Of a stretch of DNA of 64,000 bases, positions 1 through 64,000 are shown one piece after another. Made by a program: the position numbers and the translations under genes. The notes beneath the pieces were generated by a model that had not been told where the DNA came from, searched no databases, and was given only the letters and a program-made list of their open reading frames with translations. Source of the DNA: a virus; the IMG/VR virus record IMGVR_UViG_3300046684_000205, positions 1 to 64,000 of that record; one strand, given 5' to 3'. Numbering within the stretch: the stretch's first letter is position 1; each line of letters starts with the position of its first letter.

Positions 1-1
1 C

Positions 2-196
2 ATGGCGTGCGGCTACGAAGGGCGCGCGATGGCCGGTGAAACGGGCGCCATCGTCCTGGCTTATCGCAACGACGACGGCGACCTGATCCACATTCGCGCG
101 AGCAAAGTCGGTGAAAACGGCATCGAGCCAGGCACTTGGTACTTGCTGAATGCCGAGGGTGAGTTCGTCAAAGCGCAGGACCAGGGCGACGAATAG
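2..196 (+). CDS. Small acidic hypothetical protein, possibly 5'-incomplete
   Basis: A 64-residue acidic frame opens with an ATG at the very edge of the window, so the true start may lie upstream; a second in-frame ATG is at 29. The protein has a beta-rich pattern and no cysteine cluster, signal or membrane segment. I do not recognise it. It heads the + strand chain of small genes and is followed 9 bases later by the next gene. Confidence 0.55.
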   Translation: MACGYEGRAMAGETGAIVLAYRNDDGDLIHIRASKVGENGIEPGTWYLLNAEGEFVKAQDQGDE

Positions 197-205
197 GAGC
201 AAGTG

Positions 206-394
206 ATGAGCATTACCAACCTCAACGGCTGCCGCTTCATGGTCAGCCCCGATGGGAAGCACGCCGACTGGGTCCACCCGGCTGAGATCGCCGGCCGCTG
301 CCCGACCTGGACTGACTGCACGGATATGGACGATGCGGAGTTCGATGCCTTCATAGCCGAGCGTCGCGCAAAGTTTCCGCCGCTGGCGGCTTAA
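206..394 (+). CDS. Small hypothetical protein
   Basis: Encodes 62 residues from ATG 206; a GTG at 203 would add one residue. AGGAG at 195-199 lies six bases before the ATG and supports this start. The C-terminal half (MDDAEFDAFIAERRAKF) is probably helical. No known domain is visible. Confidence 0.55.
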   Translation: MSITNLNGCRFMVSPDGKHADWVHPAEIAGRCPTWTDCTDMDDAEFDAFIAERRAKFPPLAA

Positions 395-405
395 GGAGGC
401 AAGGA

Positions 406-840
406 ATGATTCCAGTTCCGAAGCAATGGGATGAGGCCTACCTGAACGAGTGTGCCCAGGACGAGATCGATCTGGCTCGCTTACTGAGGCTCGGGAAGTT
501 CGCAGCGCCGGCCGGCCTTACGCGAGACACCGTGCTCGTCCCGGCTCCACCGAAAAGCAACGGCTTCTTCGGCAGCGCCAATAACTCGCGCACCAGGCTT
601 GGTTCCGTCGGCGAGCTGCCGCGGTGGCGCCGTGACTGGAGCGCAGCTGGCCCGCTGAGCACTGATCTTGGCCTGAGCACTTACCAAGACCCCGAAGACG
701 GGTCGGTTTCCGTTAGTGCTGGCGGTCGACGTCGCAACGTCACCGAGCGCTACGAGGACCACCCGGGCAAGGACGCAGCAACCATGGCTGCGATCGTGCG
801 AGCTGCGATCCAGAAGCTTGAGGCAGGCAACAACAACTAA
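406..840 (+). CDS. Hypothetical phage protein, faint DUF2591-like layout
   Basis: 144 residues, start supported by AAGGAGG about eight bases upstream. The centre is Arg/Ser/Gly-rich and apparently disordered. The segment around residues 80-90 (RRDWSAAGPL) loosely recalls the tryptophan/glycine motif of phage DUF2591 proteins, which is weak evidence. The last 25 residues form a likely helix. Function unknown. Confidence 0.55.
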   Translation: MIPVPKQWDEAYLNECAQDEIDLARLLRLGKFAAPAGLTRDTVLVPAPPKSNGFFGSANNSRTRLGSVGELPRWRRDWSAAGPLSTDLGLSTYQDPEDGSVSVSAGGRRRNVTERYEDHPGKDAATMAAIVRAAIQKLEAGNNN

Positions 841-875
841 CACCACAACCCAAGACGCCAATCTAGGAGATCACG

Positions 876-998
876 ATGATCCGCTTCCTTCTGCTGCACC
901 GCATCGAATGGACTGACAAGCATCCGGGCCTGATGGCTATCGGTGCCCTGCTGTTTGCCTGCCTGGCGCTGTCGCTCGCCCCTTCGGTGCCGCAATGA
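876..998 (+). CDS. Small single-pass membrane protein
   Basis: A 40-residue protein with one hydrophobic segment (LMAIGALLFACLALSLA, residues 19-35) after a short basic N-terminus. TAGGAGA lies 6-7 bases before the ATG. Its stop overlaps the next start as ATGA. This is the first of three consecutive tiny membrane-protein genes. Function unknown. Confidence 0.5.
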   Translation: MIRFLLLHRIEWTDKHPGLMAIGALLFACLALSLAPSVPQ

Positions 999-1117
999 AG
1001 CACGCCTACCTGAACCGCCGCCAGATCAACGCCCGGGTGTTTGTCTACGTGGTCGAGTGCATTGCCGGCGCCGCCCTTGCTGGCGTGATCCTGGCTAGCC
1101 GCGTGGGGTCAGCATGA
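995..1117 (+). CDS. Small single-pass membrane protein
   Basis: 40 residues with a basic N-terminus and one hydrophobic stretch (VFVYVVECIAGAALAGVILA, residues 15-34). It is translationally coupled on both sides by four-base overlaps. Not recognised; supported by tight packing and a clear membrane segment. Confidence 0.5.
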   Translation: MKHAYLNRRQINARVFVYVVECIAGAALAGVILASRVGSA

Positions 1118-1254
1118 TCCGCCAAATCGCATCCGCCCTCGTCGGCCTCTCGCTGCTGTTGCTCCTGTACGCAGAAGTCCAGCGCCTCGACGACATGACC
1201 AGCGACCAGGTCGAGCAGCTGCAGCTGGAGCGCGTCGCTCGCGTAGCCCAATAA
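1114..1254 (+). CDS. Small membrane-anchored protein with coiled tail
   Basis: 46 residues: a hydrophobic N-terminal anchor (ALVGLSLLLLLYA, about residues 8-20) then a charged helical tail rich in Asp, Glu and Gln. It overlaps the preceding stop by four bases. The layout (anchor plus short coiled tail) recalls spanin-like or regulatory micro-proteins, but nothing specific identifies it. Confidence 0.5.
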   Translation: MIRQIASALVGLSLLLLLYAEVQRLDDMTSDQVEQLQLERVARVAQ

Positions 1255-1280
1255 CTACAACACAACAAGGAATCCAAGAG

Positions 1281-2186
1281 ATGTGGTTTAAGAACCTGCA
1301 GGTCTATCGCCTCCCCGCCCCATACGCCCTGACCGCCGAGCAGCTGGCCGAAGCACTCCAGTCGCAGTCCTTCGAGCCGGCCGGCAGTAGCGAACTGCTG
1401 CGCCAGGGCTGGGCCCAGGTTCGCGGCGATGGCTCCCCACTCGTCCACTCCGTGAACAGCCAGTTTCTGATCGCCTTGGCGACCGAGAAGAAGATCCTGC
1501 CGTCGAAGGCCGTCAACCAGGTCGCAATGGCGCGCGCCGCGGAGCTCGAGGAACAGCAAGGCTTCCCGCCCGGGAAAAAGGCCATGAAGGAGCTGAGGGA
1601 GCGCGTCGCGGACGAACTCCTACCGCGAGCCCTCTCCGTCCGCTCCGACCTGTATGCGTGGATCGATCCTGTCAACGGCTGGCTCGCCGTCGATTCCGCG
1701 AGCCCGACCAAAGCCGACGACGTGATCAAGCTGCTACTGAAGGCCGTCGACAAGCTGCCGCTGGAATCGCTGCGCGTGCAGCGCTCGCCTGTAGCGATGA
1801 TGACTGCCTGGCTGAAGCAGGACGCGTCTGCGCTCGATTACGACTTCACCATCGACCAGGATGCGACGCTGCAGGCGACCGGCGAAGGCAAAGCGCAAAT
1901 CGGCTTCAAGAACCATAGCCTTGACCCCGAGGACATTTGGCAGCACCTCTCCAGTGGCAAGCAATGCACTCGCTTGGCAATGACTTGGAACAGCCGGATC
2001 TCGTTCGTCCTGACCGAGTCGCTGACGATCCGCTCGATCAAGCCGCTCGACGTCATCAGGGAAAACGATTCGATCGCCGCGGACCAAAACGAACGCTTCG
2101 ACAACGACTTCGCCCTGATGACTGGAGAGCTGGCAAAGCTGCTTGCCGACCTGGTCGAAGCCCTCGGCGGCGAGGCAAAAGGATGA
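1281..2186 (+). CDS. rdgC: RdgC-like recombination-associated protein (copy 1)
   Basis: 301 residues, matching the length of bacterial RdgC (about 303). The N-terminus (MWFKNLQVYRL) and the block QGFPPGKKAMKELRERV around residues 94-110 are characteristic of the family. RdgC is a ring-shaped, sequence-independent dsDNA-binding protein that clamps DNA and restrains RecA loading. A second, shorter paralogue lies at 29551-30402. The next gene starts within its stop codon (ATGA). Family assignment is firm; the phage role is inferred. Confidence 0.88.
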   Translation: MWFKNLQVYRLPAPYALTAEQLAEALQSQSFEPAGSSELLRQGWAQVRGDGSPLVHSVNSQFLIALATEKKILPSKAVNQVAMARAAELEEQQGFPPGKKAMKELRERVADELLPRALSVRSDLYAWIDPVNGWLAVDSASPTKADDVIKLLLKAVDKLPLESLRVQRSPVAMMTAWLKQDASALDYDFTIDQDATLQATGEGKAQIGFKNHSLDPEDIWQHLSSGKQCTRLAMTWNSRISFVLTESLTIRSIKPLDVIRENDSIAADQNERFDNDFALMTGELAKLLADLVEALGGEAKG

Positions 2187-2368
2187 TCCGAGTCCGCCCG
2201 CGGCGTATTCCCGCGGATGAAACGCCGGCGCAACGCCAGGCGCGCGAGGACCGCGAAGCCGCCCGGGTCTACGGCATGAATCGCCGCTCGAGCAAGTACT
2301 ACAGCGATCTGGATGCAATCAGCGCTGGCGAAAAGCCCGGCACCCTCAACACCAACAAGACCAAATAA
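2183..2368 (+). CDS. Basic hypothetical protein
   Basis: 61 residues, strongly basic in the first half (IRVRPRRIPADETPAQRQAR). It is coupled to the upstream rdgC by a four-base overlap, so it may be co-produced with that DNA-binding protein. No recognised domain. Confidence 0.5.
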   Translation: MIRVRPRRIPADETPAQRQAREDREAARVYGMNRRSSKYYSDLDAISAGEKPGTLNTNKTK

Positions 2369-2381
2369 ACAGGAGAGCCTC

Positions 2382-3983
2382 ATGACCACGAACAGCGAGA
2401 ACACCCCGGCACGCCGCGCCGAAGACCACCTTCCGGACGCGAAGATCGACTGGAACAAACCGGAGGCGCCGGCGGTTCCGCTGTCGAGCACTGCCGGTGC
2501 CGCGCGCCAGGGCGGCAATACGAGCGACGAGGGCGACTTTGCAAGCCGCAGCCGCGAGGAGTTGATCGACTACATCCTCTACCTTCGCAAAGCAGTTGAC
2601 GCTCCCATCCCGCCACTCACCGCACCAGCACCGCTAACCAGCCGTCAAAAGTTCGTAAATGCCATGATGGAAAACGCTGAAAAGTGGTCCGGGTCGGCTG
2701 CACCAGCACCACAGCAGGGCGAGAGCATCGAGATCACGGATACGGACAGCGCCCGCGCTTTTCTGCTCCAGTGGATGGTCGCCAACTTCCCCAGCGACCA
2801 AAGCTTCGGCGTCTATATCCAGACCCAGCTGGCCGGCGACTTCGCTTACCAACTTGCAAAAGCCCTCGCTGCCAAGGCTGCGCCAGCCGCCCCGGTGCAG
2901 ACCTTGCAAACCGATCTGTCGAAACGCCTGCGAAATGCGGCCAAAGCCTACGGAGAACTCGGCTCGACAACGCTGTTCACCTTCGATGTTCTGGCCGCTG
3001 CCGACGAGATCGATCGCTACTACGGCGGCATGCTGGCTTGGAAGCAGACCGCCGAGAAGAAAGACCGCGACTGGAACGCCGAGCGCATGGGCCGCGTCAA
3101 CGACCGCATCGTATCCAATCTGGCCGCCCCGGTGCAGACCGCCGATCAAGGCGAGCCGAACATGCTGTGGGACGCGGAGGATTCCGAGAACTGCTACGGC
3201 GACGGCCCGGAGGACTTTGCCAACAACTACGCATCGAATTGCATGATGACCGGCGAGGAAGCGGAGGTAGGCGTGCTGTGCGCCTACCGTGGGCACAACC
3301 GCACCATGCGCATCGTCGTGTCGAAGGACGCGGATTCGGACAAGCCGGTTTCGTGGTCGTGGGTTGGCGAAGAGCCTGCTGCCAGTGTGGCCGCTCCTGT
3401 GCAAGCAGAGCAGGCACATGCAGAGCCGGTGGCATGGATGAATCCTGAAACGCTTGATGTGATCCACGACACCCGTAAGCGCGCGTGGGAAAGCGACTTT
3501 GGCATGGGCGGAAAGGCTAAGGCGGCTGGGTACACTTGCCGGCTCGTTGCCCCCGCACTCCCCGCCCAGGCAGAGCAGGTAGAAGCAGTGCGAGCGGCCG
3601 ATGAGCAATTTCCGATCCAGAACACGGATCAGGCCCGCGCATTCCTGACCAAATGGATGCGCGCCAATTTCCCTACTGATCGCACGTTTGACCGCTACAT
3701 TGCCGAGCACCTCGCAGGTGACTTCGCATGGCAGCTCGCCAACGCTCTCGCTACTAAGGAAGCAGCAGCCCAGGTGCCGGCAGCAGAAGATGTGCGAGCG
3801 AAGGCGCTGGAAGATGCGGCTTTCATCTGCGAGGCGAAGCAATCGACCGATACGGACTGGGACACCAGCTTCTGGAACCAAGCCGTTCAGTCATGCGCCC
3901 ACGCTATCCGCAATCTCGCAGCTCCGAGCACTACACCCAGCAATGACACTAGCGCCCTTGGTGATACTGGAGGCGCGAAATGA
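2382..3983 (+). CDS. Mosaic phage protein with duplicated helical domain and Ala/Pro linkers
   Basis: 533 residues from ATG 2382, preceded by AGGAG. The protein is a string of short modules joined by Ala/Pro/Gln linkers (AAPVQT, AAPVQA, ALPAQA). One module occurs twice, at about residues 116-167 and 407-460, sharing ARAFL, NFP, YI, LAGDFA and QLA-AL positions. A middle module (about residues 255-350) is acidic with a Cys pair. The layout resembles the Ead/Ea22 mosaic accessory proteins of lambdoid phages. Function unknown; the linker composition suggests module shuffling. Confidence 0.65.
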   Translation: MTTNSENTPARRAEDHLPDAKIDWNKPEAPAVPLSSTAGAARQGGNTSDEGDFASRSREELIDYILYLRKAVDAPIPPLTAPAPLTSRQKFVNAMMENAEKWSGSAAPAPQQGESIEITDTDSARAFLLQWMVANFPSDQSFGVYIQTQLAGDFAYQLAKALAAKAAPAAPVQTLQTDLSKRLRNAAKAYGELGSTTLFTFDVLAAADEIDRYYGGMLAWKQTAEKKDRDWNAERMGRVNDRIVSNLAAPVQTADQGEPNMLWDAEDSENCYGDGPEDFANNYASNCMMTGEEAEVGVLCAYRGHNRTMRIVVSKDADSDKPVSWSWVGEEPAASVAAPVQAEQAHAEPVAWMNPETLDVIHDTRKRAWESDFGMGGKAKAAGYTCRLVAPALPAQAEQVEAVRAADEQFPIQNTDQARAFLTKWMRANFPTDRTFDRYIAEHLAGDFAWQLANALATKEAAAQVPAAEDVRAKALEDAAFICEAKQSTDTDWDTSFWNQAVQSCAHAIRNLAAPSTTPSNDTSALGDTGGAK

Positions 3984-4270
3984 GCCTGCCTGCATACGGC
4001 ACCGCACCCATCCGCTGCGGTAAGACGAAGTGTCAATGGAAGGGTTATGAGACGGACTTGACTTCCGTGCCGCACAAGACGATCAAGACCGCAACGCAGT
4101 CGGCATGCCCTTCTTGCGGCTGCACGAGCTACATGTTCATGACGGAGCGTCAAATTGCGACGTGGGAGCGCAGCAAGGCCGAGGTCAACGTCAATCAGTC
4201 CAGTGGCGCCCCGAGCACTGCTGAAGCAAGCAAGGCGAGCGATAACGCCGCTAGCGGGAGCGATGCATGA
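3980..4270 (+). CDS. Zinc-ribbon hypothetical protein
   Basis: 96 residues. Residues 13-50 carry two cysteine pairs (CGKTKC and CPSCGC) spaced like a small zinc ribbon; the tail is Ser/Ala/Asn-rich and disordered. It overlaps both neighbours by four bases and lies directly before the PAPS-reductase-like gene, suggesting joint expression. The metal site is inferred from spacing only. Confidence 0.55.
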   Translation: MSLPAYGTAPIRCGKTKCQWKGYETDLTSVPHKTIKTATQSACPSCGCTSYMFMTERQIATWERSKAEVNVNQSSGAPSTAEASKASDNAASGSDA

Positions 4271-5172
4271 CGAAGCCGCGTTTATTTGTCAGCTTTAGTG
4301 GCGGCAAGACTTCCGGCTACATGGCCAAACTGATCAAAGACCATTGGTCGGATCTGTACGAGATCGTCGTTGTTTTTGCAAACACCAGCCGCGAAGACGA
4401 AAAAACCCTGATCTTCGTGAACGAGTGTGATAAGCGATTCGGCCTGAACGTGGTTTGGATTGAGGCCGAAGTTTTCCACGGCGAGGCTACCTCTAGCGGC
4501 TACCGTATCGTGACCTTTGAAACGGCATCCCGCAATGGTGAAGTCTTCGAAGAAGTAATTAAAAAATATGGCATTTCTAACGCGGCATTCGGCCACTGCA
4601 ACCGCGAAATGAAGCTCAACGCCATGCACAGCTACGTACGCGATGGGCTGGGCTGGGACGACTATTGCACAGCGCTCGGCATCAGAATGGACGAGCAACG
4701 CCGCGTATCGAAGCATGCAGGGGTCAACAAGATCCTGTATCCGCTAATCGATACCTGGCCGACCGATAAACAAGATGTTGCCAACTTTTGGGAAAACCAG
4801 CCTTTCCAGCTTGACCTGCCTGAGCACCTAGGGAACTGCGTAACCTGCTTTAAAAAGTCAGATCGCAAGCTGTTTCAGGTGTATGCCGACAATCCCTACG
4901 CTTTTTTGTGGAATGCGCGCATGGAAGCCGAGTACGGCTGGCATGGAGCGCCCTGGTACGGCGAGCCGAATGAAGCTGGACATGCGCGCACTTTCTGGCG
5001 CGGGAACCGCTCGACCGAGCAAGTGCTGGCGCAGGCACGGGAGCTTGGCGTGCAGCCGTTCATCCCGATCCGCGAAACCCGCAGCATGGATGCCCGTCAG
5101 TTCGGGCTGGATTTTGAGAATGGCGGATGCAGCGAGAGCTGCGAAGCGTACCCAATGGAGGATGCAGCATGA
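4267..5172 (+). CDS. PAPS-reductase-like PP-loop ATPase
   Basis: 301 residues. The N-terminus carries the PP-loop SFSGGKTSGYM (residues 9-19) typical of the adenine-nucleotide alpha-hydrolase/PAPS reductase family, which binds ATP, APS or PAPS for sulfur or adenylyl chemistry. A later Cys pair in GNCVTCFKK, plus Cys residues near the C-terminus (GGCSESCEA), could bind an iron-sulfur cluster. It lies between two mosaic accessory proteins. Phage members have been proposed to act in sulfur metabolism or in DNA/RNA thio-modification; nothing here decides between them. Confidence 0.8.
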   Translation: MTKPRLFVSFSGGKTSGYMAKLIKDHWSDLYEIVVVFANTSREDEKTLIFVNECDKRFGLNVVWIEAEVFHGEATSSGYRIVTFETASRNGEVFEEVIKKYGISNAAFGHCNREMKLNAMHSYVRDGLGWDDYCTALGIRMDEQRRVSKHAGVNKILYPLIDTWPTDKQDVANFWENQPFQLDLPEHLGNCVTCFKKSDRKLFQVYADNPYAFLWNARMEAEYGWHGAPWYGEPNEAGHARTFWRGNRSTEQVLAQARELGVQPFIPIRETRSMDARQFGLDFENGGCSESCEAYPMEDAA

Positions 5173-7334
5173 ACGAGAACAATAACATCGCCCCTACAGG
5201 CACAGAAGCAGGCTTTGACCTGGACAAGCTGGAAGCACTGCTGAATGCCACTACCCCCGGGCCTTGGGTCCGCAACTTCGGCAACTGGAATGTAGTCGCC
5301 CCGAACGAGTCGAATGGCGGACTTGACCGTTACCATGTGTGCACCACCGAAGGCCGCGACTATGAGCAGATGTCACGCAATGCTGACTTCATCGTAGCGG
5401 CAAAAACACACATGGCCGCCATGATCGCTCTCGCTCGCCGAGCTGCACCGGCTACCTCGGACATGCCGGATACCACGGCAAGCGCGAGCGGGGACGACCC
5501 GTTACTCAGCTTGATCTGGCGCATTAACGATACTGTCCTGAAGGCTTTGCCGAATCACCCTGACGCAGGCGTGAGACAAGCGCGGAATACCAAGTCCCCC
5601 GCCGAAGTGCTGGTCAACGTCGAATCACTCACCCGTTACTACAGGGAGGCTGCTCGCCGCGCCGCCCAGCCGGTACAGGCTGGAGAAGCGGTAGACCTGC
5701 CCGCAAAGGGAGAGCTTCTGACCGAGGACCAGCGCGACAAGATCGAAGCCGCCTTGCGCAAGGCGTGGCCCGCAGCCTTTAAAGACGCGCCCAGCAAGGC
5801 GATGGGCCAACTTATTTGGGCAACGGAGCAGGCATGCTTCGCATCTGCTGCCCGCGCCAGTCTTGCCCCGGTATCCGCCCAGCCTATCGCTGGAATGCAC
5901 TGGTGTCCTTCGGCGGGCCAATGGTCGCTCACCATCTATGCGGACGTTCCCAAGATCGCGGGCGAAACCTACAAGCTCTATGCAGCCCCGGTATCCGCCC
6001 AGCAGGGCGCAGCCAAAGCGGCAACAACTGTTGAAAAGGATGGCTGCAGGCTGTGTCTCGGCGCGAAAGGCGGCGTACCCGGCAATGAAAACGTGATCGG
6101 TGGCGTCGTCGTGTGCGACTACTGCTCATCCACGTTGATGGACATGAAATCGGCGGGCTGGTTTGGCGCAGACAAAGCACCGGCAGAGGGTTCGCCGCAA
6201 GACAACTGCACCGATTGCGGCGGCAGCAGGGCGCATAAGGGCGACAAGGCGCGCGATTGCGAAAGCTGCGACGGAACGGGGCGCGGCTGGGCGCAGCGCG
6301 AAAACGTAGTCAGAGCACCGGCATCCGGCTATGTGCACCTGGCTGGCGAAGATGTGCTCGGAGGCGCGAAACGCATCGCCGAGAACGTGCGCCATTGGGC
6401 ACCGGCAGCGCAGGGGTGCCCGAGTTGTGGCCGAGCGCCCGGTGAGCGCCGCGACGAATGCGAGCAATGCCCCGAGGCACCGGCAGCGCAGGCTGTGGAT
6501 CTGTCGAAACTGCCGCTGCATTTCAAGGAAGGCATCGAGAACGGCGGATACTACCTTGCCACCGATGTTATCCGCGCACTCGCTCTCGCCGCATCCCCTG
6601 CCAGCACTCCCGAGGCAGCGCCCGAGCAGCAACTGGCGACCGCCGAGGCTCTAGCTGATGAAGAACTGGACGCTATCTTCATGCCCCTGATGCCATCACT
6701 CCCAGCGCCTTACGCACTGCGTATTTATGGCCGCGAAGTCGAAGCCGAGGTAGCTCGCCGGTTCCGCGCGCAGGGCGGAAACACGAACGACAGCAGCGCC
6801 AATCTCGCCGCTCCTACTGCTGGAGCAGCGACGACCAGCGAGGATGCGCGGGATGCGAATAGCAACTTAATCGCGAAGATGCGCGAAATGCTGGACATCC
6901 AAGGGCAGAGCGGCACCTGGAATTGCAACCCCTACATGCACGGCATGTACAACGGCATGGCTTACATGCTCGCAATGGTTGACGGAACAGAACCGTGTTT
7001 CCGCAGAGCGCCAGTCAAGTGGCTCGACAAGCCCGCAGAGATGTCTACCGCTGCGAAGGATGTGCTGAACGAGCGCAGCCGTCAGGTGAAATCCGAGGGC
7101 TGGTCGCTTTCCCACGACGACGCGCACGAAGGCGGGGAACTTGCACTGGCAGCCGCGTGCTACGCAGCTCATCACATCTATCCCAACATCCTGAATATCT
7201 GGTCTTGGTCGCCAGAGTGGTGGAAGCCGGCCGAGCCGCGCCGCAACCTCGTCAAAGCTGGCGCGCTGATCCTGGCCGACATCGAGCGCATCGATCGCGC
7301 AGCCATGCGCGCTACCCAGCAGGAGGGCGAGTAA
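5169..7334 (+). CDS. Large mosaic Ead/Ea22-type protein with zinc-finger modules
   Basis: 721 residues from ATG 5169, overlapping the previous stop. The N-terminal module (about residues 12-90) has the ATPGPW start and NADFIVAAK end of the Ead/Ea22 family. Ala/Pro linkers (APVSAQ, APAAQ) then separate modules. Residues 295-330 form a C-x2-C/C-x2-C ribbon, 350-385 a DnaJ-like CxxCxG repeat, and 415-435 another Cys cluster. The C-terminal 90 residues hold a common phage domain with HDDAHEGGELALAA and a terminal KAGALILADIERIDRA helix. Function unknown; probable module-shuffled accessory protein. Confidence 0.65.
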   Translation: MNENNNIAPTGTEAGFDLDKLEALLNATTPGPWVRNFGNWNVVAPNESNGGLDRYHVCTTEGRDYEQMSRNADFIVAAKTHMAAMIALARRAAPATSDMPDTTASASGDDPLLSLIWRINDTVLKALPNHPDAGVRQARNTKSPAEVLVNVESLTRYYREAARRAAQPVQAGEAVDLPAKGELLTEDQRDKIEAALRKAWPAAFKDAPSKAMGQLIWATEQACFASAARASLAPVSAQPIAGMHWCPSAGQWSLTIYADVPKIAGETYKLYAAPVSAQQGAAKAATTVEKDGCRLCLGAKGGVPGNENVIGGVVVCDYCSSTLMDMKSAGWFGADKAPAEGSPQDNCTDCGGSRAHKGDKARDCESCDGTGRGWAQRENVVRAPASGYVHLAGEDVLGGAKRIAENVRHWAPAAQGCPSCGRAPGERRDECEQCPEAPAAQAVDLSKLPLHFKEGIENGGYYLATDVIRALALAASPASTPEAAPEQQLATAEALADEELDAIFMPLMPSLPAPYALRIYGREVEAEVARRFRAQGGNTNDSSANLAAPTAGAATTSEDARDANSNLIAKMREMLDIQGQSGTWNCNPYMHGMYNGMAYMLAMVDGTEPCFRRAPVKWLDKPAEMSTAAKDVLNERSRQVKSEGWSLSHDDAHEGGELALAAACYAAHHIYPNILNIWSWSPEWWKPAEPRRNLVKAGALILADIERIDRAAMRATQQEGE

Positions 7335-7493
7335 ATGAGCCGGAACCAACGTGAAGGCCGCTACGCAGGCAAACTCTACGCCCACCACTGGCGCAGCCGT
7401 TACTATCGCCGCCCTGGCGAGTACACCGCAGCGATTGCACCGTACATGGCGGCAGTCGCCGACAGCAGAAAGGAGCAATCCCATGTCCAATAA
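7335..7493 (+). CDS. Small basic Tyr/Arg-rich protein
   Basis: 52 residues. The middle (YAGKLYAHHWRSRYYRRPGEY) is rich in Tyr, His and Arg and could contact nucleic acid. The start follows the upstream stop by one base, with AGGAGG 14 bases before it. The 3' end overlaps the next gene by 11 bases. Not recognised. Confidence 0.45.
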   Translation: MSRNQREGRYAGKLYAHHWRSRYYRRPGEYTAAIAPYMAAVADSRKEQSHVQ

Positions 7494-7614
7494 CCTGAAC
7501 CAAGCCCTGCACGCAGCCATGCGACAGCAGACACGCGTAGCAAGCCAGTTCGCCGCGCACTGGCGCGAAGCAACTGCATGGCAGCATCAGAAAGGGCCGC
7601 AGCATGGAAAATAA
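7483..7614 (+). CDS. Small hypothetical protein, N-terminus shared with next gene
   Basis: 43 residues beginning MSNNLNQALHAAM. The start region repeats at the next gene: the 15 bases AATAACCTGAACCAA occur at both starts. AAGGAG lies about eight bases before the ATG. Probably helical and Gln/Ala/His-rich. Function unknown. Confidence 0.45.
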   Translation: MSNNLNQALHAAMRQQTRVASQFAAHWREATAWQHQKGPQHGK

Positions 7615-7945
7615 CCTGAACCAAGGCGCGAGCATTGAAGCCGAGCGCGCAGACTTCGAAAAAGCCGTGCTGAACATCACTTGCGCAAATGCTGACTCAC
7701 TCAAGCGCGACGAAGACCGGCCCGAAGACTACGACGATTACGTGGTCTCGACCTACTGGCAATTCTGGCAAGCCGCCCGCCGCACCCCTGCTGACGCTGT
7801 AGGTGCTGGAGAGCTGCCGCCGCTGCCGGAGGTTCCGAGGCACTGTTCGAATGCAGGCGTGACCGCTTACACCATTGACCAGATGCACGAATACGGCCGC
7901 CAGTGCATCGCCGCTGATCGCGCCCAGCGCAAGGAGACGCCATGA
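7604..7945 (+). CDS. Ead-type accessory protein fragment
   Basis: 113 residues starting MENNLNQG. It contains STYWQFWQAARR and a C-terminal YGRQCIAADRAQ segment, both of a type common in phage mosaic accessory proteins. It overlaps the previous gene by 11 bases and the next by four. It probably belongs to the same modular family as the two large proteins upstream. Function unknown. Confidence 0.5.
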   Translation: MENNLNQGASIEAERADFEKAVLNITCANADSLKRDEDRPEDYDDYVVSTYWQFWQAARRTPADAVGAGELPPLPEVPRHCSNAGVTAYTIDQMHEYGRQCIAADRAQRKETP

Positions 7946-8454
7946 TCTGGCCCACCATCCCCTTCAAGCCGCACGTGCCGCGCTGCCCGAAGTGCAACCA
8001 GTACCTGCCTGACCGCTGTACCTGCAACGGCATGAGCATCGAGCAGCGCCGCAATAGCGAATCCTACCCTGACGAAGTCATGCAGGCTCGCGCAACACCT
8101 TGGGGCCTCGGCCGCACCATGATCGTGGCTACACCCACCGGCCGCCGCACAGGTCTGCATCCGGCTCTCGCCGTGGCTTACGGCCAGCCGGCGCCGAAAT
8201 GGCAGCTGCACTTCATCGGCACGGACTTCGGCGATCCCGAGGAGCGGGTGCTGGCCGTCCTCGGGCGTCACCCCGACAGCCCGGCCGGCTGGGGCTGCGG
8301 CCAGGTCGACCTCGACATCAACAATACCGGCTTCCTGCACCGTACTGCCTCCGGCAACGCCCGCCAGCGCCGCCGCCAGATCCGGATCTGGAAGCGCCAG
8401 GGCTTCACCGTCACGCAGTTCAACGTTCACACCCGCGAAAGGATCACGCGATGA
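7942..8454 (+). CDS. Zinc-knuckle hypothetical protein
   Basis: 170 residues. Residues 15-29 carry CPKCNQ and CTC, a short four-Cys knuckle. The rest has a mixed alpha/beta pattern with a basic C-terminal helix (ARQRRRQIRIWKRQG). Coupled to both neighbours. Not recognised; the basic tail suggests nucleic-acid contact. Confidence 0.5.
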   Translation: MIWPTIPFKPHVPRCPKCNQYLPDRCTCNGMSIEQRRNSESYPDEVMQARATPWGLGRTMIVATPTGRRTGLHPALAVAYGQPAPKWQLHFIGTDFGDPEERVLAVLGRHPDSPAGWGCGQVDLDINNTGFLHRTASGNARQRRRQIRIWKRQGFTVTQFNVHTRERITR

Positions 8455-8849
8455 AAATCACCACACCCGACGGCCGCGTCCGTATCCAGACTGAAGATGC
8501 CGACGTCTCCATCCTGATGGAGGAAGGCGAGACCGCACAGCAGACGCTGCTGCGCAGTGCCCGGTTGCTCTACGCCAGCGCCGAGTACAACATCCAACGC
8601 GCCCAGTTCCGTGAGCTGGCGGCCGCCAGCTTGGGGCCGCCGCTGGAGATCGAACTGCTTGGCAACTGCGTGATGGTCGGAGAACGTGGGCTTTACCGCT
8701 CGATCTCGGCCGAAGAAGGCGAAACGCCAGCTGCAGCCCTGCGCCGTGTCGCCAAGCAGGAGCGCGAGCAGGCGGCCAGCGCGACCGAAGAACACCTTGA
8801 GGCAGCTGCGGTCTTCGAACAAGCTGCCCTTCAACTGGAGAAGAAATGA
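8451..8849 (+). CDS. Hypothetical protein with helical C-terminus
   Basis: 132 residues; ATG 8451 overlaps the upstream stop. The N-terminus is beta-rich and acidic (EDADVSILMEEGE). The last 45 residues are a Glu/Ala/Gln-rich helix that may form a coiled coil. No recognised family. Confidence 0.5.
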   Translation: MKITTPDGRVRIQTEDADVSILMEEGETAQQTLLRSARLLYASAEYNIQRAQFRELAAASLGPPLEIELLGNCVMVGERGLYRSISAEEGETPAAALRRVAKQEREQAASATEEHLEAAAVFEQAALQLEKK

Positions 8850-9169
8850 GCCTCGATGTCTACCTTGTTGCCGAAGACGGCGAAGCGCTGTACACCAGCA
8901 ATATCACCCACAACCTTGGCCGGATGGCCGAGGTGGCCGGTATCTACGAGTGCGTGTGGCGACCCGACGAGAGCGGTTTTACGAAGGCCGGCCAGCTGCG
9001 CGAGCCGCTGCGCGTGGCGCTCGCCGACATGGTGACGCGGCCGTCGTATTACGAGCAGTTCAACGCACCGAATGGCTGGGGCAAGCTCGAGCACTTCCTG
9101 CTGTTCTGCGCCAAGTATCTGGAGGCGTGCATCGCTCACCCGGAAGCCAGCGTCGATGTCAGCCGATAA
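8846..9169 (+). CDS. Conserved phage protein, THNLGRMAEVAGIY type
   Basis: 107 residues. The pattern MSLDVYL, ITHNLGRMAEVAGIY, WRPDE, then an NGWGKLEHF segment is one I recognise as recurring in many phage and plasmid hypothetical proteins. Its function is not known to me. AGAAGAAATG places the start four bases into the previous gene. Confidence 0.6.
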   Translation: MSLDVYLVAEDGEALYTSNITHNLGRMAEVAGIYECVWRPDESGFTKAGQLREPLRVALADMVTRPSYYEQFNAPNGWGKLEHFLLFCAKYLEACIAHPEASVDVSR

Positions 9170-9178
9170 GGAGAGACC

Positions 9179-9481
9179 ATGATCGCCCAATATCTTGACC
9201 TGGCCAACGGCCACCTGACCGAGCAGACCTTCAACGAGCTGCAGCGGCTCTTCCAGTACAACAGCAGTCCGCTACACCTCGGCTGGCCGGCCATGACCAT
9301 CGTGACGCACGATAACGGCGCCTTCGTGACGGTGCCCTACGACTACTCGCTGCAGCAGGGCGAGGCCGTGCCTGCAGACCTCGCGCGTGTCCTGGCAGCA
9401 GCGCGCCTGCGTGACGCCACCCTGATCCGCTTCGACGCCGACGGCGCCGTCGATCCCACCCTCCCTTTCCATGAATGGTGA
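9179..9481 (+). CDS. DUF5983-like hypothetical protein
   Basis: 100 residues, start supported by AAGGAGA. The layout (helix with HLTEQTFNEL, a beta strand with FVTVPY, VPADLARVLAAARL helix, then IRFDADG) resembles DUF5983 proteins of prophage and toxin-antitoxin loci. This is a from-memory resemblance and should be treated as tentative. Confidence 0.5.
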   Translation: MIAQYLDLANGHLTEQTFNELQRLFQYNSSPLHLGWPAMTIVTHDNGAFVTVPYDYSLQQGEAVPADLARVLAAARLRDATLIRFDADGAVDPTLPFHEW

Positions 9482-9484
9482 TAT

Positions 9485-9817
9485 ATGACTATCCTAACCC
9501 GCAAAGAGTACATGAGCTCACATACTCATCTCGTCAGCGCCGACCCGGCTGAGCGCGCCGCGCTGCACCGTACCTACTACGCTCAGTTCGTCAATCAGTA
9601 CACGGTAGCCTCTGTCGTCGGCTTCATCGGTGCCGATGCGCTGCGCAAGTCGAGCGACCAGCACCTGAACGATATTCCGCTCGAGCGGTGGGACCGTGCA
9701 GCTATGGGCATGCCAATGGCACTATCGTTCAAAGCGGCCGGCGACTCCGCGACGAAGGCCGGCCTAGTGTGCGTGGCCAAGGAAGCCGCGCGCCAGTGGC
9801 TGGAGAGCCAGCCGTGA
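9485..9817 (+). CDS. Hypothetical alpha-helical protein
   Basis: 110 residues, predominantly helical. A second ATG at residue 10 gives a slightly shorter alternative. The end overlaps the next GTG start by four bases. No motif recognised. Confidence 0.5.
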   Translation: MTILTRKEYMSSHTHLVSADPAERAALHRTYYAQFVNQYTVASVVGFIGADALRKSSDQHLNDIPLERWDRAAMGMPMALSFKAAGDSATKAGLVCVAKEAARQWLESQP

Positions 9818-9966
9818 CCGCCTGGAACGTCTACATCAACAACCGGAAGATCGACACGGTCTTCTACACACCTGACTGCGACGCCGAGTACGTGCGTCGC
9901 TCCCTGATCGACCACAACGGCTACGACAGCCGGATCGTGGTACGTCGCTCGCAAGGATCCAAATGA
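9814..9966 (+). CDS. Small conserved phage protein (WNVYIN type)
   Basis: 50 residues from GTG 9814 (GTGA overlap with the upstream stop). The pattern WNVYINNRKIDTVF, DCDAEYVRRSLIDHNGYD recurs in small phage proteins I have seen; function unknown to me. The fold would be a small alpha/beta domain. Confidence 0.6.
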   Translation: MTAWNVYINNRKIDTVFYTPDCDAEYVRRSLIDHNGYDSRIVVRRSQGSK

Positions 9967-10232
9967 CCATCCCCACCAACCTCACCCACGCCGAAGTCGG
10001 CGCCTTCCTCATGGCCGTCGGCCAACACATGATCGATCATGACGTGTGCGCCGAGGCTGTGGTGCAGCCGGAAGATGTGCGCGACAACCTGCCCTACGCC
10101 GAGAATCTGGCGCGCAGCATGATCGATGCCTACATCTACAAACCGATGCACCCGGGCCGCGCCCTTGAGATCCTATCCAACCTCACGCTGGAGGAGGCGG
10201 TCAGCTTTATCCGGCCGCCGAAAGGTCTGTGA
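9963..10232 (+). CDS. Hypothetical protein
   Basis: 89 residues, helical, acidic, no Cys cluster or signal. Four-base overlap upstream. Not recognised. Confidence 0.5.
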   Translation: MTIPTNLTHAEVGAFLMAVGQHMIDHDVCAEAVVQPEDVRDNLPYAENLARSMIDAYIYKPMHPGRALEILSNLTLEEAVSFIRPPKGL

Positions 10233-10621
10233 TGCTCAACTACGCCCTCACCGTCAAACACGACCGCGGCATCGTCCACATCCACACGCCGGCAGCCAGC
10301 GACGATGCCGCGCGTGCCATCGTCATGGCTGCCGAGCGCTGCCCCGAGCGCGCGATCCGCAAGGTGCGCGCCTACGACGCCGACGGCTTCGAGCTCCGTG
10401 TGCACGGCCGCCGACGCACGTTCTCACACAACCAGTTCAATATGCGTGAGAACTTCTCGAAGGACGGCCAGAACCGGCCCGACAAGGTGCCCACGCGCTG
10501 GGAGATCCAGCTGCCCGGCGAGGTGCGCTGGCGTCGTGTCTACAGCACCCGGCACACCGGGCTCCGCTACAGCATCCTCGACGGCCTGAAGGTCGTCGTT
10601 TTACTTCCGGAGGCAGTATGA
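10232..10621 (+). CDS. Hypothetical protein with basic centre
   Basis: 129 residues from ATG 10232; a GTG at 10229 would add one residue and give a GTGA overlap. The N-terminus is beta-rich, the middle basic (RVHGRRRTF), and the C-terminus predicts strands. No family recognised. Confidence 0.5.
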   Translation: MLNYALTVKHDRGIVHIHTPAASDDAARAIVMAAERCPERAIRKVRAYDADGFELRVHGRRRTFSHNQFNMRENFSKDGQNRPDKVPTRWEIQLPGEVRWRRVYSTRHTGLRYSILDGLKVVVLLPEAV

Positions 10622-10848
10622 ACGAAACCCGTCTCGAAGCGGCGCGCAGCGCTGCACTGGAGTTCGTATCGGCATGTGGCAACCTGAATATGGCCCGTAC
10701 CGCGCTGGCCCAAGCTGAGGACGACTCAGCTCATGCTGGGCGCGAGCTGGCTGGTGTCGACCTGGCGCGCCAGTCCATCTCTACCGCCGAAGCCGCCGTG
10801 CGCGGCAAGGCCGAGGTTCTGCGGCTTGCGCTGGGAGCGCTGGAATGA
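10618..10848 (+). CDS. Ala-rich helical protein
   Basis: 76 residues, almost entirely helical and Ala/Leu/Glu-rich with a possible coiled coil. GGAGG lies seven bases before the ATG, within the preceding gene. Function unknown. Confidence 0.5.
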   Translation: MNETRLEAARSAALEFVSACGNLNMARTALAQAEDDSAHAGRELAGVDLARQSISTAEAAVRGKAEVLRLALGALE

Positions 10849-11087
10849 TCACCTACCTGATTACCGAACCCGACCAGGCCGGCCAGTGCCGCATCGTCGC
10901 GCGCCACCACGGCCCGCACTTCAAGCCCGACCTCAAGAATTACCACGAGGCGCCGACGGCCTGGCTTGACGCCGGCATCATGGACAGCCGCGGCAAGCTG
11001 GTCTGCCTGTCCAACTCCGAGCACTTCAAAGACATGCAGGCCGACGAGCCGCTGGCGGCCGGCCTGACCTACACCTGCGAGGACTGA
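10845..11087 (+). CDS. Hypothetical alpha/beta protein
   Basis: 80 residues with a short beta start (ITYLITEPD), two His clusters and two Cys residues near the end. Coupled to the upstream gene. Not recognised. Confidence 0.5.
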   Translation: MITYLITEPDQAGQCRIVARHHGPHFKPDLKNYHEAPTAWLDAGIMDSRGKLVCLSNSEHFKDMQADEPLAAGLTYTCED

Positions 11088-11088
11088 A

Positions 11089-11286
11089 ATGAATAAACCT
11101 ATCCTGCGCCCGTCTGTTGTGCCCGATCTGAAGGGCAGCTACGGGCCTGAAATCTACTTCGACCCGCAGCCTGACGAGGAGTGGCCCGAGGGCTGCTGGG
11201 CCTGCTGGATCCCCGATGGCGATACCTATCACGGCGCGACGCCGAACGACGCACTGGCAGCCTGGGAGGAGGGCCAAAAGCGATGA
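11089..11286 (+). CDS. Hypothetical Trp-rich small protein
   Basis: 65 residues; the centre WPEGCWACWIPDGDTYHG is Trp/Cys-rich and the end (TPNDALAAWEEGQ) resembles the closing helix of small HicB-like or DUF1902-like antitoxin folds. That resemblance is faint and no partner toxin was seen. Confidence 0.45.
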   Translation: MNKPILRPSVVPDLKGSYGPEIYFDPQPDEEWPEGCWACWIPDGDTYHGATPNDALAAWEEGQKR

Positions 11287-11435
11287 CCCCACAAGACCGC
11301 AAGGAATTCGCCGCCTACCTGAAAGGCTGCACTGACAACCAGGTGCTGGGCGTGCTGGAAAAGGAGCGTGAGGCCGGTCGCCAGGACTATGCCCATCTCG
11401 CCGAACTCGAGGCATCGAAGAGGAATCTGGTATGA
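11283..11435 (+). CDS. Small helical protein
   Basis: 50 residues, charged and helical (DRKEFAAYLKGCTDNQVLGV). ATG 11283 overlaps the previous stop; GGAGG lies in the upstream gene. Function unknown. Confidence 0.45.
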   Translation: MTPQDRKEFAAYLKGCTDNQVLGVLEKEREAGRQDYAHLAELEASKRNLV

Positions 11436-11638
11436 GCCGTCTCGCACACGCCGCCATCGGCACATCCGGCATGGAAGCCGGGAAGGAGGAGCTGTCGGCG
11501 AAGGCCCAGCTCGAGATCCGCGACGCCAGGAGCATCCAATCGCAGACCGGCTGCACCTGGTCCGAAGCCTTGCGCATCGCCGCCGGCAAGGCGCACCCGG
11601 TCGAGAAGTTCGCCGCCAACACCTGGAGGAACCCATGA
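11432..11638 (+). CDS. Small hypothetical protein
   Basis: 68 residues. The segment ARSIQSQTGCTWSEALRIAAGKA could be a short helix-turn-helix, but no DNA-binding family is clear. Four-base overlaps on both sides. Confidence 0.45.
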   Translation: MSRLAHAAIGTSGMEAGKEELSAKAQLEIRDARSIQSQTGCTWSEALRIAAGKAHPVEKFAANTWRNP

Positions 11639-11907
11639 CCATCACCCGCGCCCAAGCCCGCCAGTACGTCGCCCACGGCGTCGACGACGCCGCCCAGCAC
11701 TGCCAGCCCAAGGACGTGCCCGACCACGACCGGGTGCGCTATGTCGGCTACGACGCCGGCTTTGTGCCGATGGTCGTCGCCGTCTGGAGCTGCCTGCCCG
11801 GCTGCGAGATCGATGCCGACGAGGCCGAAGACCTTGCCACCGACCTGCTGATCGAACTGAAGTGGTTCGCGGCCGGCGCCGGTACCGAAGCCATTTTCGT
11901 TCTGTGA
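11635..11907 (+). CDS. Hypothetical protein
   Basis: 90 residues from ATG 11635, preceded by TGGAGGA. Acidic, with alternating beta and helix and a Cys-x3-Cys in the middle. It ends Leu-TGA inside the first copy of the repeated initiation cassette at 11901. Confidence 0.5.
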   Translation: MTITRAQARQYVAHGVDDAAQHCQPKDVPDHDRVRYVGYDAGFVPMVVAVWSCLPGCEIDADEAEDLATDLLIELKWFAAGAGTEAIFVL

Positions 11908-11920
11908 AAGGACACCCATG
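11901..11920 (+). repeat. Repeated translation-initiation cassette, copy 1
   Basis: The 20 bases TCTGTGAAAGGACACCCATG span the upstream Leu-stop, the AAGGA ribosome site and the next start codon. The same 20 bases occur at 12124-12143, and a shortened form at 12613-12630. The protein-coding flanks are unrelated. Confidence 0.85.
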
Positions 11921-12130
11921 ACCCGCGAAGAACAGCAGCAGTACATCGAGAGCTGCCTCGAATCGCAGCGCAAATATCTGATGGACCATCTCGACAAGGT
12001 GCCAGAAAACTGGGACGGCATCGAGCTGCGCAACTGGTTTGCTGATGTTGCTGTCAATGGCTGCCGCTACAAGATGGAGCGCAAACGCGCTCGTGACTAC
12101 CAGAACGACATCATCGTTCATAATCTGTGA
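11918..12130 (+). CDS. Small helical hypothetical protein
   Basis: 70 residues, charged and helical, with YIESCLESQRKYLMDHL followed by a basic run (KMERKRARDYQ). Its initiation region is the first copy of a repeated cassette. Function unknown. Confidence 0.5.
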   Translation: MTREEQQQYIESCLESQRKYLMDHLDKVPENWDGIELRNWFADVAVNGCRYKMERKRARDYQNDIIVHNL

Positions 12131-12143
12131 AAGGACACCCATG
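12124..12143 (+). repeat. Repeated translation-initiation cassette, copy 2
   Basis: Identical over all 20 bases to 11901-11920, again covering a Leu-TGA, AAGGA and ATG. It initiates the RadC-like gene. Confidence 0.85.
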
Positions 12144-12617
12144 CCTTCCCAAGTTCAAGAGGCGCGCGCCGAGTACCGCGCCGACGACGCCGTGCTGGCC
12201 GCGGCCATGAAGATTCTGGCCAAGCGCCTCAAGCAGCCTGGCCAGATGCTGTCGTCGCCGACAATCGTCAAGGACTACCTGACGCTGCATCTGGCCACGC
12301 TCGAAGCCGAGCGTTTCGACGCGCTGTTTGCCGACGTCAAGAACCGGCTGCTCAAGCACGAAATCATGTTCACCGGCACGATCACGCACACCAGCGTCTA
12401 CCCGCGCGAAGTGGTCAAGCTGGCACTGCAACTGAACGCCAGCAGCGTGATCCTGGCGCACAACCACCCATCCGGCGATCCAGCGCCGAGCGAGGCGGAT
12501 CACCGCCTGACGCGCGCCCTGACCCAGGCGCTGGGACTGGTCGACATCCGCGTGCTGGACCACGTCATCGTGGCTGGCATGCGCACCCACTCCATGGCCG
12601 AACACGGCCAGATCTGA
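12141..12617 (+). CDS. RadC-like JAB/MPN-domain protein
   Basis: 158 residues, about the length of the short phage/plasmid RadC-like (YeeS/YkfG) proteins. The JAB metal-site signature is intact at residues 107-120 (HNHPSGDPAPSEAD), with a Glu near position 57 and a final MRTHSMAEHG. These domains form a zinc metallopeptidase fold; their role in DNA metabolism is not established. Sits in the accessory chain. Confidence 0.85.
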   Translation: MPSQVQEARAEYRADDAVLAAAMKILAKRLKQPGQMLSSPTIVKDYLTLHLATLEAERFDALFADVKNRLLKHEIMFTGTITHTSVYPREVVKLALQLNASSVILAHNHPSGDPAPSEADHRLTRALTQALGLVDIRVLDHVIVAGMRTHSMAEHGQI

Positions 12618-12630
12618 GAGGACACCCATG
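12613..12630 (+). repeat. Repeated translation-initiation cassette, diverged copy 3
   Basis: TCTGAGAGGACACCCATG matches the two upstream copies except for a short internal change and a two-base deletion in the Shine-Dalgarno part. Confidence 0.75.
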
Positions 12631-12834
12631 AGACTTATCGAAGAGCGTACCGTTTTCGTCACCGACGACGGCCAGCAGCACGCCACGCGGCAGGCCGCGG
12701 AGGATCACGACTACTGCCGCAGTCTCGCCGCCCAGCTGGAGCAGGATATTGACCTGGCCGGCGCCGATTACGTCAGCTACGAGGGGATCGTCCGGTGGTT
12801 CACCTCTCGCTTTGAGCTGGAGCCGAAGTCATGA
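12628..12834 (+). CDS. Small hypothetical protein
   Basis: 68 residues, start in the third initiation cassette. A beta-hairpin-like N-terminus (ERTVFVTDDGQQHATRQAA) precedes two helices. This N-terminal form is frequent in small phage proteins. Function unknown. Confidence 0.5.
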   Translation: MRLIEERTVFVTDDGQQHATRQAAEDHDYCRSLAAQLEQDIDLAGADYVSYEGIVRWFTSRFELEPKS

Positions 12835-13289
12835 AGCCCATTACCGCCGATATGCTCATCGGGGCCGCGGCCATCAACGACCTCGATGAGGCGCTGCGCA
12901 GCGTGATGGACGTCGTCGGCATCGACGACGGCGGCGTCGCCGGCCTGGTCTTCTCCGGCGACCGCGACCGTGATTGGTGGCCGACCGCCGCGCACACCGA
13001 ACGTATGGAGATGCTGCGGCGTTGGGCGGCCGCCGAGGAGGCTATGGGCGGCGAGCCTGATCTGCCGCCCGACCCTGACAAACAGAACGACGACCGCGCC
13101 GAATGGGCTGGTGAGGCTATCAAGGCTTTCGCTCGCGCTACCAACATGGACGCCGCCGGTGAGGATGACGAGACGATCCTTGGCGACTTGCTGGACGGTC
13201 TGCAGCACTGGTGCGATCGCCGCGGCATCGACTTCGATGCGGCGCTTGAGCAGGGCCGGCAGTATTACATCGAGGAGACGCAGCCGTGA
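12831..13289 (+). CDS. Acidic hypothetical protein
   Basis: 152 residues, strongly acidic (long runs of Asp/Glu) with Trp-rich WWPTAAHTERMEMLRRW near the middle. It could mimic nucleic acid as small acidic phage proteins sometimes do, but this is speculation from charge alone. Confidence 0.5.
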   Translation: MKPITADMLIGAAAINDLDEALRSVMDVVGIDDGGVAGLVFSGDRDRDWWPTAAHTERMEMLRRWAAAEEAMGGEPDLPPDPDKQNDDRAEWAGEAIKAFARATNMDAAGEDDETILGDLLDGLQHWCDRRGIDFDAALEQGRQYYIEETQP

Positions 13290-13486
13290 CTATCACCGTC
13301 CGCGAAGCCCGCGAGCTGCGCAAGCGCATCACGAAATTCGTCAACGCCTCCGTTGCGCACAGCTGGAAGGGCAGCGACCGGGCAGCAGCCCACGCCGACT
13401 ACGAGGAGGAGCTGCGCGTCGCCAAGAAGCGCCTGCACGAGTGCATCGAAGCCCTGAAACTGCCTGACGGAAGGATCCAACCATGA
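13286..13486 (+). CDS. Small SWKG-family helical protein (copy 1)
   Basis: 66 residues from GTG 13286. The pattern VNASVAHSWKGSDR followed by a charged helix and LHECIEAL matches the gene at 22270 (AAIEDSWKGGGD then LNAFIDEI). These two are probably paralogues of a small phage family with an SWKG core. Function unknown. Confidence 0.55.
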   Translation: MTITVREARELRKRITKFVNASVAHSWKGSDRAAAHADYEEELRVAKKRLHECIEALKLPDGRIQP

Positions 13487-13947
13487 TCATTAACCAACCC
13501 AACGACGGCCGCGGCCTGCTCTACCATCTGGTGGACTTGCTCGGCCAGACCGTGCACGCCTACCGCGACTTCGATGCGGCTTTCCGCTGCCGCGAGGGCG
13601 ACCAGCGCATCGCCATTCAGATCGAAGGTGGCCGCTGGCTGACTAATCCTCCGGCGCCGGTCAGCCAGCTGTCCCTGGGTCCGGAGGCGCGCCGACTCCT
13701 GCCGGATCAGGTGCAGAATCTGACCTCCGGGCTGTACCTGTCCGAGCACAGGTCACTGAAGGACTACGACCTTGCGGTGGCCGACGCCGTGCAAGACGTC
13801 ATTTTCGGTCCGGAGGTGCGAGGCCATTATCGTCATTGTGGGGCAACATTCGAGCAGGATGTCTTCCTGCATCACAATGAAACCAGCTGCCCGCATTGCG
13901 GCGGCGCCGTCAAACCTTATATGACGACCGATGTGAGTAAGCCGTGA
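13483..13947 (+). CDS. Hypothetical protein with C-terminal zinc site
   Basis: 154 residues. The last 40 residues hold HYRHCG and CPHCGG, likely a single zinc-binding ribbon. The N-terminal part is alpha/beta without a recognisable family. Confidence 0.5.
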   Translation: MIINQPNDGRGLLYHLVDLLGQTVHAYRDFDAAFRCREGDQRIAIQIEGGRWLTNPPAPVSQLSLGPEARRLLPDQVQNLTSGLYLSEHRSLKDYDLAVADAVQDVIFGPEVRGHYRHCGATFEQDVFLHHNETSCPHCGGAVKPYMTTDVSKP

Positions 13948-14237
13948 TCCCGCCCACCACCCGCGAGCAGTTCGAACTTGTGCGGCCGCTGCTGGAGAAC
14001 TTCCGCAGGAAGACTCGCCCGCGCCGGCACGACCTCTACGACGTCGTCTGCGCCATCCTGGCGCGCGAGCAGTACGGCCTGACTTGGCGCACGCTGCCGG
14101 CTGGCTCACCACCGTGGCGCACCGTGCATGAGTACTACATCCAGTGGACGATGCCGACACGCGACGGCAGCGAGCCGCTGCTGCCGAAAATCTACCGGAC
14201 GCTACAAGGTGTCTGGCCCCCCAAGGAGAACACATGA
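13944..14237 (+). CDS. IS5-type transposase N-terminal domain (DUF4096-like), standalone
   Basis: 97 residues from GTG 13944. The order TREQFELVRPLL, RRHDLYDVVCAILARE, TWRTLPAGSPPWRTVHEYYIQW matches the N-terminal helical domain of IS5/IS4-family transposases (pfam DUF4096), where it precedes the DDE core. Here the frame ends cleanly after this domain, no DDE part follows, and it is coupled to both neighbours like a native gene. Probably a captured DNA-binding module rather than an active transposase. Confidence 0.7.
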   Translation: MIPPTTREQFELVRPLLENFRRKTRPRRHDLYDVVCAILAREQYGLTWRTLPAGSPPWRTVHEYYIQWTMPTRDGSEPLLPKIYRTLQGVWPPKENT

Positions 14238-14638
14238 AACCTTCCCTCTACGTCCTCACTGATGCCCAGCATGCCACCGTGCTGGCGGCGCTGCGCAACC
14301 TGCAGAACACGCCAAGCTACAGCATCCCCAGCGCGATCAAGGACATCGCCACCAACGGCGGCACCGTTACCCCGCTGGACGACAAGGCCATCGACCAGCT
14401 GTGCGAAGGCCTGAATCACACCGGCCTGTCGTTCGGCGAGGTCGTCAACCTGCTGGGCGAGGACGAGAGCAACCCGTATGTGGCCGGCGCGGCTGAGCAC
14501 CACCTGGCCAACGAGCGCGAATTCGATGGCAAGGTCATGGTCTCGGATGGCGGCGACGACGGCGCCTACGTGATGTGCTGGCTGTGGGTCAGCGACGAAC
14601 TGGCCGGCGTGACGCCGGCTGAGGAGCCCAACGAATGA
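14234..14638 (+). CDS. Hypothetical protein
   Basis: 134 residues from ATG 14234, preceded by AAGGAGA. The N-terminal half is helical (DAQHATVLAALRNLQ) and the C-terminal half acidic with strand-forming Trp-rich MCWLWVSDEL. Not recognised. Confidence 0.5.
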   Translation: MKPSLYVLTDAQHATVLAALRNLQNTPSYSIPSAIKDIATNGGTVTPLDDKAIDQLCEGLNHTGLSFGEVVNLLGEDESNPYVAGAAEHHLANEREFDGKVMVSDGGDDGAYVMCWLWVSDELAGVTPAEEPNE

Positions 14639-15096
14639 ACCACCAATTCACCCTCACCGCCACTACCGGCGCCATGCTGCAGCAGGGGCGCGTGCACGAT
14701 CTGGTGCAGCGGGTGCTGATGGATGGCCAGGCCAAGGCAGCCGAGCACGCTGTGGATGGAGACGCTGAAGGCCGCTTCCGCAACGAAGCCGCCGATGCGC
14801 GCGATATGGAATTCACCCTCGTCCCGGTGCCGCCGCCCACCACGCAGCTGGCGGCGCAGGCACGCCTGTTCGTCATGGCCCTCGACGACATGGGTTTCAG
14901 CAAGGACGAGCCGATCAACGGCGGCGACTGCGTCGAATTCATCGATCAGCGCCAGGCGCTGCTGCGGCGCCTGCCGGCGCTGGCTGAACTTGCGGGTGCG
15001 GTCGACACCTTCCTCAAAGCCCGCGTGCCGGAAGACGGCAGCTACAGCCAGATCATCGAGCCGCTGATCGCCGCGCACATGAAGGTGAGATCATGA
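14635..15096 (+). CDS. Hypothetical helical protein
   Basis: 153 residues, largely helical, with a Pro-rich hinge (VPVPPPTTQ) around residue 62. The final helix contains EDGSYSQIIEPLIAAHM. No family identified. Confidence 0.5.
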   Translation: MNHQFTLTATTGAMLQQGRVHDLVQRVLMDGQAKAAEHAVDGDAEGRFRNEAADARDMEFTLVPVPPPTTQLAAQARLFVMALDDMGFSKDEPINGGDCVEFIDQRQALLRRLPALAELAGAVDTFLKARVPEDGSYSQIIEPLIAAHMKVRS

Positions 15097-15350
15097 ACCC
15101 GCCCAGCATACTGATGCTGATACGCCTGCAGCGCGCTGTGGAAGCCGCTCGGGCCGCCAGCGAAGCACTCGGCGACCTGACGGACGTGATCTCCAGTAAT
15201 GGTCTGAACGACGCCCAGCAGGAGCTGCTGGAAGACGAGGTCATCAACCTTGCGTTGGGCGACCCGCTGCGGGATGGTCTGGAGCCGCGAGCGATCGGCA
15301 TGGATCAGTTGAAGGCTCTGCTCAACGCACTGCACTGGGAGCAGCCATGA
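15093..15350 (+). CDS. Hypothetical helical protein
   Basis: 85 residues, helical and acidic. It overlaps its neighbours by four bases on both sides. Function unknown. Confidence 0.5.
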   Translation: MNPPSILMLIRLQRAVEAARAASEALGDLTDVISSNGLNDAQQELLEDEVINLALGDPLRDGLEPRAIGMDQLKALLNALHWEQP

Positions 15351-15550
15351 AGGAGTCCGACATCGCCTATGAGGTTGGTCGCTTCTGGGTGTACAAGGAC
15401 GTCAAGCGCTGCGGCTACACGGTGTTCGAAGCCGGCGCCGCGTACTCCACCAGCGACAGCACCTACCCGCTCACCGTCGACGGCCTGACGCTTGCCAAGG
15501 CGCGCGTCGACTACCTCTTCAACCGACACAAGCAGGAGACCAACCCATGA
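15347..15550 (+). CDS. Small alpha/beta hypothetical protein
   Basis: 67 residues with beta strands and a closing helix (LAKARVDYLFNRHKQ). The layout resembles small phage proteins with a beta-hairpin and one helix; no function assigned. It ends inside the first copy of the 19-base repeat at 15532. Confidence 0.5.
   Translation: MKESDIAYEVGRFWVYKDVKRCGYTVFEAGAAYSTSDSTYPLTVDGLTLAKARVDYLFNRHKQETNP
15532..15550 (+). repeat. Second initiation-cassette repeat, copy 1
   Basis: GCAGGAGACCAACCCATGA covers the last codons and stop of one gene and the AGGAG plus ATG of the next. The same 19 bases recur at 15771-15789, so both genes end with the residues ETNP. Confidence 0.85.
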
Positions 15551-15789
15551 ACCAAATCCAGACCGGCGTCGTCGAGAACGTCGAATACACCTCCGGCAGC
15601 GCCGGCAACCAGTGGACCACCATCAGCGGTGTGCGTTATGCCACCTGGTGGAACGTCATGACCCGCGACTGGAAGGTTGGCGACACCGTGACTTTCCAGT
15701 CTTACGAGGCAACTCTCTGGAGTGGGCAGCCGAAGGTGCCGGGCGCCCAGAACATCCGCAAGGCCGTACTGCAGGAGACCAACCCATGA
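15547..15789 (+). CDS. Small beta-barrel-like hypothetical protein
   Basis: 80 residues, beta-rich (GVVENVEYTS, GVRYATWWNV, VGDTVTFQSYEA). The VGDTVTF strand and length are consistent with an OB-like or SH3-like fold, which would suit nucleic-acid binding, but no signature is present. It shares its C-terminal ETNP and initiation cassette with the upstream gene. Confidence 0.5.
   Translation: MNQIQTGVVENVEYTSGSAGNQWTTISGVRYATWWNVMTRDWKVGDTVTFQSYEATLWSGQPKVPGAQNIRKAVLQETNP
15771..15789 (+). repeat. Second initiation-cassette repeat, copy 2
   Basis: Identical to 15532-15550 over 19 bases. It initiates the gene at 15786. Confidence 0.85.
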
Positions 15790-16343
15790 GTCAAGTCATC
15801 CAACTCGCCGACCATTTCGTCCGAGCCCTGCGCAACCACCTCGACCCCGAGCAGTTCGCTGAGGTGTGCCAGAAAAACAGTACGCCCGAGTACGCCGGTG
15901 GCGTCTGCGCCAGCCATGACTACTGCGACGCCAACATGGTGATGGCTGTCGCTTTCGTCGAAGTGGTCGGCCGCGACATGATCATGGACGGCGGCGACTC
16001 GCCGCAGGAGCAGGCCGACCAGGCGCTGTGGAACGCGGCCTGGGCCTTCGCCAAGGACACGCAGCTGTGCGTGCGGCAGGAGACGAGCCAAAACTGGGAA
16101 TTCTCCCTTTACCTGCAGGTGAACGATCCCGAGCAGCTGCTGGCCGCCGCGCTGGCGCACCCGGCGTCGGCCGACAACCAGGTCGGCCGTGAGGCGTATC
16201 TCGATGACGCCGGCCAGATTGACACCGGCGCCTGCCTCAAGATGCTGCTCGACCCGGGCAGCCTGCCGGGCTGCAAGATCTTCGACAGCAGTGTCGAGGA
16301 CAGCCAGGTATTCAATGTCGACTTCGGCGATGAAAGGAACTGA
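15786..16343 (+). CDS. Conserved phage protein, DYCDANMVM type
   Basis: 185 residues from ATG 15786. The segment CASHDYCDANMVMAVAF followed by acidic DGGDSP and ALWNAAWAFAK recurs in several phage hypothetical proteins I have seen. The C-terminal half is acidic alpha/beta. Function unknown. Confidence 0.55.
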   Translation: MSQVIQLADHFVRALRNHLDPEQFAEVCQKNSTPEYAGGVCASHDYCDANMVMAVAFVEVVGRDMIMDGGDSPQEQADQALWNAAWAFAKDTQLCVRQETSQNWEFSLYLQVNDPEQLLAAALAHPASADNQVGREAYLDDAGQIDTGACLKMLLDPGSLPGCKIFDSSVEDSQVFNVDFGDERN

Positions 16344-16344
16344 C

Positions 16345-16656
16345 ATGAAAGCCCGTCCCGTATTCAAGCGCATTGCCGCGCTCGACGACAACACCAAGAC
16401 GCCTGAACGCAAGGCGTACGAGCTGCAGATGGACTACACGATGCAAGGCCTGCGCGCCGCCCGCCGGGAACTGTACAGCCTGATCGTGGGCGCTGAGGGG
16501 CGCGGCATCGTCCTGACGATCGTCGAGCGGCCACTGCAGCCGCCGGCGATGGGCAACACGCAGATGATCGGCGACGTGCGAATCTCTCGCGAACGCCAGC
16601 GCGAGCTGGACGAGATGCTGAAGGCGGCCGAGCAGTCGGAGGTGCGCGATGCGTGA
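16345..16656 (+). CDS. Hypothetical helical protein
   Basis: 103 residues, start one base after the upstream stop with AAAGGAA upstream. Central helix with ARRELYSLIVGAEGRG and a charged C-terminal helix. The 3' end overlaps the next gene by eight bases. Not recognised. Confidence 0.5.
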   Translation: MKARPVFKRIAALDDNTKTPERKAYELQMDYTMQGLRAARRELYSLIVGAEGRGIVLTIVERPLQPPAMGNTQMIGDVRISRERQRELDEMLKAAEQSEVRDA

Positions 16657-16882
16657 CTTCTACATTGTGCAGAGAGACGCTGACCACCCACTCGGCGCTG
16701 ACTGGAAGCAGATCGGCAGCGGCCGCCAGCTGATCGACTTCGCTATCGCGCACCGTATCGATCAGGAGCCCAGTGCCGTCCTGGCTGACATCGTCGGTGC
16801 TCTGCTGGAGCGGGCCGCCGTGAGCGACCGCGACATGATGGACCTGTGCGGCCTTCAGCAGTTTCGGATCGAGAGGTATTGA
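16649..16882 (+). CDS. Hypothetical protein
   Basis: 77 residues, acidic and helical after a short strand (RDFYIVQRDA). GGAGG lies in the preceding gene about eight bases before ATG. Function unknown. Confidence 0.5.
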   Translation: MRDFYIVQRDADHPLGADWKQIGSGRQLIDFAIAHRIDQEPSAVLADIVGALLERAAVSDRDMMDLCGLQQFRIERY

Positions 16883-16883
16883 T

Positions 16884-17153
16884 ATGCAAGTCACCATCTA
16901 CCACCGCCCGAACGGGCGCCCTGAAGTCCTCGACATCCCGAACGTCCACGCTGAAGACGCGGTCTGGTTCAAGGCCAACAACGTCAAGGTCAGCATGGAG
17001 GAAGACGGCGGCGCTGGCTTCATTGTCTACGGCGACATCGGCCGCAAGGATGAGGACGGCGAGCCGGATGAGGTCCTCGTGCTGTCGGGCGGCCTGAACT
17101 GCCAAGACACCTTGGCCAAGCTGCGCAAAGAGTGCGAGGAGGCGCTGAAATGA
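16884..17153 (+). CDS. Small alpha/beta hypothetical protein
   Basis: 89 residues: beta-rich N-terminal half (VTIYHRPNGRPEVLDI) and a C-terminal helix. Preceded by GAGAGGT. No family recognised. Confidence 0.5.
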   Translation: MQVTIYHRPNGRPEVLDIPNVHAEDAVWFKANNVKVSMEEDGGAGFIVYGDIGRKDEDGEPDEVLVLSGGLNCQDTLAKLRKECEEALK

Positions 17154-17431
17154 TCAACAAATTCGGCGCCACCTGCGCCTCCTGTGGTCAGTCCGTCGCG
17201 CCCGGCGCCGGCGACACCAACAAGGTCGGCGAGCGCTGGGTGACCAAGCATGCGCCGGTGTGCCCGCCGCGCCGCGACTACCAATACCCGCCGCGCGCGG
17301 CGGCCACCTACGAGGACCCACTACTTGCCGGTCTGCATGGCCGCGAATACGAGGAGGAGTTCTACAGCCTGTACGGCATGACCCAGGCGGACTTTCGCGA
17401 CGCCGTCAATCCTGACGAAGGAGACCACTGA
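17150..17431 (+). CDS. Zinc-binding hypothetical protein
   Basis: 93 residues from ATG 17150. The N-terminus has CASCG and, about 28 residues later, HAPVC, giving a likely C-x2-C/H-x3-C zinc site. The tail is acidic. Not recognised. Confidence 0.5.
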   Translation: MINKFGATCASCGQSVAPGAGDTNKVGERWVTKHAPVCPPRRDYQYPPRAAATYEDPLLAGLHGREYEEEFYSLYGMTQADFRDAVNPDEGDH

Positions 17432-17432
17432 C

Positions 17433-18215
17433 ATGAATTTCGAACTCTCCGACCACCACGACCTGATCATCCGCGCCAACACCGCCAAGGAAGTGGCCGA
17501 ACTCTGCGAGCACTTTCGCTTCGACATTACGAAACATACCGACAAGCTGGTCGCCGGCGAGATGACCCACACCGTCTCCGGCGCCAAGCGGCCCTGGTTC
17601 CATCAGTTCGCCGTCGTGCCCTTCTCCTTCCTGCAGCCCTACTACGACCTGCTGAAGAAGGTTACCGGCTACAGCGGCGCGCCCTTCGAAATCTCGGCGC
17701 CGCGCTACCCGGACAGCCGCCACCGTCAGAACCTGTGCCACACCCACATCGTGGTCGACGCGGCGATCGGCGCCGACGGCTACCATGCCGAAGGCTTCAT
17801 CCAGGCCGAGGACTGGAACGGCCAGCCGGCAGACGTGCGCGCCGAGCGCAATTTCAATGAGTATCTGCGCGCCGCGCTGGGCGACACGAAGCGCGAGCCG
17901 CAGTACCTCCGGGCAGGCAACAACTACCTGATCGAAAATCCGAACTACCTGCGCCGGCACGCCCCGCACCCGGCCGCGGCCAGCACGGCCCTGTTCGAGG
18001 CGATCTTCAGCCACTGGCTGACCAACCACGCTACCGATGCCCAGCGCGATCTGTGGGCCGAGGGCGAGGCCTGCTTCGGTACCGTCGTCAAATCCGAAAC
18101 CCTTGCCGCCAGCATGCTCCGCAATTACGATGGCAGGTTCCACATCGAAAACTACAATCGCTCCGTGACCCTCGACGAATTCAAGGCCTTGGGCCAGAAA
18201 GAACCGCAAGCATGA
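17433..18215 (+). CDS. Hypothetical protein, 260 residues
   Basis: One of the larger unknowns of the accessory block. Start supported by AAGGAGA. The N-terminal 60 residues are alpha/beta; the middle carries HRQNLCHTHIVVDAAIG, a His/Cys cluster that could bind metal; the C-terminal half is helical. No match to a known family. Codon use and packing are like its neighbours, so it is a native gene. Confidence 0.55.
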   Translation: MNFELSDHHDLIIRANTAKEVAELCEHFRFDITKHTDKLVAGEMTHTVSGAKRPWFHQFAVVPFSFLQPYYDLLKKVTGYSGAPFEISAPRYPDSRHRQNLCHTHIVVDAAIGADGYHAEGFIQAEDWNGQPADVRAERNFNEYLRAALGDTKREPQYLRAGNNYLIENPNYLRRHAPHPAAASTALFEAIFSHWLTNHATDAQRDLWAEGEACFGTVVKSETLAASMLRNYDGRFHIENYNRSVTLDEFKALGQKEPQA

Positions 18216-18556
18216 AGAAACACTACCTGGTCCAGTATGCCTGGATGTACGACATGAGTGTCACGATCGACCATTCGATCATGACCGACGAGAAGCTCCA
18301 CGAGATGAATAACTTCTGGAGCGGCGCCGAGGAGCGGCTGCGGGACGCTGGCGGGGATGTCACGAAGGCTGTGCTGAAGATGCTGGGCCTGCGCGCGTTC
18401 ATCATGACCGTCACCGACCTTGACCCGGTGGGGATGTTCTGCCGCGGCGAGGTCGAAGGCTGGTACCCGATGGACGGCTCGCACGGCATGTGGCTGACGC
18501 ACCTCGACTACTTCGAGCTGGACGATGACGAGATCACTGTGAAGGAAGCAGCATGA
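18212..18556 (+). CDS. DUF2528-type phage protein
   Basis: 114 residues from ATG 18212. The run MTDEKLHEMNNFW, ERLRDAGGDVTKAVLKML and later PMDGSHGMW reproduces the pattern I associate with the phage/prophage DUF2528 family. Function is not established. Coupled by four-base overlaps. Confidence 0.7.
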   Translation: MKKHYLVQYAWMYDMSVTIDHSIMTDEKLHEMNNFWSGAEERLRDAGGDVTKAVLKMLGLRAFIMTVTDLDPVGMFCRGEVEGWYPMDGSHGMWLTHLDYFELDDDEITVKEAA

Positions 18557-18996
18557 CCACCGAAGTCACCTACGATAACGGTGTCGCAACTATCATCGTC
18601 GGCGGCCATCGCAAAACCGAGATCAACGTGCTCCTCACTGCGCGGCTGGGTGTCGGCGGGCAGCTCGATCGCGTCAGCATGACCGACATCCGCGCCCTGA
18701 GCGCCGGCTACCTCGCCCTGGCTGGCGAACTGAAGCTGGCGCGTCAGGAGCTGGTCGCGGCGCGCGCTGGCGGCGTCGGGCCCGAACACGCTGCGGCGAT
18801 GCAGGAAGTGCGCGGTCTGGTGGCTGAGATGCGCGCCATGGGTGAGGCCTTCCTTGATGTTTGTGACCGCGGCGACGCGCCGGACAGTAAGACGGACAGC
18901 GATCTGCGTGGTGCGCTCTTCAAGGCGGAGCGCTGGCTGGTCGCCGACTCGACGGCAGCAATCGAGCGTCAGAAAATTTTGAAAGGAAAGGCATGA
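18553..18996 (+). CDS. Hypothetical protein with coiled middle
   Basis: 147 residues: beta start (VTYDNGVATIIVGG), then a long helical region rich in Ala/Glu (LALAGELKLARQELVAARAG) likely to form a coiled coil, and a helical end. Function unknown. Confidence 0.5.
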   Translation: MTTEVTYDNGVATIIVGGHRKTEINVLLTARLGVGGQLDRVSMTDIRALSAGYLALAGELKLARQELVAARAGGVGPEHAAAMQEVRGLVAEMRAMGEAFLDVCDRGDAPDSKTDSDLRGALFKAERWLVADSTAAIERQKILKGKA

Positions 18997-19256
18997 AAAT
19001 CACCCGCGGCTTTGTCGCCGTCCAGCCGGACGGCCAGTTCCTGTACATCAGCAGCCAGACGACCCACACCGGCCACCACATCACTATCTCGCCGGTCGCC
19101 GACATCGACGACGCCACCGTGCGCAACCATCCGGCGCCGCGCGCCGGCGACCGCAAGGAGGCGGCCGCGCTGGCCGAGCTCAAGGTCAGCTGGGTGCCGG
19201 TCGAGGTGCACCGTAACGTGGTCCTGCAAGGCTACGGCGTGAAGGAGAAAGCATGA
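18993..19256 (+). CDS. Hypothetical beta-rich protein
   Basis: 87 residues; AAAGGAAAGG lies just before the ATG. Mostly beta, with ISSQTTHTGHHITI in the middle. No family recognised. Confidence 0.5.
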   Translation: MKITRGFVAVQPDGQFLYISSQTTHTGHHITISPVADIDDATVRNHPAPRAGDRKEAAALAELKVSWVPVEVHRNVVLQGYGVKEKA

Positions 19257-19789
19257 AACCGCTCGAACAACTCGCCTGCCTCGCGATCCAAAACCTCGAC
19301 GAGAGGGGCTGGCGCGACCTTGCCGAGCAGCTTTCCGACAACGCTGAGTACCTGATTCGCCGGTCATTCAATACACCCTACACGCATCTCGAGGGCTATA
19401 TGGAGCGCTACTGGCTCCTGAACCCGTACGACTTCAACGCACCGAAGGGCACGCGCGAGCTGCCCAGCGCTCGGATCCACCACATCCTGCGCGAGGATCA
19501 CGACCGGCATTTCCACGACCACCCATGGGATGCCCGCTTTGTGATCCTGAAGGGCTGGTACATCGAGGAGCGGCTGCTGGCCGATGGCACCCCGCAGCGC
19601 ATCACGCGGCGCCCGGGCGACACCGCGACCCTCGACTTCGGCGAGTATCACCGCATCGTCGAAGTCTCGCCCGGCGGCGTCTGGACGCTCTTCATCACCT
19701 ACCAGTACCGCGGCACTTGGGGCTTCCTCGTCGACGGCAAGAAGGTGCCGTGGCGTGAATACCTGGCGACGGAGGGAGGCAGAGTATGA
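19253..19789 (+). CDS. Cupin-fold phage protein
   Basis: 178 residues. The segment HHILREDHDRHFHDHPWDAR around residues 75-94 and the later GEYHRIVEV give the two His-rich motifs of a cupin (RmlC-like) barrel; DFGEYH fits the second motif. Cupins bind metal and catalyse varied sugar, amino-acid or oxygenation reactions, and no substrate can be deduced. Such standalone cupins are seen in other phages. Confidence 0.7.
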   Translation: MKPLEQLACLAIQNLDERGWRDLAEQLSDNAEYLIRRSFNTPYTHLEGYMERYWLLNPYDFNAPKGTRELPSARIHHILREDHDRHFHDHPWDARFVILKGWYIEERLLADGTPQRITRRPGDTATLDFGEYHRIVEVSPGGVWTLFITYQYRGTWGFLVDGKKVPWREYLATEGGRV

Positions 19790-20052
19790 TCCCGCCGATC
19801 ACCGACCCACTTGGGCGTTATTGGAATCAGCCGACTGACATCCGTGAAGCGCCGATGGATGACACGCATGTGCTGCTCACGGCGCGACAAATCGACGGCC
19901 TGTGCGAGTATTCGAGCTCTTATCCATCTGGCACTTACGATGGCAAGTGCTGGCTGCGCGCCAACGGCGATACGCGCTGGCTGTGCTGGTACCATCCTCA
20001 CCCGCAGCCGGGCAAGATCGGCATCGGGTCTCGTATCATTCTCGAAATCTAA
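19786..20052 (+). CDS. Hypothetical protein
   Basis: 88 residues with Trp/Tyr-rich strands in the C-terminal half (CWLRANGDTRWLCWYHPH). GGGAGG precedes ATG. The stop lies nine bases before the next start, one of few gaps in this block. Function unknown. Confidence 0.5.
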   Translation: MIPPITDPLGRYWNQPTDIREAPMDDTHVLLTARQIDGLCEYSSSYPSGTYDGKCWLRANGDTRWLCWYHPHPQPGKIGIGSRIILEI

Positions 20053-20061
20053 GGAAACATC

Positions 20062-20292
20062 ATGACCCTTCCCGAGCTGCTCGAGCGCGTCGGCGCCGAC
20101 AACATCAATTTCCAGATGCTGAACGCCGCGATGACGAACATCACAGCAACCAAACGTGACAGCAAAATCACCTTCCTGACCGACGCCCTGACGCCGACCC
20201 ACATTGCCACCGACACCGGCCCGATCGGCCTGATCGTCTGGTGTGACCGCGCGGCGTGGGACGCCGCGCTGCCGAAAGGAAGCAAGTCGTGA
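20062..20292 (+). CDS. Small conserved phage protein (DNINFQ type)
   Basis: 76 residues. The pattern LLERVGADNINFQMLNAAMTN, then SKITFLTD and GLIVWCDR, recurs in small phage proteins I have seen; role unknown. AAGGAAA precedes the ATG. Confidence 0.55.
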   Translation: MTLPELLERVGADNINFQMLNAAMTNITATKRDSKITFLTDALTPTHIATDTGPIGLIVWCDRAAWDAALPKGSKS

Positions 20293-20462
20293 GCCGGCGC
20301 CTCACCGTCTGGCTGCTGGCGCTGGCGCTGCTGGCGGTGCTGTCGGCCTCCCTCATGGGCGCTCTGTCCGGCAAGCCGCGGGCATTCTGGTACCCGGCCT
20401 ACGCCGCGCTGCATGACGTCGCTGACTGGGTACTGTGGAAATTTTTCGTAAGGAGGTTGTGA
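20289..20462 (+). CDS. Small membrane protein
   Basis: 57 residues from GTG 20289. A basic N-terminus (VSRR) and one long hydrophobic segment (LTVWLLALALLAVLSASLMG) indicate an inner-membrane anchor; the C-terminal part is amphipathic and ends in Arg-Arg-Leu. Function unknown. Confidence 0.55.
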   Translation: MSRRLTVWLLALALLAVLSASLMGALSGKPRAFWYPAYAALHDVADWVLWKFFVRRL

Positions 20463-20698
20463 TGCCTGATACCGGAACCGTACGCCAGATGCTCGTACGC
20501 CGGCGCCGCGCTGCCGACTGGTCCGAAGAGGAGGTCGTGGTCATGGCGCGCCATGCCGACTTCGTCGTCCACAAGTACCGCCACACCCACGAGAAGCTGC
20601 GCAAGCTGACGCGCCGCATGTGCCGCGATGGCAAGCTCAAGATGGTGATGTTCGACGGCCAACAGTTTTACTACCGCACACCCAAGGAGAAATCATGA
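20462..20698 (+). CDS. Basic, possibly winged-helix protein
   Basis: 78 residues from ATG 20462, with a near-perfect AAGGAGGT at 20450-20457, stronger than most sites in the block. The protein is basic; WSEEEVVVMARHA through RRMCRDGKLKMVMFDGQQFYY could be two helices and a wing. DNA binding is inferred from charge and layout only. Confidence 0.5.
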   Translation: MPDTGTVRQMLVRRRRAADWSEEEVVVMARHADFVVHKYRHTHEKLRKLTRRMCRDGKLKMVMFDGQQFYYRTPKEKS

Positions 20699-21009
20699 CC
20701 ACCCTCTACGCCGCCATTCCCGAAACCTCCTTCAGCCTCATCAATCTGCAGGACCTGACCAACGTCGACAAGCTGCTGCCGCACCTAATCTTCCTCACCT
20801 CCGACTTCAGCAGCATGGGCTACACCAATGTCGGCAAGGTCGAGATCGATGTCGAGCTGCTGCCGCCTGACCAGATCGTCGGCAACGCTGTGCTGGCGCT
20901 GCGCGCCAAGGCCGCCAACATCCGGGCCAAGGCGACGGCTGAGGCGACCAAGCTGGAGGGCATGGCCCAGCAGCTGCTGGCGATCGAGAACAAACCTACG
21001 GAGGTGTGA
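20695..21009 (+). CDS. Hypothetical protein
   Basis: 104 residues: mixed N-terminal half and an Ala/Lys-rich C-terminal helix (ALRAKAANIRAKATAEATKL), a possible coiled coil. CAAGGAGA precedes ATG. Function unknown. Confidence 0.5.
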   Translation: MTTLYAAIPETSFSLINLQDLTNVDKLLPHLIFLTSDFSSMGYTNVGKVEIDVELLPPDQIVGNAVLALRAKAANIRAKATAEATKLEGMAQQLLAIENKPTEV

Positions 21010-21010
21010 C

Positions 21011-21571
21011 ATGGGCTGGCTCTGGATGCATAAACCGAAGGACATGAAGGTCACCGACTTCATCCTCAATCACGCCGGCGTATTCCGCTGGTCCGATTCA
21101 CCCTACGAGTACAAGGTGCTCGACACCTCGATCGTCGAGCTGCGTACCTTCTACGCCGCCGTCGAGCAGGTGCACAAGGAGACCGGCGAGCGTCGTGTCT
21201 GGGCTGCAGTCCTGCTGCTCGGCTTCGCGCCGAAGGACGAATACAACTTCGGCTACAAGGATATGGACGAGAGCTGCGGACCCTGCGAGGCTCGCTGTCC
21301 GGAGCGCATTCTCGACCTGCTCACGCCGACCGAATACGAGCACGCCAAGGACTGGCGCGCCCGCTGCCGCGAATACCACGCCGCGCGCCGGGCGCGGCCG
21401 AAGATCGTCGTGGGTGGCAGCCTGACCTATGGCGGCCGGGGGTACAAGGTGATCAATCGCCTGACCAGAGCTTGGCAGATCCGGGGCGAGGATGGCATGG
21501 TCTACCGCCTGACCGACGCCCGGGCGCGCCGCTGCACGGCAGTACGCGCGCCGGAGGTGGCCCATGGCTGA
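21011..21571 (+). CDS. Conserved phage protein, DUF6927-like
   Basis: 186 residues from ATG 21011. The sequence MGWLWM, ELRTFYAAVEQV, then FGYKDMDESCGPCEARCPE and ILDLLTPTEYEHA matches a phage family I recall as DUF6927. The Cys cluster (C-x2-C-x3-C) may bind metal. Role unknown; the name is from memory. Confidence 0.6.
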   Translation: MGWLWMHKPKDMKVTDFILNHAGVFRWSDSPYEYKVLDTSIVELRTFYAAVEQVHKETGERRVWAAVLLLGFAPKDEYNFGYKDMDESCGPCEARCPERILDLLTPTEYEHAKDWRARCREYHAARRARPKIVVGGSLTYGGRGYKVINRLTRAWQIRGEDGMVYRLTDARARRCTAVRAPEVAHG

Positions 21572-21782
21572 CCTGACCGCGAAGATGCAAAAAGAGCTTG
21601 ATGGTATCGTGGCCGCGGCCAACGAAGGACTGCCGGCGCAGCTGCGTGACTTCGTGCTGATCGCCGTGAACGGCTTTCGTATGCATGTCGCCTACTACAA
21701 CAGCCACTACAAGCGCAAGCAGTTGCAGGCCCATATCGACACCCTTTCCCACCTCATCACCCTGGGAGTACACGACCGATGA
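21564..21782 (+). CDS. Small helical protein
   Basis: 72 residues, entirely helical, with a basic/aromatic centre (MHVAYYNSHYKRKQLQ). It overlaps the previous gene by eight bases and the next by four. Function unknown. Confidence 0.5.
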   Translation: MADLTAKMQKELDGIVAAANEGLPAQLRDFVLIAVNGFRMHVAYYNSHYKRKQLQAHIDTLSHLITLGVHDR

Positions 21783-22273
21783 GCACCCGCCGACGCAATA
21801 TCCCCGGTGGCGACTTCGCCTTTTCCCTGTTCGACGAGATCCGTGCCTCGCCCGAGCATCCGATGCCGGCCGCCGAGCGCGAACGCAACGTGACCGGCGC
21901 TCGCCGACACCTTGAGCAGTTGGCCTATGGCGCCGCGCCGTCGCGCCTGAACTGGAAGGTGCTGGCCACGATCGGCAACTTCTTCCAGACCATGCTGACC
22001 CTCGACCTGGTCAAGGGCGAGGACGGCCTGCTGGAGCATGCCAAGGCGGTGCTGTACAGCGCCAGCCAGCACGCCGACAAGCACGGTGTGCCGCTGCGCC
22101 TGGTCGGCGTCGAGGTGGCTATCATGGAGAACCTGCTGCAGGCCTATGACAATGTGCTGGCGGCCCTGCCGCACCGCGACTTCATCCGCGTCTGCCGCGA
22201 GACTGATAAGCGCATGCGCGTGCAGCGCCCGGGCGACTATGACGCCAACCCTGCGAGGAAGGAGAAGACATGA
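21779..22273 (+). CDS. Helical hypothetical protein
   Basis: 164 residues, helical from about residue 30 on, with LLEHAKAVLYSASQHADKHG and LVGVEVAIMENLLQAYD. A short basic N-terminus precedes. No family recognised. Confidence 0.5.
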   Translation: MSTRRRNIPGGDFAFSLFDEIRASPEHPMPAAERERNVTGARRHLEQLAYGAAPSRLNWKVLATIGNFFQTMLTLDLVKGEDGLLEHAKAVLYSASQHADKHGVPLRLVGVEVAIMENLLQAYDNVLAALPHRDFIRVCRETDKRMRVQRPGDYDANPARKEKT

Positions 22274-22533
22274 TCAACCAGACGCAGCACCACACCCTAT
22301 GCCGCCTCATCGAGGCGTACCGCGATGCAGCGATCGAGGACAGCTGGAAGGGTGGTGGTGACCCTGCTGACATTCCCGGGATCGAGCGCACGGTGAAGTG
22401 TGCCAAGGACGACCTGAACGCCTTCATCGACGAGATCACGGCGCCGGCCGATACTGTCGCCATTCCGGCCTGCGTCCAGCAGGCGCAGGCCATGCTGGCG
22501 GTGGCCAATGCCTACCTGAAGGAGCATTCATGA
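22270..22533 (+). CDS. SWKG-family helical protein (copy 2)
   Basis: 87 residues. YRDAAIEDSWKGGGDPADI then a charged helix and LNAFIDEI align with the gene at 13286. This copy has an extra 20-residue C-terminal extension. Phage family of unknown function. Confidence 0.55.
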   Translation: MINQTQHHTLCRLIEAYRDAAIEDSWKGGGDPADIPGIERTVKCAKDDLNAFIDEITAPADTVAIPACVQQAQAMLAVANAYLKEHS

Positions 22534-22871
22534 CCACCACCCGCGACAAAATCACTGCCAAGGCGGCGCTGGCCGACCTGCTGGAGCTGTGTAAGGACAA
22601 GCCGGAGTCGCGCTGGCGTCAGCCCTTCGATGCCGCTATGTCCTTCATTAACAGGGTGTCGGTAGCGCCGGCGCCAGCGCCGGTGTACGAGTGCATCGGC
22701 AAGGGTGGTGAGTATAGGCTGCTGGGCCACGGCCACGCGGCCGGACTGCTCCGTGACAAGCTGCGGGATGCTGGGCTGGGGGAGGACCTAAAAGTCTACG
22801 TTAGCCTCGGTGGCGAGGTGTTCGTTCGTCTAGACGGGGACTTCGCTGATCGAATGCGCCGCATCCGATGA
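22530..22871 (+). CDS. Hypothetical protein
   Basis: 113 residues from ATG 22530. A helical N-terminus is followed by a Pro/Ala hinge (VAPAPAP) and VYECIGKGGEYRLLG, a strand motif also seen in other phage proteins, then a closing beta pair. Function unknown. Confidence 0.5.
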   Translation: MTTTRDKITAKAALADLLELCKDKPESRWRQPFDAAMSFINRVSVAPAPAPVYECIGKGGEYRLLGHGHAAGLLRDKLRDAGLGEDLKVYVSLGGEVFVRLDGDFADRMRRIR

Positions 22872-23257
22872 GCACCCCGAGGTCCCAGTACCGCTTCCTG
22901 CTGGCGCTGGCGCGCGCCCTGCTGCATGAGCGGCCAGGGATCACAACCTCCGAGCTGGCGCACCAGCTGAGTGTTTCGGAGAGCACCGTGCGCAGCTACC
23001 GCGCCAAGATCGCCGCTGGCGTCGATCCGGTCGATCCGGTTGCCGAGGCCCGGCTTTTCCTGATTCAGCAACCGCAGGCGACCGTACAGCAGGTGGCCGA
23101 CCACCTTGGCCTCAGCTATGAGGCGGCGCGCGTGCACCGGAAGAAAGCTTTGGCACTGCTGGCTAGGAATCCGCCGGCGCCGGTGCCGAAGAAGCCGCTG
23201 CCCAAGCCGCAGCACACCTACCCCATCCCACGATTTCTTGATTTGAAGGAGCTTTGA
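22868..23257 (+). CDS. Double helix-turn-helix DNA-binding protein
   Basis: 129 residues. Two HTH units are visible: ITTSELAHQLSVSESTVRSY (about residues 24-43) and ATVQQVADHLGLSYEAARVH (about 73-92), each followed by a basic helix. The Pro/Lys-rich tail (PVPKKPLPKPQ) is flexible. This is the clearest regulator candidate of the accessory block; its operator is unknown. Confidence 0.7.
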   Translation: MSTPRSQYRFLLALARALLHERPGITTSELAHQLSVSESTVRSYRAKIAAGVDPVDPVAEARLFLIQQPQATVQQVADHLGLSYEAARVHRKKALALLARNPPAPVPKKPLPKPQHTYPIPRFLDLKEL

Positions 23258-23572
23258 ATGTTCCACCCTTACACCATCGGCCTCGACGGCGGCAAGTACA
23301 CCGTCATCAACGACAACGGCCAGCTGACCTTTCGGCGCCATAGCGCGGCGTGGCCGGCTGCCGACAGCCTGAAGCACTCTGGCGTGGTGCTGGCCATGGC
23401 CCAGCGCATCGAGGAACTCGAGGTGGCGATCGGCATCGTGTTGCGCGGTACGTTGGATGAGCGCGGCGTGCGGCGCGCTGACGGCATGGAGCCCTACGCT
23501 ATCGCGGGTGGCCCCGGCTCGCCGGTTTGCGGCTGGCAGGCGATCTTGATCCGCGCGCTGGAGCAGAAATAA
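23258..23572 (+). CDS. Hypothetical protein
   Basis: 104 residues, starting directly after the regulator stop with AAGGAG upstream. Beta-rich first half (IGLDGGKYTVINDNG) and helical second half. Not recognised. Confidence 0.5.
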   Translation: MFHPYTIGLDGGKYTVINDNGQLTFRRHSAAWPAADSLKHSGVVLAMAQRIEELEVAIGIVLRGTLDERGVRRADGMEPYAIAGGPGSPVCGWQAILIRALEQK

Positions 23573-24174
23573 TGCCCACACCCACCCTCACCCGCAAGCA
23601 GTATGAGGGCGTGCGCCAGCAGGCTTTTGAGCTCTGGTTGACGGCGCGTGGCGCCGAGGTTCTCACACCCACCAATCAGTGGGAGCTGCTGCGCTTTCGC
23701 ACCGAGGAAGGCACCTCGATCGTCTACACCGACAAGCACGGCAAGCTGACCTGGACCAACCAGGCGGCGCAGGCCTACCTTGCCCATGTCGGCGGCAAGC
23801 CATGGCGCGCCGTGCCGAAGACTCAGCGCCGGCTGCGTTCCAGCCCGGTTTGTCAGGCCCTGCGTAAGCGCGATGGCGACGCCTGCTTCTTTTGTCATCT
23901 CGACGTGGCGATCGAGGAAGAGTCGCCAGAGCACCTGGTCGCCGTCACGCACGGCGGCCCGGACCACATCGCCAACATGGCGCTGGCGCATCGCGTCTGC
24001 AACCAGCAGGCCGGCCATCTCTCGCTGATGGAGAAGATTCAGCTCCGCGAGAATAACTTTTTCCGGCTGCACACGCCCGGCACGCTGCCGAATCTGGCGC
24101 TGGATGAGGGCGGGCCGGTGCTGGTGTACCCGCCTGATGGATCCACACCTCCCTGGGAGAATCCAAATGTCTGA
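23572..24174 (+). CDS. HNH-family endonuclease-like protein
   Basis: 200 residues from ATG 23572. The second half holds an HNH-type arrangement: RDGDACFFCHLDV (Cys pair), EHLVAVTHGGPDHIANMAL, then HRVCNQQAGHLS. This fits a zinc-stabilised beta-beta-alpha metal nuclease, though the first catalytic His sits in EHLVAVTHGG rather than a perfect DH. The N-terminal 90 residues may specify DNA binding. Role unknown. Confidence 0.7.
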   Translation: MPTPTLTRKQYEGVRQQAFELWLTARGAEVLTPTNQWELLRFRTEEGTSIVYTDKHGKLTWTNQAAQAYLAHVGGKPWRAVPKTQRRLRSSPVCQALRKRDGDACFFCHLDVAIEEESPEHLVAVTHGGPDHIANMALAHRVCNQQAGHLSLMEKIQLRENNFFRLHTPGTLPNLALDEGGPVLVYPPDGSTPPWENPNV

Positions 24175-24361
24175 CCCAACCCAACAACTCTGGAACGTGA
24201 AGATCACCTTTACCGACGGCGTCTATTTCTGCGACGCCTGGGCCGTTGACGCCGACCGCGCGCTGCATTTATGCCTGACGGATGCGCGCATGGTGTCCGG
24301 GCATCCGAGCCTCATCGGCGACGTGCGCGAGGTAAGCATCATCTGGAAGGGGAAAATGTGA
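24167..24361 (+). CDS. Small beta-rich hypothetical protein
   Basis: 64 residues from ATG 24167, overlapping the HNH gene by eight bases. LWNVKITFTDGVYFCDAWAV and a closing strand suggest a small alpha/beta fold. Function unknown. Confidence 0.5.
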   Translation: MSDPTQQLWNVKITFTDGVYFCDAWAVDADRALHLCLTDARMVSGHPSLIGDVREVSIIWKGKM

Positions 24362-25041
24362 CCTCCCCAGTTCACCTGACCCGCGTATCTGCCAACGCCA
24401 AGACTGGCCCTATCCCCGTCTCCACCTCCTCCCGCGCTACCTGTCCATCCACCTGCTCCTTCAAGGGCAACGGCTGCTACGCCGAGAACCATCCGCTCGC
24501 CTACCACTGGAACCGCGTCACGGCAGGCCGTGGCTTGCTGTGGGAAGACTTCGTCGACGAGATCAGCCGCCTGAAGGCCGGCCAGCTGTGGCGCCACAAC
24601 CAGGCTGGAGACCTTGCCGGCGAAGGCGATGTGATCGACGCCAAGGCGCTGCGCCAGCTGACGAAGGCGAATCGCGGCAAGCATGGCTTTACCTACACCC
24701 ATTACCCGCCGACGCCAGCGAACGTGAAGGCGATCCGCGCCGCGATTAAGGGCGGCTTCACGGTCAACCTGTCGGCTGACTCGCTGGCTGACGCTGACCG
24801 GCTGGCGCCGCTCGGCCTGCCGCTGGTGGTCGTGGTGCCGCTGGGCTGGAAGGAGGGGAAGACGCCGGCCGGGCGCCGCGTGACGCTGTGCCCGGCCCAG
24901 CACAAGGAGTACATCACCTGCGCCACGTGCCAGCTGTGCCAGAAGGCAGATCGGCATGCGATCGTGGCGTTCGAAGCGCACGGCGCGCGTAAGCGCACCG
25001 TGATCAGGGTGCTCGAGGAAAGAGCTACGGCCGAACCTTGA
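24358..25041 (+). CDS. GP88/DUF7227-like Cys-rich phage protein
   Basis: 227 residues from GTG 24358. The N-terminus (TGPIPVSTSSRATCPSTC, then GNGCYAE) and a C-terminal cluster of CPAQH, CATCQLC resemble the phage GP88/DUF7227 family. Six to seven Cys in two clusters on a TIM-like pattern (FTVNLSADSL, LPLVVVVP) suggest an iron-sulfur or radical-SAM-related enzyme; that is inference. It ends the + chain and overlaps the opposing gene's 3' end by 17 bases. Confidence 0.65.
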   Translation: MTSPVHLTRVSANAKTGPIPVSTSSRATCPSTCSFKGNGCYAENHPLAYHWNRVTAGRGLLWEDFVDEISRLKAGQLWRHNQAGDLAGEGDVIDAKALRQLTKANRGKHGFTYTHYPPTPANVKAIRAAIKGGFTVNLSADSLADADRLAPLGLPLVVVVPLGWKEGKTPAGRRVTLCPAQHKEYITCATCQLCQKADRHAIVAFEAHGARKRTVIRVLEERATAEP

Positions 25042-25168
25042 TGAAAGCCTGCGGCTTCGGCGGCGGCTTGGCCGCTTCCAGCCGTGCCGCTTCCGAAGCC
25101 GCCGCCGCGGCTTCCTGTTCTGCGATTTCTTTCTCGGCCGCCTCAGCCAGTTTTTGTGGGTCGATCAT
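25025..25168 (-). CDS. Small Ala/Glu-rich protein, end of fibre operon
   Basis: 47 residues from ATG at 25168, overlapping the upstream stop as ATGA. One long Ala/Glu helix followed by a Pro-rich end (AKPPPKPQAFIKVRP). It is the last gene of the minus-strand fibre operon and runs 17 bases into the opposing GP88-like gene. Similar short proteins are found after tail-fibre genes in other phages. Function unknown. Confidence 0.55.
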   Translation of the reverse strand: MIDPQKLAEAAEKEIAEQEAAAAASEAARLEAAKPPPKPQAFIKVRP

Positions 25169-26073
25169 CAGTTGTCTGTCTGGGTAAAGTAAATCGTGCG
25201 GAAGATTTGCTCGCCGCTGGCGAAGGTGATCGGCACCATGCACGAGTTGGTGCCGGCCAGATCCAGCCCGCCCAACTTGACGATCGCAAGGTTGTCCTGT
25301 GCGACCGGCGGCATCAGCGAGTTGACGCCGACCGGCGTCGGCGCCTGCACCGAGGCCAGCGTGCTGAGGCTGTAGCCCAGGTCCGCGCTGCAGTCGATGG
25401 CGAAATACTGCAGATCATCAGGGTCCTTGGGGAAGGTCCAGGACCGATCGTCCAGCAGCGTGAAGTGAATCGACTTGTCGATCTGCTCGCCGTTGGCGCA
25501 AGAGATGCGCAGCGTGACGTAATTGTCGAAATTGGTGGCCGTGTTCAGGCCGCCGATCTTCACCGAGATCAGGCCGCCCTGAATGACAGGACCTTCCAGC
25601 AGCATTACGCCGTTCACGAGCGCCACACAGGACACGGCGACCGTGCCCGCCTCCAGCATGACGCGTGAGACGTCGGCAACGTACCAGAGCTTGTCGAGCG
25701 GCGCCTTGTTGATGGTCCACTTCTTGTTTTTCAGGTACGGACCGTTCTGCAGTAATTTGGGCGCGTTTTCGGTGCCGAACAGGACGACGCGTGAGCCGCC
25801 GGCGAACACGGCGATGCGGCTGGCGGCGACCGTGATGACGGCCGGGACAGTCGCCGAGGATGCCATGCCGGCGGCGATCGAGGTGCTGCTGGACAGGGCA
25901 GCACCTGGGGCATTGCCGGCGACGGCGGTCGGGCCGCCCTGGCCGCCCGCCGAGGCAAGGCCTGCCACAAGTTTCGTGGCGCTGGCAAGCGCCGCGCCGG
26001 GCGCGCTGGCGCTGGCTGCTACGGCGCCGGCCATGCCGACGGCGTCAAGGCCTACCGCGTTGCGTGCGATCAT
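25168..26073 (-). CDS. Virion-associated protein with duplicated beta-domain
   Basis: 301 residues. The N-terminal 90 are Ala/Gly/Ser-rich and low complexity. The rest carries a repeated domain: GGLISVKIGGLNTATN with ANGEQIDKSIHFT, and NLAIVKLGGLDLAGTN with ASGEQIFRTIYFTQ. A linker holds an Asp-rich DPDDLQYFAID segment. Position after the esterase and fibre genes indicates a tail-fibre-associated role; exact function unknown. Confidence 0.6.
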   Translation of the reverse strand: MIARNAVGLDAVGMAGAVAASASAPGAALASATKLVAGLASAGGQGGPTAVAGNAPGAALSSSTSIAAGMASSATVPAVITVAASRIAVFAGGSRVVLFGTENAPKLLQNGPYLKNKKWTINKAPLDKLWYVADVSRVMLEAGTVAVSCVALVNGVMLLEGPVIQGGLISVKIGGLNTATNFDNYVTLRISCANGEQIDKSIHFTLLDDRSWTFPKDPDDLQYFAIDCSADLGYSLSTLASVQAPTPVGVNSLMPPVAQDNLAIVKLGGLDLAGTNSCMVPITFASGEQIFRTIYFTQTDN

Positions 26074-26074
26074 G

Positions 26075-27628
26075 TCAGGCTCCCGTCACGGTGATGGCGG
26101 CGCTCGGCCGGCACGGCAGGCCGTACGTGTCGCCCGGCACGGTGTCGTTGTCGACGAGGACGGCCGCCAGTGCGGTGGTGGCGCCGTAAGGTGCATTCAT
26201 CAGACCGAAATCCATCGTGAGCGCGCCGACAGGCGCCGACGCGAGCGTGAAGTCGACAGTGTCCGGGCCGGTGATCCTAGTCGCGGTGTAGCTGATCTGT
26301 GCGCCGCTGGCGCCGCCGTCGTAGAATCGGAAGCCCTGCAGCGGCACGCTGCTGCCATCGCCGCCAGCCGCGTCCTTCAGCAGCGTGCCAAGGGCATGCT
26401 GGAACTTGGCGGTCACGGTGACGTTGCTGCGCGTCCCGCTCAAGAGCTTCGGGCCGCTGCCGCCGTCGCCGGTACCGAGAATTCGGGCTGCCGCCGACTT
26501 CGCATACCGTTTGCCTTGGCGCGCCTGCGAGAGGCCGTCGAAGTGGATGTTGGAGGCGCCTGCCAGATTGGCGTCGATCGCCGAGCCGCCGCAGAACACG
26601 CCCGGCGTGCCGGCGTTGGCGGCGAGGAAGCCGAGTTCCGCCTGACGGATCACGCTCATCCAGTTCGGGTCGGTGTTGTAGCCGGCCGACGGGCCGACGA
26701 AGACCAGGCCGAAGCGCAGATTGGCGCCGTAGCCGGTGTCGTTTTGCAGGCCGGCCAGCATGCTCTGCAGCGCGGCCTGGTAGCCTGCCAGCTCGCCATC
26801 CTCACCTTGCAGGTAGTAGATGGTGCGCGGCTTGGAGCCGGATGCGGCCATGGCCTGCAGGGCCTTGTCGTAAGCGCTGCCGGCGGTGCCGGGCTGCCAC
26901 TGGCTGATCTTCGAGCCGGTCACGGCGTAGTTGGAGATCGTCACCATGCAGCCGAGCGCAGTCGACAGGTAGTTCGCCATGTGGATGATGCCGTCGGCGG
27001 AGGTCGAGCCGGATTCGACGTTCGGCGGATCCGGGTAGCCCGGCGAGCCCCACACGGTGCCCGGCGGCAGGGCATCGTTATAGCTGCCAAGTCGTTTGTA
27101 GGCGAGGCTGGTGAGCGTGGTCCCGCTGAAGGTCGCCGCCGTCGTGTACGAACCCTTGCCGCCGGTCGGGTACTTCCCGGTGGTCGACTGCGACAGGAAC
27201 GCCATGTTCGACTGGCCGATGAGAAGCACGTGTTCGCCCACGCCGAACTTCCGCGCGCAGGCTGCGGTGATCGATGGGTCGGTGGCGTCGCGCACCTGGA
27301 ATTCCAGCGGCTCCAGTGTCGACGGCAGCAGGGCACCGGCGCTGAACTGACTGCCGGTGAACGACGGAGAAGTTGCAGGCGTCCACGGCGTCCAGGCGGC
27401 GCTGGTCGCGGGATTGTACAGCCGCCACTCGAGCCCGACCGGGTTGCCGGTGTAGGAGCCGGTGAAGGTCACGAATGCCGTCGTGACGCCAAGGTCGCGC
27501 TGCAGGGCCTGCCGGTCCTTGGCTGCGATCTCGTTGAGCGTCAGGCTCGATGCGGCTTGGCGCGGCGTCGCCGAAGCCAGGCCGCCGCTGCGCCTGCGCA
27601 GCACTCCAGAAGTTCGGCGCAGGACCAT
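26075..27628 (-). CDS. Tail-associated SGNH esterase (sialate O-acetylesterase type)
   Basis: 517 residues. After about 130 residues of beta-rich N-terminal domain (an Ig-like virion attachment region), the SGNH catalytic module begins with VLLIGQSNM (Ser 140), continues with YYLQGEDGE (274-276 QGE) and ends with IHFDG (His 362), matching the carbohydrate esterase family that removes O-acetyl groups from glycans. A C-terminal beta domain follows. In the fibre operon this suggests capsule or O-antigen deacetylation during adsorption. Confidence 0.78.
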   Translation of the reverse strand: MVLRRTSGVLRRRSGGLASATPRQAASSLTLNEIAAKDRQALQRDLGVTTAFVTFTGSYTGNPVGLEWRLYNPATSAAWTPWTPATSPSFTGSQFSAGALLPSTLEPLEFQVRDATDPSITAACARKFGVGEHVLLIGQSNMAFLSQSTTGKYPTGGKGSYTTAATFSGTTLTSLAYKRLGSYNDALPPGTVWGSPGYPDPPNVESGSTSADGIIHMANYLSTALGCMVTISNYAVTGSKISQWQPGTAGSAYDKALQAMAASGSKPRTIYYLQGEDGELAGYQAALQSMLAGLQNDTGYGANLRFGLVFVGPSAGYNTDPNWMSVIRQAELGFLAANAGTPGVFCGGSAIDANLAGASNIHFDGLSQARQGKRYAKSAAARILGTGDGGSGPKLLSGTRSNVTVTAKFQHALGTLLKDAAGGDGSSVPLQGFRFYDGGASGAQISYTATRITGPDTVDFTLASAPVGALTMDFGLMNAPYGATTALAAVLVDNDTVPGDTYGLPCRPSAAITVTGA

Positions 27629-28936
27629 TTACGCTCCAGTGAAGGACAGACCAGCCGGGTTCGCATTGACAGGCTGCCCGACGAACGTAGCGGTGGCTGC
27701 GTTCGGATCGACTGCCACGAACCACTCGCACCACTTGCGGGTGTCGCCAGCCGGGATCCACAGGATCGCGTTGTCGACGAAGTTGCCATTGCCGGCGTTG
27801 AAGCCGCAGCTGACAAGGCCGTTCTTCGACGAGCCACCGTTGCTGTTCTGATTCGGGGTCGGCGGGGTAGCGCTGTAGTGCAGGACGTCAGCTTCGGTTG
27901 GCGTGACTCCCAGCGGGAACCAGCCGGATACGACTCGAGCCGGGATGGCGGTGTCGGAGGCGCGCTTGAAGTACCAGTAGCCGTTGTTGTTGATCGTCGT
28001 CTTGTCGACAGCAAGACCCTTGCCAGCAGGCGCGTAGTTGAAGGTGTAATTGGCAGCAACGCTGAGGTCAATTGCCGGCGAGCTCGGCTTGATGGCATTC
28101 GCGCCATTCGTGCCGGGGTAGCCGGTCAGGGTGTATGCCGGCAGAGCTGCTGCGGCATTGACTGCGAAGGTGCCTGAGGTGCCCACCACGCCGATCGAGT
28201 TGTGGTCGCGCACCTTGACGCTCGCCGAGGCGTTCGCCGCGCTGATGACCACACCGGAAATCGAGTAGGTGCCGCCACCGCCGCTGATGGCGCTGATGGT
28301 CGGTGCGCTGGCCTGGGTCCAGGTGGAGCCGCCGTCGGTCGAGTAATCGAGTGCGGTCGGCGCGCTGCTGTAGCCGCTGTAGGCGCCGGTGACGGCGAAC
28401 GCGGTACCGGCAGTCTGCGCTGCCGGGGTGTTGACCGTGATCGACGGCGTCGGTGTGGCCGTGCCGCCGCTGCCGACCTTGGCAAGGATCTGGGCTTCGA
28501 GGTTCGCGTAGGTGATCTGATAGCTCTGCCCGGTGGCTGGGTTCAGCCACTCCTGCACGTAGTCAGGCGGTACCGTGGTGATCGTCGACAGCTGGTTGAC
28601 CGCTACGCCGTTCAAGTATGTCGCCGGCACGGTGTTGTAGATTGTGAGGGTCGTGCCGGTGTAGGTCGGGATGGTCGCGCCACCAGCCGAACTGCGCAGC
28701 ACCTGGCGGCGTGTGATCTGGGTGCTCGACGTGATGTCGAACAGGCTGATTTCCCAGGCGCCAAGGCCGTCGGTGACATCGAACGGTACGCCCTGGTCGC
28801 CCGCAGTCAGGTCACCATTTGCCACGGCCGTCGAAAGGGTGATGCACTCCTTGTCGAAGGCCACGCCCATATTGAATACGCCGGCGCCCGCGGCAGAACC
28901 GACGACCTTCAGGTGGTCAACAAACTTGTAAGTCAT
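27629..28936 (-). CDS. Tail fibre-like protein with Ig-like domain
   Basis: 435 residues. The N-terminus (GVPFDVTDGLGAWEISLFDI then QVLRSSAG) is typical of phage fibre proteins binding the tail. Residues 165-265 form an Ig-like beta-sandwich (PSITVNTPAAQTAG onward with YSTDGGSTWT). The C-terminal part is Gly/Asn-rich and may bind receptor. It directly abuts the esterase gene. Confidence 0.65.
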   Translation of the reverse strand: MTYKFVDHLKVVGSAAGAGVFNMGVAFDKECITLSTAVANGDLTAGDQGVPFDVTDGLGAWEISLFDITSSTQITRRQVLRSSAGGATIPTYTGTTLTIYNTVPATYLNGVAVNQLSTITTVPPDYVQEWLNPATGQSYQITYANLEAQILAKVGSGGTATPTPSITVNTPAAQTAGTAFAVTGAYSGYSSAPTALDYSTDGGSTWTQASAPTISAISGGGGTYSISGVVISAANASASVKVRDHNSIGVVGTSGTFAVNAAAALPAYTLTGYPGTNGANAIKPSSPAIDLSVAANYTFNYAPAGKGLAVDKTTINNNGYWYFKRASDTAIPARVVSGWFPLGVTPTEADVLHYSATPPTPNQNSNGGSSKNGLVSCGFNAGNGNFVDNAILWIPAGDTRKWCEWFVAVDPNAATATFVGQPVNANPAGLSFTGA

Positions 28937-28945
28937 GGCGGATCC

Positions 28946-29368
28946 TTATGCCGGTGTCGGCAGGGTGACGGTGCTCGCGGCCAGCGAGAAGGCCGCGGCA
29001 GTCGAGCTGATGTTGGCGCCGAAGTCGTCGTACGCGATCAGCTCTTCGGAACCGGCGGCGCCGCCGCGCCGTTTGTAGTAGACCGCGCCGCGCGCGGTGA
29101 TCGTGCTGGCCGGCCAGCTGACGGCGCCGAAGGTGACGGTGTTCTTGTGGTTGACCGTGTCCTTGGCCAGGGTGATCGGTACGGCGATGCCGCCAGCGGT
29201 GTAGCCAGCGCCGGACACTTCGCCGGTCACGCTCGACCGATAGATATGCGCACCCACATTCGGCGTGTAGGAGGCATCGACCAGCGCCACATAGAAGGTG
29301 TCGGCAGATGCGACGATGTTGCCTCTCAGAACTTGGTCGAGAAAGCTGTCGTAGGCGGTGGAGGCCAT
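28946..29368 (-). CDS. Short phage structural protein
   Basis: 140 residues, beta-rich. The pattern FYVALVDASYTPNVGAH, TGEVSGAGYTAGG and VTFGAVSWPAST recurs in short tail/fibre-associated proteins of many phages. It heads the minus-strand fibre operon, with a candidate promoter about 35 bases upstream. Confidence 0.7.
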   Translation of the reverse strand: MASTAYDSFLDQVLRGNIVASADTFYVALVDASYTPNVGAHIYRSSVTGEVSGAGYTAGGIAVPITLAKDTVNHKNTVTFGAVSWPASTITARGAVYYKRRGGAAGSEELIAYDDFGANISSTAAAFSLAASTVTLPTPA

Positions 29369-29390
29369 GGCGATTCCAGTGGGAAGATGT

Positions 29391-29408
29391 CAGAATGCAA
29401 GAATTCTG
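29391..29408. promoter_or_regulatory. Inverted repeat, candidate operator
   Basis: CAGAAT then six bases then ATTCTG forms a perfect 6-bp dyad over 18 bases. Its right arm is the -10 of the candidate minus-strand promoter, so a bound repressor would block the fibre operon. Sequence evidence only. Confidence 0.4.
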
Positions 29409-29431
29409 GCACGCTTCTTGCTGGAAGTAAA
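29403..29431 (-). promoter_or_regulatory. Candidate sigma70-like promoter for fibre operon
   Basis: Read on the minus strand, TTTACT (29431-29426), a 17-base spacer and CAGAAT (29408-29403) each match four of six consensus bases. The start codon at 29368 lies 35 bases downstream. Confidence 0.4.
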
Positions 29432-29488
29432 GCCGGGAAATTATGCAACAGAAACTTGCTAAGGAGCCATTACCCAGAGAAAATTGTT

Positions 29489-29517
29489 TTGACACAACTC
29501 AAAAGTTTGCTTACCCT
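29489..29517 (+). promoter_or_regulatory. Candidate sigma70 promoter, shared motif copy 1
   Basis: A perfect TTGACA at 29489-29494, 17-base spacer and TACCCT at 29512-29517, followed by AATAAT. The spacer contains TCAAA-AGTTTGC, closely matching the promoter at 37897. It drives the rdgC2/methyltransferase block. Confidence 0.65.
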
Positions 29518-29550
29518 AATAATTCCCTTCCCGAGAGAAAGTCCAACACC

Positions 29551-30402
29551 ATGTGGCCCAAGAGCGCAACCATATTCGGCATCAGCCCGAAAGCACAATT
29601 TCCCGTCGAGCAGCTTGAAGCTGCTCGTTTTGTTCCTGTCGGCGATCTGCAGCTGACGTCCTGCGGCTTCGTGCCGATTCAGGGCGAGCTGGCATACCGG
29701 CAGGGCAAGCACCTCCTGCTGCGCTTCATGACGGAAAAGAAACACCTGCCGGGCTCGGCGGTGGCGGTGAAGCTGGAAGAGAGGTGCGCCGCGCTGGAAG
29801 ACGAGCAGGGCTTCCCGCCCGGCAAGAAGGCGCGTAAGGAGCTCAAGGAGCGGATCGTCGACGAGCTGCTGCCGCGCGCGCTGTCGTCGCGCCGTACGAC
29901 CCTCGTCTGGATCGACCAGGTCCAGCATCGCATCGTGATCGACTCGACCTCGAACAGTGTGGTCGACGAGATTCTGAAGACCCTGCGCAAGACCTTCACC
30001 GGCGAGCTGGGCATCTGCGACGTCAGCTGGCCGCGCGACAAGGTGATCACCGAGTGGGTCAACGACGAGGCGCCGCACGACTTCACGCTGGACGATTCGC
30101 TGGTGGTGCAGTACCCGGGTGCGAAGGGCAAGGTCGTGAAGTTCGAGCGCGGGTCCTGCGACGACACGGACGTGATGGACAGCCTGCAGCGCGGCGCCGT
30201 CGTGCAGTCGGTCGCCATGACCTTCGGCAGCCGCCTCTCGTTCGTCATGACCGACAACAACCAGATCCGCAAGCTTCGGGCGCTGGACGTGCTGCAGGAA
30301 GGCCGCGACGCCGAGAAGGATGTCGACCGCTTCGCTGGCGACGTCGAGCTGATGACGCGCGAGCTGGGCGTGCTGATCGATCGCCTGGTGCGGGAGGCGT
30401 AA
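29551..30402 (+). CDS. rdgC: RdgC-like recombination-associated protein (copy 2)
   Basis: 283 residues from ATG 29551. QGFPPGKKARKELKERIVDELLPRA region (about residues 87-111) matches the same block of the first copy almost residue for residue, while the N-terminus (MWPKSATIFGI) is diverged. Both are close to cellular RdgC length. As first gene behind a strong promoter it is likely expressed early. Family known to bind dsDNA and inhibit RecA; phage function inferred. Confidence 0.85.
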   Translation: MWPKSATIFGISPKAQFPVEQLEAARFVPVGDLQLTSCGFVPIQGELAYRQGKHLLLRFMTEKKHLPGSAVAVKLEERCAALEDEQGFPPGKKARKELKERIVDELLPRALSSRRTTLVWIDQVQHRIVIDSTSNSVVDEILKTLRKTFTGELGICDVSWPRDKVITEWVNDEAPHDFTLDDSLVVQYPGAKGKVVKFERGSCDDTDVMDSLQRGAVVQSVAMTFGSRLSFVMTDNNQIRKLRALDVLQEGRDAEKDVDRFAGDVELMTRELGVLIDRLVREA

Positions 30403-30704
30403 TGGCGATCCGGAAAATTGGCATGCTCACCGAGGTCACGCCCGGCCAGTACATCTGCATCGAGCCGCTGATGCGCGACCACATCTGCAGCTCGCCGCTG
30501 AAGGTGCTTCGCCGCAGCGGTAAGCGGGTGTATTTCGAAAACCGGCATGGTGAAGAGAAGTTCTGCGCTGTCGGCAGCGTCGTTGCCCTGTGCGACACCC
30601 AGGAGGAGGCCGCGGAGCTCTTCGCCATCAGCCTGTCGCAGTTCGACCGGCTGCGCGAGGTGCGCAACGAGCACAAGGCGCAGTTCGCGGCCCTGCTCGC
30701 ATGA
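30402..30704 (+). CDS. Hypothetical protein with KOW-like strand pattern
   Basis: 100 residues from ATG 30402, sharing one base with the rdgC2 stop. Beta-rich first 60 residues (SPLKVLRRSGKRVYFENR) recall small SH3-like domains; the C-terminus is a charged helix. Function unknown. Confidence 0.5.
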   Translation: MAIRKIGMLTEVTPGQYICIEPLMRDHICSSPLKVLRRSGKRVYFENRHGEEKFCAVGSVVALCDTQEEAAELFAISLSQFDRLREVRNEHKAQFAALLA

Positions 30705-31804
30705 GCACGGCCTACTACAACGAGTTCGATCCCGGCGCCGCGGCGTGGCTCCGGGAGTTGATTAAAGAGAAGCTGATCGCGCCGGGCGTGGTCGACGAAA
30801 GGAGCATCGCAGATGTCACACCCGGAGACCTTGCCGGATTCACCCAGTGCCACTTCTTCGCCGGCATCGGCGGCTGGTCCTACGCTCTCCGACTTGCAGG
30901 CGTCCCTGACAGCCGTCCAGTCTGGACTGGAAGCGCTCCTTGCCAGCCTTTCTCCTCGGCAGGCGAGGGAGCGGGGTTTGATGATGAGCGGCACCTATGG
31001 CCCGCTCTCCACCACCATGCCCGCGTCCGACGCCCTGCAGAAATCCTTGGAGAGCAGGTTGCAAGCAGTCTCGTCGACCCATGGATCGACCTTGTACAAG
31101 CTGATCTGGAAGCCCTGGGCTACGCCGTCGGGGCGCTCGCGTTCCCGGCTTCGTGCGTCGGTGCCCCGCACATCCGCGACCGCTGCTACTGGGCAGGCCG
31201 GCTGGGTGACACCGACCTCCCGCGACTGGAAGGACTCGGGAGCCGATATCAAGCCGCGCTCGGACAATGGCAAGGAGCGCCTGGATCAGCTGCCGCGGCA
31301 AGCGAACTTGTGCGGCTGGTCCACGCCGATCGCCAACGAGGCCAAGGCGGGCACGCCCTGCTCCAACCAGGTGACGGTGGGCATGGCGGCGCAGCTGACG
31401 GGCTGGCCGACGCCGCGCGCGGTGGATGGCAGCAAGGGTGTGGACCCGACGGCGGACACGCTGCGCGGCACGGATCTGCCGACCACGGCCAGCTGGACGA
31501 GTGGGATCGCCGTGCCGGGCCCGGCCCGACTAACGGCTACTGGGAAGCTGCTGACTGGCTTGCTTGCCGAGACAGCCGATGGCGGCCTGTTGAATGCGGC
31601 ACACAGCCGCTGGCTCATGGGCTACCACGAAGCTTGGGATCGTGCGGTGCCAGGGTGGCAGGACTGGCACGCATGGCAGGTCTTGATGCAGCAAGCCTTG
31701 GCCGAGCAAAGAGCTACCGCGTGACGGCGCTGCGAGGCTATGGCAATGCGATCAACGTCTATGCCGCGAAAGCATTTATTGAAGCGTTCTACGGGAGCAT
31801 CTGA
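30701..31804 (+). CDS. C5 cytosine DNA methyltransferase, 3' two-thirds overprinted
   Basis: 367 residues. Motif I FFAGIGGWS (52-60), motif IV GSAPCQPFS (77-85, catalytic Cys 81), motif VI as EQV (118-120) and motif VIII IRDRCYW (158-164) are in order; motif X is YGNAINVYAAKAFI near the end. The EQV form of ENV occurs in this subclass. The target-recognition region is Gly/Ala-rich, consistent with constraint from the second frame at 30813-31724. Probably methylates phage DNA against restriction. Confidence 0.85.
   Translation: MSTAYYNEFDPGAAAWLRELIKEKLIAPGVVDERSIADVTPGDLAGFTQCHFFAGIGGWSYALRLAGVPDSRPVWTGSAPCQPFSSAGEGAGFDDERHLWPALHHHARVRRPAEILGEQVASSLVDPWIDLVQADLEALGYAVGALAFPASCVGAPHIRDRCYWAGRLGDTDLPRLEGLGSRYQAALGQWQGAPGSAAAASELVRLVHADRQRGQGGHALLQPGDGGHGGAADGLADAARGGWQQGCGPDGGHAARHGSADHGQLDEWDRRAGPGPTNGYWEAADWLACRDSRWRPVECGTQPLAHGLPRSLGSCGARVAGLARMAGLDAASLGRAKSYRVTALRGYGNAINVYAAKAFIEAFYGSI
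30813..31724 (+). CDS. Conserved WPTP-repeat protein overprinted on the methyltransferase (+1 frame)
   Basis: 303 residues lying wholly inside the methyltransferase gene, in the +1 frame. It carries features I recognise from a widespread phage protein family: SGTYGPLSTT, STLYKLIWKPWATPSGRS, three GW-x-TP repeats (residues 130, 169 and 198) and the closing HSRWLMGY (264-271). AAAGGAG lies eight bases before its ATG. Function unknown. Its length, motifs and ribosome site argue for a true gene rather than a chance frame. Confidence 0.7.
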   Translation: MSHPETLPDSPSATSSPASAAGPTLSDLQASLTAVQSGLEALLASLSPRQARERGLMMSGTYGPLSTTMPASDALQKSLESRLQAVSSTHGSTLYKLIWKPWATPSGRSRSRLRASVPRTSATAATGQAGWVTPTSRDWKDSGADIKPRSDNGKERLDQLPRQANLCGWSTPIANEAKAGTPCSNQVTVGMAAQLTGWPTPRAVDGSKGVDPTADTLRGTDLPTTASWTSGIAVPGPARLTATGKLLTGLLAETADGGLLNAAHSRWLMGYHEAWDRAVPGWQDWHAWQVLMQQALAEQRATA

Positions 31805-31987
31805 ATGATCCAGTCGACTATAGCCAAGCTGGAGCACCGCCTCCGCGTGGCGCAGTCCGACCTTCGAGACTGCAGCAATCCGAAGTACCCGCACCTCAAT
31901 ACGGCCGAGATGGTCAACCAGACCAAGCAGCGGATCGCGGTCATCGAGCGCGATCTGGCAGCGGCCCGGCGGGAGGTATCCGAATGA
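31805..31987 (+). CDS. Small coiled-coil protein
   Basis: 60 residues, starting directly after the methyltransferase stop. Two helical heptad-like runs (IAKLEHRLRVAQSDLRDC and KQRIAVIERDLAAARREV) form a probable coiled-coil hairpin. Function unknown. Confidence 0.5.
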   Translation: MIQSTIAKLEHRLRVAQSDLRDCSNPKYPHLNTAEMVNQTKQRIAVIERDLAAARREVSE

Positions 31988-32319
31988 CCAGCGGAAGACT
32001 CGGCCCCTGCGCCAAGTTGGAGGTGCGCTGCACCATCGTCACGCCCGACGGCAGCCGTTTCGTCGGCGAGAACTGGTGCGCGCATCCGCAGCCAGCCTGC
32101 CCGCGCGCGCCCGGCGAAGGCTACGAAAAATGCCAGACCGTCTGCGGCCAGATCGGCCACGCCGAAGAAGTCGCTGTGATGCTGGCCGGCGATGCCGCGA
32201 AGGGCGCGCATGCCTATGTCGAAAACCATACCCACGCCTGCCGCAACTGCCAGGAAGTCCTGTTCGGCCAGGCAGGAATCAAAGCGCTGACCATCGGCGC
32301 ACCACCGGAGAAAGTATGA
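31984..32319 (+). CDS. Divergent cytidine/dCMP deaminase-like protein
   Basis: 111 residues. The deaminase zinc site is present as GHAEEVAVML (HAE at 59-61) and CRNCQ (Cys 86 and 89), with a conserved-looking ENWCAHPQPACPR before it. Family members hydrolyse cytosine to uracil in nucleosides or nucleotides; dCMP would feed thymidylate synthase at 48838. Shorter and more Cys-rich than cellular enzymes, so substrate is uncertain. Confidence 0.65.
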   Translation: MTSGRLGPCAKLEVRCTIVTPDGSRFVGENWCAHPQPACPRAPGEGYEKCQTVCGQIGHAEEVAVMLAGDAAKGAHAYVENHTHACRNCQEVLFGQAGIKALTIGAPPEKV

Positions 32320-32522
32320 AAAACTGCACCAAGGACGATCTGCCCTTCGAATACATCAAGCCGGCGCCGCTGAACCAGCGCGTTATCCTGCTCGAGCGTG
32401 ATGGCTCGATCACGACCGGGCCATGGAAGGGCCCGGCGATCGGCAGCAATGCCCGCTTCATCGCCTGGCACCCGCTGCCGGCGCGCGACCTGGACCTCGA
32501 GCGCAAGCTCGAGCGGGCATGA
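32316..32522 (+). CDS. Small DUF551-like protein
   Basis: 68 residues from ATG 32316. PLNQRVILLERDGSITTG followed by FIAWHPLPA is the layout of DUF551, a small domain frequent in phage accessory proteins. Role unknown. Confidence 0.55.
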   Translation: MKNCTKDDLPFEYIKPAPLNQRVILLERDGSITTGPWKGPAIGSNARFIAWHPLPARDLDLERKLERA

Positions 32523-32965
32523 TGTCTGGCTTGAGCCCTGACTCCAGGCGCAGCCTGGAGGAGTTGGCCAAGGTCCAGGCGCTGGTCCGGCGCGTCTCCA
32601 GCCCGTTCTGGATGCACCGACCCACGGCCTGGCAGTGGGTCGGGCCCGACGGCCGGCCGCAGGGCTTCGCGCCGATGGCGGGGACGAGCCCGGGCCTGTG
32701 TAACCTGCTGTGGCTAGCCATGGAATTCGACCGGCCGCCGCAGGTCTACCAGGCCAGCCACAACGGGCTCTACATCATCCTGCTCAGCCAGGCCCACAAC
32801 GCGATGCTGGACGGCGAGCCGCTGACCGACTGGGCCAGCGTCCTGACGCTGCGCGAGTTCGCCGACAGGTTGCCGGCCACGAGCGAGGCGGAACTCGCTG
32901 TTGAGCGTGCCTACCCGCTGCTGAAAACACTTGCCGCGCGGAGGCTTGCAGATGCTCACACTTGA
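32519..32965 (+). CDS. Hypothetical protein
   Basis: 148 residues from ATG 32519 (an alternative ATG is the next codon). Mostly helical with a Trp-rich FWMHRPTAWQWVGPDG segment around residues 31-46. It overlaps the helicase start by 14 bases. Not recognised. Confidence 0.5.
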   Translation: MMSGLSPDSRRSLEELAKVQALVRRVSSPFWMHRPTAWQWVGPDGRPQGFAPMAGTSPGLCNLLWLAMEFDRPPQVYQASHNGLYIILLSQAHNAMLDGEPLTDWASVLTLREFADRLPATSEAELAVERAYPLLKTLAARRLADAHT

Positions 32966-34394
32966 ACAGGTGATCGAGCGCTACCCCTTCCCGCATCCGC
33001 TGGGAGGGGTCATGACACTCGAACCGATGCAGAAGGAGGATATCGTCAAGGCGGTCATGTGGCGCCGCGCGCTGCTCGATCTACCGGTCGGCTACGGCAA
33101 GACGGTGATCGCGACCGCCATCTCCCTGGTGCTGCAGCCGCAGCTCACCATCATCCTGGTGCCGCCGGTTCTGATCCCGCAGTGGGTGGCCTGGCTGGGC
33201 AGCATTCCCGGCGCCGGGCTGGCGCTGGCCTACGACGCCCCGCCGAAGAAGCGGCAGGCGCTGCCCCTGCAGGACGCGGACTGGCTGGTGATGAGTTACC
33301 AGGTGTTCAACAATGACATCGAGCTGCTGCGCAGGCTCTGCGCCAAGGCCGAGGTGTTGCTGGTGGTGGACGAGGCGCAGGCACTGAAGGGTCGTGGCGT
33401 GCTGTTCAAGAATGTGCGTAATTTCGCGGCGGGCCGCGACTTGATCACGATGTCGGGCACGATCGCCAGCAAGCCGGGCGACTACTACAGCTACATCAAG
33501 CTCAACACGCCAGACACATACGGGACCTATACGCAGTTCGAGAACATCCATGTCAAGGAGCGCGACATCTTCAAGCAGCCGATCGAATGGCACAATCTCG
33601 ATCTGCTGCAGACCAACCTGAACATGCGGCGCATCCACCGCACCAAGGAGGAGGTGCACTCGGCGCTGCCGAAGGCGAAGGTCATCCCGATCTATTACGA
33701 CCTGTCGAAGGAGCACATGGCGCTGTACCGCCGCCTGATGGAGGAGCAGCTCCTGCTGCTGGACGACGGCGGCAAGATCGACGCCACTACTGCCACGCGG
33801 CTGTATCACGCAGCGCAGCAGATCGTGATCGATTACGGCTTCTTCGCCGGCGACGAGACGAAGCGCTCGGCGATCTTCGACCTGGTCGACGGTATCGCCG
33901 ACGAGATCAACCTTGGCGGCGAGATCCTGATGGACGGGAAGCTGCAGCCGGCCAGCAAGCTGATCCTCTGGACCACGCACAGGAGTGTCTCGCGTCTGAT
34001 CGGCGAGCACATGGATGCGCGGCTTGCGCCGATCGGCAAGAGGGGTGTGATGGCCTTTTCCGAGGTCGACTCGAAAGCGAATGTCCAGCAGTTCATGAGC
34101 GACCCGAATACGGTGAATTTGACAGCGCAGCCGGGCAGCGCCGGCGCCGGCCTGAACCCGCAGTATTTTTGCTGGGAATGCGCTTACGTGCAGCTGCCGA
34201 CGACCACGATCCCCTTCATTCAGTCCTCGGGTCGGATCGACCGCAAGGGGCAGCGCTACAACCCGAACATTCGGTTGCTCATCGCGCGCGGCACGATCCA
34301 GGAGCAGCTGCTGAGGAACCTCATCAAGAATGACGAGCTGGTCAACAAGGCAGCCGGCTCGAAAGGTGCCATCAAAAATATGATTTTCCCGTAG
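32952..34394 (+). CDS. SNF2/DEAD-like superfamily 2 helicase
   Basis: 480 residues from ATG 32952 (GGAGG eight bases upstream; an in-frame TTG at 32931 is less likely). Walker A LPVGYGKTV near residue 47, motif II VVDEAQAL near 139, motif III MSGTIAS, and motif VI QSSGRIDRKGQ near 430 give both RecA-like lobes. Phage proteins of this type remodel DNA or branch structures during replication. It precedes the primase-helicase. Confidence 0.85.
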   Translation: MLTLEQVIERYPFPHPLGGVMTLEPMQKEDIVKAVMWRRALLDLPVGYGKTVIATAISLVLQPQLTIILVPPVLIPQWVAWLGSIPGAGLALAYDAPPKKRQALPLQDADWLVMSYQVFNNDIELLRRLCAKAEVLLVVDEAQALKGRGVLFKNVRNFAAGRDLITMSGTIASKPGDYYSYIKLNTPDTYGTYTQFENIHVKERDIFKQPIEWHNLDLLQTNLNMRRIHRTKEEVHSALPKAKVIPIYYDLSKEHMALYRRLMEEQLLLLDDGGKIDATTATRLYHAAQQIVIDYGFFAGDETKRSAIFDLVDGIADEINLGGEILMDGKLQPASKLILWTTHRSVSRLIGEHMDARLAPIGKRGVMAFSEVDSKANVQQFMSDPNTVNLTAQPGSAGAGLNPQYFCWECAYVQLPTTTIPFIQSSGRIDRKGQRYNPNIRLLIARGTIQEQLLRNLIKNDELVNKAAGSKGAIKNMIFP

Positions 34395-34452
34395 GAAATA
34401 GCTGTAGAATTCCGGATTCAATAGGTAGTTCAACCGTATAAGGAATAAGAAG
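34395..34452 (+). promoter_or_regulatory. AT-rich gap, weak promoter candidate
   Basis: 58 bases between the helicase and the next gene, richer in A/T than the surroundings. TAGAAT (34411 region) and TATAAG (34435 region) each match five of six -10 bases, but neither has a good -35. AAGGAATAAGAAG provides the ribosome site. Confidence 0.3.
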
Positions 34453-34950
34453 ATGGACAACGCCGTACTCGGCAGAGCTGAAAGACTCAGCCTGCAGGCG
34501 CGCTGGCTCAATGCCCGGATGACGGGCAATCCTCTCTGGGAAGCGCAGGAACCAACGCCCCGGCTCCTGACTGTCAGCCAGAACCGTGCCTTCGTCGCCT
34601 GGCTGCCTGATGCCGCCGGCCGCCCACAAATCGTCGACGTGTTGCACGCCGCCGACATCGAAGCCTCCTTCACGACTGGCCTGTCGCTGGTTTTCGAGGG
34701 CCGCGCCAACAGCTCGCTGCTCCGCGTCTCGGCCTACCCGCGCGAGATCTTGCCAGGGGTGTTTGCCTGGCTGCCGGCCTTCTGCGAGTTCCGCTTCGCG
34801 CCGCGCGACTACGAAAACCCCTGCGGCACCTGGCGCGCGACCATACCCATGCTGGTGCGCGCCGCGCACCGCGAGGACGTGAGGACGGATTGCATCCGTT
34901 TCTCGCCGATCAAGGAGTTCCGCGCCCAGTGGCCTGACGTGTCTGTGTGA
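34453..34950 (+). CDS. Hypothetical protein
   Basis: 165 residues, mixed alpha/beta with a Trp/Pro-rich centre (FAWLPAFCEFRFAPRDYENP). No family recognised. Its place directly before the primase gene suggests a replication-linked role. Confidence 0.5.
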   Translation: MDNAVLGRAERLSLQARWLNARMTGNPLWEAQEPTPRLLTVSQNRAFVAWLPDAAGRPQIVDVLHAADIEASFTTGLSLVFEGRANSSLLRVSAYPREILPGVFAWLPAFCEFRFAPRDYENPCGTWRATIPMLVRAAHREDVRTDCIRFSPIKEFRAQWPDVSV

Positions 34951-34957
34951 GGGCGGT

Positions 34958-37900
34958 ATGAGCGCATTCCACTACTACCAGATCAAGGGTGGGGAAGAGT
35001 CGTGGCAGCCGGTGCCGGTATCGCACCGCGACCAGACCATCCTCGACCACCACCCGATGTTCATGACCGTGCTGGCGGTCTCCAAACTGGTCGTCGACCT
35101 CACTTACGAGGAAAAGCTCAAGCTGGCCTATATGGGCCCGCTTTACGCTGACTTCGACTCCGAAAACGAGACACTGGTCATCGAGAAGACCAACGAGTTC
35201 CTTAGCAAGCTCGAAGAGCTGGGTGTGAACCTTGCCATGTGCCGGCTGTTCACCACTGGCGGGCGCGGCTACCACGTCGAGGTACCGGTCGAGCTCTTCA
35301 TGGAGAAGGTGCCGAAGAATGGCGTGATCGGCCTGCCGTCAATCTACCGCGAGATGGCGCTGGAGCTGTCGGTCGATACCCTCGACCTGACGATTTACTC
35401 GACCGGCCGCGGCCGCATGTGGCGCCAGCCCAACGTTCAGCGCGATAACGGCCGCTACAAGGTGCCAGTCACGGTCGACGAGATGCGCAGCATGTCGCCC
35501 GAACTTGCGACTGAGCTGTCCTCGCAGCCGCGAGAGCCGGTGGAGGTCCTGCCTCCGAGCTTCTGCGTCAAGCTGTCGATCGAGTATTCCAAGGCCATGC
35601 AAAAGGTCGAAGATCTGCTCAAGAGGCGCGCGAAGTTCAAGCCAGATCCGCACGTACGCGAGAAGGCCGGCTGCGCGTCCATCCAGTACATGATGGCGGG
35701 CCTGGGCATCAAGGCTGGTGTGGGCTTTCAGCAGATTGCCACCCAGCTGGCGATTGCCGCGGTCTCGGCCGAGATGTCGGAAGAGCGATTCATCGTCGAG
35801 TGCTCGGGCCTGATCGAGAATCACCAGGGCGACGGCAGCCGTTACGGCTCGCCGCAAAAGCGCGCTGACGAGTTGCGCCGCATGCACCGCTACATGAACG
35901 GCAATCCCTGCTACGAGTTCTCGGTCGGCGCCATCAAGACGCTGCTGAACCATCCGGCGCCAGACCTCGACGGCATCACAACCACGAAGGAAGATGTCAA
36001 GGCTGAGATCGAGCTCGCGGCCACCCAGCTGGACGACCCGGAGCTGCAGCAGGATGAGTATGCCGACGTGGCCAAGGGTGTGACGCTGTCCCGCTACGGG
36101 ATTTACGTCGACGGCGAGTTCGGCAAAAAGCGGATCTGTGCGGTGTCGTTCGACGCCGCGGCGATCCTGATGTCAAAGGATAGCGACCAGATTATCGGCT
36201 ACGACGCGGTGGTGCTGGTCAACGGCAAATCGGTGGGCTCGATCACGCTCGAGAGCGACATGTTCTCCGGCCTGGTGCCCTTCAACCGGTTTGTCAGCAA
36301 ATACGGGCATGCCTTTCAGGGCACCGATGCCCAGGTGAGGACGGTAATGATGCGATTCGTGGAGCAGGCAAAAAGAAAGGGCAACATCAGCTATGTCGTG
36401 GACCGCGAGGGCCTCGATATGATCACCATTCCCCAGCACGAGGATGTGCGGCTGCGCGAGCCCTTCATGATCTGGGCCGACGGCCATGGCGTGCGGCTGG
36501 AGCCCGAGATCGAGGCCACCGGCCTGAAGATCAAGTTCGCCGGCTACCCGGATCCGCGCGGCATGTTCAAGACCGACATCTCGAATGCGCCGGCACTGGG
36601 ATCGTGGTTGGAGGAGCCGGGCAACAAGCAGCTGCTGGCTGACACCCTTGGCCATCTGTTCGCTTGCCAGAAGCCCGAGGTGCTGGGCAAGGCGCTGGGC
36701 TGGTACGTGGCCTGCTTCTGGAAGCAGCTGTTCCAGAAGCATTACGGCAAGTTCCCGCTGCTGCATATCAACGGGCCGGCCGGCCTGGGCAAGACCGAGA
36801 TGCAGCTGGGTATGGCGTCGATGTTCTACTGGCGCGGTGAGCCGCGGCCGCTGTCGCCCGGCTCGACCAACTTCGCGCTGCTGCAGCATCTGATCGGAGC
36901 AAGCTCTATCCCACTGATTCTCGACGAGTACAAGCCGCACGTGATGCAGAAGACGCGCCTGGACCAGCTCAAGGGTCTGCTGCGCGACGTCTACAACCAG
37001 CGTGACCAGGCGCGTGGTGGCGGCTCGCGCGAGAGCGATGACTACCGCGTGCTGCAGTTCTCGCAGATGGCCGCGCCCATGGTGTTCATCGCCGAGGCGG
37101 CCGAGGAAGAGGCGGCAGTGATGGAGCGCGTGGTGCTGGTGACCCTGGCGCGCCCGCACCAGGCTGAGGGCCTGCGTCGGCACGCGCACTGGCAGTCGTA
37201 CTGGAGGAACCGGCACCTGCTGGGCATCCTGGGCCAGTACATTGCGATGAGCATCGTGCAGGGCGGCGAGGCCGGCAGTTTTGTCGACGAGTTCGATGCG
37301 ATGTATGGCGAGGCGAAGCGCCAGTTCATGCTGTCCGAGGAAGACTTGAAGGGTGCCCTGAGCGCCGAGCAGTTGAGGGAGAAGCAGAATACCAAGGAGC
37401 GCCCGGTCTACAACCACACGGTGGCGCGCTTTGGCATGAAGCAGTTCCGCAACCTGGTGAATGAAGCGATCGGCCCGAAGTTCGACGGCATCATGGCCGA
37501 GATGGAGCAGGGTGTCTTTGCCCGCCTGCACGACCTGCACGCGGCGACCACGCCGGAATACATCAAGGTCCTGTCCGAGATCTCCAGCATGAGTCACCAC
37601 ATCGAGAGCGACCGGCCCGAAGCCATCCGCAAAAACTACGAGTATGCCTTCGTCGAGGTCGCTGGAAAACAACGCATCGAGATTGCAGTGCGGTCGGCGT
37701 ACCAGCGCTACCGTATGCACTGCCGCGCGTCGAATCTCGAAGCCTTGTTCGGCGGTTTCGAGAGCTTTGCCCACGCCCTGCAGGACTGCGGCGCGTTCGT
37801 CAAGCGCGGTACCGGCGAGAAGCTGCAGTCGCCAGGCGTGTTCACGTTCGATGCCGACGACCTTACAAGTCTTGGCGTTGACGTGTTCAAAAGCAATTGA
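34958..37900 (+). CDS. Primase-helicase fusion
   Basis: 980 residues. The N-terminal region has an archaeo-eukaryotic-primase pattern: YADFDSE near residue 65 (metal-binding Asp pair) and FTTGGRGYHVEV near 103. Around residue 604 NGPAGLGKTE is a Walker A, followed by LILDEYKP (Walker B), giving an SF3/D5-like or DUF927-like helicase half. It would prime and unwind at the phage fork. The stop codon overlaps the -35 of the next promoter. Confidence 0.8.
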   Translation: MSAFHYYQIKGGEESWQPVPVSHRDQTILDHHPMFMTVLAVSKLVVDLTYEEKLKLAYMGPLYADFDSENETLVIEKTNEFLSKLEELGVNLAMCRLFTTGGRGYHVEVPVELFMEKVPKNGVIGLPSIYREMALELSVDTLDLTIYSTGRGRMWRQPNVQRDNGRYKVPVTVDEMRSMSPELATELSSQPREPVEVLPPSFCVKLSIEYSKAMQKVEDLLKRRAKFKPDPHVREKAGCASIQYMMAGLGIKAGVGFQQIATQLAIAAVSAEMSEERFIVECSGLIENHQGDGSRYGSPQKRADELRRMHRYMNGNPCYEFSVGAIKTLLNHPAPDLDGITTTKEDVKAEIELAATQLDDPELQQDEYADVAKGVTLSRYGIYVDGEFGKKRICAVSFDAAAILMSKDSDQIIGYDAVVLVNGKSVGSITLESDMFSGLVPFNRFVSKYGHAFQGTDAQVRTVMMRFVEQAKRKGNISYVVDREGLDMITIPQHEDVRLREPFMIWADGHGVRLEPEIEATGLKIKFAGYPDPRGMFKTDISNAPALGSWLEEPGNKQLLADTLGHLFACQKPEVLGKALGWYVACFWKQLFQKHYGKFPLLHINGPAGLGKTEMQLGMASMFYWRGEPRPLSPGSTNFALLQHLIGASSIPLILDEYKPHVMQKTRLDQLKGLLRDVYNQRDQARGGGSRESDDYRVLQFSQMAAPMVFIAEAAEEEAAVMERVVLVTLARPHQAEGLRRHAHWQSYWRNRHLLGILGQYIAMSIVQGGEAGSFVDEFDAMYGEAKRQFMLSEEDLKGALSAEQLREKQNTKERPVYNHTVARFGMKQFRNLVNEAIGPKFDGIMAEMEQGVFARLHDLHAATTPEYIKVLSEISSMSHHIESDRPEAIRKNYEYAFVEVAGKQRIEIAVRSAYQRYRMHCRASNLEALFGGFESFAHALQDCGAFVKRGTGEKLQSPGVFTFDADDLTSLGVDVFKSN

Positions 37901-37925
37901 CACGCGTCAAGAAGTTTGCCATACT
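37897..37925 (+). promoter_or_regulatory. Candidate sigma70 promoter, shared motif copy 2
   Basis: TTGACA at 37897-37902, 17-base spacer, CATACT at 37920-37925. The -35 and spacer (TTGACAC, three bases, TCAA, then AAGTTTGC) match the promoter at 29489 with a one-base shift. It overlaps the primase stop codon and serves a single gene. Confidence 0.7.
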
Positions 37926-37992
37926 GAATTTTCACCCACATGCCGGGCGTGGGTTCCTGACCCGGCAAGACGATAACTTTAAAGGTAACGAA

Positions 37993-38817
37993 ATGGCACT
38001 GACCAAAAACACCGCAGCAAACACCCAGACCGCTCAATTCGAAGCTCCGGACGACGACGGCGTCATCGAGAACGGCGCCGAGCAGAAGACCCCCGAGCAG
38101 ATCAAGGCTGAAGCCCAAGCTCGTCTGGCAGCTGCGGCAGCCCAGCACCAGGCATCCCAGCCGAAGGAAGAAGCCAAGCCGTCCGAAAGCCGCGCCGTGG
38201 CGCCGCAGGCCGGCCGTCAGGTGGCTGTCACCAAGCCGATGGTCAATCCGCTGGAGCCGCTGAAGGATGCCTTCCCGGTCGAATGGGACACCCTGCGCAA
38301 TCTGTATATCACCAACGGCAACGTGGTCGACCGTCAGACCAACAAGGCCCTGGGCGATTCGATCGGCATGGAACTGCTGTCCTTCCAGGATCAGTGGGTC
38401 GTGTCGCCGGGCGGCGATGACAAGGACAAGGAGAAGAACAAGGAATTCGTTCGCTACTCCAACGACGGCAAGACCACCACTCAGGGCGAAGACGTCGACG
38501 ACTATCTGGCCAAGCTGCTGGCGACTGGCTTCCCGGACGCGAAGAAGAGCGAGCGTTCGGTGATCTGCGGCGCCCTGGTCGACATCGGCGTCAAGGGCAA
38601 GAAAGATCTGCCCGAGCTGGCCAACACGCTGGTGCAGATCAACCTGCCGCCGACTTCGAAGGCTGCGTTCAAGCGTTACCAGATGGATCAGGCCTTCAAG
38701 ATCGGCAAGGGTCTGATCGAGCCGGAAGGCGCCCAGATCGTGCGGATCGACTGCGACCTGGTGACCAAGGGCGACAACACCTGGACCGTCGCCAACTTCA
38801 GCCGCTACACCGCGTAA
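37993..38817 (+). CDS. Probable ssDNA-binding/replication protein, monocistronic
   Basis: 274 residues from ATG 37993 (AAAGGTAACG upstream). The first 85 residues are Ala/Gln/Lys-rich and disordered; the rest is a mixed domain with charged DDKDKEKNKEF. No clear OB signature is visible. Its own promoter, terminator and position between primase and exonuclease indicate an abundant replication protein; ssDNA-binding is inferred from this context only. Confidence 0.55.
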   Translation: MALTKNTAANTQTAQFEAPDDDGVIENGAEQKTPEQIKAEAQARLAAAAAQHQASQPKEEAKPSESRAVAPQAGRQVAVTKPMVNPLEPLKDAFPVEWDTLRNLYITNGNVVDRQTNKALGDSIGMELLSFQDQWVVSPGGDDKDKEKNKEFVRYSNDGKTTTQGEDVDDYLAKLLATGFPDAKKSERSVICGALVDIGVKGKKDLPELANTLVQINLPPTSKAAFKRYQMDQAFKIGKGLIEPEGAQIVRIDCDLVTKGDNTWTVANFSRYTA

Positions 38818-38836
38818 TCTTCCTTCACGCCCACCC

Positions 38837-38864
38837 AAGGGAGCTCTTCGGAGCTCCCTTTTCT
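38837..38864 (+). terminator. Rho-independent terminator
   Basis: A 10-bp stem (AAGGGAGCTC/GAGCTCCCTT) around a stable TTCG tetraloop, followed by TTCT. It lies 20 bases after the stop of the probable SSB gene and makes that unit monocistronic. Confidence 0.85.
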
Positions 38865-38878
38865 ACAGGAGAAATCCC

Positions 38879-39589
38879 TTGGACATGCAAGAACAACAAG
38901 AACTGCGCCCGCTGGCCTTCGTCATCGCCGATACCGAGACCACTGGCCTGACTGGCCCCGCCTGCGAGATCGCGCTGCGCGAGATCGATCCGGACACGCT
39001 GGAGACCATCCGCGAGATCCAGTCGCTGATCGACCCGGAGTGCGACATCGAGCCGAGGGCCCAGGAAATACATGGCATCTCGAAAGAGATGGTCGCCGAC
39101 GCGCCGACGCTGGACGAATTCCTGACGATGCCCGGCTACCTCGACGACGCCTTCGAAGGTCGTGACATCGTCATCATCGCCCACAACGCCCAGTTCGACG
39201 TCAAGCGCCTGCACCGGATCGGCAACATCGTCTCGTCCATCTGCACCGTGTTCCATTCGCGCCAGCTGGTCGGCACCGAGGTGCCCAATCACCAGCTGGG
39301 CACGCTGCGCGAGCACTTCGGTTTCCCGGTCAACGAGGCGCACCGCGCCATGGCCGACGTGGCGACCACGCATCGCCTGCTGCGCGAACTGATGGGCCGC
39401 GCCGGCCGCCGCACCTTGCGCGACTTCTACGAGACCCAGGAGACGACGGTGCATCGCTGGCCGTTCGGCAAGCACAAGGGCATGCTGCTGATGGAGACGC
39501 CCAAGGAATACCTCCAGTGGTTCAAGAAGCAGGACTGCGATGCGAGTTTGAAGAAGAGCATCGAGAAAGCGCTGAAGGCGATGAAATGA
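38879..39589 (+). CDS. DnaQ-like 3'-5' exonuclease with C-terminal DUF3820
   Basis: 236 residues from TTG 38879, which lies six bases after AGGAGA; ATG 38885 is the alternative but sits 12 bases away. DEDD exonuclease motifs: ADTETTGL (Exo I), HNAQFDVKRL (Exo II) and HRAMADVATT (Exo III, with His). A C-terminal PFGKHKGMLL ... YLQWF matches DUF3820, often fused to such exonucleases. Likely proofreading or end-trimming in replication. Confidence 0.82.
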   Translation: MDMQEQQELRPLAFVIADTETTGLTGPACEIALREIDPDTLETIREIQSLIDPECDIEPRAQEIHGISKEMVADAPTLDEFLTMPGYLDDAFEGRDIVIIAHNAQFDVKRLHRIGNIVSSICTVFHSRQLVGTEVPNHQLGTLREHFGFPVNEAHRAMADVATTHRLLRELMGRAGRRTLRDFYETQETTVHRWPFGKHKGMLLMETPKEYLQWFKKQDCDASLKKSIEKALKAMK

Positions 39590-39780
39590 CCCGCAAAATT
39601 ATCCCTGTGACGCCGGACAGCGCCGGCCGCATCGTGGCCAGGGCGCCAGTGCTGCGTGTGTTCGATACCAACGGTGCTGGCGAGCTGCTGGAATTGGTCA
39701 GCTTCATGAACCTCAGCACCCATGAGGTCGTTCTGCAGCATCAGCCGGCCAGCCAGGTCTACGTCGAAATCGAAGAATAA
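39586..39780 (+). CDS. Small beta-rich hypothetical protein
   Basis: 64 residues from ATG 39586, overlapping the exonuclease stop by four bases. Beta-rich with a C-terminal acidic end. Function unknown. Confidence 0.5.
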   Translation: MTRKIIPVTPDSAGRIVARAPVLRVFDTNGAGELLELVSFMNLSTHEVVLQHQPASQVYVEIEE

Positions 39781-39803
39781 TTACCTACTCACGAAAGAAC
39801 ACC

Positions 39804-40379
39804 ATGAACTTCGCAGAATATCCGGCCCTCGCGGCCCGCACTGAAAAAGAACTGCCAACCAGCTTCCTGCGCATCGAGCACGCGTCGCTTGGCCTCATCA
39901 CCGAGATTGGCGAGATCGGCACTCTCGTCAAGCGCATCGCCATCTACGGCAAGTCGCTGGACAGCGTCATGGACAAGGGCGAGGATAGTGGCAAGTCGTA
40001 CCGTCAGCTGCTCGGCGAGGAGATCGGTGACGTGCTCTGGTACCTGCCGATCATCACCAGCGAACTCGACGCGAACTACGTGTTCGAGGATGTACGCCTG
40101 ACAGCCCGTACCGGCTTGCCGCTGACCAACCTGACCCGTCGTCTGTCGATCGCTGCAGGTCGCGTCGCCGATTACGTCGAGAGCGAGGCCATGCATATGC
40201 TACAGGACGTCAACCTGGTCGACGAGGTGTGCGCCATCCTGCATTATCTGGTCGACCTCGCAGGCCTGGCCGGCCTCGACATCGTCCAACTCGCCGCTGA
40301 CAACATCGCCAAGCTGCGCAAACGCTACCCGGAAGCCTACAGCGACCTGGCGGCTGAAGAGCGCGCCGACAAGGCTTGA
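39804..40379 (+). CDS. mazG: MazG-like nucleotide pyrophosphohydrolase
   Basis: 191 residues. GLITEIGEIGTLVKR (metal-binding Glu residues, about 30-44), EEIGDVLWYLP (about 72-82) and the closing NIAKLRKRYPEAY are MazG hallmarks. These all-alpha enzymes hydrolyse NTPs or dNTPs to NMPs, and phage versions may reshape the host nucleotide pool or reverse stringent-response signals. Preceded by GAAAGAA. Confidence 0.82.
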   Translation: MNFAEYPALAARTEKELPTSFLRIEHASLGLITEIGEIGTLVKRIAIYGKSLDSVMDKGEDSGKSYRQLLGEEIGDVLWYLPIITSELDANYVFEDVRLTARTGLPLTNLTRRLSIAAGRVADYVESEAMHMLQDVNLVDEVCAILHYLVDLAGLAGLDIVQLAADNIAKLRKRYPEAYSDLAAEERADKA

Positions 40380-40381
40380 CC

Positions 40382-41440
40382 ATGACCTCCCACCTGATCA
40401 GCGCCGCGGCGCAGATCCGGTCCCTCTCGAAAGCGGTTTCGGCCGCTTTTCTCGCGTCTCCACTGTCCGAAGAGGAGCGCAATCCGGGCCGGATCGAGCT
40501 GACGGACCTTGCCTGGATGGCGCCGCCGATCGCCTGCCGCGAGACGATCGGCCAGGTACCGCTGGCCGACTATCTGAGCGTGCCGATGCCGATCGAGCAG
40601 GGCGCGCTGTATCGCTTCTGGGTCAAGACGCTGTACGACCTCTGGAATCGGCCCAGCGCCACGATGCGGCGCGGCGCGTTCGCCAACTGCGGCTGGGCCT
40701 TCCCCAAGGTCAAGGTCGGCCAGCGCGCCTTCCTGTTCTCCACGCCTGTCGGCTACCCGTCGCAGCTGGACCCGACGGCCGGCATCATGTTCTCGATCGA
40801 GGTGGCGTCGGCTGCCGCTGCTTCACTGCCGGTTGTGGACCTGGTCAGCGACGATGACAACTATTACGTCATCCTGCCCGACGAGACGGTCATCGGCGTG
40901 AAGAACGGACGGCCGGCGTGCGAGTCGCCCTGGACCGAGCGCATGCCCGGCATGGTGCAGGAGCTGGCCTCCAGTAGCCGCGGCGAGGCCGACTACAGCT
41001 GCCGCTTCGACCAACTTGCGATGCTGCGTTCGGTGCTGCACGTGCATCGCCGGCGATTCGAGGAGTTCCAGGGGCTGGACTACGCCTTGCAGGCGCTGCG
41101 CCTCCTGTCACTGGGCGGCCACTGCCCTGACCTGATCTCGCAGCTGCGCCTGCTGCCGCAGGACCTGGGCCAGCTGCGCCGGCACGAGCAGGTGCTGCGC
41201 GACTGCATCGAGATCGTGGGCGACGCGTCGATGTCGGACCGCAGCAAGCTGCAGATCTGGCAGAACCTGCTGGTGCCGGAGGTACTCACGCCAGCCAAGT
41301 TCCGGCAGCACATCTTCTCCGGCGGCCAGTTTCCGTTCGCGCTGGCCCAGGCCAAGCTCGAGTCGATTCACGCCTGGTTCGATGAGCAGTACCGCGCGCT
41401 GCCGGCCAACCTGCAGAGGGAGGGCATATGCAGAGCGTGA
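40382..41440 (+). CDS. Large hypothetical protein of replication block
   Basis: 352 residues from ATG 40382; an in-frame TTG at 40376 is possible. N-terminal helix, a central beta-rich region with ACRETIGQVPLADYL, and a helical C-terminal third (LRLLSLGGHCPDLISQL). No known domain. Its position between MazG and dNMP kinase suggests a replication-linked role. Confidence 0.55.
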   Translation: MTSHLISAAAQIRSLSKAVSAAFLASPLSEEERNPGRIELTDLAWMAPPIACRETIGQVPLADYLSVPMPIEQGALYRFWVKTLYDLWNRPSATMRRGAFANCGWAFPKVKVGQRAFLFSTPVGYPSQLDPTAGIMFSIEVASAAAASLPVVDLVSDDDNYYVILPDETVIGVKNGRPACESPWTERMPGMVQELASSSRGEADYSCRFDQLAMLRSVLHVHRRRFEEFQGLDYALQALRLLSLGGHCPDLISQLRLLPQDLGQLRRHEQVLRDCIEIVGDASMSDRSKLQIWQNLLVPEVLTPAKFRQHIFSGGQFPFALAQAKLESIHAWFDEQYRALPANLQREGICRA

Positions 41441-41652
41441 GGCAGTCCCTCATCGAGACGATGTGCAGCACCGCTGTGGCGTTCCTCCTTAGTGTGGCGC
41501 TGCAGCACTGCATCGTCAACCCGCTCTGGCATCTGCACAGCTCGCCGCTGGACAGCCTGGGCATCACCGTCTTCTTCACCGTCGTTTCGCTGGTTCGAAG
41601 CTTTTACTTCCGCCGGTTCTTCAACTGGCTCCACAACAGGGATAAATCATGA
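41428..41652 (+). CDS. Small membrane protein, DUF7220-like
   Basis: 74 residues with two hydrophobic segments (AVAFLLSVALQHCIV and LGITVFFTVVSLV) and a basic end (RSFYFRRFFNWL). The pattern matches a phage membrane family I recall as DUF7220. Overlaps the upstream gene by 13 bases. Confidence 0.6.
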   Translation: MQSVRQSLIETMCSTAVAFLLSVALQHCIVNPLWHLHSSPLDSLGITVFFTVVSLVRSFYFRRFFNWLHNRDKS

Positions 41653-42188
41653 TTTTAGTAGGGATCACCGGCAAGGCTGGCGCCGGCAAGGACACGATTG
41701 CCGATTACCTCGTGCGCGAGCATGGTTTCACGAAGCTGTCGTTCGCTGGCCCGCTCAAGGCGATGCTGGCGGCCGCCGGTATGCCGGAACCGGCTGACCG
41801 CGCTGTCAAGGAGCTGCCGGTCGAGGGCTTCGACTTCACCTGGCGCGAAGCGGCGCAGAAGCTGGGCACCGAGTGGGGTCGCGGTCTGGATCCGGACATC
41901 TGGGCCAAGGTTGTGGAGCAGCAGATCGAGACACTGGCTGGCGAGTGGCGCCCAAGTCTTTCGCGCTTCGTTCTGTCGGACGTGCGCTTCGAGAACGAAG
42001 CGGCGATGATCCGCCGGCTGGGTGGCAAGGTGTTGCACGTGACCGGCCGCGCCGTCGAGCTGGGCGCTAACGCCGGGCATGCGTCGGAAGCTGGTGTTGC
42101 CTTCGCTGGTGGTGACATCGAGATCAACAACAGCGGCGACCTCGCTGAGACTCTGACCGACGTGCGTTATGCGCTGTGGGGTGCTTGA
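41649..42188 (+). CDS. Deoxynucleoside monophosphate kinase
   Basis: 179 residues. The P-loop ITGKAGAGKDTIADYL (residues 5-20), LSFAGPLK and VLSDVRFENEA are typical of T4 gp1-like dNMP kinases that phosphorylate dTMP, dGMP or modified dNMPs. Next to thymidylate synthase and MazG, it completes dNTP supply. Confidence 0.85.
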   Translation: MILVGITGKAGAGKDTIADYLVREHGFTKLSFAGPLKAMLAAAGMPEPADRAVKELPVEGFDFTWREAAQKLGTEWGRGLDPDIWAKVVEQQIETLAGEWRPSLSRFVLSDVRFENEAAMIRRLGGKVLHVTGRAVELGANAGHASEAGVAFAGGDIEINNSGDLAETLTDVRYALWGA

Positions 42189-42424
42189 TGAGCGAGCGCA
42201 GCGACGAACTCGAGGTGGCCGAGGAGTACCGGGAACAAGCTGTCGTCGACAGGCTGGCGCGAGTACGGCTAGAGCTGGCCCAGAGCCACCCGGACTTCGA
42301 CGGTGAGCACTGCATCGGCTGCGGCGACGGGCTGCCGCCGGTGCGCATCGCCTACAAATTCGTGCGCTGCACGAATTGCCAATGCGAGGTCGAGCGGCTG
42401 GCGAAGATGCGGAGGCAGGCATGA
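42188..42424 (+). CDS. DksA/TraR-family zinc finger protein
   Basis: 78 residues from ATG 42188. Acidic N-terminal helix followed by CIGCGDGLPP and VRCTNCQCEVE, the four-Cys zinc finger of TraR/DksA proteins that enter the RNA polymerase secondary channel. Short length fits TraR-type phage or plasmid regulators. A role in redirecting host transcription is inferred from the family. Confidence 0.78.
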   Translation: MSERSDELEVAEEYREQAVVDRLARVRLELAQSHPDFDGEHCIGCGDGLPPVRIAYKFVRCTNCQCEVERLAKMRRQA

Positions 42425-42576
42425 GCGCGTTTGGCTGGTGTGTCGGCGCTGCCGTGGTTCAGGGTGTGCTGGCGCTCGTTCAGCTTCATCGCAGGAAGCT
42501 GGAGGCCAGCCGTCACAGCGAGACGTTGGCCGTTATTTGGGTGGTCGGTGCCATGATTACCTGGAGGCTGCCATGA
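42421..42576 (+). CDS. Small membrane protein
   Basis: 51 residues with hydrophobic ends (FGWCVGAAVVQGVLALV and TLAVIWVVGAMITW) separated by a basic loop. Four-base overlaps on both sides. Function unknown. Confidence 0.5.
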   Translation: MSAFGWCVGAAVVQGVLALVQLHRRKLEASRHSETLAVIWVVGAMITWRLP

Positions 42577-42734
42577 AGTGGGCGCTCTTTGCAGCGGTGA
42601 TGGCTGTGGCCGCCTTTCACTTCTGGATCGCTCGCAAGGCTGCCCGCGAAGGCGCTTGGGAGTGGTGCCGACAATTCACGCTGTTGGGCCACATCCTGCT
42701 GGTGATGGCCACCGTAATCGGAGGGTATAAATGA
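42573..42734 (+). CDS. Small membrane protein
   Basis: 53 residues with two membrane segments (LFAAVMAVAAFHFWI and LLGHILLVMATVI). GGAGG lies five bases upstream. Next to the polymerase start. Function unknown. Confidence 0.5.
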   Translation: MKWALFAAVMAVAAFHFWIARKAAREGAWEWCRQFTLLGHILLVMATVIGGYK

Positions 42735-45700
42735 AAAAACATCGCCGCCTTGCCTTCGACATGTCGTCCTTCATGTGGACGATGATGAGCTGGGGCAAGG
42801 ACAAAGAAAACGGCTTTGAAGTCGAGCACGAAGGCAAGGTCGTCTACATCAACAGCGCCCTGTATGGCTACGACAACACGCTGGGCCGCATGCTCGACGT
42901 GATGAAGCAGTACAAGGCAAACCCGATCGACGTGATCCTGGTGTTCGAAGGCCAGAACAGTAAGGGCAAGCGCCTGCTGATCGACAACCAGTACAAGGGT
43001 GGCGGCGAAAGCAGCCGGCCGCCGCAGGCGTACGCGCAGTTCGAGAAGCTGCGCGAAATGCTCAAGACGACCTTTCGCGAACTCGGCGCCCAGCTGATGT
43101 GGCAGGACTTCGCCGAGGGCGACGACACGCTGGCCTGGCTGGCCCACAACACCGAGGACGACCTGATCGTCGCCACGTTTGACAACGACCTGACGGCGCT
43201 CAATTTGCATCCGAACGCCTACGGCGCGCGCGTCTCGACGTGGATCAACGAGATGTTCGAATACAACAAGTACGGCGTGTTCGACTATCACCTGGTCACT
43301 ACCTACAAGGCGCTGGTCGGCGACAAGTCGGACAACATCAAGGGTTGCCCAGGCTTCGGCGAAAAGGCGTTCGAAAAGCTGTGCGAGAAATACGGCTACG
43401 ACGGCTTGCAGCAGCTGCACGATATGCTGCTCAGGAGCGATCTGTCGCCGCTGGCTGACTTCATTTCAGGTCCGGAAGACAAGCTCCTGCAGCTGATCCT
43501 CGACAACGCGCCGCAGGTGATCCGCTGCTTCGATCTGGCGCGCCTGCGCCCTGAGTGGGTCAACACCATGCGCCAACCGTTGCAGTGGGAGGCCGGCATG
43601 GTGCGCCAGCTGGCGCCCACCGACCACGACCCGCGCCTCAAGTCCTGGTACGGTCGCACGCGGCTGATCACCGGAGCCGTGTTCGAGCAGGCCATCGCCT
43701 GGGCCATGCCATACATCCTGGCGTCACACGAGATTTCGCTCGACATCGAGACCGCGACGCCGGACGAGTCGGACGGGTGGCTGGCCGCGCTGGGCGATCC
43801 GGACGGTGTCGACGTCTTCGGATCCTTCCTGGTTGGCCTGTCGATCACCTTCGGCCCGAACAACCAGTACAGCCTGTACTTCTCGGTGCGCCACGCCGAC
43901 ACCGACAACGTCGACAGCGAGCTGCTGCGCCAGTTCATCGCCTCGATCTCGCAGGAGATCCCGCTGATCATCCAGAACACCTCGTTCGAGCTGACCGTGC
44001 TCTTCAACGAGTGGGGCGCGCGCCAGATGGACAACGGCTACCACGGCTTCCTGCCCAACGTGCTGGACACGAAGTTCGAGGCCAACTATGTCAACGAGAA
44101 CATCCCGGTCGGCCTGAAGGAGCGGTCGCACGGCACCTTGGGCTACCGCCAGCAAACCTACAAGGAGACGTGCGAGATCACGGCGCCGGTGGACCAGCTG
44201 TTCCCGGGCGGGCGCCTGGTGCGCGAGGACTACGTCTACGAGACGATCGGCACCGGCAAGTTCGAGCCGCTGACCGACGAGGAGATCGCCGCCGGCGTCC
44301 AGCCGATGGAGATCACGAAGACGCAGCTGGTGGAAGGTGAAGACGGCCTGCCGGTCGTGGCCACCCAGACGCGCCGCTACAAGATGAACGAGCTGCCGGC
44401 GGCGCACGTGCTTGGCTACGGCGCCGACGACACGATCTGCACGATTGCCCTGCACAACCACTACAAGCTGTTCATGCAGCTGGAGCATAGCTGGCAGACC
44501 TACCTGCAGGTGGAGATCCGCGCGGCCTATCAACACGCAAAGAACTTCATCGACGGTACCGAGATCTCGGTGGCGCGCTGCAAGGAGCTTGAGCGCGAGG
44601 ACGACGCCACCTACGACGCCGCCTGGGCGACGGTGCGTCAGTACCTGATCGAGCAGGGCTGGGCCGGCACCACGCCGCCGTCGTACACGGTCGACATCAC
44701 GCCGGCGCAGATCAAGGAGGCCTACACCATCGTGACTGGCGAAGTGCTGGACACGAGGATGAGGACGCCATCGAAGATCGTGAAGTTTATCGAGTCGACA
44801 ACCGAGCACTTGCAGTTTGCGCGGATGCTGGCCACGCTGATCGAGGCGAAGGCTGCCGGGGAGGAGGCATCGGAGATCGCTGGCCGCATGTTCTCGAAGT
44901 GGGTGTGCAGCTACTTCAAGGGTGAGCCGCAGTTCAACAAGGGTTCGCCGATCCAGATGCAGCGCCTGATGTACGAGGTGATGGGTCTGCCGATCCGCGT
45001 GCGCAACGCGCCGACCGAGGCGATGAAGAAGGCCGGCATCCGCGAGGGCTCGCCGAAGACCGACCTGCTGGCGGTGGCCTACGCCCTGCAGGAGTGCGGC
45101 CCGGAAGAGAAGCCGGTGCTGGAAGCCCTGAAGCTGATGGGCATGGTCACCACGCGCCGCTCGCTCTACTACTCGAAGTATCCGTACTTCACCCACTGGA
45201 AGGACGGCCGCGTGCGCTCCCAGCACAACCAGTGCTCGACCGTGACGCGCCGCGCCAGCGAATCGAAGCCTAACAAGCAGCAGCTGCCCAAGCATCAGAA
45301 GATCGAAGGGCAGGAGGCCAAGTTTCGTGAGGTGATCGTGCCGCACAAGCCCGGCGCCGTGATCGTCTCCATGGACTTCGACTCGCAGGAGATGGTCCTG
45401 ATCGCATTCCAGTCGCAGGACCCGAACGCGCTGTCCTGCTTCCAGGGCGAGAAGCGCAAGTCGCCGCACACCATCACCGCACTGGGTATCGTCCGCGAGG
45501 AGCAGAAGCTGGACTGGTCCTACGAGGATTACGAGGCGGCGCTGGACAAGGCGATGGGCCCTGAGCTGGCCGAGTTGGCCAAGGAAACCCGCAAGCTGGG
45601 CAAGAAGGTGAACTTCACGGCCGAATACGGCGCCATGGCCGAGAAGGTGGCCGCCACGCTGATGGTGTCGGTCGAGCGCGCCCAGATGTTCCTCGACGCG

Positions 45701-46258
45701 CGCGAGGCGATGTACCCGGTCGCCCAGCAGTGGAAGGAAGACATCAAGGCCGAGGTCAAGGAGTTCGGCGTGGTCCGTACCCTGGGCGGCGGCGTGCGCC
45801 ACCTTGCCGACCAGCTGCTCAATGGCACCAACTTCGAGAAGTCGAAAGCGGAGCGCCAGGCGGTCAACTTCAAGGTGCAGGGCCCGGCCGGCGAGCAGAC
45901 CAAGCTTGCGGAAGGCCGGATGTGGGACGACAACCTGTTCTACGACTTCGACGCCGTCTGCTACGGCCCCATCCATGATGAGGTAGTGGCATCCGTGATG
46001 ATCGAGGACCTGCCGGCCTTCCTGCCGCGCATGCACCGCTGCATGACGGCGCCGTTCGCCACGATGGATCTGGAAGTCGTGTCGACCATCTCGTTCGGCC
46101 CGAACTTCTATCGCCAGACCGAGATCGGCGCTTACCCGACGCCTGAAGCTATCCGTGACGGTCTGCTCGAGATGCACCTCGGGATGATCGCCCGCGGCGA
46201 GACCACATGGGAGCAGTCGCGGATCGAAAATGAAGCCAAACTTTTGGAGGCAGCATGA
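42731..46258 (+). CDS. polA: DNA polymerase I family A, with 5' nuclease and 3' exonuclease domains
   Basis: 1175 residues. Residues 1-300 form a FEN-like 5' nuclease (GDDTLAWL; VGDKSDNIKG plus CPGFGEKAF helix-hairpin-helix near 196-210). DIETATPDE near 337 is Exo I of the proofreading domain. The polymerase has motif A SMDFDSQEMVLIAF (about 879), motif B RKLGKKVNFTAEYG (about 955) and motif C GPIHDEVVA (about 1080). All three domains in one chain is unusual for phage. Replicative or processing polymerase. Confidence 0.9.
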   Translation: MKKHRRLAFDMSSFMWTMMSWGKDKENGFEVEHEGKVVYINSALYGYDNTLGRMLDVMKQYKANPIDVILVFEGQNSKGKRLLIDNQYKGGGESSRPPQAYAQFEKLREMLKTTFRELGAQLMWQDFAEGDDTLAWLAHNTEDDLIVATFDNDLTALNLHPNAYGARVSTWINEMFEYNKYGVFDYHLVTTYKALVGDKSDNIKGCPGFGEKAFEKLCEKYGYDGLQQLHDMLLRSDLSPLADFISGPEDKLLQLILDNAPQVIRCFDLARLRPEWVNTMRQPLQWEAGMVRQLAPTDHDPRLKSWYGRTRLITGAVFEQAIAWAMPYILASHEISLDIETATPDESDGWLAALGDPDGVDVFGSFLVGLSITFGPNNQYSLYFSVRHADTDNVDSELLRQFIASISQEIPLIIQNTSFELTVLFNEWGARQMDNGYHGFLPNVLDTKFEANYVNENIPVGLKERSHGTLGYRQQTYKETCEITAPVDQLFPGGRLVREDYVYETIGTGKFEPLTDEEIAAGVQPMEITKTQLVEGEDGLPVVATQTRRYKMNELPAAHVLGYGADDTICTIALHNHYKLFMQLEHSWQTYLQVEIRAAYQHAKNFIDGTEISVARCKELEREDDATYDAAWATVRQYLIEQGWAGTTPPSYTVDITPAQIKEAYTIVTGEVLDTRMRTPSKIVKFIESTTEHLQFARMLATLIEAKAAGEEASEIAGRMFSKWVCSYFKGEPQFNKGSPIQMQRLMYEVMGLPIRVRNAPTEAMKKAGIREGSPKTDLLAVAYALQECGPEEKPVLEALKLMGMVTTRRSLYYSKYPYFTHWKDGRVRSQHNQCSTVTRRASESKPNKQQLPKHQKIEGQEAKFREVIVPHKPGAVIVSMDFDSQEMVLIAFQSQDPNALSCFQGEKRKSPHTITALGIVREEQKLDWSYEDYEAALDKAMGPELAELAKETRKLGKKVNFTAEYGAMAEKVAATLMVSVERAQMFLDAREAMYPVAQQWKEDIKAEVKEFGVVRTLGGGVRHLADQLLNGTNFEKSKAERQAVNFKVQGPAGEQTKLAEGRMWDDNLFYDFDAVCYGPIHDEVVASVMIEDLPAFLPRMHRCMTAPFATMDLEVVSTISFGPNFYRQTEIGAYPTPEAIRDGLLEMHLGMIARGETTWEQSRIENEAKLLEAA

Positions 46259-46539
46259 AAGCGCAGCTGAAGCGAAACGAAATCTTTACCTTGACTGTGG
46301 GCGGCCTGACGCTCGCCAATCTGATGGCTGAATCGCACTGGGAAGGGCTCACCAAACTGGTGACGTCGGATGGGCAGATCCTGATCGTATCCGGCCTGAA
46401 GAAGGGCGGCATCGGCGAAACCTTCGATGCCATCTTCGGCGACATCTTCGGGCGCGGTAACGACTCGGATGTGGTGATCCACATGGCCTCACCCAAGCTG
46501 TCGCTGATGCTCAGGGAATCGATGAAGGAGACGGCATGA
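46255..46539 (+). CDS. Hypothetical protein
   Basis: 94 residues. TLTVGGLTLANLMAESHW followed by a Gly-rich loop (KKGGIGETFDAIFGDIFGRG). Coupled to the polymerase stop. Function unknown. Confidence 0.5.
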   Translation: MKAQLKRNEIFTLTVGGLTLANLMAESHWEGLTKLVTSDGQILIVSGLKKGGIGETFDAIFGDIFGRGNDSDVVIHMASPKLSLMLRESMKETA

Positions 46540-46889
46540 GGGATACCGTCGCCGCCGCGGTCGCCCGCACCCTGGGCATCTCGTCGAAGCTGATCTCGGG
46601 ATGGTCGCTGGAGGCGCGGCAGGACGGCCGTCGAGGCGCGCCAGGCATGCTGACCACGCATCTGCAGGTCAAGGTCGAAGCTGACCGCGACACGTTATAC
46701 CGGCTGCAGATAGGCCAGCACCGGGGCAGTTGGGCACTGAACAGTGTCTACGCCGATTCGGCCCGTCCGTTCGATGTTGCAGCGCGCCTCGACGTGGTCC
46801 TCCTGTACGGCAAGGAGACGCAGCACATTTTCAAGTCGCTGGCCCAGATGACGACCTACCGGCGCAACCAGAAAGGGAGAAGGCGATGA
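46536..46889 (+). CDS. Hypothetical protein
   Basis: 117 residues; beta-rich centre (MLTTHLQVKVEADRDTLYRL) and a strongly basic end (TYRRNQKGRRR) that may bind nucleic acid. Not recognised. Confidence 0.5.
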   Translation: MRDTVAAAVARTLGISSKLISGWSLEARQDGRRGAPGMLTTHLQVKVEADRDTLYRLQIGQHRGSWALNSVYADSARPFDVAARLDVVLLYGKETQHIFKSLAQMTTYRRNQKGRRR

Positions 46890-47251
46890 ACAACGCCCTC
46901 ATCCAGACCGGCCGCACCACGCGCACGATCGAGAAGGCGGTGCAGCTGGCGAGTGCTGGCCGTGCTGTCTATGTGCTGGTGTCGCAGCAGAGCCACATCA
47001 AGGGCATGGAGCACCGGATACAGGAGGTCTGGGACTACCTGTACGCCGGCCGCGGGCCGCACGGCATCAAGGTCGAAGGTCCGAAGAGCGGTACCGGCTT
47101 CGACTGGGATCGGCTGCGCGTGCCCGGCGCCCACCCGAACTGCGAGTTCCTGCTCGATCACGATCTGGTCGAGCGCCGCATCGAGGAACTGCACGACCAG
47201 ATGGCCGACCTTGCGAAAGAGATCGGCCGCCTCTACCCGCTTACTGTATAA
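46886..47251 (+). CDS. P-loop-like hypothetical protein
   Basis: 121 residues from ATG 46886. QTGRTTRTIEKAVQLASAG resembles a degenerate Walker A found in several phage proteins (GRTTRM type); the C-terminus is a charged helix. A nucleotide-binding role is possible, not shown. Confidence 0.5.
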   Translation: MNNALIQTGRTTRTIEKAVQLASAGRAVYVLVSQQSHIKGMEHRIQEVWDYLYAGRGPHGIKVEGPKSGTGFDWDRLRVPGAHPNCEFLLDHDLVERRIEELHDQMADLAKEIGRLYPLTV

Positions 47252-47299
47252 CCACCCAGCCCGGCCGCCGCGCCGGACATCAACCCGAGAAAGAAGAAG

Positions 47300-47512
47300 A
47301 TGAGCAAACCCAAAATCACCGTCACCATAAGCGGCCCGACCGGGTCCGGCAAGTCCACGCTGGCGCGGTATCTCGCGGCGGACCTGAAGATCCGCCACGG
47401 CGTCGACGTCAAGCTGATCGACGACCATCACGAGCAGCCACTGTCGACCTCGACCCACCACCTGCCGTACACTTTCGGCGCCGAAGTCACCATCGACGTG
47501 GAGCAAAAATAA
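47300..47512 (+). CDS. Minimal P-loop NTPase-like protein
   Basis: 70 residues. A complete Walker A GPTGSGKSTLARYL (residues 12-25) is followed by VKLIDDHH, but no further kinase or ATPase motifs: less than half a normal NTPase. Either a truncated kinase-like gene or a small nucleotide-binding adaptor. It starts 48 bases after the previous gene and shares one base with the ligase start. Confidence 0.6.
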   Translation: MSKPKITVTISGPTGSGKSTLARYLAADLKIRHGVDVKLIDDHHEQPLSTSTHHLPYTFGAEVTIDVEQK

Positions 47513-48501
47513 TGACGACCCAGATCCTCCCGCAGCTCGCCGTCGATATCGATCCAGACTGCGCCACCGCCCGCTTCCCGCTCTGGGGCTTCGTCAAGGT
47601 CGACGGTGCCCGCGGCTGCCGCGTGACCGGCACCTTTACCGGCCGCTCGCTCAAACCCTTGGGTAACCTGGGCCTGATCGAGAAGTTCGGCGGCCCGGCC
47701 TACGAAGGCTTCGACGGCGAGCTGACGATCAACGGCTACCTGCGCGACTGCGAGATCCCGGCCGAACTCTCCGCGCCGGACAAGCCCGGCGACGCGCCGA
47801 AGACGCTGTGTGGCCTGTCCACTGGCATCCTGGCGAAAAAGAAGATCGAAAAGGGTGAGACCGAATTCCCGACCAACCTGGTGTGGAACCTGTTCGACTA
47901 TCTGCATCCGACGGTGATCGGCCTGTCATACCAGGAGCGCTACGAGGCGCTGCAGTATGTCGCGAGCGGCCTGCCGGACGTGCACGTGCTGCCCTACGCC
48001 GTCATCAACAATCCCGAGGAGGCCCAGGCCTTCATCGACAAGTGTCTGCTCGAAGGGTACGAGGGCGCCATCTTCCGCGACCCGACTGCGCGCCACAAGC
48101 ACGGCCGCGCCACCGCCAAGGGCAACGACTTCTGGCGCTTCAAGCCTGCCTCGCGCAAGGATTGCATCATCACCGGCTTCGAGGAAGCCATGCAGAACAA
48201 CAACGAGGCCAAGACCAACGCGCTGGGCCGCACCGAACGCAGCACCGCCAAGGCTGGCCTGGTTGGCAAGGGCATGATCGGCACTTTCCTCGCCACCGAC
48301 GTCGCCACCGGCGAGCCGATCCGCTTGGGGCCGGGCAGCGCCACGCACCAGCAGCGCATCGACTGGTTCAACGACCCGACCCAGATCTGCGGCTGGCCGG
48401 CCGAATACGTCTCGCTCGACACCGGCGTGAAGGACGCGCCGCGTCAGGCACGCTTCTTCCGCCGGCGCGAGAAGAACGACCAGGCCGTGGAGGCAGCGTG
48501 A
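47512..48501 (+). CDS. ATP-dependent DNA ligase
   Basis: 329 residues. Motif I FVKVDGARG (adenylated Lys near residue 30), motif III FDGEL, motif IV EGYEGAIFRDP and motif V WRFKP are in order, with a C-terminal OB-type region. Size and motifs fit T7-like phage ligases that seal nicks during replication. Confidence 0.88.
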   Translation: MTTQILPQLAVDIDPDCATARFPLWGFVKVDGARGCRVTGTFTGRSLKPLGNLGLIEKFGGPAYEGFDGELTINGYLRDCEIPAELSAPDKPGDAPKTLCGLSTGILAKKKIEKGETEFPTNLVWNLFDYLHPTVIGLSYQERYEALQYVASGLPDVHVLPYAVINNPEEAQAFIDKCLLEGYEGAIFRDPTARHKHGRATAKGNDFWRFKPASRKDCIITGFEEAMQNNNEAKTNALGRTERSTAKAGLVGKGMIGTFLATDVATGEPIRLGPGSATHQQRIDWFNDPTQICGWPAEYVSLDTGVKDAPRQARFFRRREKNDQAVEAA

Positions 48502-48836
48502 ACGCTCCGCTCTCGCACATCCAACCTGGCGACAAGGTGCTGGTCAACTGCGACAACTGGTTCGTCGGGCCGGATGGTCGCGAGTACCGGGCCGCCTTCG
48601 GCACGGTGCGCGCGGTGCGCACCTCTGAGGAGTCGCTCGGCGTGCGCACCAATGCGCGCAGCACGAACTGGTACCTCGAGGTCGGTAACATGACGATTGC
48701 TGGCTGCCAGATCCATTACATCGTGAAGACGCAGACCTGCCACCTGGGCCCGGCGCCCGCCTGGACCACGCACGAGGGTCGGTCGGTAATCGATACGGCG
48801 CCGTCGAAAATCTACAACGCAGACACGAAAGACTGA
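48498..48836 (+). CDS. Conserved phage protein (NARSTNWYLEVG type)
   Basis: 112 residues from GTG 48498. Beta-rich WFVGPDGREYRAAFGTV, TNARSTNWYLEVGNM and IAGCQIHYIVKT recur in phage hypothetical proteins next to ligases or synthases. Role unknown. Confidence 0.6.
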   Translation: MNAPLSHIQPGDKVLVNCDNWFVGPDGREYRAAFGTVRAVRTSEESLGVRTNARSTNWYLEVGNMTIAGCQIHYIVKTQTCHLGPAPAWTTHEGRSVIDTAPSKIYNADTKD

Positions 48837-48837
48837 A

Positions 48838-49731
48838 ATGGAACAAAATTACCTGAACCTCCTGCAGAATATCCTCGACAACGGCGTCAAGCAGTCGAAC
48901 CGCACTGGCATCAATTCCTACACCCTGCCGGGTGAGACGCTCAAGTTCGATCTGCGCGATGGCTTCCCGGCCATCACCACGAAAAAGCTGTTCTTCGACG
49001 CCGTCAAGGGCGAACTGATCGGCTTCCTGCGTGGCTGTACGTCGGCGGCCGACTTCCGCGCGCTGGGCTGCAACATCTGGGATCAGAACGCCAACGAGAA
49101 TGCGGCGTGGCTGGCCAGCCCGGCGCGCCGCGGCGAGGACGACCTTGGCCGGATCTACGGCGCGCAGTGGCGCGACTTCGGCATTGCCGGTGGCGTGACG
49201 CGTGTCGACCAGATCGCTGCCGCCCTGGACCTCGTGCGCAACGAACCGACGAACCGCCGTATCCTCGTCAACGCCTGGAACCCGGCCGAGATCGACAAGG
49301 CCGCGCTGCCGCCCTGCCACGTGTTGTTCCAGCTGCTGCCGCACGTCGACTCGAAGGTGCTGCACATGACGATGTACCAGCGCAGCTGCGACATGTTCCT
49401 CGGCGTGCCCTTCAACATCGCCAGCTACGCGCTGCTGCTCGAGCTGTTCGCCACCTGGACCGGCTACACCGCCGGCACGCTGACGATGTTCCTGGCCGAT
49501 GCCCACATCTACGAGAATCACGTCGACCAGGTGCGCGAGCAGCTGACGCGTGAGGTGCTGCCGGCGCCGCGACTGTCTCTGATCCTGCGAGATGGCCTTG
49601 ACGGCCGCGCGCCGGGCGAGTTCCCGACGATGGCGTCACTGGACGATCTGCTGCGTCATCTGCATCCGGACGACATTCAGCTGGTCGATTATCAATCCCA
49701 CGCGGCGATCAAAGCGCCGATGGCTGTATGA
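48838..49731 (+). CDS. thyA: Thymidylate synthase
   Basis: 297 residues. The nucleophile lies in LPPCHVLFQL (near 161), with YQRSCDMFLGVPFNIASY and FLADAHIYENH following, and RTGI near the N-terminus. The Asn in PFNIASY is kept, which favours dUMP methylation over a dCMP hydroxymethylase. Makes dTMP from dUMP using methylene-tetrahydrofolate; pairs with the deaminase and dNMP kinase. Confidence 0.9.
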   Translation: MEQNYLNLLQNILDNGVKQSNRTGINSYTLPGETLKFDLRDGFPAITTKKLFFDAVKGELIGFLRGCTSAADFRALGCNIWDQNANENAAWLASPARRGEDDLGRIYGAQWRDFGIAGGVTRVDQIAAALDLVRNEPTNRRILVNAWNPAEIDKAALPPCHVLFQLLPHVDSKVLHMTMYQRSCDMFLGVPFNIASYALLLELFATWTGYTAGTLTMFLADAHIYENHVDQVREQLTREVLPAPRLSLILRDGLDGRAPGEFPTMASLDDLLRHLHPDDIQLVDYQSHAAIKAPMAV

Positions 49732-49952
49732 GCGGGCCGGCTACAAACGAAGTCGTTGTCCAGCTCGACACTATCGGCAGCATGCTGACCCATTCGGTCG
49801 ACGAGCTGCTTAAGGCGCGGCACGCGCTGCGTGCGCTGCAGGAGCTATTCCTGCCTCATGGCGACGTGACGGTCGACGCAGGGCAGATCTGGCACGTGCT
49901 CGAGACGATCGACGACCACCTTCACAACGCCCTCGGCAAACTGGGAGACTGA
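49728..49952 (+). CDS. Small helical hypothetical protein
   Basis: 74 residues, helical throughout, with a Leu/Ala-rich mid-section (HSVDELLKARHALRALQEL). Coupled to thyA by a four-base overlap. Function unknown. Confidence 0.5.
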   Translation: MSGPATNEVVVQLDTIGSMLTHSVDELLKARHALRALQELFLPHGDVTVDAGQIWHVLETIDDHLHNALGKLGD

Positions 49953-49953
49953 T

Positions 49954-50424
49954 ATGGCAACAAGCATAGGACAGCGCGGCAAGTGGGCTGAGGGGAGGGT
50001 GTCTGACTGGATGAGGGCGCGCAGTGAAGCTGATGTGCGCTTTGCCTACAACCGCTACCCAGATGCCCGGGCTGGCAGCCTGCAGTCGGCGCCATCGGAC
50101 TTCGAAGCGTCGCTGCGGGGTACCGGCCACTTCAAGGTCGAGGTGAAGGAAGTCAAGATCACCGCTGCCAGCACTCGGCGCGTGCCGGAGAAGAACTTTT
50201 CGGCCGATAAGATCGCGCGCATGTGGAAGTGGGAGCTGGCCGGCGACGAGTGTTGGGTGGTGGTTTGCCATCGTATCGAAGGCCGCGGCGGTGTACAGGA
50301 GTGGCGCCTCGTGCCACTCCGCCATTTTCGCGAGAAGGCGGCGTCCTGGGATGTTGCGGCTTTTCCGTTCCACACATCAGTCGACGCCGTAATGTTGCAG
50401 CTTTTCGGCACGATCAGTCGTTGA
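49954..50424 (+). CDS. PD-(D/E)XK nuclease-like protein
   Basis: 156 residues. GKWAEGRVSDWM carries the N-terminal Glu; APSDFEASL then HFKVEVKEVKI supplies the D...ExK core of restriction-like nucleases. The layout fits small phage Holliday-junction-resolvase or VRR-NUC-like enzymes. It sits before the SbcD/SbcC genes, consistent with recombination. Confidence 0.7.
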   Translation: MATSIGQRGKWAEGRVSDWMRARSEADVRFAYNRYPDARAGSLQSAPSDFEASLRGTGHFKVEVKEVKITAASTRRVPEKNFSADKIARMWKWELAGDECWVVVCHRIEGRGGVQEWRLVPLRHFREKAASWDVAAFPFHTSVDAVMLQLFGTISR

Positions 50425-50454
50425 CGGCAGGCAAACTTTCCCTGAAAATGACAG

Positions 50455-50477
50455 AGAGGCCCTCCGGGGCCTCTTTC
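50455..50477 (+). terminator. Rho-independent terminator
   Basis: 8-bp stem AGAGGCCC/GGGCCTCT with a TCCG loop, followed by TTTCC. It closes the thyA/nuclease operon just upstream of the HNH-type gene. Confidence 0.75.
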
Positions 50478-50499
50478 CACACCCCCACCACGAGAGACT

Positions 50500-51141
50500 A
50501 TGAGCATCCCTGCAGGTACAACGTTCGGCCGTTTGACGGTGCTTGGGCGCGACGCCGAGCGTTCAGCAAACCCTAGGCGAAAGCAGTTCTATCGCGTGCG
50601 CTGTGTTTGCGGAGTCGAAAAGTCCGCGGAGGGTTGGGCACTCGGCGCCAGCTATATTGTCTCTTGCGGCTGCAAGAAGAAAGAGCACAGCCTACGGCAC
50701 GGCAAGCGGAGGATCGGCAGTAAGGATCCGACGTACCAGACCTGGGACAACATGATTCAGCGCTGCACTAACCCCAACCGCGAGGAGTACCCGTATTACG
50801 GTGGGCGTGGTATTGCCGTGTGCGAGCGCTGGAAGACCTTCGCCAACTTTCTCGCGGATATGGGTGAGCGCCCTGACGGGACTGAGATCGAGCGGGAACG
50901 GAACGAGGAGGGCTACCTTCCTGGCAACTGCGTATGGGCGACGCGCGCAGGGCAGATGCTGAACACACGGAGGACGCACATCGTGATTTTCGACGGTGAG
51001 GCATTGCCGCTAGTTGTGCTGGCCCGTAGATTGGGCCTACCTAAAGAGAAAACCCGCTGGCGCCACAGGCATGGCTGGTCTCTCGAAGAGATTATCAACA
51101 ATAAAAGGAATAAGTTATGGCCCACACACTCACCTGCGTAA
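50500..51141 (+). CDS. HNH/AP2-type mobile endonuclease-like protein
   Basis: 213 residues. An N-terminal Cys cluster (VRCVCG ... VSCGCKKK) precedes the segment TYQTWDNMIQRCTNPN, YGGRGIAVCERW and GYLPGNCVWAT that marks a large group of phage mobile HNH/AP2-type endonucleases. A C-terminal helix may bind DNA. It stands after a terminator and overlaps the SbcD start by 25 bases, as an insertion would. AT-richer at its 3' end than neighbours. Confidence 0.75.
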   Translation: MSIPAGTTFGRLTVLGRDAERSANPRRKQFYRVRCVCGVEKSAEGWALGASYIVSCGCKKKEHSLRHGKRRIGSKDPTYQTWDNMIQRCTNPNREEYPYYGGRGIAVCERWKTFANFLADMGERPDGTEIERERNEEGYLPGNCVWATRAGQMLNTRRTHIVIFDGEALPLVVLARRLGLPKEKTRWRHRHGWSLEEIINNKRNKLWPTHSPA

Positions 51142-52178
51142 GCGACTGGCATCTGGGCGCCATCCGTAGCGCCGGTACCACGCCAGCGACAGCCTACCAG
51201 CTGCGCCAGGACCTGCTGGCGGCTGGTGGCCGGATCCTCGAAAAGACAAAAGGCGATCTGTTAGTCAACGGCGATCTGTTCGACGGCCCGGACATCCCGC
51301 GCGCAGACTTGCTGCAGGCGATCCGCATGTTCAGCGACTGGCTCGACGAAAACCCGACCAGCCGCCTGCTCCTCGCCAACGGCAACCACGATCTCGACAA
51401 GAACTCGACGCGCCTGTCGTCCTTCCAGTTCTTCGCCCAACTGCTGATGGGGCAATACCCGCAACGCGTGACGCACGTCGAGGAAGGCACCAGCATCATC
51501 GAGCACGACGCCTACGTGATCCCCCATCGCGCCAACCAGGATCTGTTCAACATCGAGCTGGCCAATGTCCCGCCGTGCCGCTTCCTGTTCGTGCACGCCA
51601 ACTACGACAACCAGTTTGCGGTCGAATCCGACCACTCGCTGAATCTGTCGAAAGAGCAGGCCCAGCAGCTGCCGGTCGAATACATCGTGTTCGGCCACGA
51701 GCATCAGGCGCGCACCGAGCTGGGTGGCAAGGTCGTGATCGTCGGAAACCAGTTCCCGAGTTCGATCAGCGACTGCCTGGGCAATACGGACAAGCAGCTG
51801 CTGCGCATCGCGGACGGCAAATACAGCCTGCACACGACCTGGCAGGATATTGACGAGCGTACCGGCAAGATCGACTACACCGAGCAGGACTGGCGGGAGC
51901 TGGTCGACGTCGGCCGCTTCATTCGCGTGACCGGCCACGCCACGGCCGCCGAAGCCGACAAGGTCGTGACGGTGCTGGGGCGCTTCCGGCGCGAAGCTGA
52001 CGCCCTGGTCATCACCAACGCGGTGAAGATCGAAGGCATCGACGACGGCGCCGAGATGACGCTGTCGCACGAGGAGGTCACGTCCTTCAACGTGATGGAG
52101 GCGCTGCGCGAATTCCTCGGGCCCGATGACGCGGCCGAGATCGACAAAATTATGGGAGAACAAGATGCAGTTTCCTGA
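51117..52178 (+). CDS. sbcD: SbcD/Mre11-like (T4 gp47-like) nuclease
   Basis: 353 residues. Metallophosphoesterase motifs in order: SDWHLG, NGDLFDG, NGNHD, FVHANYDN and FGHEHQ, i.e. the five-motif set binding two metal ions. Partner of the SbcC-like ATPase encoded after two small genes; together they process DNA ends and hairpins. ATG 51117 is preceded by AAAAGGAATAAG. Confidence 0.87.
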   Translation: MAHTLTCVSDWHLGAIRSAGTTPATAYQLRQDLLAAGGRILEKTKGDLLVNGDLFDGPDIPRADLLQAIRMFSDWLDENPTSRLLLANGNHDLDKNSTRLSSFQFFAQLLMGQYPQRVTHVEEGTSIIEHDAYVIPHRANQDLFNIELANVPPCRFLFVHANYDNQFAVESDHSLNLSKEQAQQLPVEYIVFGHEHQARTELGGKVVIVGNQFPSSISDCLGNTDKQLLRIADGKYSLHTTWQDIDERTGKIDYTEQDWRELVDVGRFIRVTGHATAAEADKVVTVLGRFRREADALVITNAVKIEGIDDGAEMTLSHEEVTSFNVMEALREFLGPDDAAEIDKIMGEQDAVS

Positions 52179-52458
52179 AGCGGACTACCTGCGGTATGAC
52201 CCTTGCGAAGGGAGTGACGCCGTCATCACCCTTCGCAAAGTAAAGCTGCGGACGGCGCGTATATCGCATGCCTGCTTCCTCGGCACCGCACCAGGCGGTG
52301 ACAACCATCAGATCCAGCCTGGGGAGATATATCGCTCTGAACGTGCACTCGTAGATGGCGATTACTGGGGCCACTACAAAGTGTGCGTGCCCTGCATGGA
52401 TAAATGGCTTGCTGATGTCGGCCGCCCAGTTAAAAAGGAAGAAAGCAATGCTGCTTAA
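52165..52458 (+). CDS. Hypothetical protein with Cys pair
   Basis: 97 residues from ATG 52165, overlapping sbcD by 14 bases. YKVCVPCMDKW near the C-terminus is a CxxC pair. Function unknown; placed between the SbcD and SbcC genes. Confidence 0.5.
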   Translation: MQFPEADYLRYDPCEGSDAVITLRKVKLRTARISHACFLGTAPGGDNHQIQPGEIYRSERALVDGDYWGHYKVCVPCMDKWLADVGRPVKKEESNAA

Positions 52459-52639
52459 CCTGCTCAAGGCCGCGACCGCGGTTGTCGTCACGCCGTTCGC
52501 CGTTGTCGTCGACACCGTGATGTTCATCCCCGATGCCTGCTCGTACGACAAAAAGCGCGATCTGCCCTACAGCCGCACTGGCGCCTTGCTGAAGGCCGCC
52601 GGCGAAGCCGTCACCGACGCTGTCACACTGGACAAATAA
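52448..52639 (+). CDS. Small membrane-associated protein
   Basis: 63 residues from ATG 52448. N-terminal hydrophobic segment LLKAATAVVVTPFAVVVDTV and a helical tail. This pattern recurs beside phage recombination genes; function unknown. Confidence 0.5.
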   Translation: MLLNLLKAATAVVVTPFAVVVDTVMFIPDACSYDKKRDLPYSRTGALLKAAGEAVTDAVTLDK

Positions 52640-52641
52640 TC

Positions 52642-54834
52642 ATGCTCAAAAAGATCCGCCTCCAGAATTTCCGCCAGCACCTCGACCGCGCTTTCGACTT
52701 CGGCCCGGGCCTGAACGCCATCCGTGGCGAGAACGAAGCCGGCAAGACGACCGTGCTCGAAGCCTTCTTCTACTTCTGCTTCGGCGCGCGCGCCCTGCGC
52801 GAGTCGCTCGACGACGTCGTCACCTACCACCAGCCGGTGTCCAGGCTGCGCGTCGACTGCGAGATTGAACACCTTGGCGTCACCTACAGCGGCTACCGCG
52901 GCAAGTCCGGCGCCGAGGTCAACTTCGGCCGCGAGAAGATCACCGGCCAGAACGAGGTCACCGCTTTCTTCGAGCGCCTGTTCGGCGCCGACGCCAAGCT
53001 GGCCGGCAAGCTGATGTTCGCCTCGCAGAAGTCGCTGGCCGAGTCGCTCAAGGAAGGGCCGACCGCCGCCGGCAAGATGATCGAGGATCTGGCCAACTTC
53101 GATCTGATCGACCGGGTTGCCGAGGCGATCTCCACCCAGCGCACCACCGGCAAGACCGATGGCGTCGAGGCGCGCATCGCCCAGCTGCGCCAACAGGAAA
53201 GCGAGGGCCAGACCCCCGAAGACCTTGGGACGCTGCGCGTCGAGGTCACAAATGCCGCCGAAATGGTGACGGGCGCCGGCATGGAGCTCGACGAGCTGCA
53301 GCGGCAGCGCGATCAGCTCGACGTCGACCAGGCGCGCCAGGTCATCGCCAGCGAGGCGGCGCTGTCGCGCACGATCGAGAAGGCGACCTTCGATATCGAT
53401 GCGCTCGACCGCGATCTGGGCCGGCCTGCGGTGCTGCCGCCTGAGGAGGGCGCCATCGAAAAGGCGCGCGCGGCGGTGGAAGCCGGCAAGCGGCAGGCGC
53501 AGGCCGCAAAGCTGCACGCCGAGCTGCTGGGTATCGAAACGATCGGGCTGTGGGATCAGGATCTGGCGTCGCTGGAGGCTGAGATCGCGAAGACGCAGGC
53601 TGCGGTTGAGCGTGAATCGAAGACACGCGCCAGTATCGCACAGGCCATGGCAGACCTCGAGCGCGAACACGCCGAGCGCGTGCGCGCCAGCGATGTCAGG
53701 GTCGCCCAGCTGGAAGGCCGACTGATCAGGGAGACCACCTGCGCGCTGTGCCAGAAGGATCTGACCGAAGTGCCAGAGGTGGTGCGCGCCAACAGCGACC
53801 TGCAGCGCCAGATCGACGAAGTGAAGCTGGCGGCCGTCCAGGCCGGCAATGAGTCACGTATCCGCAAGCTCGAACTGGACGCAGACCTTGTAGCTTCCCA
53901 GGTCGACCTCGACACACAGCTCGAATACCTGGCGCAGCTGAACGACGTGGTCCGGACCAACGCCAAGGTCGAGCAGCTGTATGCGCGCGCAGCCGACTTC
54001 ATCGAGGTCGACCGCAGCGTGGTGCCGGGCCAGTGGAAGTGGACCGGCCCGGCGCTGGAACACGTGCCGGCCGACCTGGCCAACCAGCTGGCGCACCTTG
54101 AGCGCCTGAGTCATGACGCAGCGGCGGACAAGGCGCGCCGCGAGGAGAGGGCCGCCCAGCGCGACAAGGTGGTGCTGGAGCGCCGCGACGCGATTGCGGC
54201 GCGCAACGGGCTGCCGCTGAAGGATGCGAGGGAAACGCTGGAGGATGCTGCGGATCTCGACGTTATCATCAAGGACCGGCAGCTGAAGCTGCAGGCGCTG
54301 CAGCAAACTCTGCAGGACCGCCAGATCTCCCTCGCCACTAAGGAAGCACTGGCCGTCCAGCAGCAGCGCCAGCTGGAGCTGACGCGTCAGCAGCTGGCCG
54401 CCGCCGAGGCCGAGCTGGTCGAGATGCAGAAATACAATTTGCTGATCAGGAAGGTGCGCGCGGCGCGCCCGGCCATCACGAACAAGTTGTGGAACATCGT
54501 GCTGGGCGGCGTTTCGAAACACTTCAGCGAGGTGCGCGGTACCGAGTCGCGTATCACCCGCGCCGACGGCATCTTCAAATGCAACGGCTGGCCGGTCTCG
54601 GGCCTGTCCGGCTCGGCCGAGGACATGCTGGGCCTGGCGATGCGCATCACGCTCACGCGCACTTTCCTGCCAGGCATCGACATGCTGCAGCTGGATGAGC
54701 CGGGCGCAGCATGTTCCGATGCGCGCGAGACCGCCATGCTGGGCATGCTCTCGACTCTCAATTTCGGCCAGATCATCATGATCAGCCACAACGACCTGGT
54801 CGACGCTGTCGCCGACCGCATCATCACCGTTTAA
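52642..54834 (+). CDS. sbcC: SbcC/Rad50-like (T4 gp46-like) SMC-type ATPase
   Basis: 730 residues. Walker A GENEAGKTT (near 31-39), two long coiled-coil arms around a zinc-hook ETTCALCQKD (near 366), then signature LSGSAEDMLGLAM, Walker B MLQLDEPGAA and His-switch MISHND. Works with the SbcD-like nuclease on DNA ends. Shorter arms than bacterial SbcC. Confidence 0.88.
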   Translation: MLKKIRLQNFRQHLDRAFDFGPGLNAIRGENEAGKTTVLEAFFYFCFGARALRESLDDVVTYHQPVSRLRVDCEIEHLGVTYSGYRGKSGAEVNFGREKITGQNEVTAFFERLFGADAKLAGKLMFASQKSLAESLKEGPTAAGKMIEDLANFDLIDRVAEAISTQRTTGKTDGVEARIAQLRQQESEGQTPEDLGTLRVEVTNAAEMVTGAGMELDELQRQRDQLDVDQARQVIASEAALSRTIEKATFDIDALDRDLGRPAVLPPEEGAIEKARAAVEAGKRQAQAAKLHAELLGIETIGLWDQDLASLEAEIAKTQAAVERESKTRASIAQAMADLEREHAERVRASDVRVAQLEGRLIRETTCALCQKDLTEVPEVVRANSDLQRQIDEVKLAAVQAGNESRIRKLELDADLVASQVDLDTQLEYLAQLNDVVRTNAKVEQLYARAADFIEVDRSVVPGQWKWTGPALEHVPADLANQLAHLERLSHDAAADKARREERAAQRDKVVLERRDAIAARNGLPLKDARETLEDAADLDVIIKDRQLKLQALQQTLQDRQISLATKEALAVQQQRQLELTRQQLAAAEAELVEMQKYNLLIRKVRAARPAITNKLWNIVLGGVSKHFSEVRGTESRITRADGIFKCNGWPVSGLSGSAEDMLGLAMRITLTRTFLPGIDMLQLDEPGAACSDARETAMLGMLSTLNFGQIIMISHNDLVDAVADRIITV

Positions 54835-54844
54835 GGAGAAGTAC

Positions 54845-55102
54845 ATGGACATCGTCCGACACCCCAAAACCAACCACGACTTCGGCGCGCCGGCCGACAT
54901 GCAGGATGGCAGCTGCGAGAGCCTGCCGGTCGTGCTGGTGACGAACGAGTACGGCCACTGGGCCTGCTCCTACTGGAAGCCCAGCGGCCAGGAGCTGGAA
55001 GCCCTGGCCGCTGGCGGCGCCATCCAGCTGGGTGTGCGCCTCGTGGATGATGGTGACAGCCACCCGGTCGTCTCGATGTGCGCCACCAAGGAGGTCCTGT
55101 GA
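54845..55102 (+). CDS. Small conserved phage protein
   Basis: 85 residues after AAGGAGA. VRHPKTNHDFGAP, then ESLPVVLV and YGHWACSYWKPSGQEL, form a small beta-rich domain seen in other phages. Function unknown. Confidence 0.55.
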   Translation: MDIVRHPKTNHDFGAPADMQDGSCESLPVVLVTNEYGHWACSYWKPSGQELEALAAGGAIQLGVRLVDDGDSHPVVSMCATKEVL

Positions 55103-55314
55103 GCGAACCCATCAACCGTGACGGCTGGATCGAGCTGGACGCCTTCTGCGCCAAGTACGGCGAACGCAAGAACACGGTCCACAAGCGTGTGACCGACGGC
55201 ACCTGGCCGCGCGGCGAGCTCTACTCGTCGCCGTCCGGCGGCACCGGCTTCGTGCACGAGGCGCGCGCGGTGGCGTGGCTGAGGGAGAACGGCAAGCTGC
55301 GGGTGGAAGCGTGA
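55099..55314 (+). CDS. Excisionase/MerR-type HTH protein
   Basis: 71 residues from GTG 55099. WIELDAFCAKYGERKNTVHK, RVTDGTWPRGELYS and WLRENGK give the winged-helix layout of phage excisionase-like DNA-binding proteins. No integrase is in the window, so a regulatory rather than excision role is equally possible. Confidence 0.65.
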   Translation: MSEPINRDGWIELDAFCAKYGERKNTVHKRVTDGTWPRGELYSSPSGGTGFVHEARAVAWLRENGKLRVEA

Positions 55315-55496
55315 GCGCCGACCGTCCGGCCTTGCCTTCTTGCGGAGGCATGGGCGGCCGCAGCCCCAGAACCGGCAAGGAGGTCGGCAGCCGTCACAGC
55401 TGGCCTGATGGGTGGGGACAGGGCCAATGCCGGTTCTGCCACAAATCCCTAGACAGCTTGCAGGCGACGGCCAAACAACTTGCGAAGGTGAAGTAA
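55311..55496 (+). CDS. Small zinc-binding protein, end of replication block
   Basis: 61 residues from GTG 55311. CRFCHKS is a Cys pair near the C-terminus that, with an upstream Cys, may bind zinc. Last gene of the + strand block; two bases separate it from the bidirectional terminator. Confidence 0.5.
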   Translation: MSADRPALPSCGGMGGRSPRTGKEVGSRHSWPDGWGQGQCRFCHKSLDSLQATAKQLAKVK

Positions 55497-55497
55497 C

Positions 55498-55528
55498 AAT
55501 ACGCCGGCGATCAGCCGGCGTATTTTTC
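55498..55528. terminator. Bidirectional terminator between convergent blocks
   Basis: 11-bp stem AATACGCCGGC/GCCGGCGTATT with a five-base loop, U-tract TTTTCTTT for the + strand and A-rich arm for the - strand. The - strand stop codon of the phosphoesterase lies inside the loop. Confidence 0.85.
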
Positions 55529-56275
55529 TTTGACCTCGGCGAGCGGGATGAACTGCTCGTCGAAGCACCCATCCTCGACGTTCTTCAGATAGACCACACC
55601 GTGCCAGTGCTGGTTGCCCTGCGGGCCAAGGTATCCCTCTTCGTGCTCGTAGGCGCTCCCCGCGATGATCGAGGTGACACGCCGGCCGTCAGCGCGGTAG
55701 GCGAAAGCGATCTGGCGCCCCTGCTGGTGGCCGGCGACACAGCTTTGATGCTTTTTGTTCAACTGGGCCTGCGCGCTCGACGCCGGCCGGCCCATCACAC
55801 CAGTCTGAAAATAGTGGCAGAACGCCACCCCCTCGATGACGACCACCTCGAGAAACTTGTGCACCTCCCAGCCGTACTTCTCGTAAGCCAGATCCTCCAG
55901 CCCGATCGCGCCGGCCAGCATCGGCTCCTCGTTGATCGTGCGTAGGATCCGCTCTTCGTGGTTGCCCGTCGTGAGCACCATGCGCGGGCGGTAGATTCCG
56001 TGCTTGCTGGCGTGGCGACGTAAGTTGTATTCTCGCAGCGGACCTAGCAGGGCCTCCATGCCGGCGTGCGCGGCCTCGATGTCAGCCCGGTACCGGCGCC
56101 CTTCGAACGACTTCTTGCCCTTGTCGTACGAGCTTAAACTCGGCATGTCGGCGAAATCCCCGATATGCACAACAACGTCGGGCTTCTCGGCCACGATCAT
56201 GCGGCCGATGCAGCGCAGGAATTCAAGGTCATCACCGGGCCGTACCTGGGAATCAGGAATCATCAGTATGTTCAT
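55511..56275 (-). CDS. Metallophosphoesterase with variant motifs
   Basis: 254 residues. Calcineurin-like motifs: GDFADM (motif II), GNHEER (motif III) and AGHQQGR (motif V in place of GHxH). Motif I is PDSQ instead of DxH. Last gene of the lysis operon and second enzyme of this superfamily in the window. Substrate unknown; variant metal ligands suggest specialised chemistry. Confidence 0.75.
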   Translation of the reverse strand: MNILMIPDSQVRPGDDLEFLRCIGRMIVAEKPDVVVHIGDFADMPSLSSYDKGKKSFEGRRYRADIEAAHAGMEALLGPLREYNLRRHASKHGIYRPRMVLTTGNHEERILRTINEEPMLAGAIGLEDLAYEKYGWEVHKFLEVVVIEGVAFCHYFQTGVMGRPASSAQAQLNKKHQSCVAGHQQGRQIAFAYRADGRRVTSIIAGSAYEHEEGYLGPQGNQHWHGVVYLKNVEDGCFDEQFIPLAEVKEKYAG

Positions 56276-56396
56276 CGGGTTCCTGCGAATCAGGGATGAT
56301 GGCGCGTCCGTCGATCACGGAGCAGATGGGAATGCTGACGGGGCGTAGCGCCCCGTCAGCATCAGGACGCAGCTTAATGACGTTCAGCTCCGTCAT
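56253..56396 (-). CDS. 47-residue acidic protein encoded across a perfect hairpin
   Basis: Starts at ATG 56396 inside the end of Rz and stops at 56253 inside the phosphoesterase start; both overlaps are 23 bases. Translation: MTELNVIKLRPDADGA and so on to an acidic end (EPDEHTDDS). The DNA in the middle is a 14-bp perfect stem. The tight coupling on both sides supports a real gene. Function unknown. Confidence 0.55.
   Translation of the reverse strand: MTELNVIKLRPDADGALRPVSIPICSVIDGRAIIPDSQEPDEHTDDS
56332..56362. repeat. Perfect 14-bp inverted repeat inside coding DNA
   Basis: ATGCTGACGGGGCG, a 3-base TAG loop and the exact complement. No U-tract follows, so it is unlikely to be a simple terminator. 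It falls within the 47-residue gene on the minus strand. Confidence 0.8.
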
Positions 56397-56913
56397 CGGG
56401 GTGGTACCAGTCGCCGGCACGGCCGTTGAAGGTCACTTGCTGGCGGGCGTAGAAGTCACGCCAGCCGAGGGCCTGCTCGCGCCAGACACGGCAGCTGGCG
56501 GCATTGCTGAGCTCGATGGCTGCGAGCTCGGAAAAGCGTACGGCGCTGGGTCCTGCGTCAGCGTCGCTGGCGGGTCCAGCAGCGGCACCTGACCAGCCGG
56601 CACTGGCGAGGCGCAGGAAGCCAGCAGGAATAGCAAAGTGCTCATCCACAGAAGGTGGCACGACACTTGGGACGAGGGACTCAAGGTTCTTCTCCTGGAC
56701 GTAGATTTTCTGGATGCGGTCCTTGTAGACGGTCTCGACTTTCGTGACCGTCTTGACCTGGGTCTTGACCAGCGTGATGACCTTCTCGACCGCCTGGTCC
56801 TGCGCATGGTGCGCTTCCTGCAGGCGGCCGGTGCCGTAGCTGGCGACTGCCAGCGCGATGATCGCGGCCCAGCGGGCCCAGGGCGGCACGATGACATCGG
56901 TCAGGATGCTCAC
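56374..56913 (-). CDS. Rz: Rz-like inner-membrane spanin
   Basis: 179 residues from GTG 56913 (GGAGG directly upstream, overlapping the endolysin stop). N-terminal membrane anchor WAAIIALAVASYGTG, then a long helical stretch (VEKVITLVKTQVKTVTKVET) and a C-terminal globular end. This type-II topology is that of i-spanins, which span the periplasm with an outer-membrane lipoprotein partner and fuse the membranes at lysis. The partner is encoded inside this gene in another frame. Confidence 0.8.
   Translation of the reverse strand: MSILTDVIVPPWARWAAIIALAVASYGTGRLQEAHHAQDQAVEKVITLVKTQVKTVTKVETVYKDRIQKIYVQEKNLESLVPSVVPPSVDEHFAIPAGFLRLASAGWSGAAAGPASDADAGPSAVRFSELAAIELSNAASCRVWREQALGWRDFYARQQVTFNGRAGDWYHPDDGAERH
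56433..56645 (-). CDS. Rz1: Rz1-like outer-membrane spanin lipoprotein, embedded
   Basis: 70 residues from ATG 56645, wholly inside Rz in a different frame. Signal peptide MSTLLFLLASC with the lipobox LASC (lipidated Cys 11), then a Pro-rich mature chain (PVPAGQVPLLDPPATL) as in Rz1 proteins. A GTG seven codons upstream is a possible earlier start. Embedded Rz1 genes are known from lambda and relatives. Confidence 0.75.
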   Translation of the reverse strand: MSTLLFLLASCASPVPAGQVPLLDPPATLTQDPAPYAFPSSQPSSSAMPPAAVSGASRPSAGVTSTPASK

Positions 56914-57533
56914 AGGACCTCCATCAACAGGTCGAACAGGTCTTTGCAATCGTCAAGACCGATGCTGCCGCCGTTGACTGCGCAGCGCACGCCCGCAAGG
57001 TTGTTGCAGGCCGCGAACTTCTTGCAGCCGTGCGTGATCCAGAACCAGCCGAAGGCAGCGGTGCCGATCTGAATCGTTGCGACCTGATCAGGCGAGGCGA
57101 GCAAGTTCAGGCCCAGTGCGGCGCCGCACTTCTGATAATTTTCCCTGCCGGTCAGCTGGCCCGGGCCGCGGCCGCGATGGCGCCAGCCGTCGCCGCTCTC
57201 GACCGAGCCATTGCCCATCCGATTGGCATAGGCGACGTTGGCGATCATCTGCTGGTTCGCCGGGCGTGTGGGCGTGCGGCCGTACATCTCCGCAAGCTCC
57301 CGCGTGAAGCGCTTCGGCCAGATCAGCTGCAGGGCTTCGACCGAGTAGTTCAGGTTCTCGGTCATCTTCATGAAGCCCTGCGACTCGTGCAGGCACTGCA
57401 CAGCAAAGTGCGCCTGCTCGATGGTGGTGCTGATGTCGAAGCGGGCGCAGGTGGCGTTGATGGCAACGGCCGCGTCATGCGCGATCGCGATCGGCATGCG
57501 GGGCACCGCGTGGCGCAGTTGGTCAGGTGTCAT
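56910..57533 (-). CDS. Endolysin, glycoside hydrolase family 19
   Basis: 207 residues. HFAVQCLHESQGFMKMTENL with catalytic Glu, then YANRMGNGS, WRHRGRGPGQLTGRENY and the C-terminal FWITHGC follow the GH19 (chitinase-fold) lysozyme pattern used by many phages to cut peptidoglycan. No signal peptide, so it needs the holin. Overlaps holin by 11 bases. Confidence 0.85.
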   Translation of the reverse strand: MTPDQLRHAVPRMPIAIAHDAAVAINATCARFDISTTIEQAHFAVQCLHESQGFMKMTENLNYSVEALQLIWPKRFTRELAEMYGRTPTRPANQQMIANVAYANRMGNGSVESGDGWRHRGRGPGQLTGRENYQKCGAALGLNLLASPDQVATIQIGTAAFGWFWITHGCKKFAACNNLAGVRCAVNGGSIGLDDCKDLFDLLMEVL

Positions 57534-57777
57534 TTGCAGCTTTCACTGCCCGGAAGGAAATCGCCAGGCGCAGGACCATGCCGGCGACGACGACGGCGCC
57601 GCCCATGAATTTGTAGACGTTGTCAGGGAGGTAAGGCTGCAGGGCCGGCAGGCTGTTGGTCAGCTCGGACTGGATCTCCCTGGCCCAGGGCAGCGCCGCG
57701 AGCAGCGCGAAGCTGACGTAGGTGCGCCACCTCTTCAGCTCGACGCAGACAGCTGCTTTCAGGTGCTGGAGTGTCAT
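57523..57777 (-). CDS. Holin-like membrane protein 1
   Basis: 84 residues from ATG 57777. Two hydrophobic segments (YVSFALLAALPWA and FMGGAVVVAGMVLRLAI) joined by a Pro-rich loop, with a basic C-terminus; size and place before the endolysin indicate a class II holin. Overlaps its upstream neighbour by four bases. Confidence 0.7.
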   Translation of the reverse strand: MTLQHLKAAVCVELKRWRTYVSFALLAALPWAREIQSELTNSLPALQPYLPDNVYKFMGGAVVVAGMVLRLAISFRAVKAANDT

Positions 57778-58004
57778 TTCGGGTCCTTCCGTACACGCCA
57801 GCGCGCCAGCAGTTTCTGGACGGTCTGCGTCTCGTACAGCCGGATGCAGGACCAGATGAAGGTGACCAGCATCGTCATCTGCGGCAGCCAGCCGAAGAAT
57901 GCCGCCACGGACATGACGAATACGGAATTGTCGATTTCGCGGTTGTGCGGTTCGAGTACAGCGCGCAGATGGGTCCAGTGGAGCTTGGCTTCGGCCAGGG
58001 TCAT
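57774..58004 (-). CDS. Holin-like membrane protein 2
   Basis: 76 residues from ATG 58004 (an ATG two codons upstream at 58010 is the alternative; 58004 gives an ATGA overlap and better GAGG spacing). A soluble N-terminal helix is followed by one long hydrophobic region (VFVMSVAAFFGWLPQMTMLV) and a basic end. Could be antiholin or second holin. Confidence 0.6.
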   Translation of the reverse strand: MTLAEAKLHWTHLRAVLEPHNREIDNSVFVMSVAAFFGWLPQMTMLVTFIWSCIRLYETQTVQKLLARWRVRKDPK

Positions 58005-58096
58005 TCGCATGCCTCGTATTCGTTGTCAGATAGCTCAGAAACGAGGTCTCCGAGGAAAACCAGGAGGCTGCAGGCAATCGCCAGAATTCGGTACAT
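58001..58096 (-). CDS. 31-residue membrane peptide or lipoprotein of lysis cassette
   Basis: From ATG 58096 with GGAGG seven bases upstream. MYRILAIACSLLVFLGDLV then an acidic tail (SELSDNEYEACE). LAIAC could be a lipobox, or the whole may be a signal anchor. It overlaps the holin-like gene start as ATGA. Too small to assign; a lysis regulator is a guess. Confidence 0.55.
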   Translation of the reverse strand: MYRILAIACSLLVFLGDLVSELSDNEYEACE

Positions 58097-58124
58097 TGAC
58101 GCACCTCCATAGTTGATCACAGGA

Positions 58125-58153
58125 ATTTTAGAGCTTGCTGTTCCGCTAGTCCA
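58125..58153 (-). promoter_or_regulatory. Candidate promoter of the lysis cassette
   Basis: Read on the minus strand: TGGACT (58153-58148), 17 bases, TAAAAT (58130-58125), four and five consensus matches. It stands 29 bases before the 31-residue gene, in the only gap between tail and lysis genes. Confidence 0.4.
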
Positions 58154-58172
58154 GCAATAATTGTGCCAGTGG

Positions 58173-58709
58173 TCAATATCCTACACGCAACTTTGGAGGG
58201 CCGAGCTCCTCTACCAGCTCGCCTGGCGACAGCATGCGGTTGTGATCCTCCCACGCTGCCGGCACGTTCAAGCCGGCAGCCTGCATCAGGTCGACCGCCA
58301 TCTCAAAAATCGTCACCGATCCGCCGGAACAAACGACGACCTGGCGCCAGTGGATGAAAGTCCTCAGGCCTAGCCAGCAGCGCAGGCCGATTACGAGGAA
58401 AGCGATGGCGCCGTAGCTGATTGGCGTGGCCAACCAGTCGAAGAGGGCGCGCCGGATGAAGCTGCGTTCGACGCCTGGCGGCGGGTCGCACACATCAAAC
58501 TGCCCGATGCAGGACAGGGCCGTCAGATGATTGCGCCCGGAGTTGAGATCACCCATGAATAGGCGGCCGTCAAGCCACACGGCTACCCCGGTGTGCGTAT
58601 AAGGCTTTCGCGTAAAAAACGTCGTGGCCCTGCCCAGTAGGCCGTGGACATCGCGGACCCCGATAAGGTCTCCGTCCTGAATCGATTCGCGGGCAAGTGC
58701 GTAGTCCAT
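58173..58709 (-). CDS. YiiX-like permuted NlpC/P60 (papain-fold) protein
   Basis: 178 residues from ATG 58709 (AGGGA four bases upstream; an upstream in-frame ATG at 58766 would add 19 residues). GDLIGVRDV then PYTHTGVAVWLDGR supplies the His, and VVCSGGSVTIFEMAVDL the Cys of a circularly permuted papain-like amidase or lipase. Such enzymes are encoded between tail and lysis genes in some phages, where they may cut peptidoglycan or a lipid. Confidence 0.7.
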   Translation of the reverse strand: MDYALARESIQDGDLIGVRDVHGLLGRATTFFTRKPYTHTGVAVWLDGRLFMGDLNSGRNHLTALSCIGQFDVCDPPPGVERSFIRRALFDWLATPISYGAIAFLVIGLRCWLGLRTFIHWRQVVVCSGGSVTIFEMAVDLMQAAGLNVPAAWEDHNRMLSPGELVEELGPPKLRVGY

Positions 58710-58809
58710 AGGGTCCCTGTACTGCAGCAGTTCTTGGCGGAAAGTTTCCACCAGAAAATACCACATGCGTCAAGGATTTCCTATGGCACTTCTGCTAGGT
58801 TGCGAAACG

Positions 58810-59463
58810 CTACAATCCCAGGGTTGCGCGCGTGTCTGCGATGAATGCATCCCAATTGGCGATGGCGCTGGCAAGTTGCGCGGGTGTCGCCGCCGCGCGC
58901 ATCGCTGCTTGGCTGGCGAAGCGTTGACTACGCATCGTCTTCTTTGCGACCTTGAAAGCATCGGCGCGCGCGATGATCCCATCTGCCGCCCAGGCATTGG
59001 TTTGCGCCGCGCCAGTCGGGTTGTGCTGCGCGTACGATGACACATCGCCGTCTACCTCGCCTTCGTAGCCAGCGGCGACGAAGGCGCGCGCCGCGGCCTC
59101 GGCGTCACGGTACTCCTCGGTGCGCTCGCCGACGGCGTCGCGGGTGACGGCGTCGACATCCGGGTAGCACCTGCGCACGGCCGCCTCGATGTCGGCCTGG
59201 AGCGATGCCGCCTCGGCCGCAAGTTGTTCGGCCGTCTTCTCGGAGATCCTCCAGTACGGCCGCCAGGTGCCGCTCGTCAGCTGGAACTCGACCAGGGTCG
59301 CAGTCTGCGTGCTGGTGATCGCTGGCGCCACCGGATCAGCGACCTCGATAATGTCGCAGGCGGTGCGCTGTTCGGCGTCGAAGAACCAGCCGGGCGGATA
59401 CTGCACGTCGCCCACCAGCTGCGGCAGAGTAATGTCGAAGGGCTGTCCGTTATGGATATACAT
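58810..59463 (-). CDS. Tail fibre assembly-like protein
   Basis: 217 residues from ATG 59463 (GAGG upstream). N-terminal YIHNGQPFDITLPQLV and PPGWFFDAEQRTACDIIEV form a beta domain; the C-terminal 130 residues are helical with AAIANWDAFIADTRATL. Its position after fibre genes and its layout fit the fibre-assembly/DUF4376-type proteins. Exact role inferred. Confidence 0.55.
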   Translation of the reverse strand: MYIHNGQPFDITLPQLVGDVQYPPGWFFDAEQRTACDIIEVADPVAPAITSTQTATLVEFQLTSGTWRPYWRISEKTAEQLAAEAASLQADIEAAVRRCYPDVDAVTRDAVGERTEEYRDAEAAARAFVAAGYEGEVDGDVSSYAQHNPTGAAQTNAWAADGIIARADAFKVAKKTMRSQRFASQAAMRAAATPAQLASAIANWDAFIADTRATLGL

Positions 59464-59471
59464 GCTGGTCC

Positions 59472-60530
59472 TCAGAAAAATGGCATGAAGCGGGAGGTCT
59501 GGGCGACTAGGGTGATGCCGGTGCCGCCGCCGGTGAGCTTGGAGTTGGTGGCCCGGATTGCCGTCGCCGGACTGGTGGCGGCGTTGATGTAGTTGAAGTT
59601 GCAGAAGTTGGCGGCAATCGTGCCACCACCAGTCTTGGCCAGCGTTGCCGGTGTCGTGGTGATCGACTTGATGAGGTTGTGCTGCCCACTGCCGTCCATG
59701 ATCCAGCTCGTCGCCGCGTAGGTGACGCCAGTCGGGAAGATGGTCACTGCGGCGTTCTTGCCGCAATCGAAGGTGCCGAAGCTGGTTGCACCGCCGCCGA
59801 GCTGCAGCCCACCTGTCCCCTGCCCGTTACCGGTGTTGTTAATGATGCTCCACGAGGTGCCGGCAGCCAGACTCAGGGTCTTCACCGTAGCGCTCTGATC
59901 GGTAACGGTGACGGTGATCGTGCCCGGGGAATTGACGTTCGGAAGGTTGCTGTTGGCCGCTCCAGTGAGGACCAGGTTGAGGCTGCCACCTGTGAACAGG
60001 ACAACCATGGGCACGCCTGAGCCGTCGGTCCCGCTCAAGATGATGTAGCTGCAGGTGATAGTGGATCCAGGGGTGCTATACAGGTAGTGCTTGTCAGTCG
60101 TATCTATTATAGATATCTGCCCTGTAGTCGTGAGGTTACCCACGAGCTTCCAGTAGCACTCTATGCTCCACATATCCAGCCCCGAGCTGCCGATCACGCA
60201 CTGCGAGGCGTCGAGAGTGTATATGTTGCTGTTGTTGTCGTTGCCGCCATAGCCGGTGAGCTGGACACCTTTTGCTGTTCCCTTCAGGATGCAATCTCCC
60301 ATCAGCTTGAGCGTGGCGGCAAAGTCCATAGGGACGCTCATGATCACCTGGGCGGCGTAGCCAAATCCTCCGGTGATCGTACGCCTTGGCCCGGAGTTGC
60401 TATCGAAGATAGCCGTGCCTAGACTGATGTCACCGGGTTTCGCATTCGCGCTCGGCCCGCCCGACGTGAGCGACCACCCGGTGACGTCACCGAGATCCAT
60501 CAGATTGGGACGGGCGTAGTAGGTAGCCAT
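59472..60530 (-). CDS. Beta-rich tail fibre / receptor-binding protein
   Basis: 352 residues, Gly/Thr/Asn-rich with repeated strand pattern (TTGQISIIDTTDKHYL, NLVLTGAANSNLP, TITVTVTDQSATV), typical of right-handed beta-helix fibre tips. The C-terminus is Phe-rich (RFMPFF). Overlaps the upstream stop by one base. Confidence 0.6.
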   Translation of the reverse strand: MATYYARPNLMDLGDVTGWSLTSGGPSANAKPGDISLGTAIFDSNSGPRRTITGGFGYAAQVIMSVPMDFAATLKLMGDCILKGTAKGVQLTGYGGNDNNSNIYTLDASQCVIGSSGLDMWSIECYWKLVGNLTTTGQISIIDTTDKHYLYSTPGSTITCSYIILSGTDGSGVPMVVLFTGGSLNLVLTGAANSNLPNVNSPGTITVTVTDQSATVKTLSLAAGTSWSIINNTGNGQGTGGLQLGGGATSFGTFDCGKNAAVTIFPTGVTYAATSWIMDGSGQHNLIKSITTTPATLAKTGGGTIAANFCNFNYINAATSPATAIRATNSKLTGGGTGITLVAQTSRFMPFF

Positions 60531-61408
60531 CAGATGTTACCCAAGGTCGAGACGAGGTCCCATTTGGCAGCGGCCGCATTGTAAATGAAGCCTACGTACA
60601 GGACCTTGCCGAGCACGGTCGTCGTCGGCAGGATCACGTCCGAGCCGGCGCGGTAGGCGGCGTTCCAGCTGAGCGCGCGAGCAGCGACACCGTCGTCCTT
60701 GATGCGGAACATCAGGCCCTGCCCGTCGGCGGCTGCAGCGCCGGAATTGGTCGGCGCGCCGACCACCGCGGCGCCGGCCAGTGCCGTGATTGCGTACAGA
60801 TCGGTCGTGCTGATGTCCGGCGCCGGGGCGGTATTCGACGCCACGGAGGTCGTGCGGCGCACGATCGTACCGGCCGGGCCGATCGAGCCGCGGTCACCGG
60901 TCCGGAAGAAGCGGAACAGCACGATGTCGTTATCCAGGAACGGCATGGCGTCGCTGTAGGCAGTCGGGATCACCGTCAGCTGCCGGTAGCCGGTCTGCGC
61001 GGTCAGCAGCGTCAGATTAAAGTTCATGAACTTTGTCGGGTCGTTCAGCTTAACCAGCCTGACCTGACCAAGGACGGCGCTGGATGACGCACTCATGGTG
61101 TCCAGCAGCGCGGTATAGTCCTTGGTGTCACTGCCCAGGACGTCAGTGTAGATCGTGGTCACCGTGCCGGCGGCGCCCGAGTTCAGGCGCAGGAAGCCCG
61201 GGCCCGGATCGCCAGCCGCGGTCGTGGTCGAGAACTTGAACGGGATGTCCATTGCGCCGCCGGACGCGATGGTCGACAGCGCCGACAGAAATGCCGTCAG
61301 CTCCACCGTCAGGTTGGGGAAGTAGGTAGCGAACATCGCCTCCAGATCAGCCTTGAACGTCGGGGCGAGCCGATCGAGGGGAGGGATAGGGGTAATAGCG
61401 GTGGTCAT
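60530..61408 (-). CDS. Tail fibre / tail-tip protein
   Basis: 292 residues. PGFLRLNSGAAGTVTTIYTD and LLDTMSASSSAVLGQVRL form a pattern recurring in phage fibre proteins; a short collagen-like GDRGSIGPAG follows, and a beta-rich C-terminus. Placed between tail-tip and beta-helix fibre genes. Confidence 0.65.
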   Translation of the reverse strand: MTTAITPIPPLDRLAPTFKADLEAMFATYFPNLTVELTAFLSALSTIASGGAMDIPFKFSTTTAAGDPGPGFLRLNSGAAGTVTTIYTDVLGSDTKDYTALLDTMSASSSAVLGQVRLVKLNDPTKFMNFNLTLLTAQTGYRQLTVIPTAYSDAMPFLDNDIVLFRFFRTGDRGSIGPAGTIVRRTTSVASNTAPAPDISTTDLYAITALAGAAVVGAPTNSGAAAADGQGLMFRIKDDGVAARALSWNAAYRAGSDVILPTTTVLGKVLYVGFIYNAAAAKWDLVSTLGNI

Positions 61409-62319
61409 GTGTTCAACCCTTCAATTTCAAGTGCGCAGAGGTAGCCGTCGTAGTAAGGTATTGTAATAGAGAAAGACTTGTAGTAGCCATAAACAAGCAT
61501 CGGCTCGAAGCCTTCTGCGTCCACCCCGATGTAGACGCAGGGGGTTGCCCGGATACTGGCGAACAGCCGGTAGATCTTGTTGAAGTCAGCCTTCTTGATC
61601 CGGATCGACAAGGTATTCTGCTTGTTGTAGGTACGTTCCTCCACGTCGAGGTACCCGAACTCATCGGGGACCTTCGGGGAGAAGTCGTCAATTCCGATGG
61701 TGGGGTCGTACTGGGTATCTCCCACCTCAAACACTTTCCCCACCTGCAGCACGCCGATGGCGGCCGTGGTGGTCGACGAGATCGTGATCGTCAGCTCGCA
61801 GGCCATAAACATCGACGGCAGATCGGTCAGCACGAAATCCGTCTTCTGTTCCGGCTCGCCGAACAGGAAATCGTAGACGCTGTCAACCGTGCTGATATCG
61901 AGGTCGATATCCCTGCTGTAGACGACGGTGCCGCCGGGCCGGTCCTTCATGACGACGCTGGCCGAGCGACCCTCTGCCTCGAGAATAGCCAGGCTGTCGA
62001 TCGGGCCCGGCGTCAGCACGATGACGAGGTCACCCTGCGTCGATGTCTTGCTGCCGATCTTGCGGTCGAACATCGCCCACTGCTTGGTTGAGCCGTAAGT
62101 TTTCCAGTTGGCGGTGTCCTGGTCGGGCGACGTCGCGGTCGTCCCGGCCACCAGCCGCTTGTACACGGTATGGGTCTGGGTCAGGATGCAGGTGTCGCCA
62201 ACCGCATACGCTTGCAGCGGATCCCAGAGTGTCTCCCCCGGCGCCGGCTGCGTCACGGTGCAGTAAGTGAACATCTCGGTCGTGATCGGCACCGGCTTGA
62301 TCACCTTCATATTGCTCAT
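61405..62319 (-). CDS. Tail protein with CBM5/12-like N-terminal domain
   Basis: 304 residues. Residues 30-90 (WDPLQAYAVGDTCILTQTHT then DTANWKTYGS) resemble the small carbohydrate-binding module CBM5/12, which binds chitin or glycans. The rest is a beta-rich virion domain. Directly downstream of the tape measure, it may sit at the tail tip and contact the cell surface. Confidence 0.65.
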   Translation of the reverse strand: MSNMKVIKPVPITTEMFTYCTVTQPAPGETLWDPLQAYAVGDTCILTQTHTVYKRLVAGTTATSPDQDTANWKTYGSTKQWAMFDRKIGSKTSTQGDLVIVLTPGPIDSLAILEAEGRSASVVMKDRPGGTVVYSRDIDLDISTVDSVYDFLFGEPEQKTDFVLTDLPSMFMACELTITISSTTTAAIGVLQVGKVFEVGDTQYDPTIGIDDFSPKVPDEFGYLDVEERTYNKQNTLSIRIKKADFNKIYRLFASIRATPCVYIGVDAEGFEPMLVYGYYKSFSITIPYYDGYLCALEIEGLNT

Positions 62320-62331
62320 CGTGGTCCTTTA

Positions 62332-64000
62332 TCAGGCAGGGACAGGGGCAGGGAGAGGATCGGCCTGGCGGAATACGATCGCGTCGCCGTTGGGCGTCAC
62401 GCGCTTGAGGATCCGCACCAGCATGGCGGAGTGCGTGGCCACCGCACGCATTTCGAGGCGCATCAGGTCGAGCGTCTGGTTCATCGTGTTAAACGTGGAG
62501 ATGAACAGCGCGGTGTCGGACCTCGTCTGGGCGTCCGGCGTGCGCAGAGCGTTCAGCAGCGACTGCGTGCTGTGGATGCGCGCGGCGCCGGTGGCCTCGA
62601 TCTCCGGGCCAATCTCGCCGACCAGGCGCACGCCGCCACCAAAATCGCCGCCGCCGGCGAAGCCCGGGATGCCGAGTGCCTTCTGGTGCGACTTGTACTC
62701 GTTCGACGATTTGATGCCGGCTTCGATCTGGGAGATGGAAGCGCCACCGCTAAGCCAGAAACGCATGCCGGCAGCGTCTGCGGACCGGCCCAGCAGGCTC
62801 TGATACAGCTTCTGCACCTGCGCTTCGGGCGAGTTGCTGATCGCCTTGACCACTTCGTCCACCGAAGTGCCATTCGCCGCCTGCTTCTGCCAGAAGGACA
62901 GTCCATCCGCATCGGCTGCCCGGCCGAGGGAGTTCTGGTACGCCTGCGTGATTGCCGAAGTAGCGCCGACGGCAGGGTTCGCCTTGGCGGCGCCCATCGC
63001 CAGCTCGAAGTTCTGCATCGCCTGCGCCATCGTCAGGGTCGAGGTGTTGATGCCCTTAAGCAGATCCACCTGCTGCTTTATCGAGGTCAGCTGATCGTCC
63101 AGCGATTTCGACTGGGCCTTCATCTCGTCCAGCTGCTTCTGGGCGTCGGTCTTCTGCTTGGCGCTGACGGTATCGAGCTGCTGAACCTGGCGCAGCGTCT
63201 TGAGCCGGTCGAACGAGTAATCCTCGTAGGAGCTGAACTGAGACTTCGAATCCTTGGTGACCGTGTTCAGGGCATCCTGCAGTGCCGTCACCTGGGCGTC
63301 CGACAGCGGCGCGCCCGACTGCATCAGCGACAGCGACCGACCCAAGGTGTCCTGCGCAGCCTTGCGGTTGGCGATCGCCTCACTGGGCTCGTCAAGGCTC
63401 GACAGGGCGCTCTTGACCGAGCTGCTGATGCTGCTGAGTTTGCCCACCACCTCCGACTCGGTGTCGATGCGCTTTTGCAGCGCGGTCTTCTCGCGCTGGA
63501 TCACCGCTTCCAGCGTCGAGTATGCCGTGTCGACGGTCGACAGCAGGGCGCTCGGGCTGACGGCCTTCAGCGCCTGAATCTGGTCGAACAGCGCGCGGTT
63601 GGATTCGTCCAGCGCGTCACGCTGCTTGGCCAGCAGCTGGGTCGACGTCATCGTCAGCTCGTCCAGCTGGTCTTGCAGACCCTTGCGCTCGTCCAGCACG
63701 GCCTTCTGCACGTCGACGATCTGCTTGACCGCCGGCGCGATGTTCATCAAGGACGTGTAGGCTTCGGCGCCGGACTGGGTCGTGGTGTCGAATCCGGTGA
63801 CAAGATTGCGGAACAGCTTGCCAAGGTTCTCGCTGGACGCCGAGATGCCATACTGCGCGAGCGTCGGATTGATGCGGGCCGCCAGCGATGCCGCCTGCTC
63901 CTTGTCGCTGTAGAAGTTCTGCATCAGGTACTCACCCTGGCTCAGGAACTTGTCCAGCCCGCCGGACAGATCGATCAGGCGCTCGCGCGCGGCGAGCGAA
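62332..64000 (-). CDS. Tape measure protein, C-terminal part (5' end beyond window)
   Basis: Open to the right edge, so at least 555 residues and incomplete at its start. Long helical coiled region, then two DUF4214 repeats (AYQNSLGRAADADGLSFW and LYQSLLGRSADAAGMRFW) and a Gly-rich GFAGGGDFGGGVRLVGEIGP segment typical of long-tailed-phage tape measures. It sets tail length and forms the channel for DNA entry. Confidence 0.8.
   Translation of the reverse strand, partial: SLAARERLIDLSGGLDKFLSQGEYLMQNFYSDKEQAASLAARINPTLAQYGISASSENLGKLFRNLVTGFDTTTQSGAEAYTSLMNIAPAVKQIVDVQKAVLDERKGLQDQLDELTMTSTQLLAKQRDALDESNRALFDQIQALKAVSPSALLSTVDTAYSTLEAVIQREKTALQKRIDTESEVVGKLSSISSSVKSALSSLDEPSEAIANRKAAQDTLGRSLSLMQSGAPLSDAQVTALQDALNTVTKDSKSQFSSYEDYSFDRLKTLRQVQQLDTVSAKQKTDAQKQLDEMKAQSKSLDDQLTSIKQQVDLLKGINTSTLTMAQAMQNFELAMGAAKANPAVGATSAITQAYQNSLGRAADADGLSFWQKQAANGTSVDEVVKAISNSPEAQVQKLYQSLLGRSADAAGMRFWLSGGASISQIEAGIKSSNEYKSHQKALGIPGFAGGGDFGGGVRLVGEIGPEIEATGAARIHSTQSLLNALRTPDAQTRSDTALFISTFNTMNQTLDLMRLEMRAVATHSAMLVRILKRVTPNGDAIVFRQADPLPAPVPA

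Follow-up and report, generated by a model that had tools for sequence, protein, structure and literature searches.

The window analysed here is a stretch of 64,000 nucleotides, positions 1 to 64,000 of the 93.5 kb IMG/VR virus record IMGVR_UViG_3300046684_000205. It carries on its + strand a gene for a C5 cytosine methyltransferase (MTase), referred to as frame A, whose start codon shares ATGA with the stop codon of the upstream gene. A second frame, frame B, lies in the +1 register relative to frame A and runs for 912 nt without a stop, so that positions 30813-31724 are open in two frames of the same strand, as the first-pass annotation of this DNA had proposed. The MTase is surrounded by phage genes, and no restriction enzyme was noticed next to it. 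Its neighbours RdgC (29443-30402), a SNF2-type helicase (32931-34394) and a family A DNA polymerase (42731-46258) indicate a replication and recombination region. The RdgC homologue is encoded by the phage, lies two genes upstream of the MTase and matches PF04381 (E 2e-63). The features of the two frames are as follows.

30701-31804, + strand: frame A, C5 cytosine MTase, putative catalytic subunit, 367 aa (PF00145, phrog_363, M.HhaI profile and fold matches)
30710-30814, + strand: A, motif II-III-like segment (YYNEFDPGAAAWL...VVDERSIADV), before motif I (hhalign)
30798-30804, + strand: Shine-Dalgarno sequence (SD) of B, AAAGGAG, within the Arg-Ser codons of A (ERSI motif)
30813-30815, + strand: ATG start of B, GATGT register, inside Asp-Val of A, kept in relatives
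30813-31724, + strand: frame B, nested +1-frame protein, 303 aa, probable target-recognition and motif IX subunit
30857-30874, + strand: A, motif I, FAGIGG
30938-30946, + strand: A, motif IV, PCQ, with the catalytic Cys
31049-31060, + strand: A, motif VI, GEQV replacing ENV
31163-31183, + strand: A, motif VIII, APHIRDR
31200-31214, + strand: B, GW-x-TP repeat 1, GWVTP
31229-31534, + strand: A, Gly/Ala-rich middle, predicted disordered and nearly neutral (AF2 and substitution counts)
31314-31328, + strand: B, GW-x-TP repeat 2, GWSTP
31401-31415, + strand: B, GW-x-TP repeat 3, GWPTP
31590-31637, + strand: B, motif-IX-like segment LNAAHSRWLMGYHEAW, family consensus LNPAHSRWLMGLPPEW (hhalign)
31736-31756, + strand: A, motif X, GYGNAIN, downstream of the end of B

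Frame A matched PF00145 in Pfam (E 6e-11) and phrog_363 in PHROG (E 5e-74). M.HhaI matches the frame A profile with its motif I aligned to profile positions 38-67, and the predicted fold of frame A matches M.HhaI/M.HaeIII. Across 74 relatives, PCQ, G-E-Q and R-x-R do not vary, nor do G348, N349 and A350 of motif X (GYGNAI). Motifs I, IV, VI and VIII, which the first-pass annotation had assigned to one frame, are thus all present in A and are joined there by motif X. When A was aligned to single-chain MTases by hhalign, its residues 3-42 landed on motif II/III and motif I was left out; the N-terminal 40 residues (YYNEIDPxAAxWLR...DERSIxDV) align with canonical motif II-III, yet precede motif I. 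Because this segment stands before motif I, the Rossmann order of C5 MTases appears to be locally permuted in the frame A family (window positions 30710-30874, A residues 4-58). The matches of A to Pfam, M.HhaI and single-chain MTases (hhalign) stop at about residue 175, after motif VIII. The AF2 model is mostly confident for residues 1-167, and residues 177-278 have a pLDDT below 50. Neither a target-recognition region nor motif IX was found within the A chain, the middle of which is disordered by prediction and close to neutral.

Conservation of the second frame across the family

For the window gene on its own, 7% of the synonymous-codon permutations yielded an equally long +1 frame (p=0.07), so the single sequence is weak evidence for a second gene. 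The family gave a different picture. The +1 frame is open over more than 80% of its length in 97% of 206 related MTase genes, compared with 1.9% of the flanking genes (n=484). In the 206 non-redundant MTase genes, the open fraction has a median of 0.90 against 0.46 after permutation, with 84% individually significant, whereas the 484 flanking genes from the same loci have an open fraction of 0.26 both before and after permutation and 6.4% are significant. These family counts are not independent, since homologues share descent; sequences at 40-60% identity are, however, largely randomised at synonymous sites. In 80 IMG/VR loci chosen by frame A only, the +1 frame is open over 58-100% of A in every case and the +2 frame contains 8-25 stops. 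A second sample, again chosen on A only but with a diverged enterobacterial-phage gene as the query (n=51), showed a +1 frame more than 70% open in 47 genes, with 44 of the 51 significant, and retained it at a GC content of 0.45-0.54. When B was used as a tblastn query, matches were obtained in 173 phage records, and among bacterial genomes B was found in 80 loci of alpha-, beta- and gamma-proteobacteria and Desulfovibrio-like genomes. All 160 loci retrieved by the B query also match A, and no standalone B gene was found among them. Phages used in the laboratory that carry the pair include N15 and Bas77 of the BASEL collection. No IMG/VR relatives were retrieved with a Komagataeibacter phage gene as the query. 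The first-pass annotation had pointed to homologous MTases with a second frame broken by stops as the observation that would speak against it, and the +1 frame is instead intact across the A homologues.

Substitutions were then classed by what they change in each of the two frames, following the approach of OLGenie, and counted over 37 independent pairs by a simple method without multiple-hit correction, which gave for B a dNN/dNS of 0.53 (95% CI 0.45-0.63) and a dSN/dSS of 0.42 (0.34-0.51). The +1 control in 46 flanking-gene pairs gave 0.82 (0.75-0.88) and 0.85, respectively; the members of these pairs are more closely related than those of the MTase pairs (median identity 96% versus 78%), and the control is therefore imperfectly matched. 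The same +1 measure was 0.90 in A outside B, and the +2 frame of the overlap gave 1.39. Synonymous divergence of A was depressed inside the overlap, at 0.19 compared with 0.43 outside. The two checks that had been proposed for this locus, on synonymous variation and on dN/dS in each frame, thus both came out in favour of dual coding. The substitution patterns indicate that both frames are conserved protein-coding genes under purifying selection beyond the controls. Taken across the family, the sequence evidence that two-frame coding is real is decisive, and a chance open frame was rejected at this level by the permutation and flanking-gene controls.

Selection is unevenly distributed along the gene. 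In a regional split of the 17 pairs having all landmarks, the catalytic part gave 0.18 for A and 0.54 for B, and the C-terminal part gave 0.39 for A and 0.66 for B. In the middle, A had a dNN/dSN of 0.87 (0.79-0.97) and B a dNN/dNS of 0.47 (0.34-0.60), so that B is the protein seen by selection there. The earlier suggestion that the part of A expected to recognise the target is constrained by the second frame is in keeping with these values. By these counts, constraint alternates between the frames, falling on A in the catalytic part and motif X and on B in the middle.

The start of B also carries a signature of its own. The SD lies 8 nt upstream of the ATG. GGAG-forming Arg-Ser codons are used at the SD site in 79/138 relatives, compared with 23/204 Arg-Ser pairs elsewhere in A, and AGG is the rarest Arg codon in these genes outside the SD site of B. 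The ATG itself is conserved in 106/138 relatives. The enrichment of SD codons and the retention of the ATG indicate that independent initiation of B from its own SD and ATG is itself under selection.

Frame B as a candidate subunit of a split enzyme

Frame B matched phrog_1008 (E 6e-32) and phrog_31772 in PHROG, and no match was found among the Pfam and NCBIfam models searched; homologues of both frames exist elsewhere, as had been recognised from the sequence at the outset. The PHROG families of the two frames, phrog_363 for A and phrog_1008 and phrog_31772 for B, all bear the label 'DNA methyltransferase', and their descriptions are silent on the shared DNA. B alone has no catalytic motif despite this label, which phrog_1008 and phrog_31772 have apparently inherited from the overlapping gene. 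The elements that the first reading of the sequence had picked out in B, namely the GW-x-TP repeats, HSRWLMGY (at about 31602-31625) and the AAAGGAG site, could all be located. The conserved parts of B are a helix-hairpin segment, the GW-x-TP repeats and the C-terminal GQLNPAHSRWLMGLPPEWD. The N-terminal motifs SGTYGPL, ESRLQ and TPSGRS arise where conserved motifs of A are read in the +1 frame, and conservation of B in that part is therefore partly forced by A.

The C-terminus of B offers a link to MTase function. In hhalign, its motif-IX-like segment could be aligned to RLNPAFPEWMMGWPTGW, found in the single-chain C5 MTases of actinophages, at E 2e-5 and with 41% identity, over 22 columns only. 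We take the L-x-P...M-G-x-P arrangement at this C-terminus to be the C5 motif IX pattern; in the B of the window, the prolines after LN and after MG-x of the family consensus are replaced. A profile search of solved structures with B found no MTase and no confirmation of motif IX. The AF2 model of B is of low confidence (pLDDT 60), and neither a fold search with this model nor a sequence search of solved structures gave a match. The single-chain actinophage MTases belong to the same catalytic family as A and have the canonical motif order in one frame, in contrast to A and B, which split it over two. In one of them, gp71 of Mycobacterium phage WillSterrel, LLPTP repeats are followed in a single frame by RLNPAFPEWMMGWP and GNGV, and RLNPAFPEWMMGWPTGWV, after the repeats, directly precedes motif X.

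With target recognition and motif IX taken from the +1 frame, the motif order along the DNA of the present locus is canonical (I-IV-VI-VIII-target recognition-IX-X). Because the C-terminus of B aligns with the single-chain motif IX segment, the two genes in DNA order spell a canonical enzyme, and because this segment is found in B and missing from A, the simplest view is that the two proteins are subunits of a single enzyme. Motifs I-VIII and X lie on the first chain and the candidate motif IX on the second, which is nested in the first and has its own SD and ATG. We therefore favour, with a probability of roughly three in four, the reading that the locus encodes one two-polypeptide C5 MTase made of a catalytic subunit A and a nested target-recognition and motif IX subunit B. 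In such an enzyme, A would contribute the SAM-binding and catalytic motifs I, IV, VI, VIII and X. B would be translated in the +1 frame from its own ribosome-binding site inside A and would supply the variable target-recognition region, with the GW-x-TP repeats, as well as motif IX. The two would join on DNA, where B would choose the target sequence and A would transfer the methyl group. From this arrangement we infer that target recognition is the task of B, that the two proteins form a heterodimer, and that the pair would be enzymatically active while A alone and B alone would be inactive. The first-pass annotation was correct in seeing two conserved overprinted proteins, but it missed the split-enzyme explanation suggested by a motif-IX-like segment that is present in B and lacking in A.

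Three other explanations were weighed. B might be a real, separate protein with another job, such as an inhibitor or regulator of the MTase or an anti-restriction protein, and merely be overprinted on A. Overprinting as such is silent on function, and the absence of a recognised domain and the poor fold prediction of B agree with this possibility. Nevertheless, the points at which selection switches frames are precisely those at which an MTase requires its target-recognition part and motif IX, the latter being missing from A. None of the 160 loci retrieved with B lacks a match to A, and in the single-chain relatives the MTase frame itself contains PTP repeats along with a motif IX sequence resembling that of B. 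We accordingly regard another job for B as unlikely, though worth keeping in mind.

The canonical motif order obtained when frames are switched could also arise from programmed ribosomal frameshifting, in which ribosomes would pass from A to B after motif VIII and back before motif X to make a single-chain MTase and no separate B. This route requires two opposite shifts. Moreover, translation signals belonging to B, an SD and an ATG under selection, lie ahead of motif I of A, and B is constrained over the catalytic part (0.54), which a frameshift product would not use; these two observations make frameshifting less likely, to the point that we give it very little weight. It could finally be argued that B is no protein at all and that its open frame and motifs are by-products of GC-rich codon usage and conserved MTase motifs, as the permutation result for the window gene and the mirroring of A motifs in the N-terminal part of B would allow. 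That idea is scarcely tenable, given that the flanking genes behave as the null, that the frame is kept at moderate GC, that dNN/dNS of B falls far below the +1 controls, that the SD codons are selected and that the middle is conserved in B and not in A. The split enzyme with a nested subunit B thus remains our preferred reading.

Known split methyltransferases and the meaning of the overlap

The two-polypeptide C5 MTase is already known as a kind. M.EcoHK31I is part of a restriction-modification system, and its small ORF reportedly lies inside the large ORF in another frame, with both required, as Lee, Kam and Shaw are said to have described in 1995. According to the published description, the large subunit of this enzyme (YGGCCR) carries motifs I-VIII and X and motif IX resides on a separate small polypeptide, and the target-recognition domain is predicted on the large, not the small, subunit (PMC3404938). 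Likened to it by that description, the present pair has the candidate motif IX on B and motifs I, IV, VI, VIII and X on A. In contrast to M.EcoHK31I, the setting here is one of phage genes with no restriction enzyme seen alongside, B spans most of A, the selected part of B includes the middle and not motif IX alone, and target recognition would lie on B. The M.EcoHK31I sequence was not found in the collections searched. Among E. coli genomes and plasmids, none of six neighbourhoods of the pair, which are mostly prophage-like, had an annotated restriction endonuclease beside the gene, as an EcoHK31I-like locus would. M.AquI is also split, with the catalytic motifs on one polypeptide and the distal variable region and motif IX on another (PMC3404938). 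The present pair shares with it a variable region and motif IX on the second polypeptide, but motif X is on the small subunit of M.AquI, whereas here it lies in A and the gene for B is nested. Hidden HNH endonucleases of the ShiLan type are encoded by out-of-frame ORFs inside phage DNA methylase genes (PMC11855218); unlike these inserted homing elements, the overlap described here concerns the catalytic and recognition region of the MTase itself and is kept family-wide.

In the partial collection searched, the literature on overlapping genes in phage cytosine MTases does not describe this pair. Fc02 olg1/olg2 was considered as a prior description and rejected, as the paper contains no methyl-related term. 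What is new here is the family-wide extent, the dual selection, the alternating constraint and the apparently permuted catalytic domain. Existing annotation is uneven. Both frames are annotated as DNA methyltransferases in phage K1ind2 (NC_041898), B alone is annotated as 'DNA methyltransferase' in Pseudomonas phage PMG1 (2129-2890), where frame A is broken by a frameshift in the record, and annotation covers A only in the E. coli RefSeq entries examined. The origin of the 'Mte8-like' label in phage records could not be traced. In Dunaliella viridis virus SI2 (1848-2252), the annotated 'cytosine methylase' is what an internal deletion has left of the gene: the catalytic part is lost and traces of both frames persist.

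The catalytic region of mycobacteriophage MTase genes also has a conserved-looking +1 reading (SETLPTSGMTRNGxLLPLP...LPTPRA), for which most genes fail the permutation test and a few pass. Because of these failures, and because frame A in part dictates how this reading aligns to B, we do not claim a nested frame resembling a target-recognition domain in actinophage MTases; it is possible that this reading is a partial version of the same overprint.

In bacteria and their phages, two full-size proteins seldom share a long stretch of DNA on the same strand, and such cases are difficult to demonstrate. The present overlap spans about 300 codons, is old and occurs widely, in hundreds of sequences that are 40-60% identical, and its length, spread and age make it an unusually good model of selection under dual coding. 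If the nested reading is true, target specificity (B) and catalysis (A) evolve on shared nucleotides, and a very common gene annotated as one protein would be two in hundreds of related phages and prophages. The MTase annotated in these phages and prophages would then probably be inactive or differently specific if expressed alone, which bears on the interpretation of methylomes, on phage anti-restriction and on enzyme mining. On balance, we lean towards the broader view that nearly every member of this very common C5 MTase family of proteobacterial phages is a nested two-gene enzyme, with specificity overprinted on a locally permuted catalytic subunit, that annotation overlooks the second subunit in nearly all cases and that actinophage MTases may hide a partial overprint.
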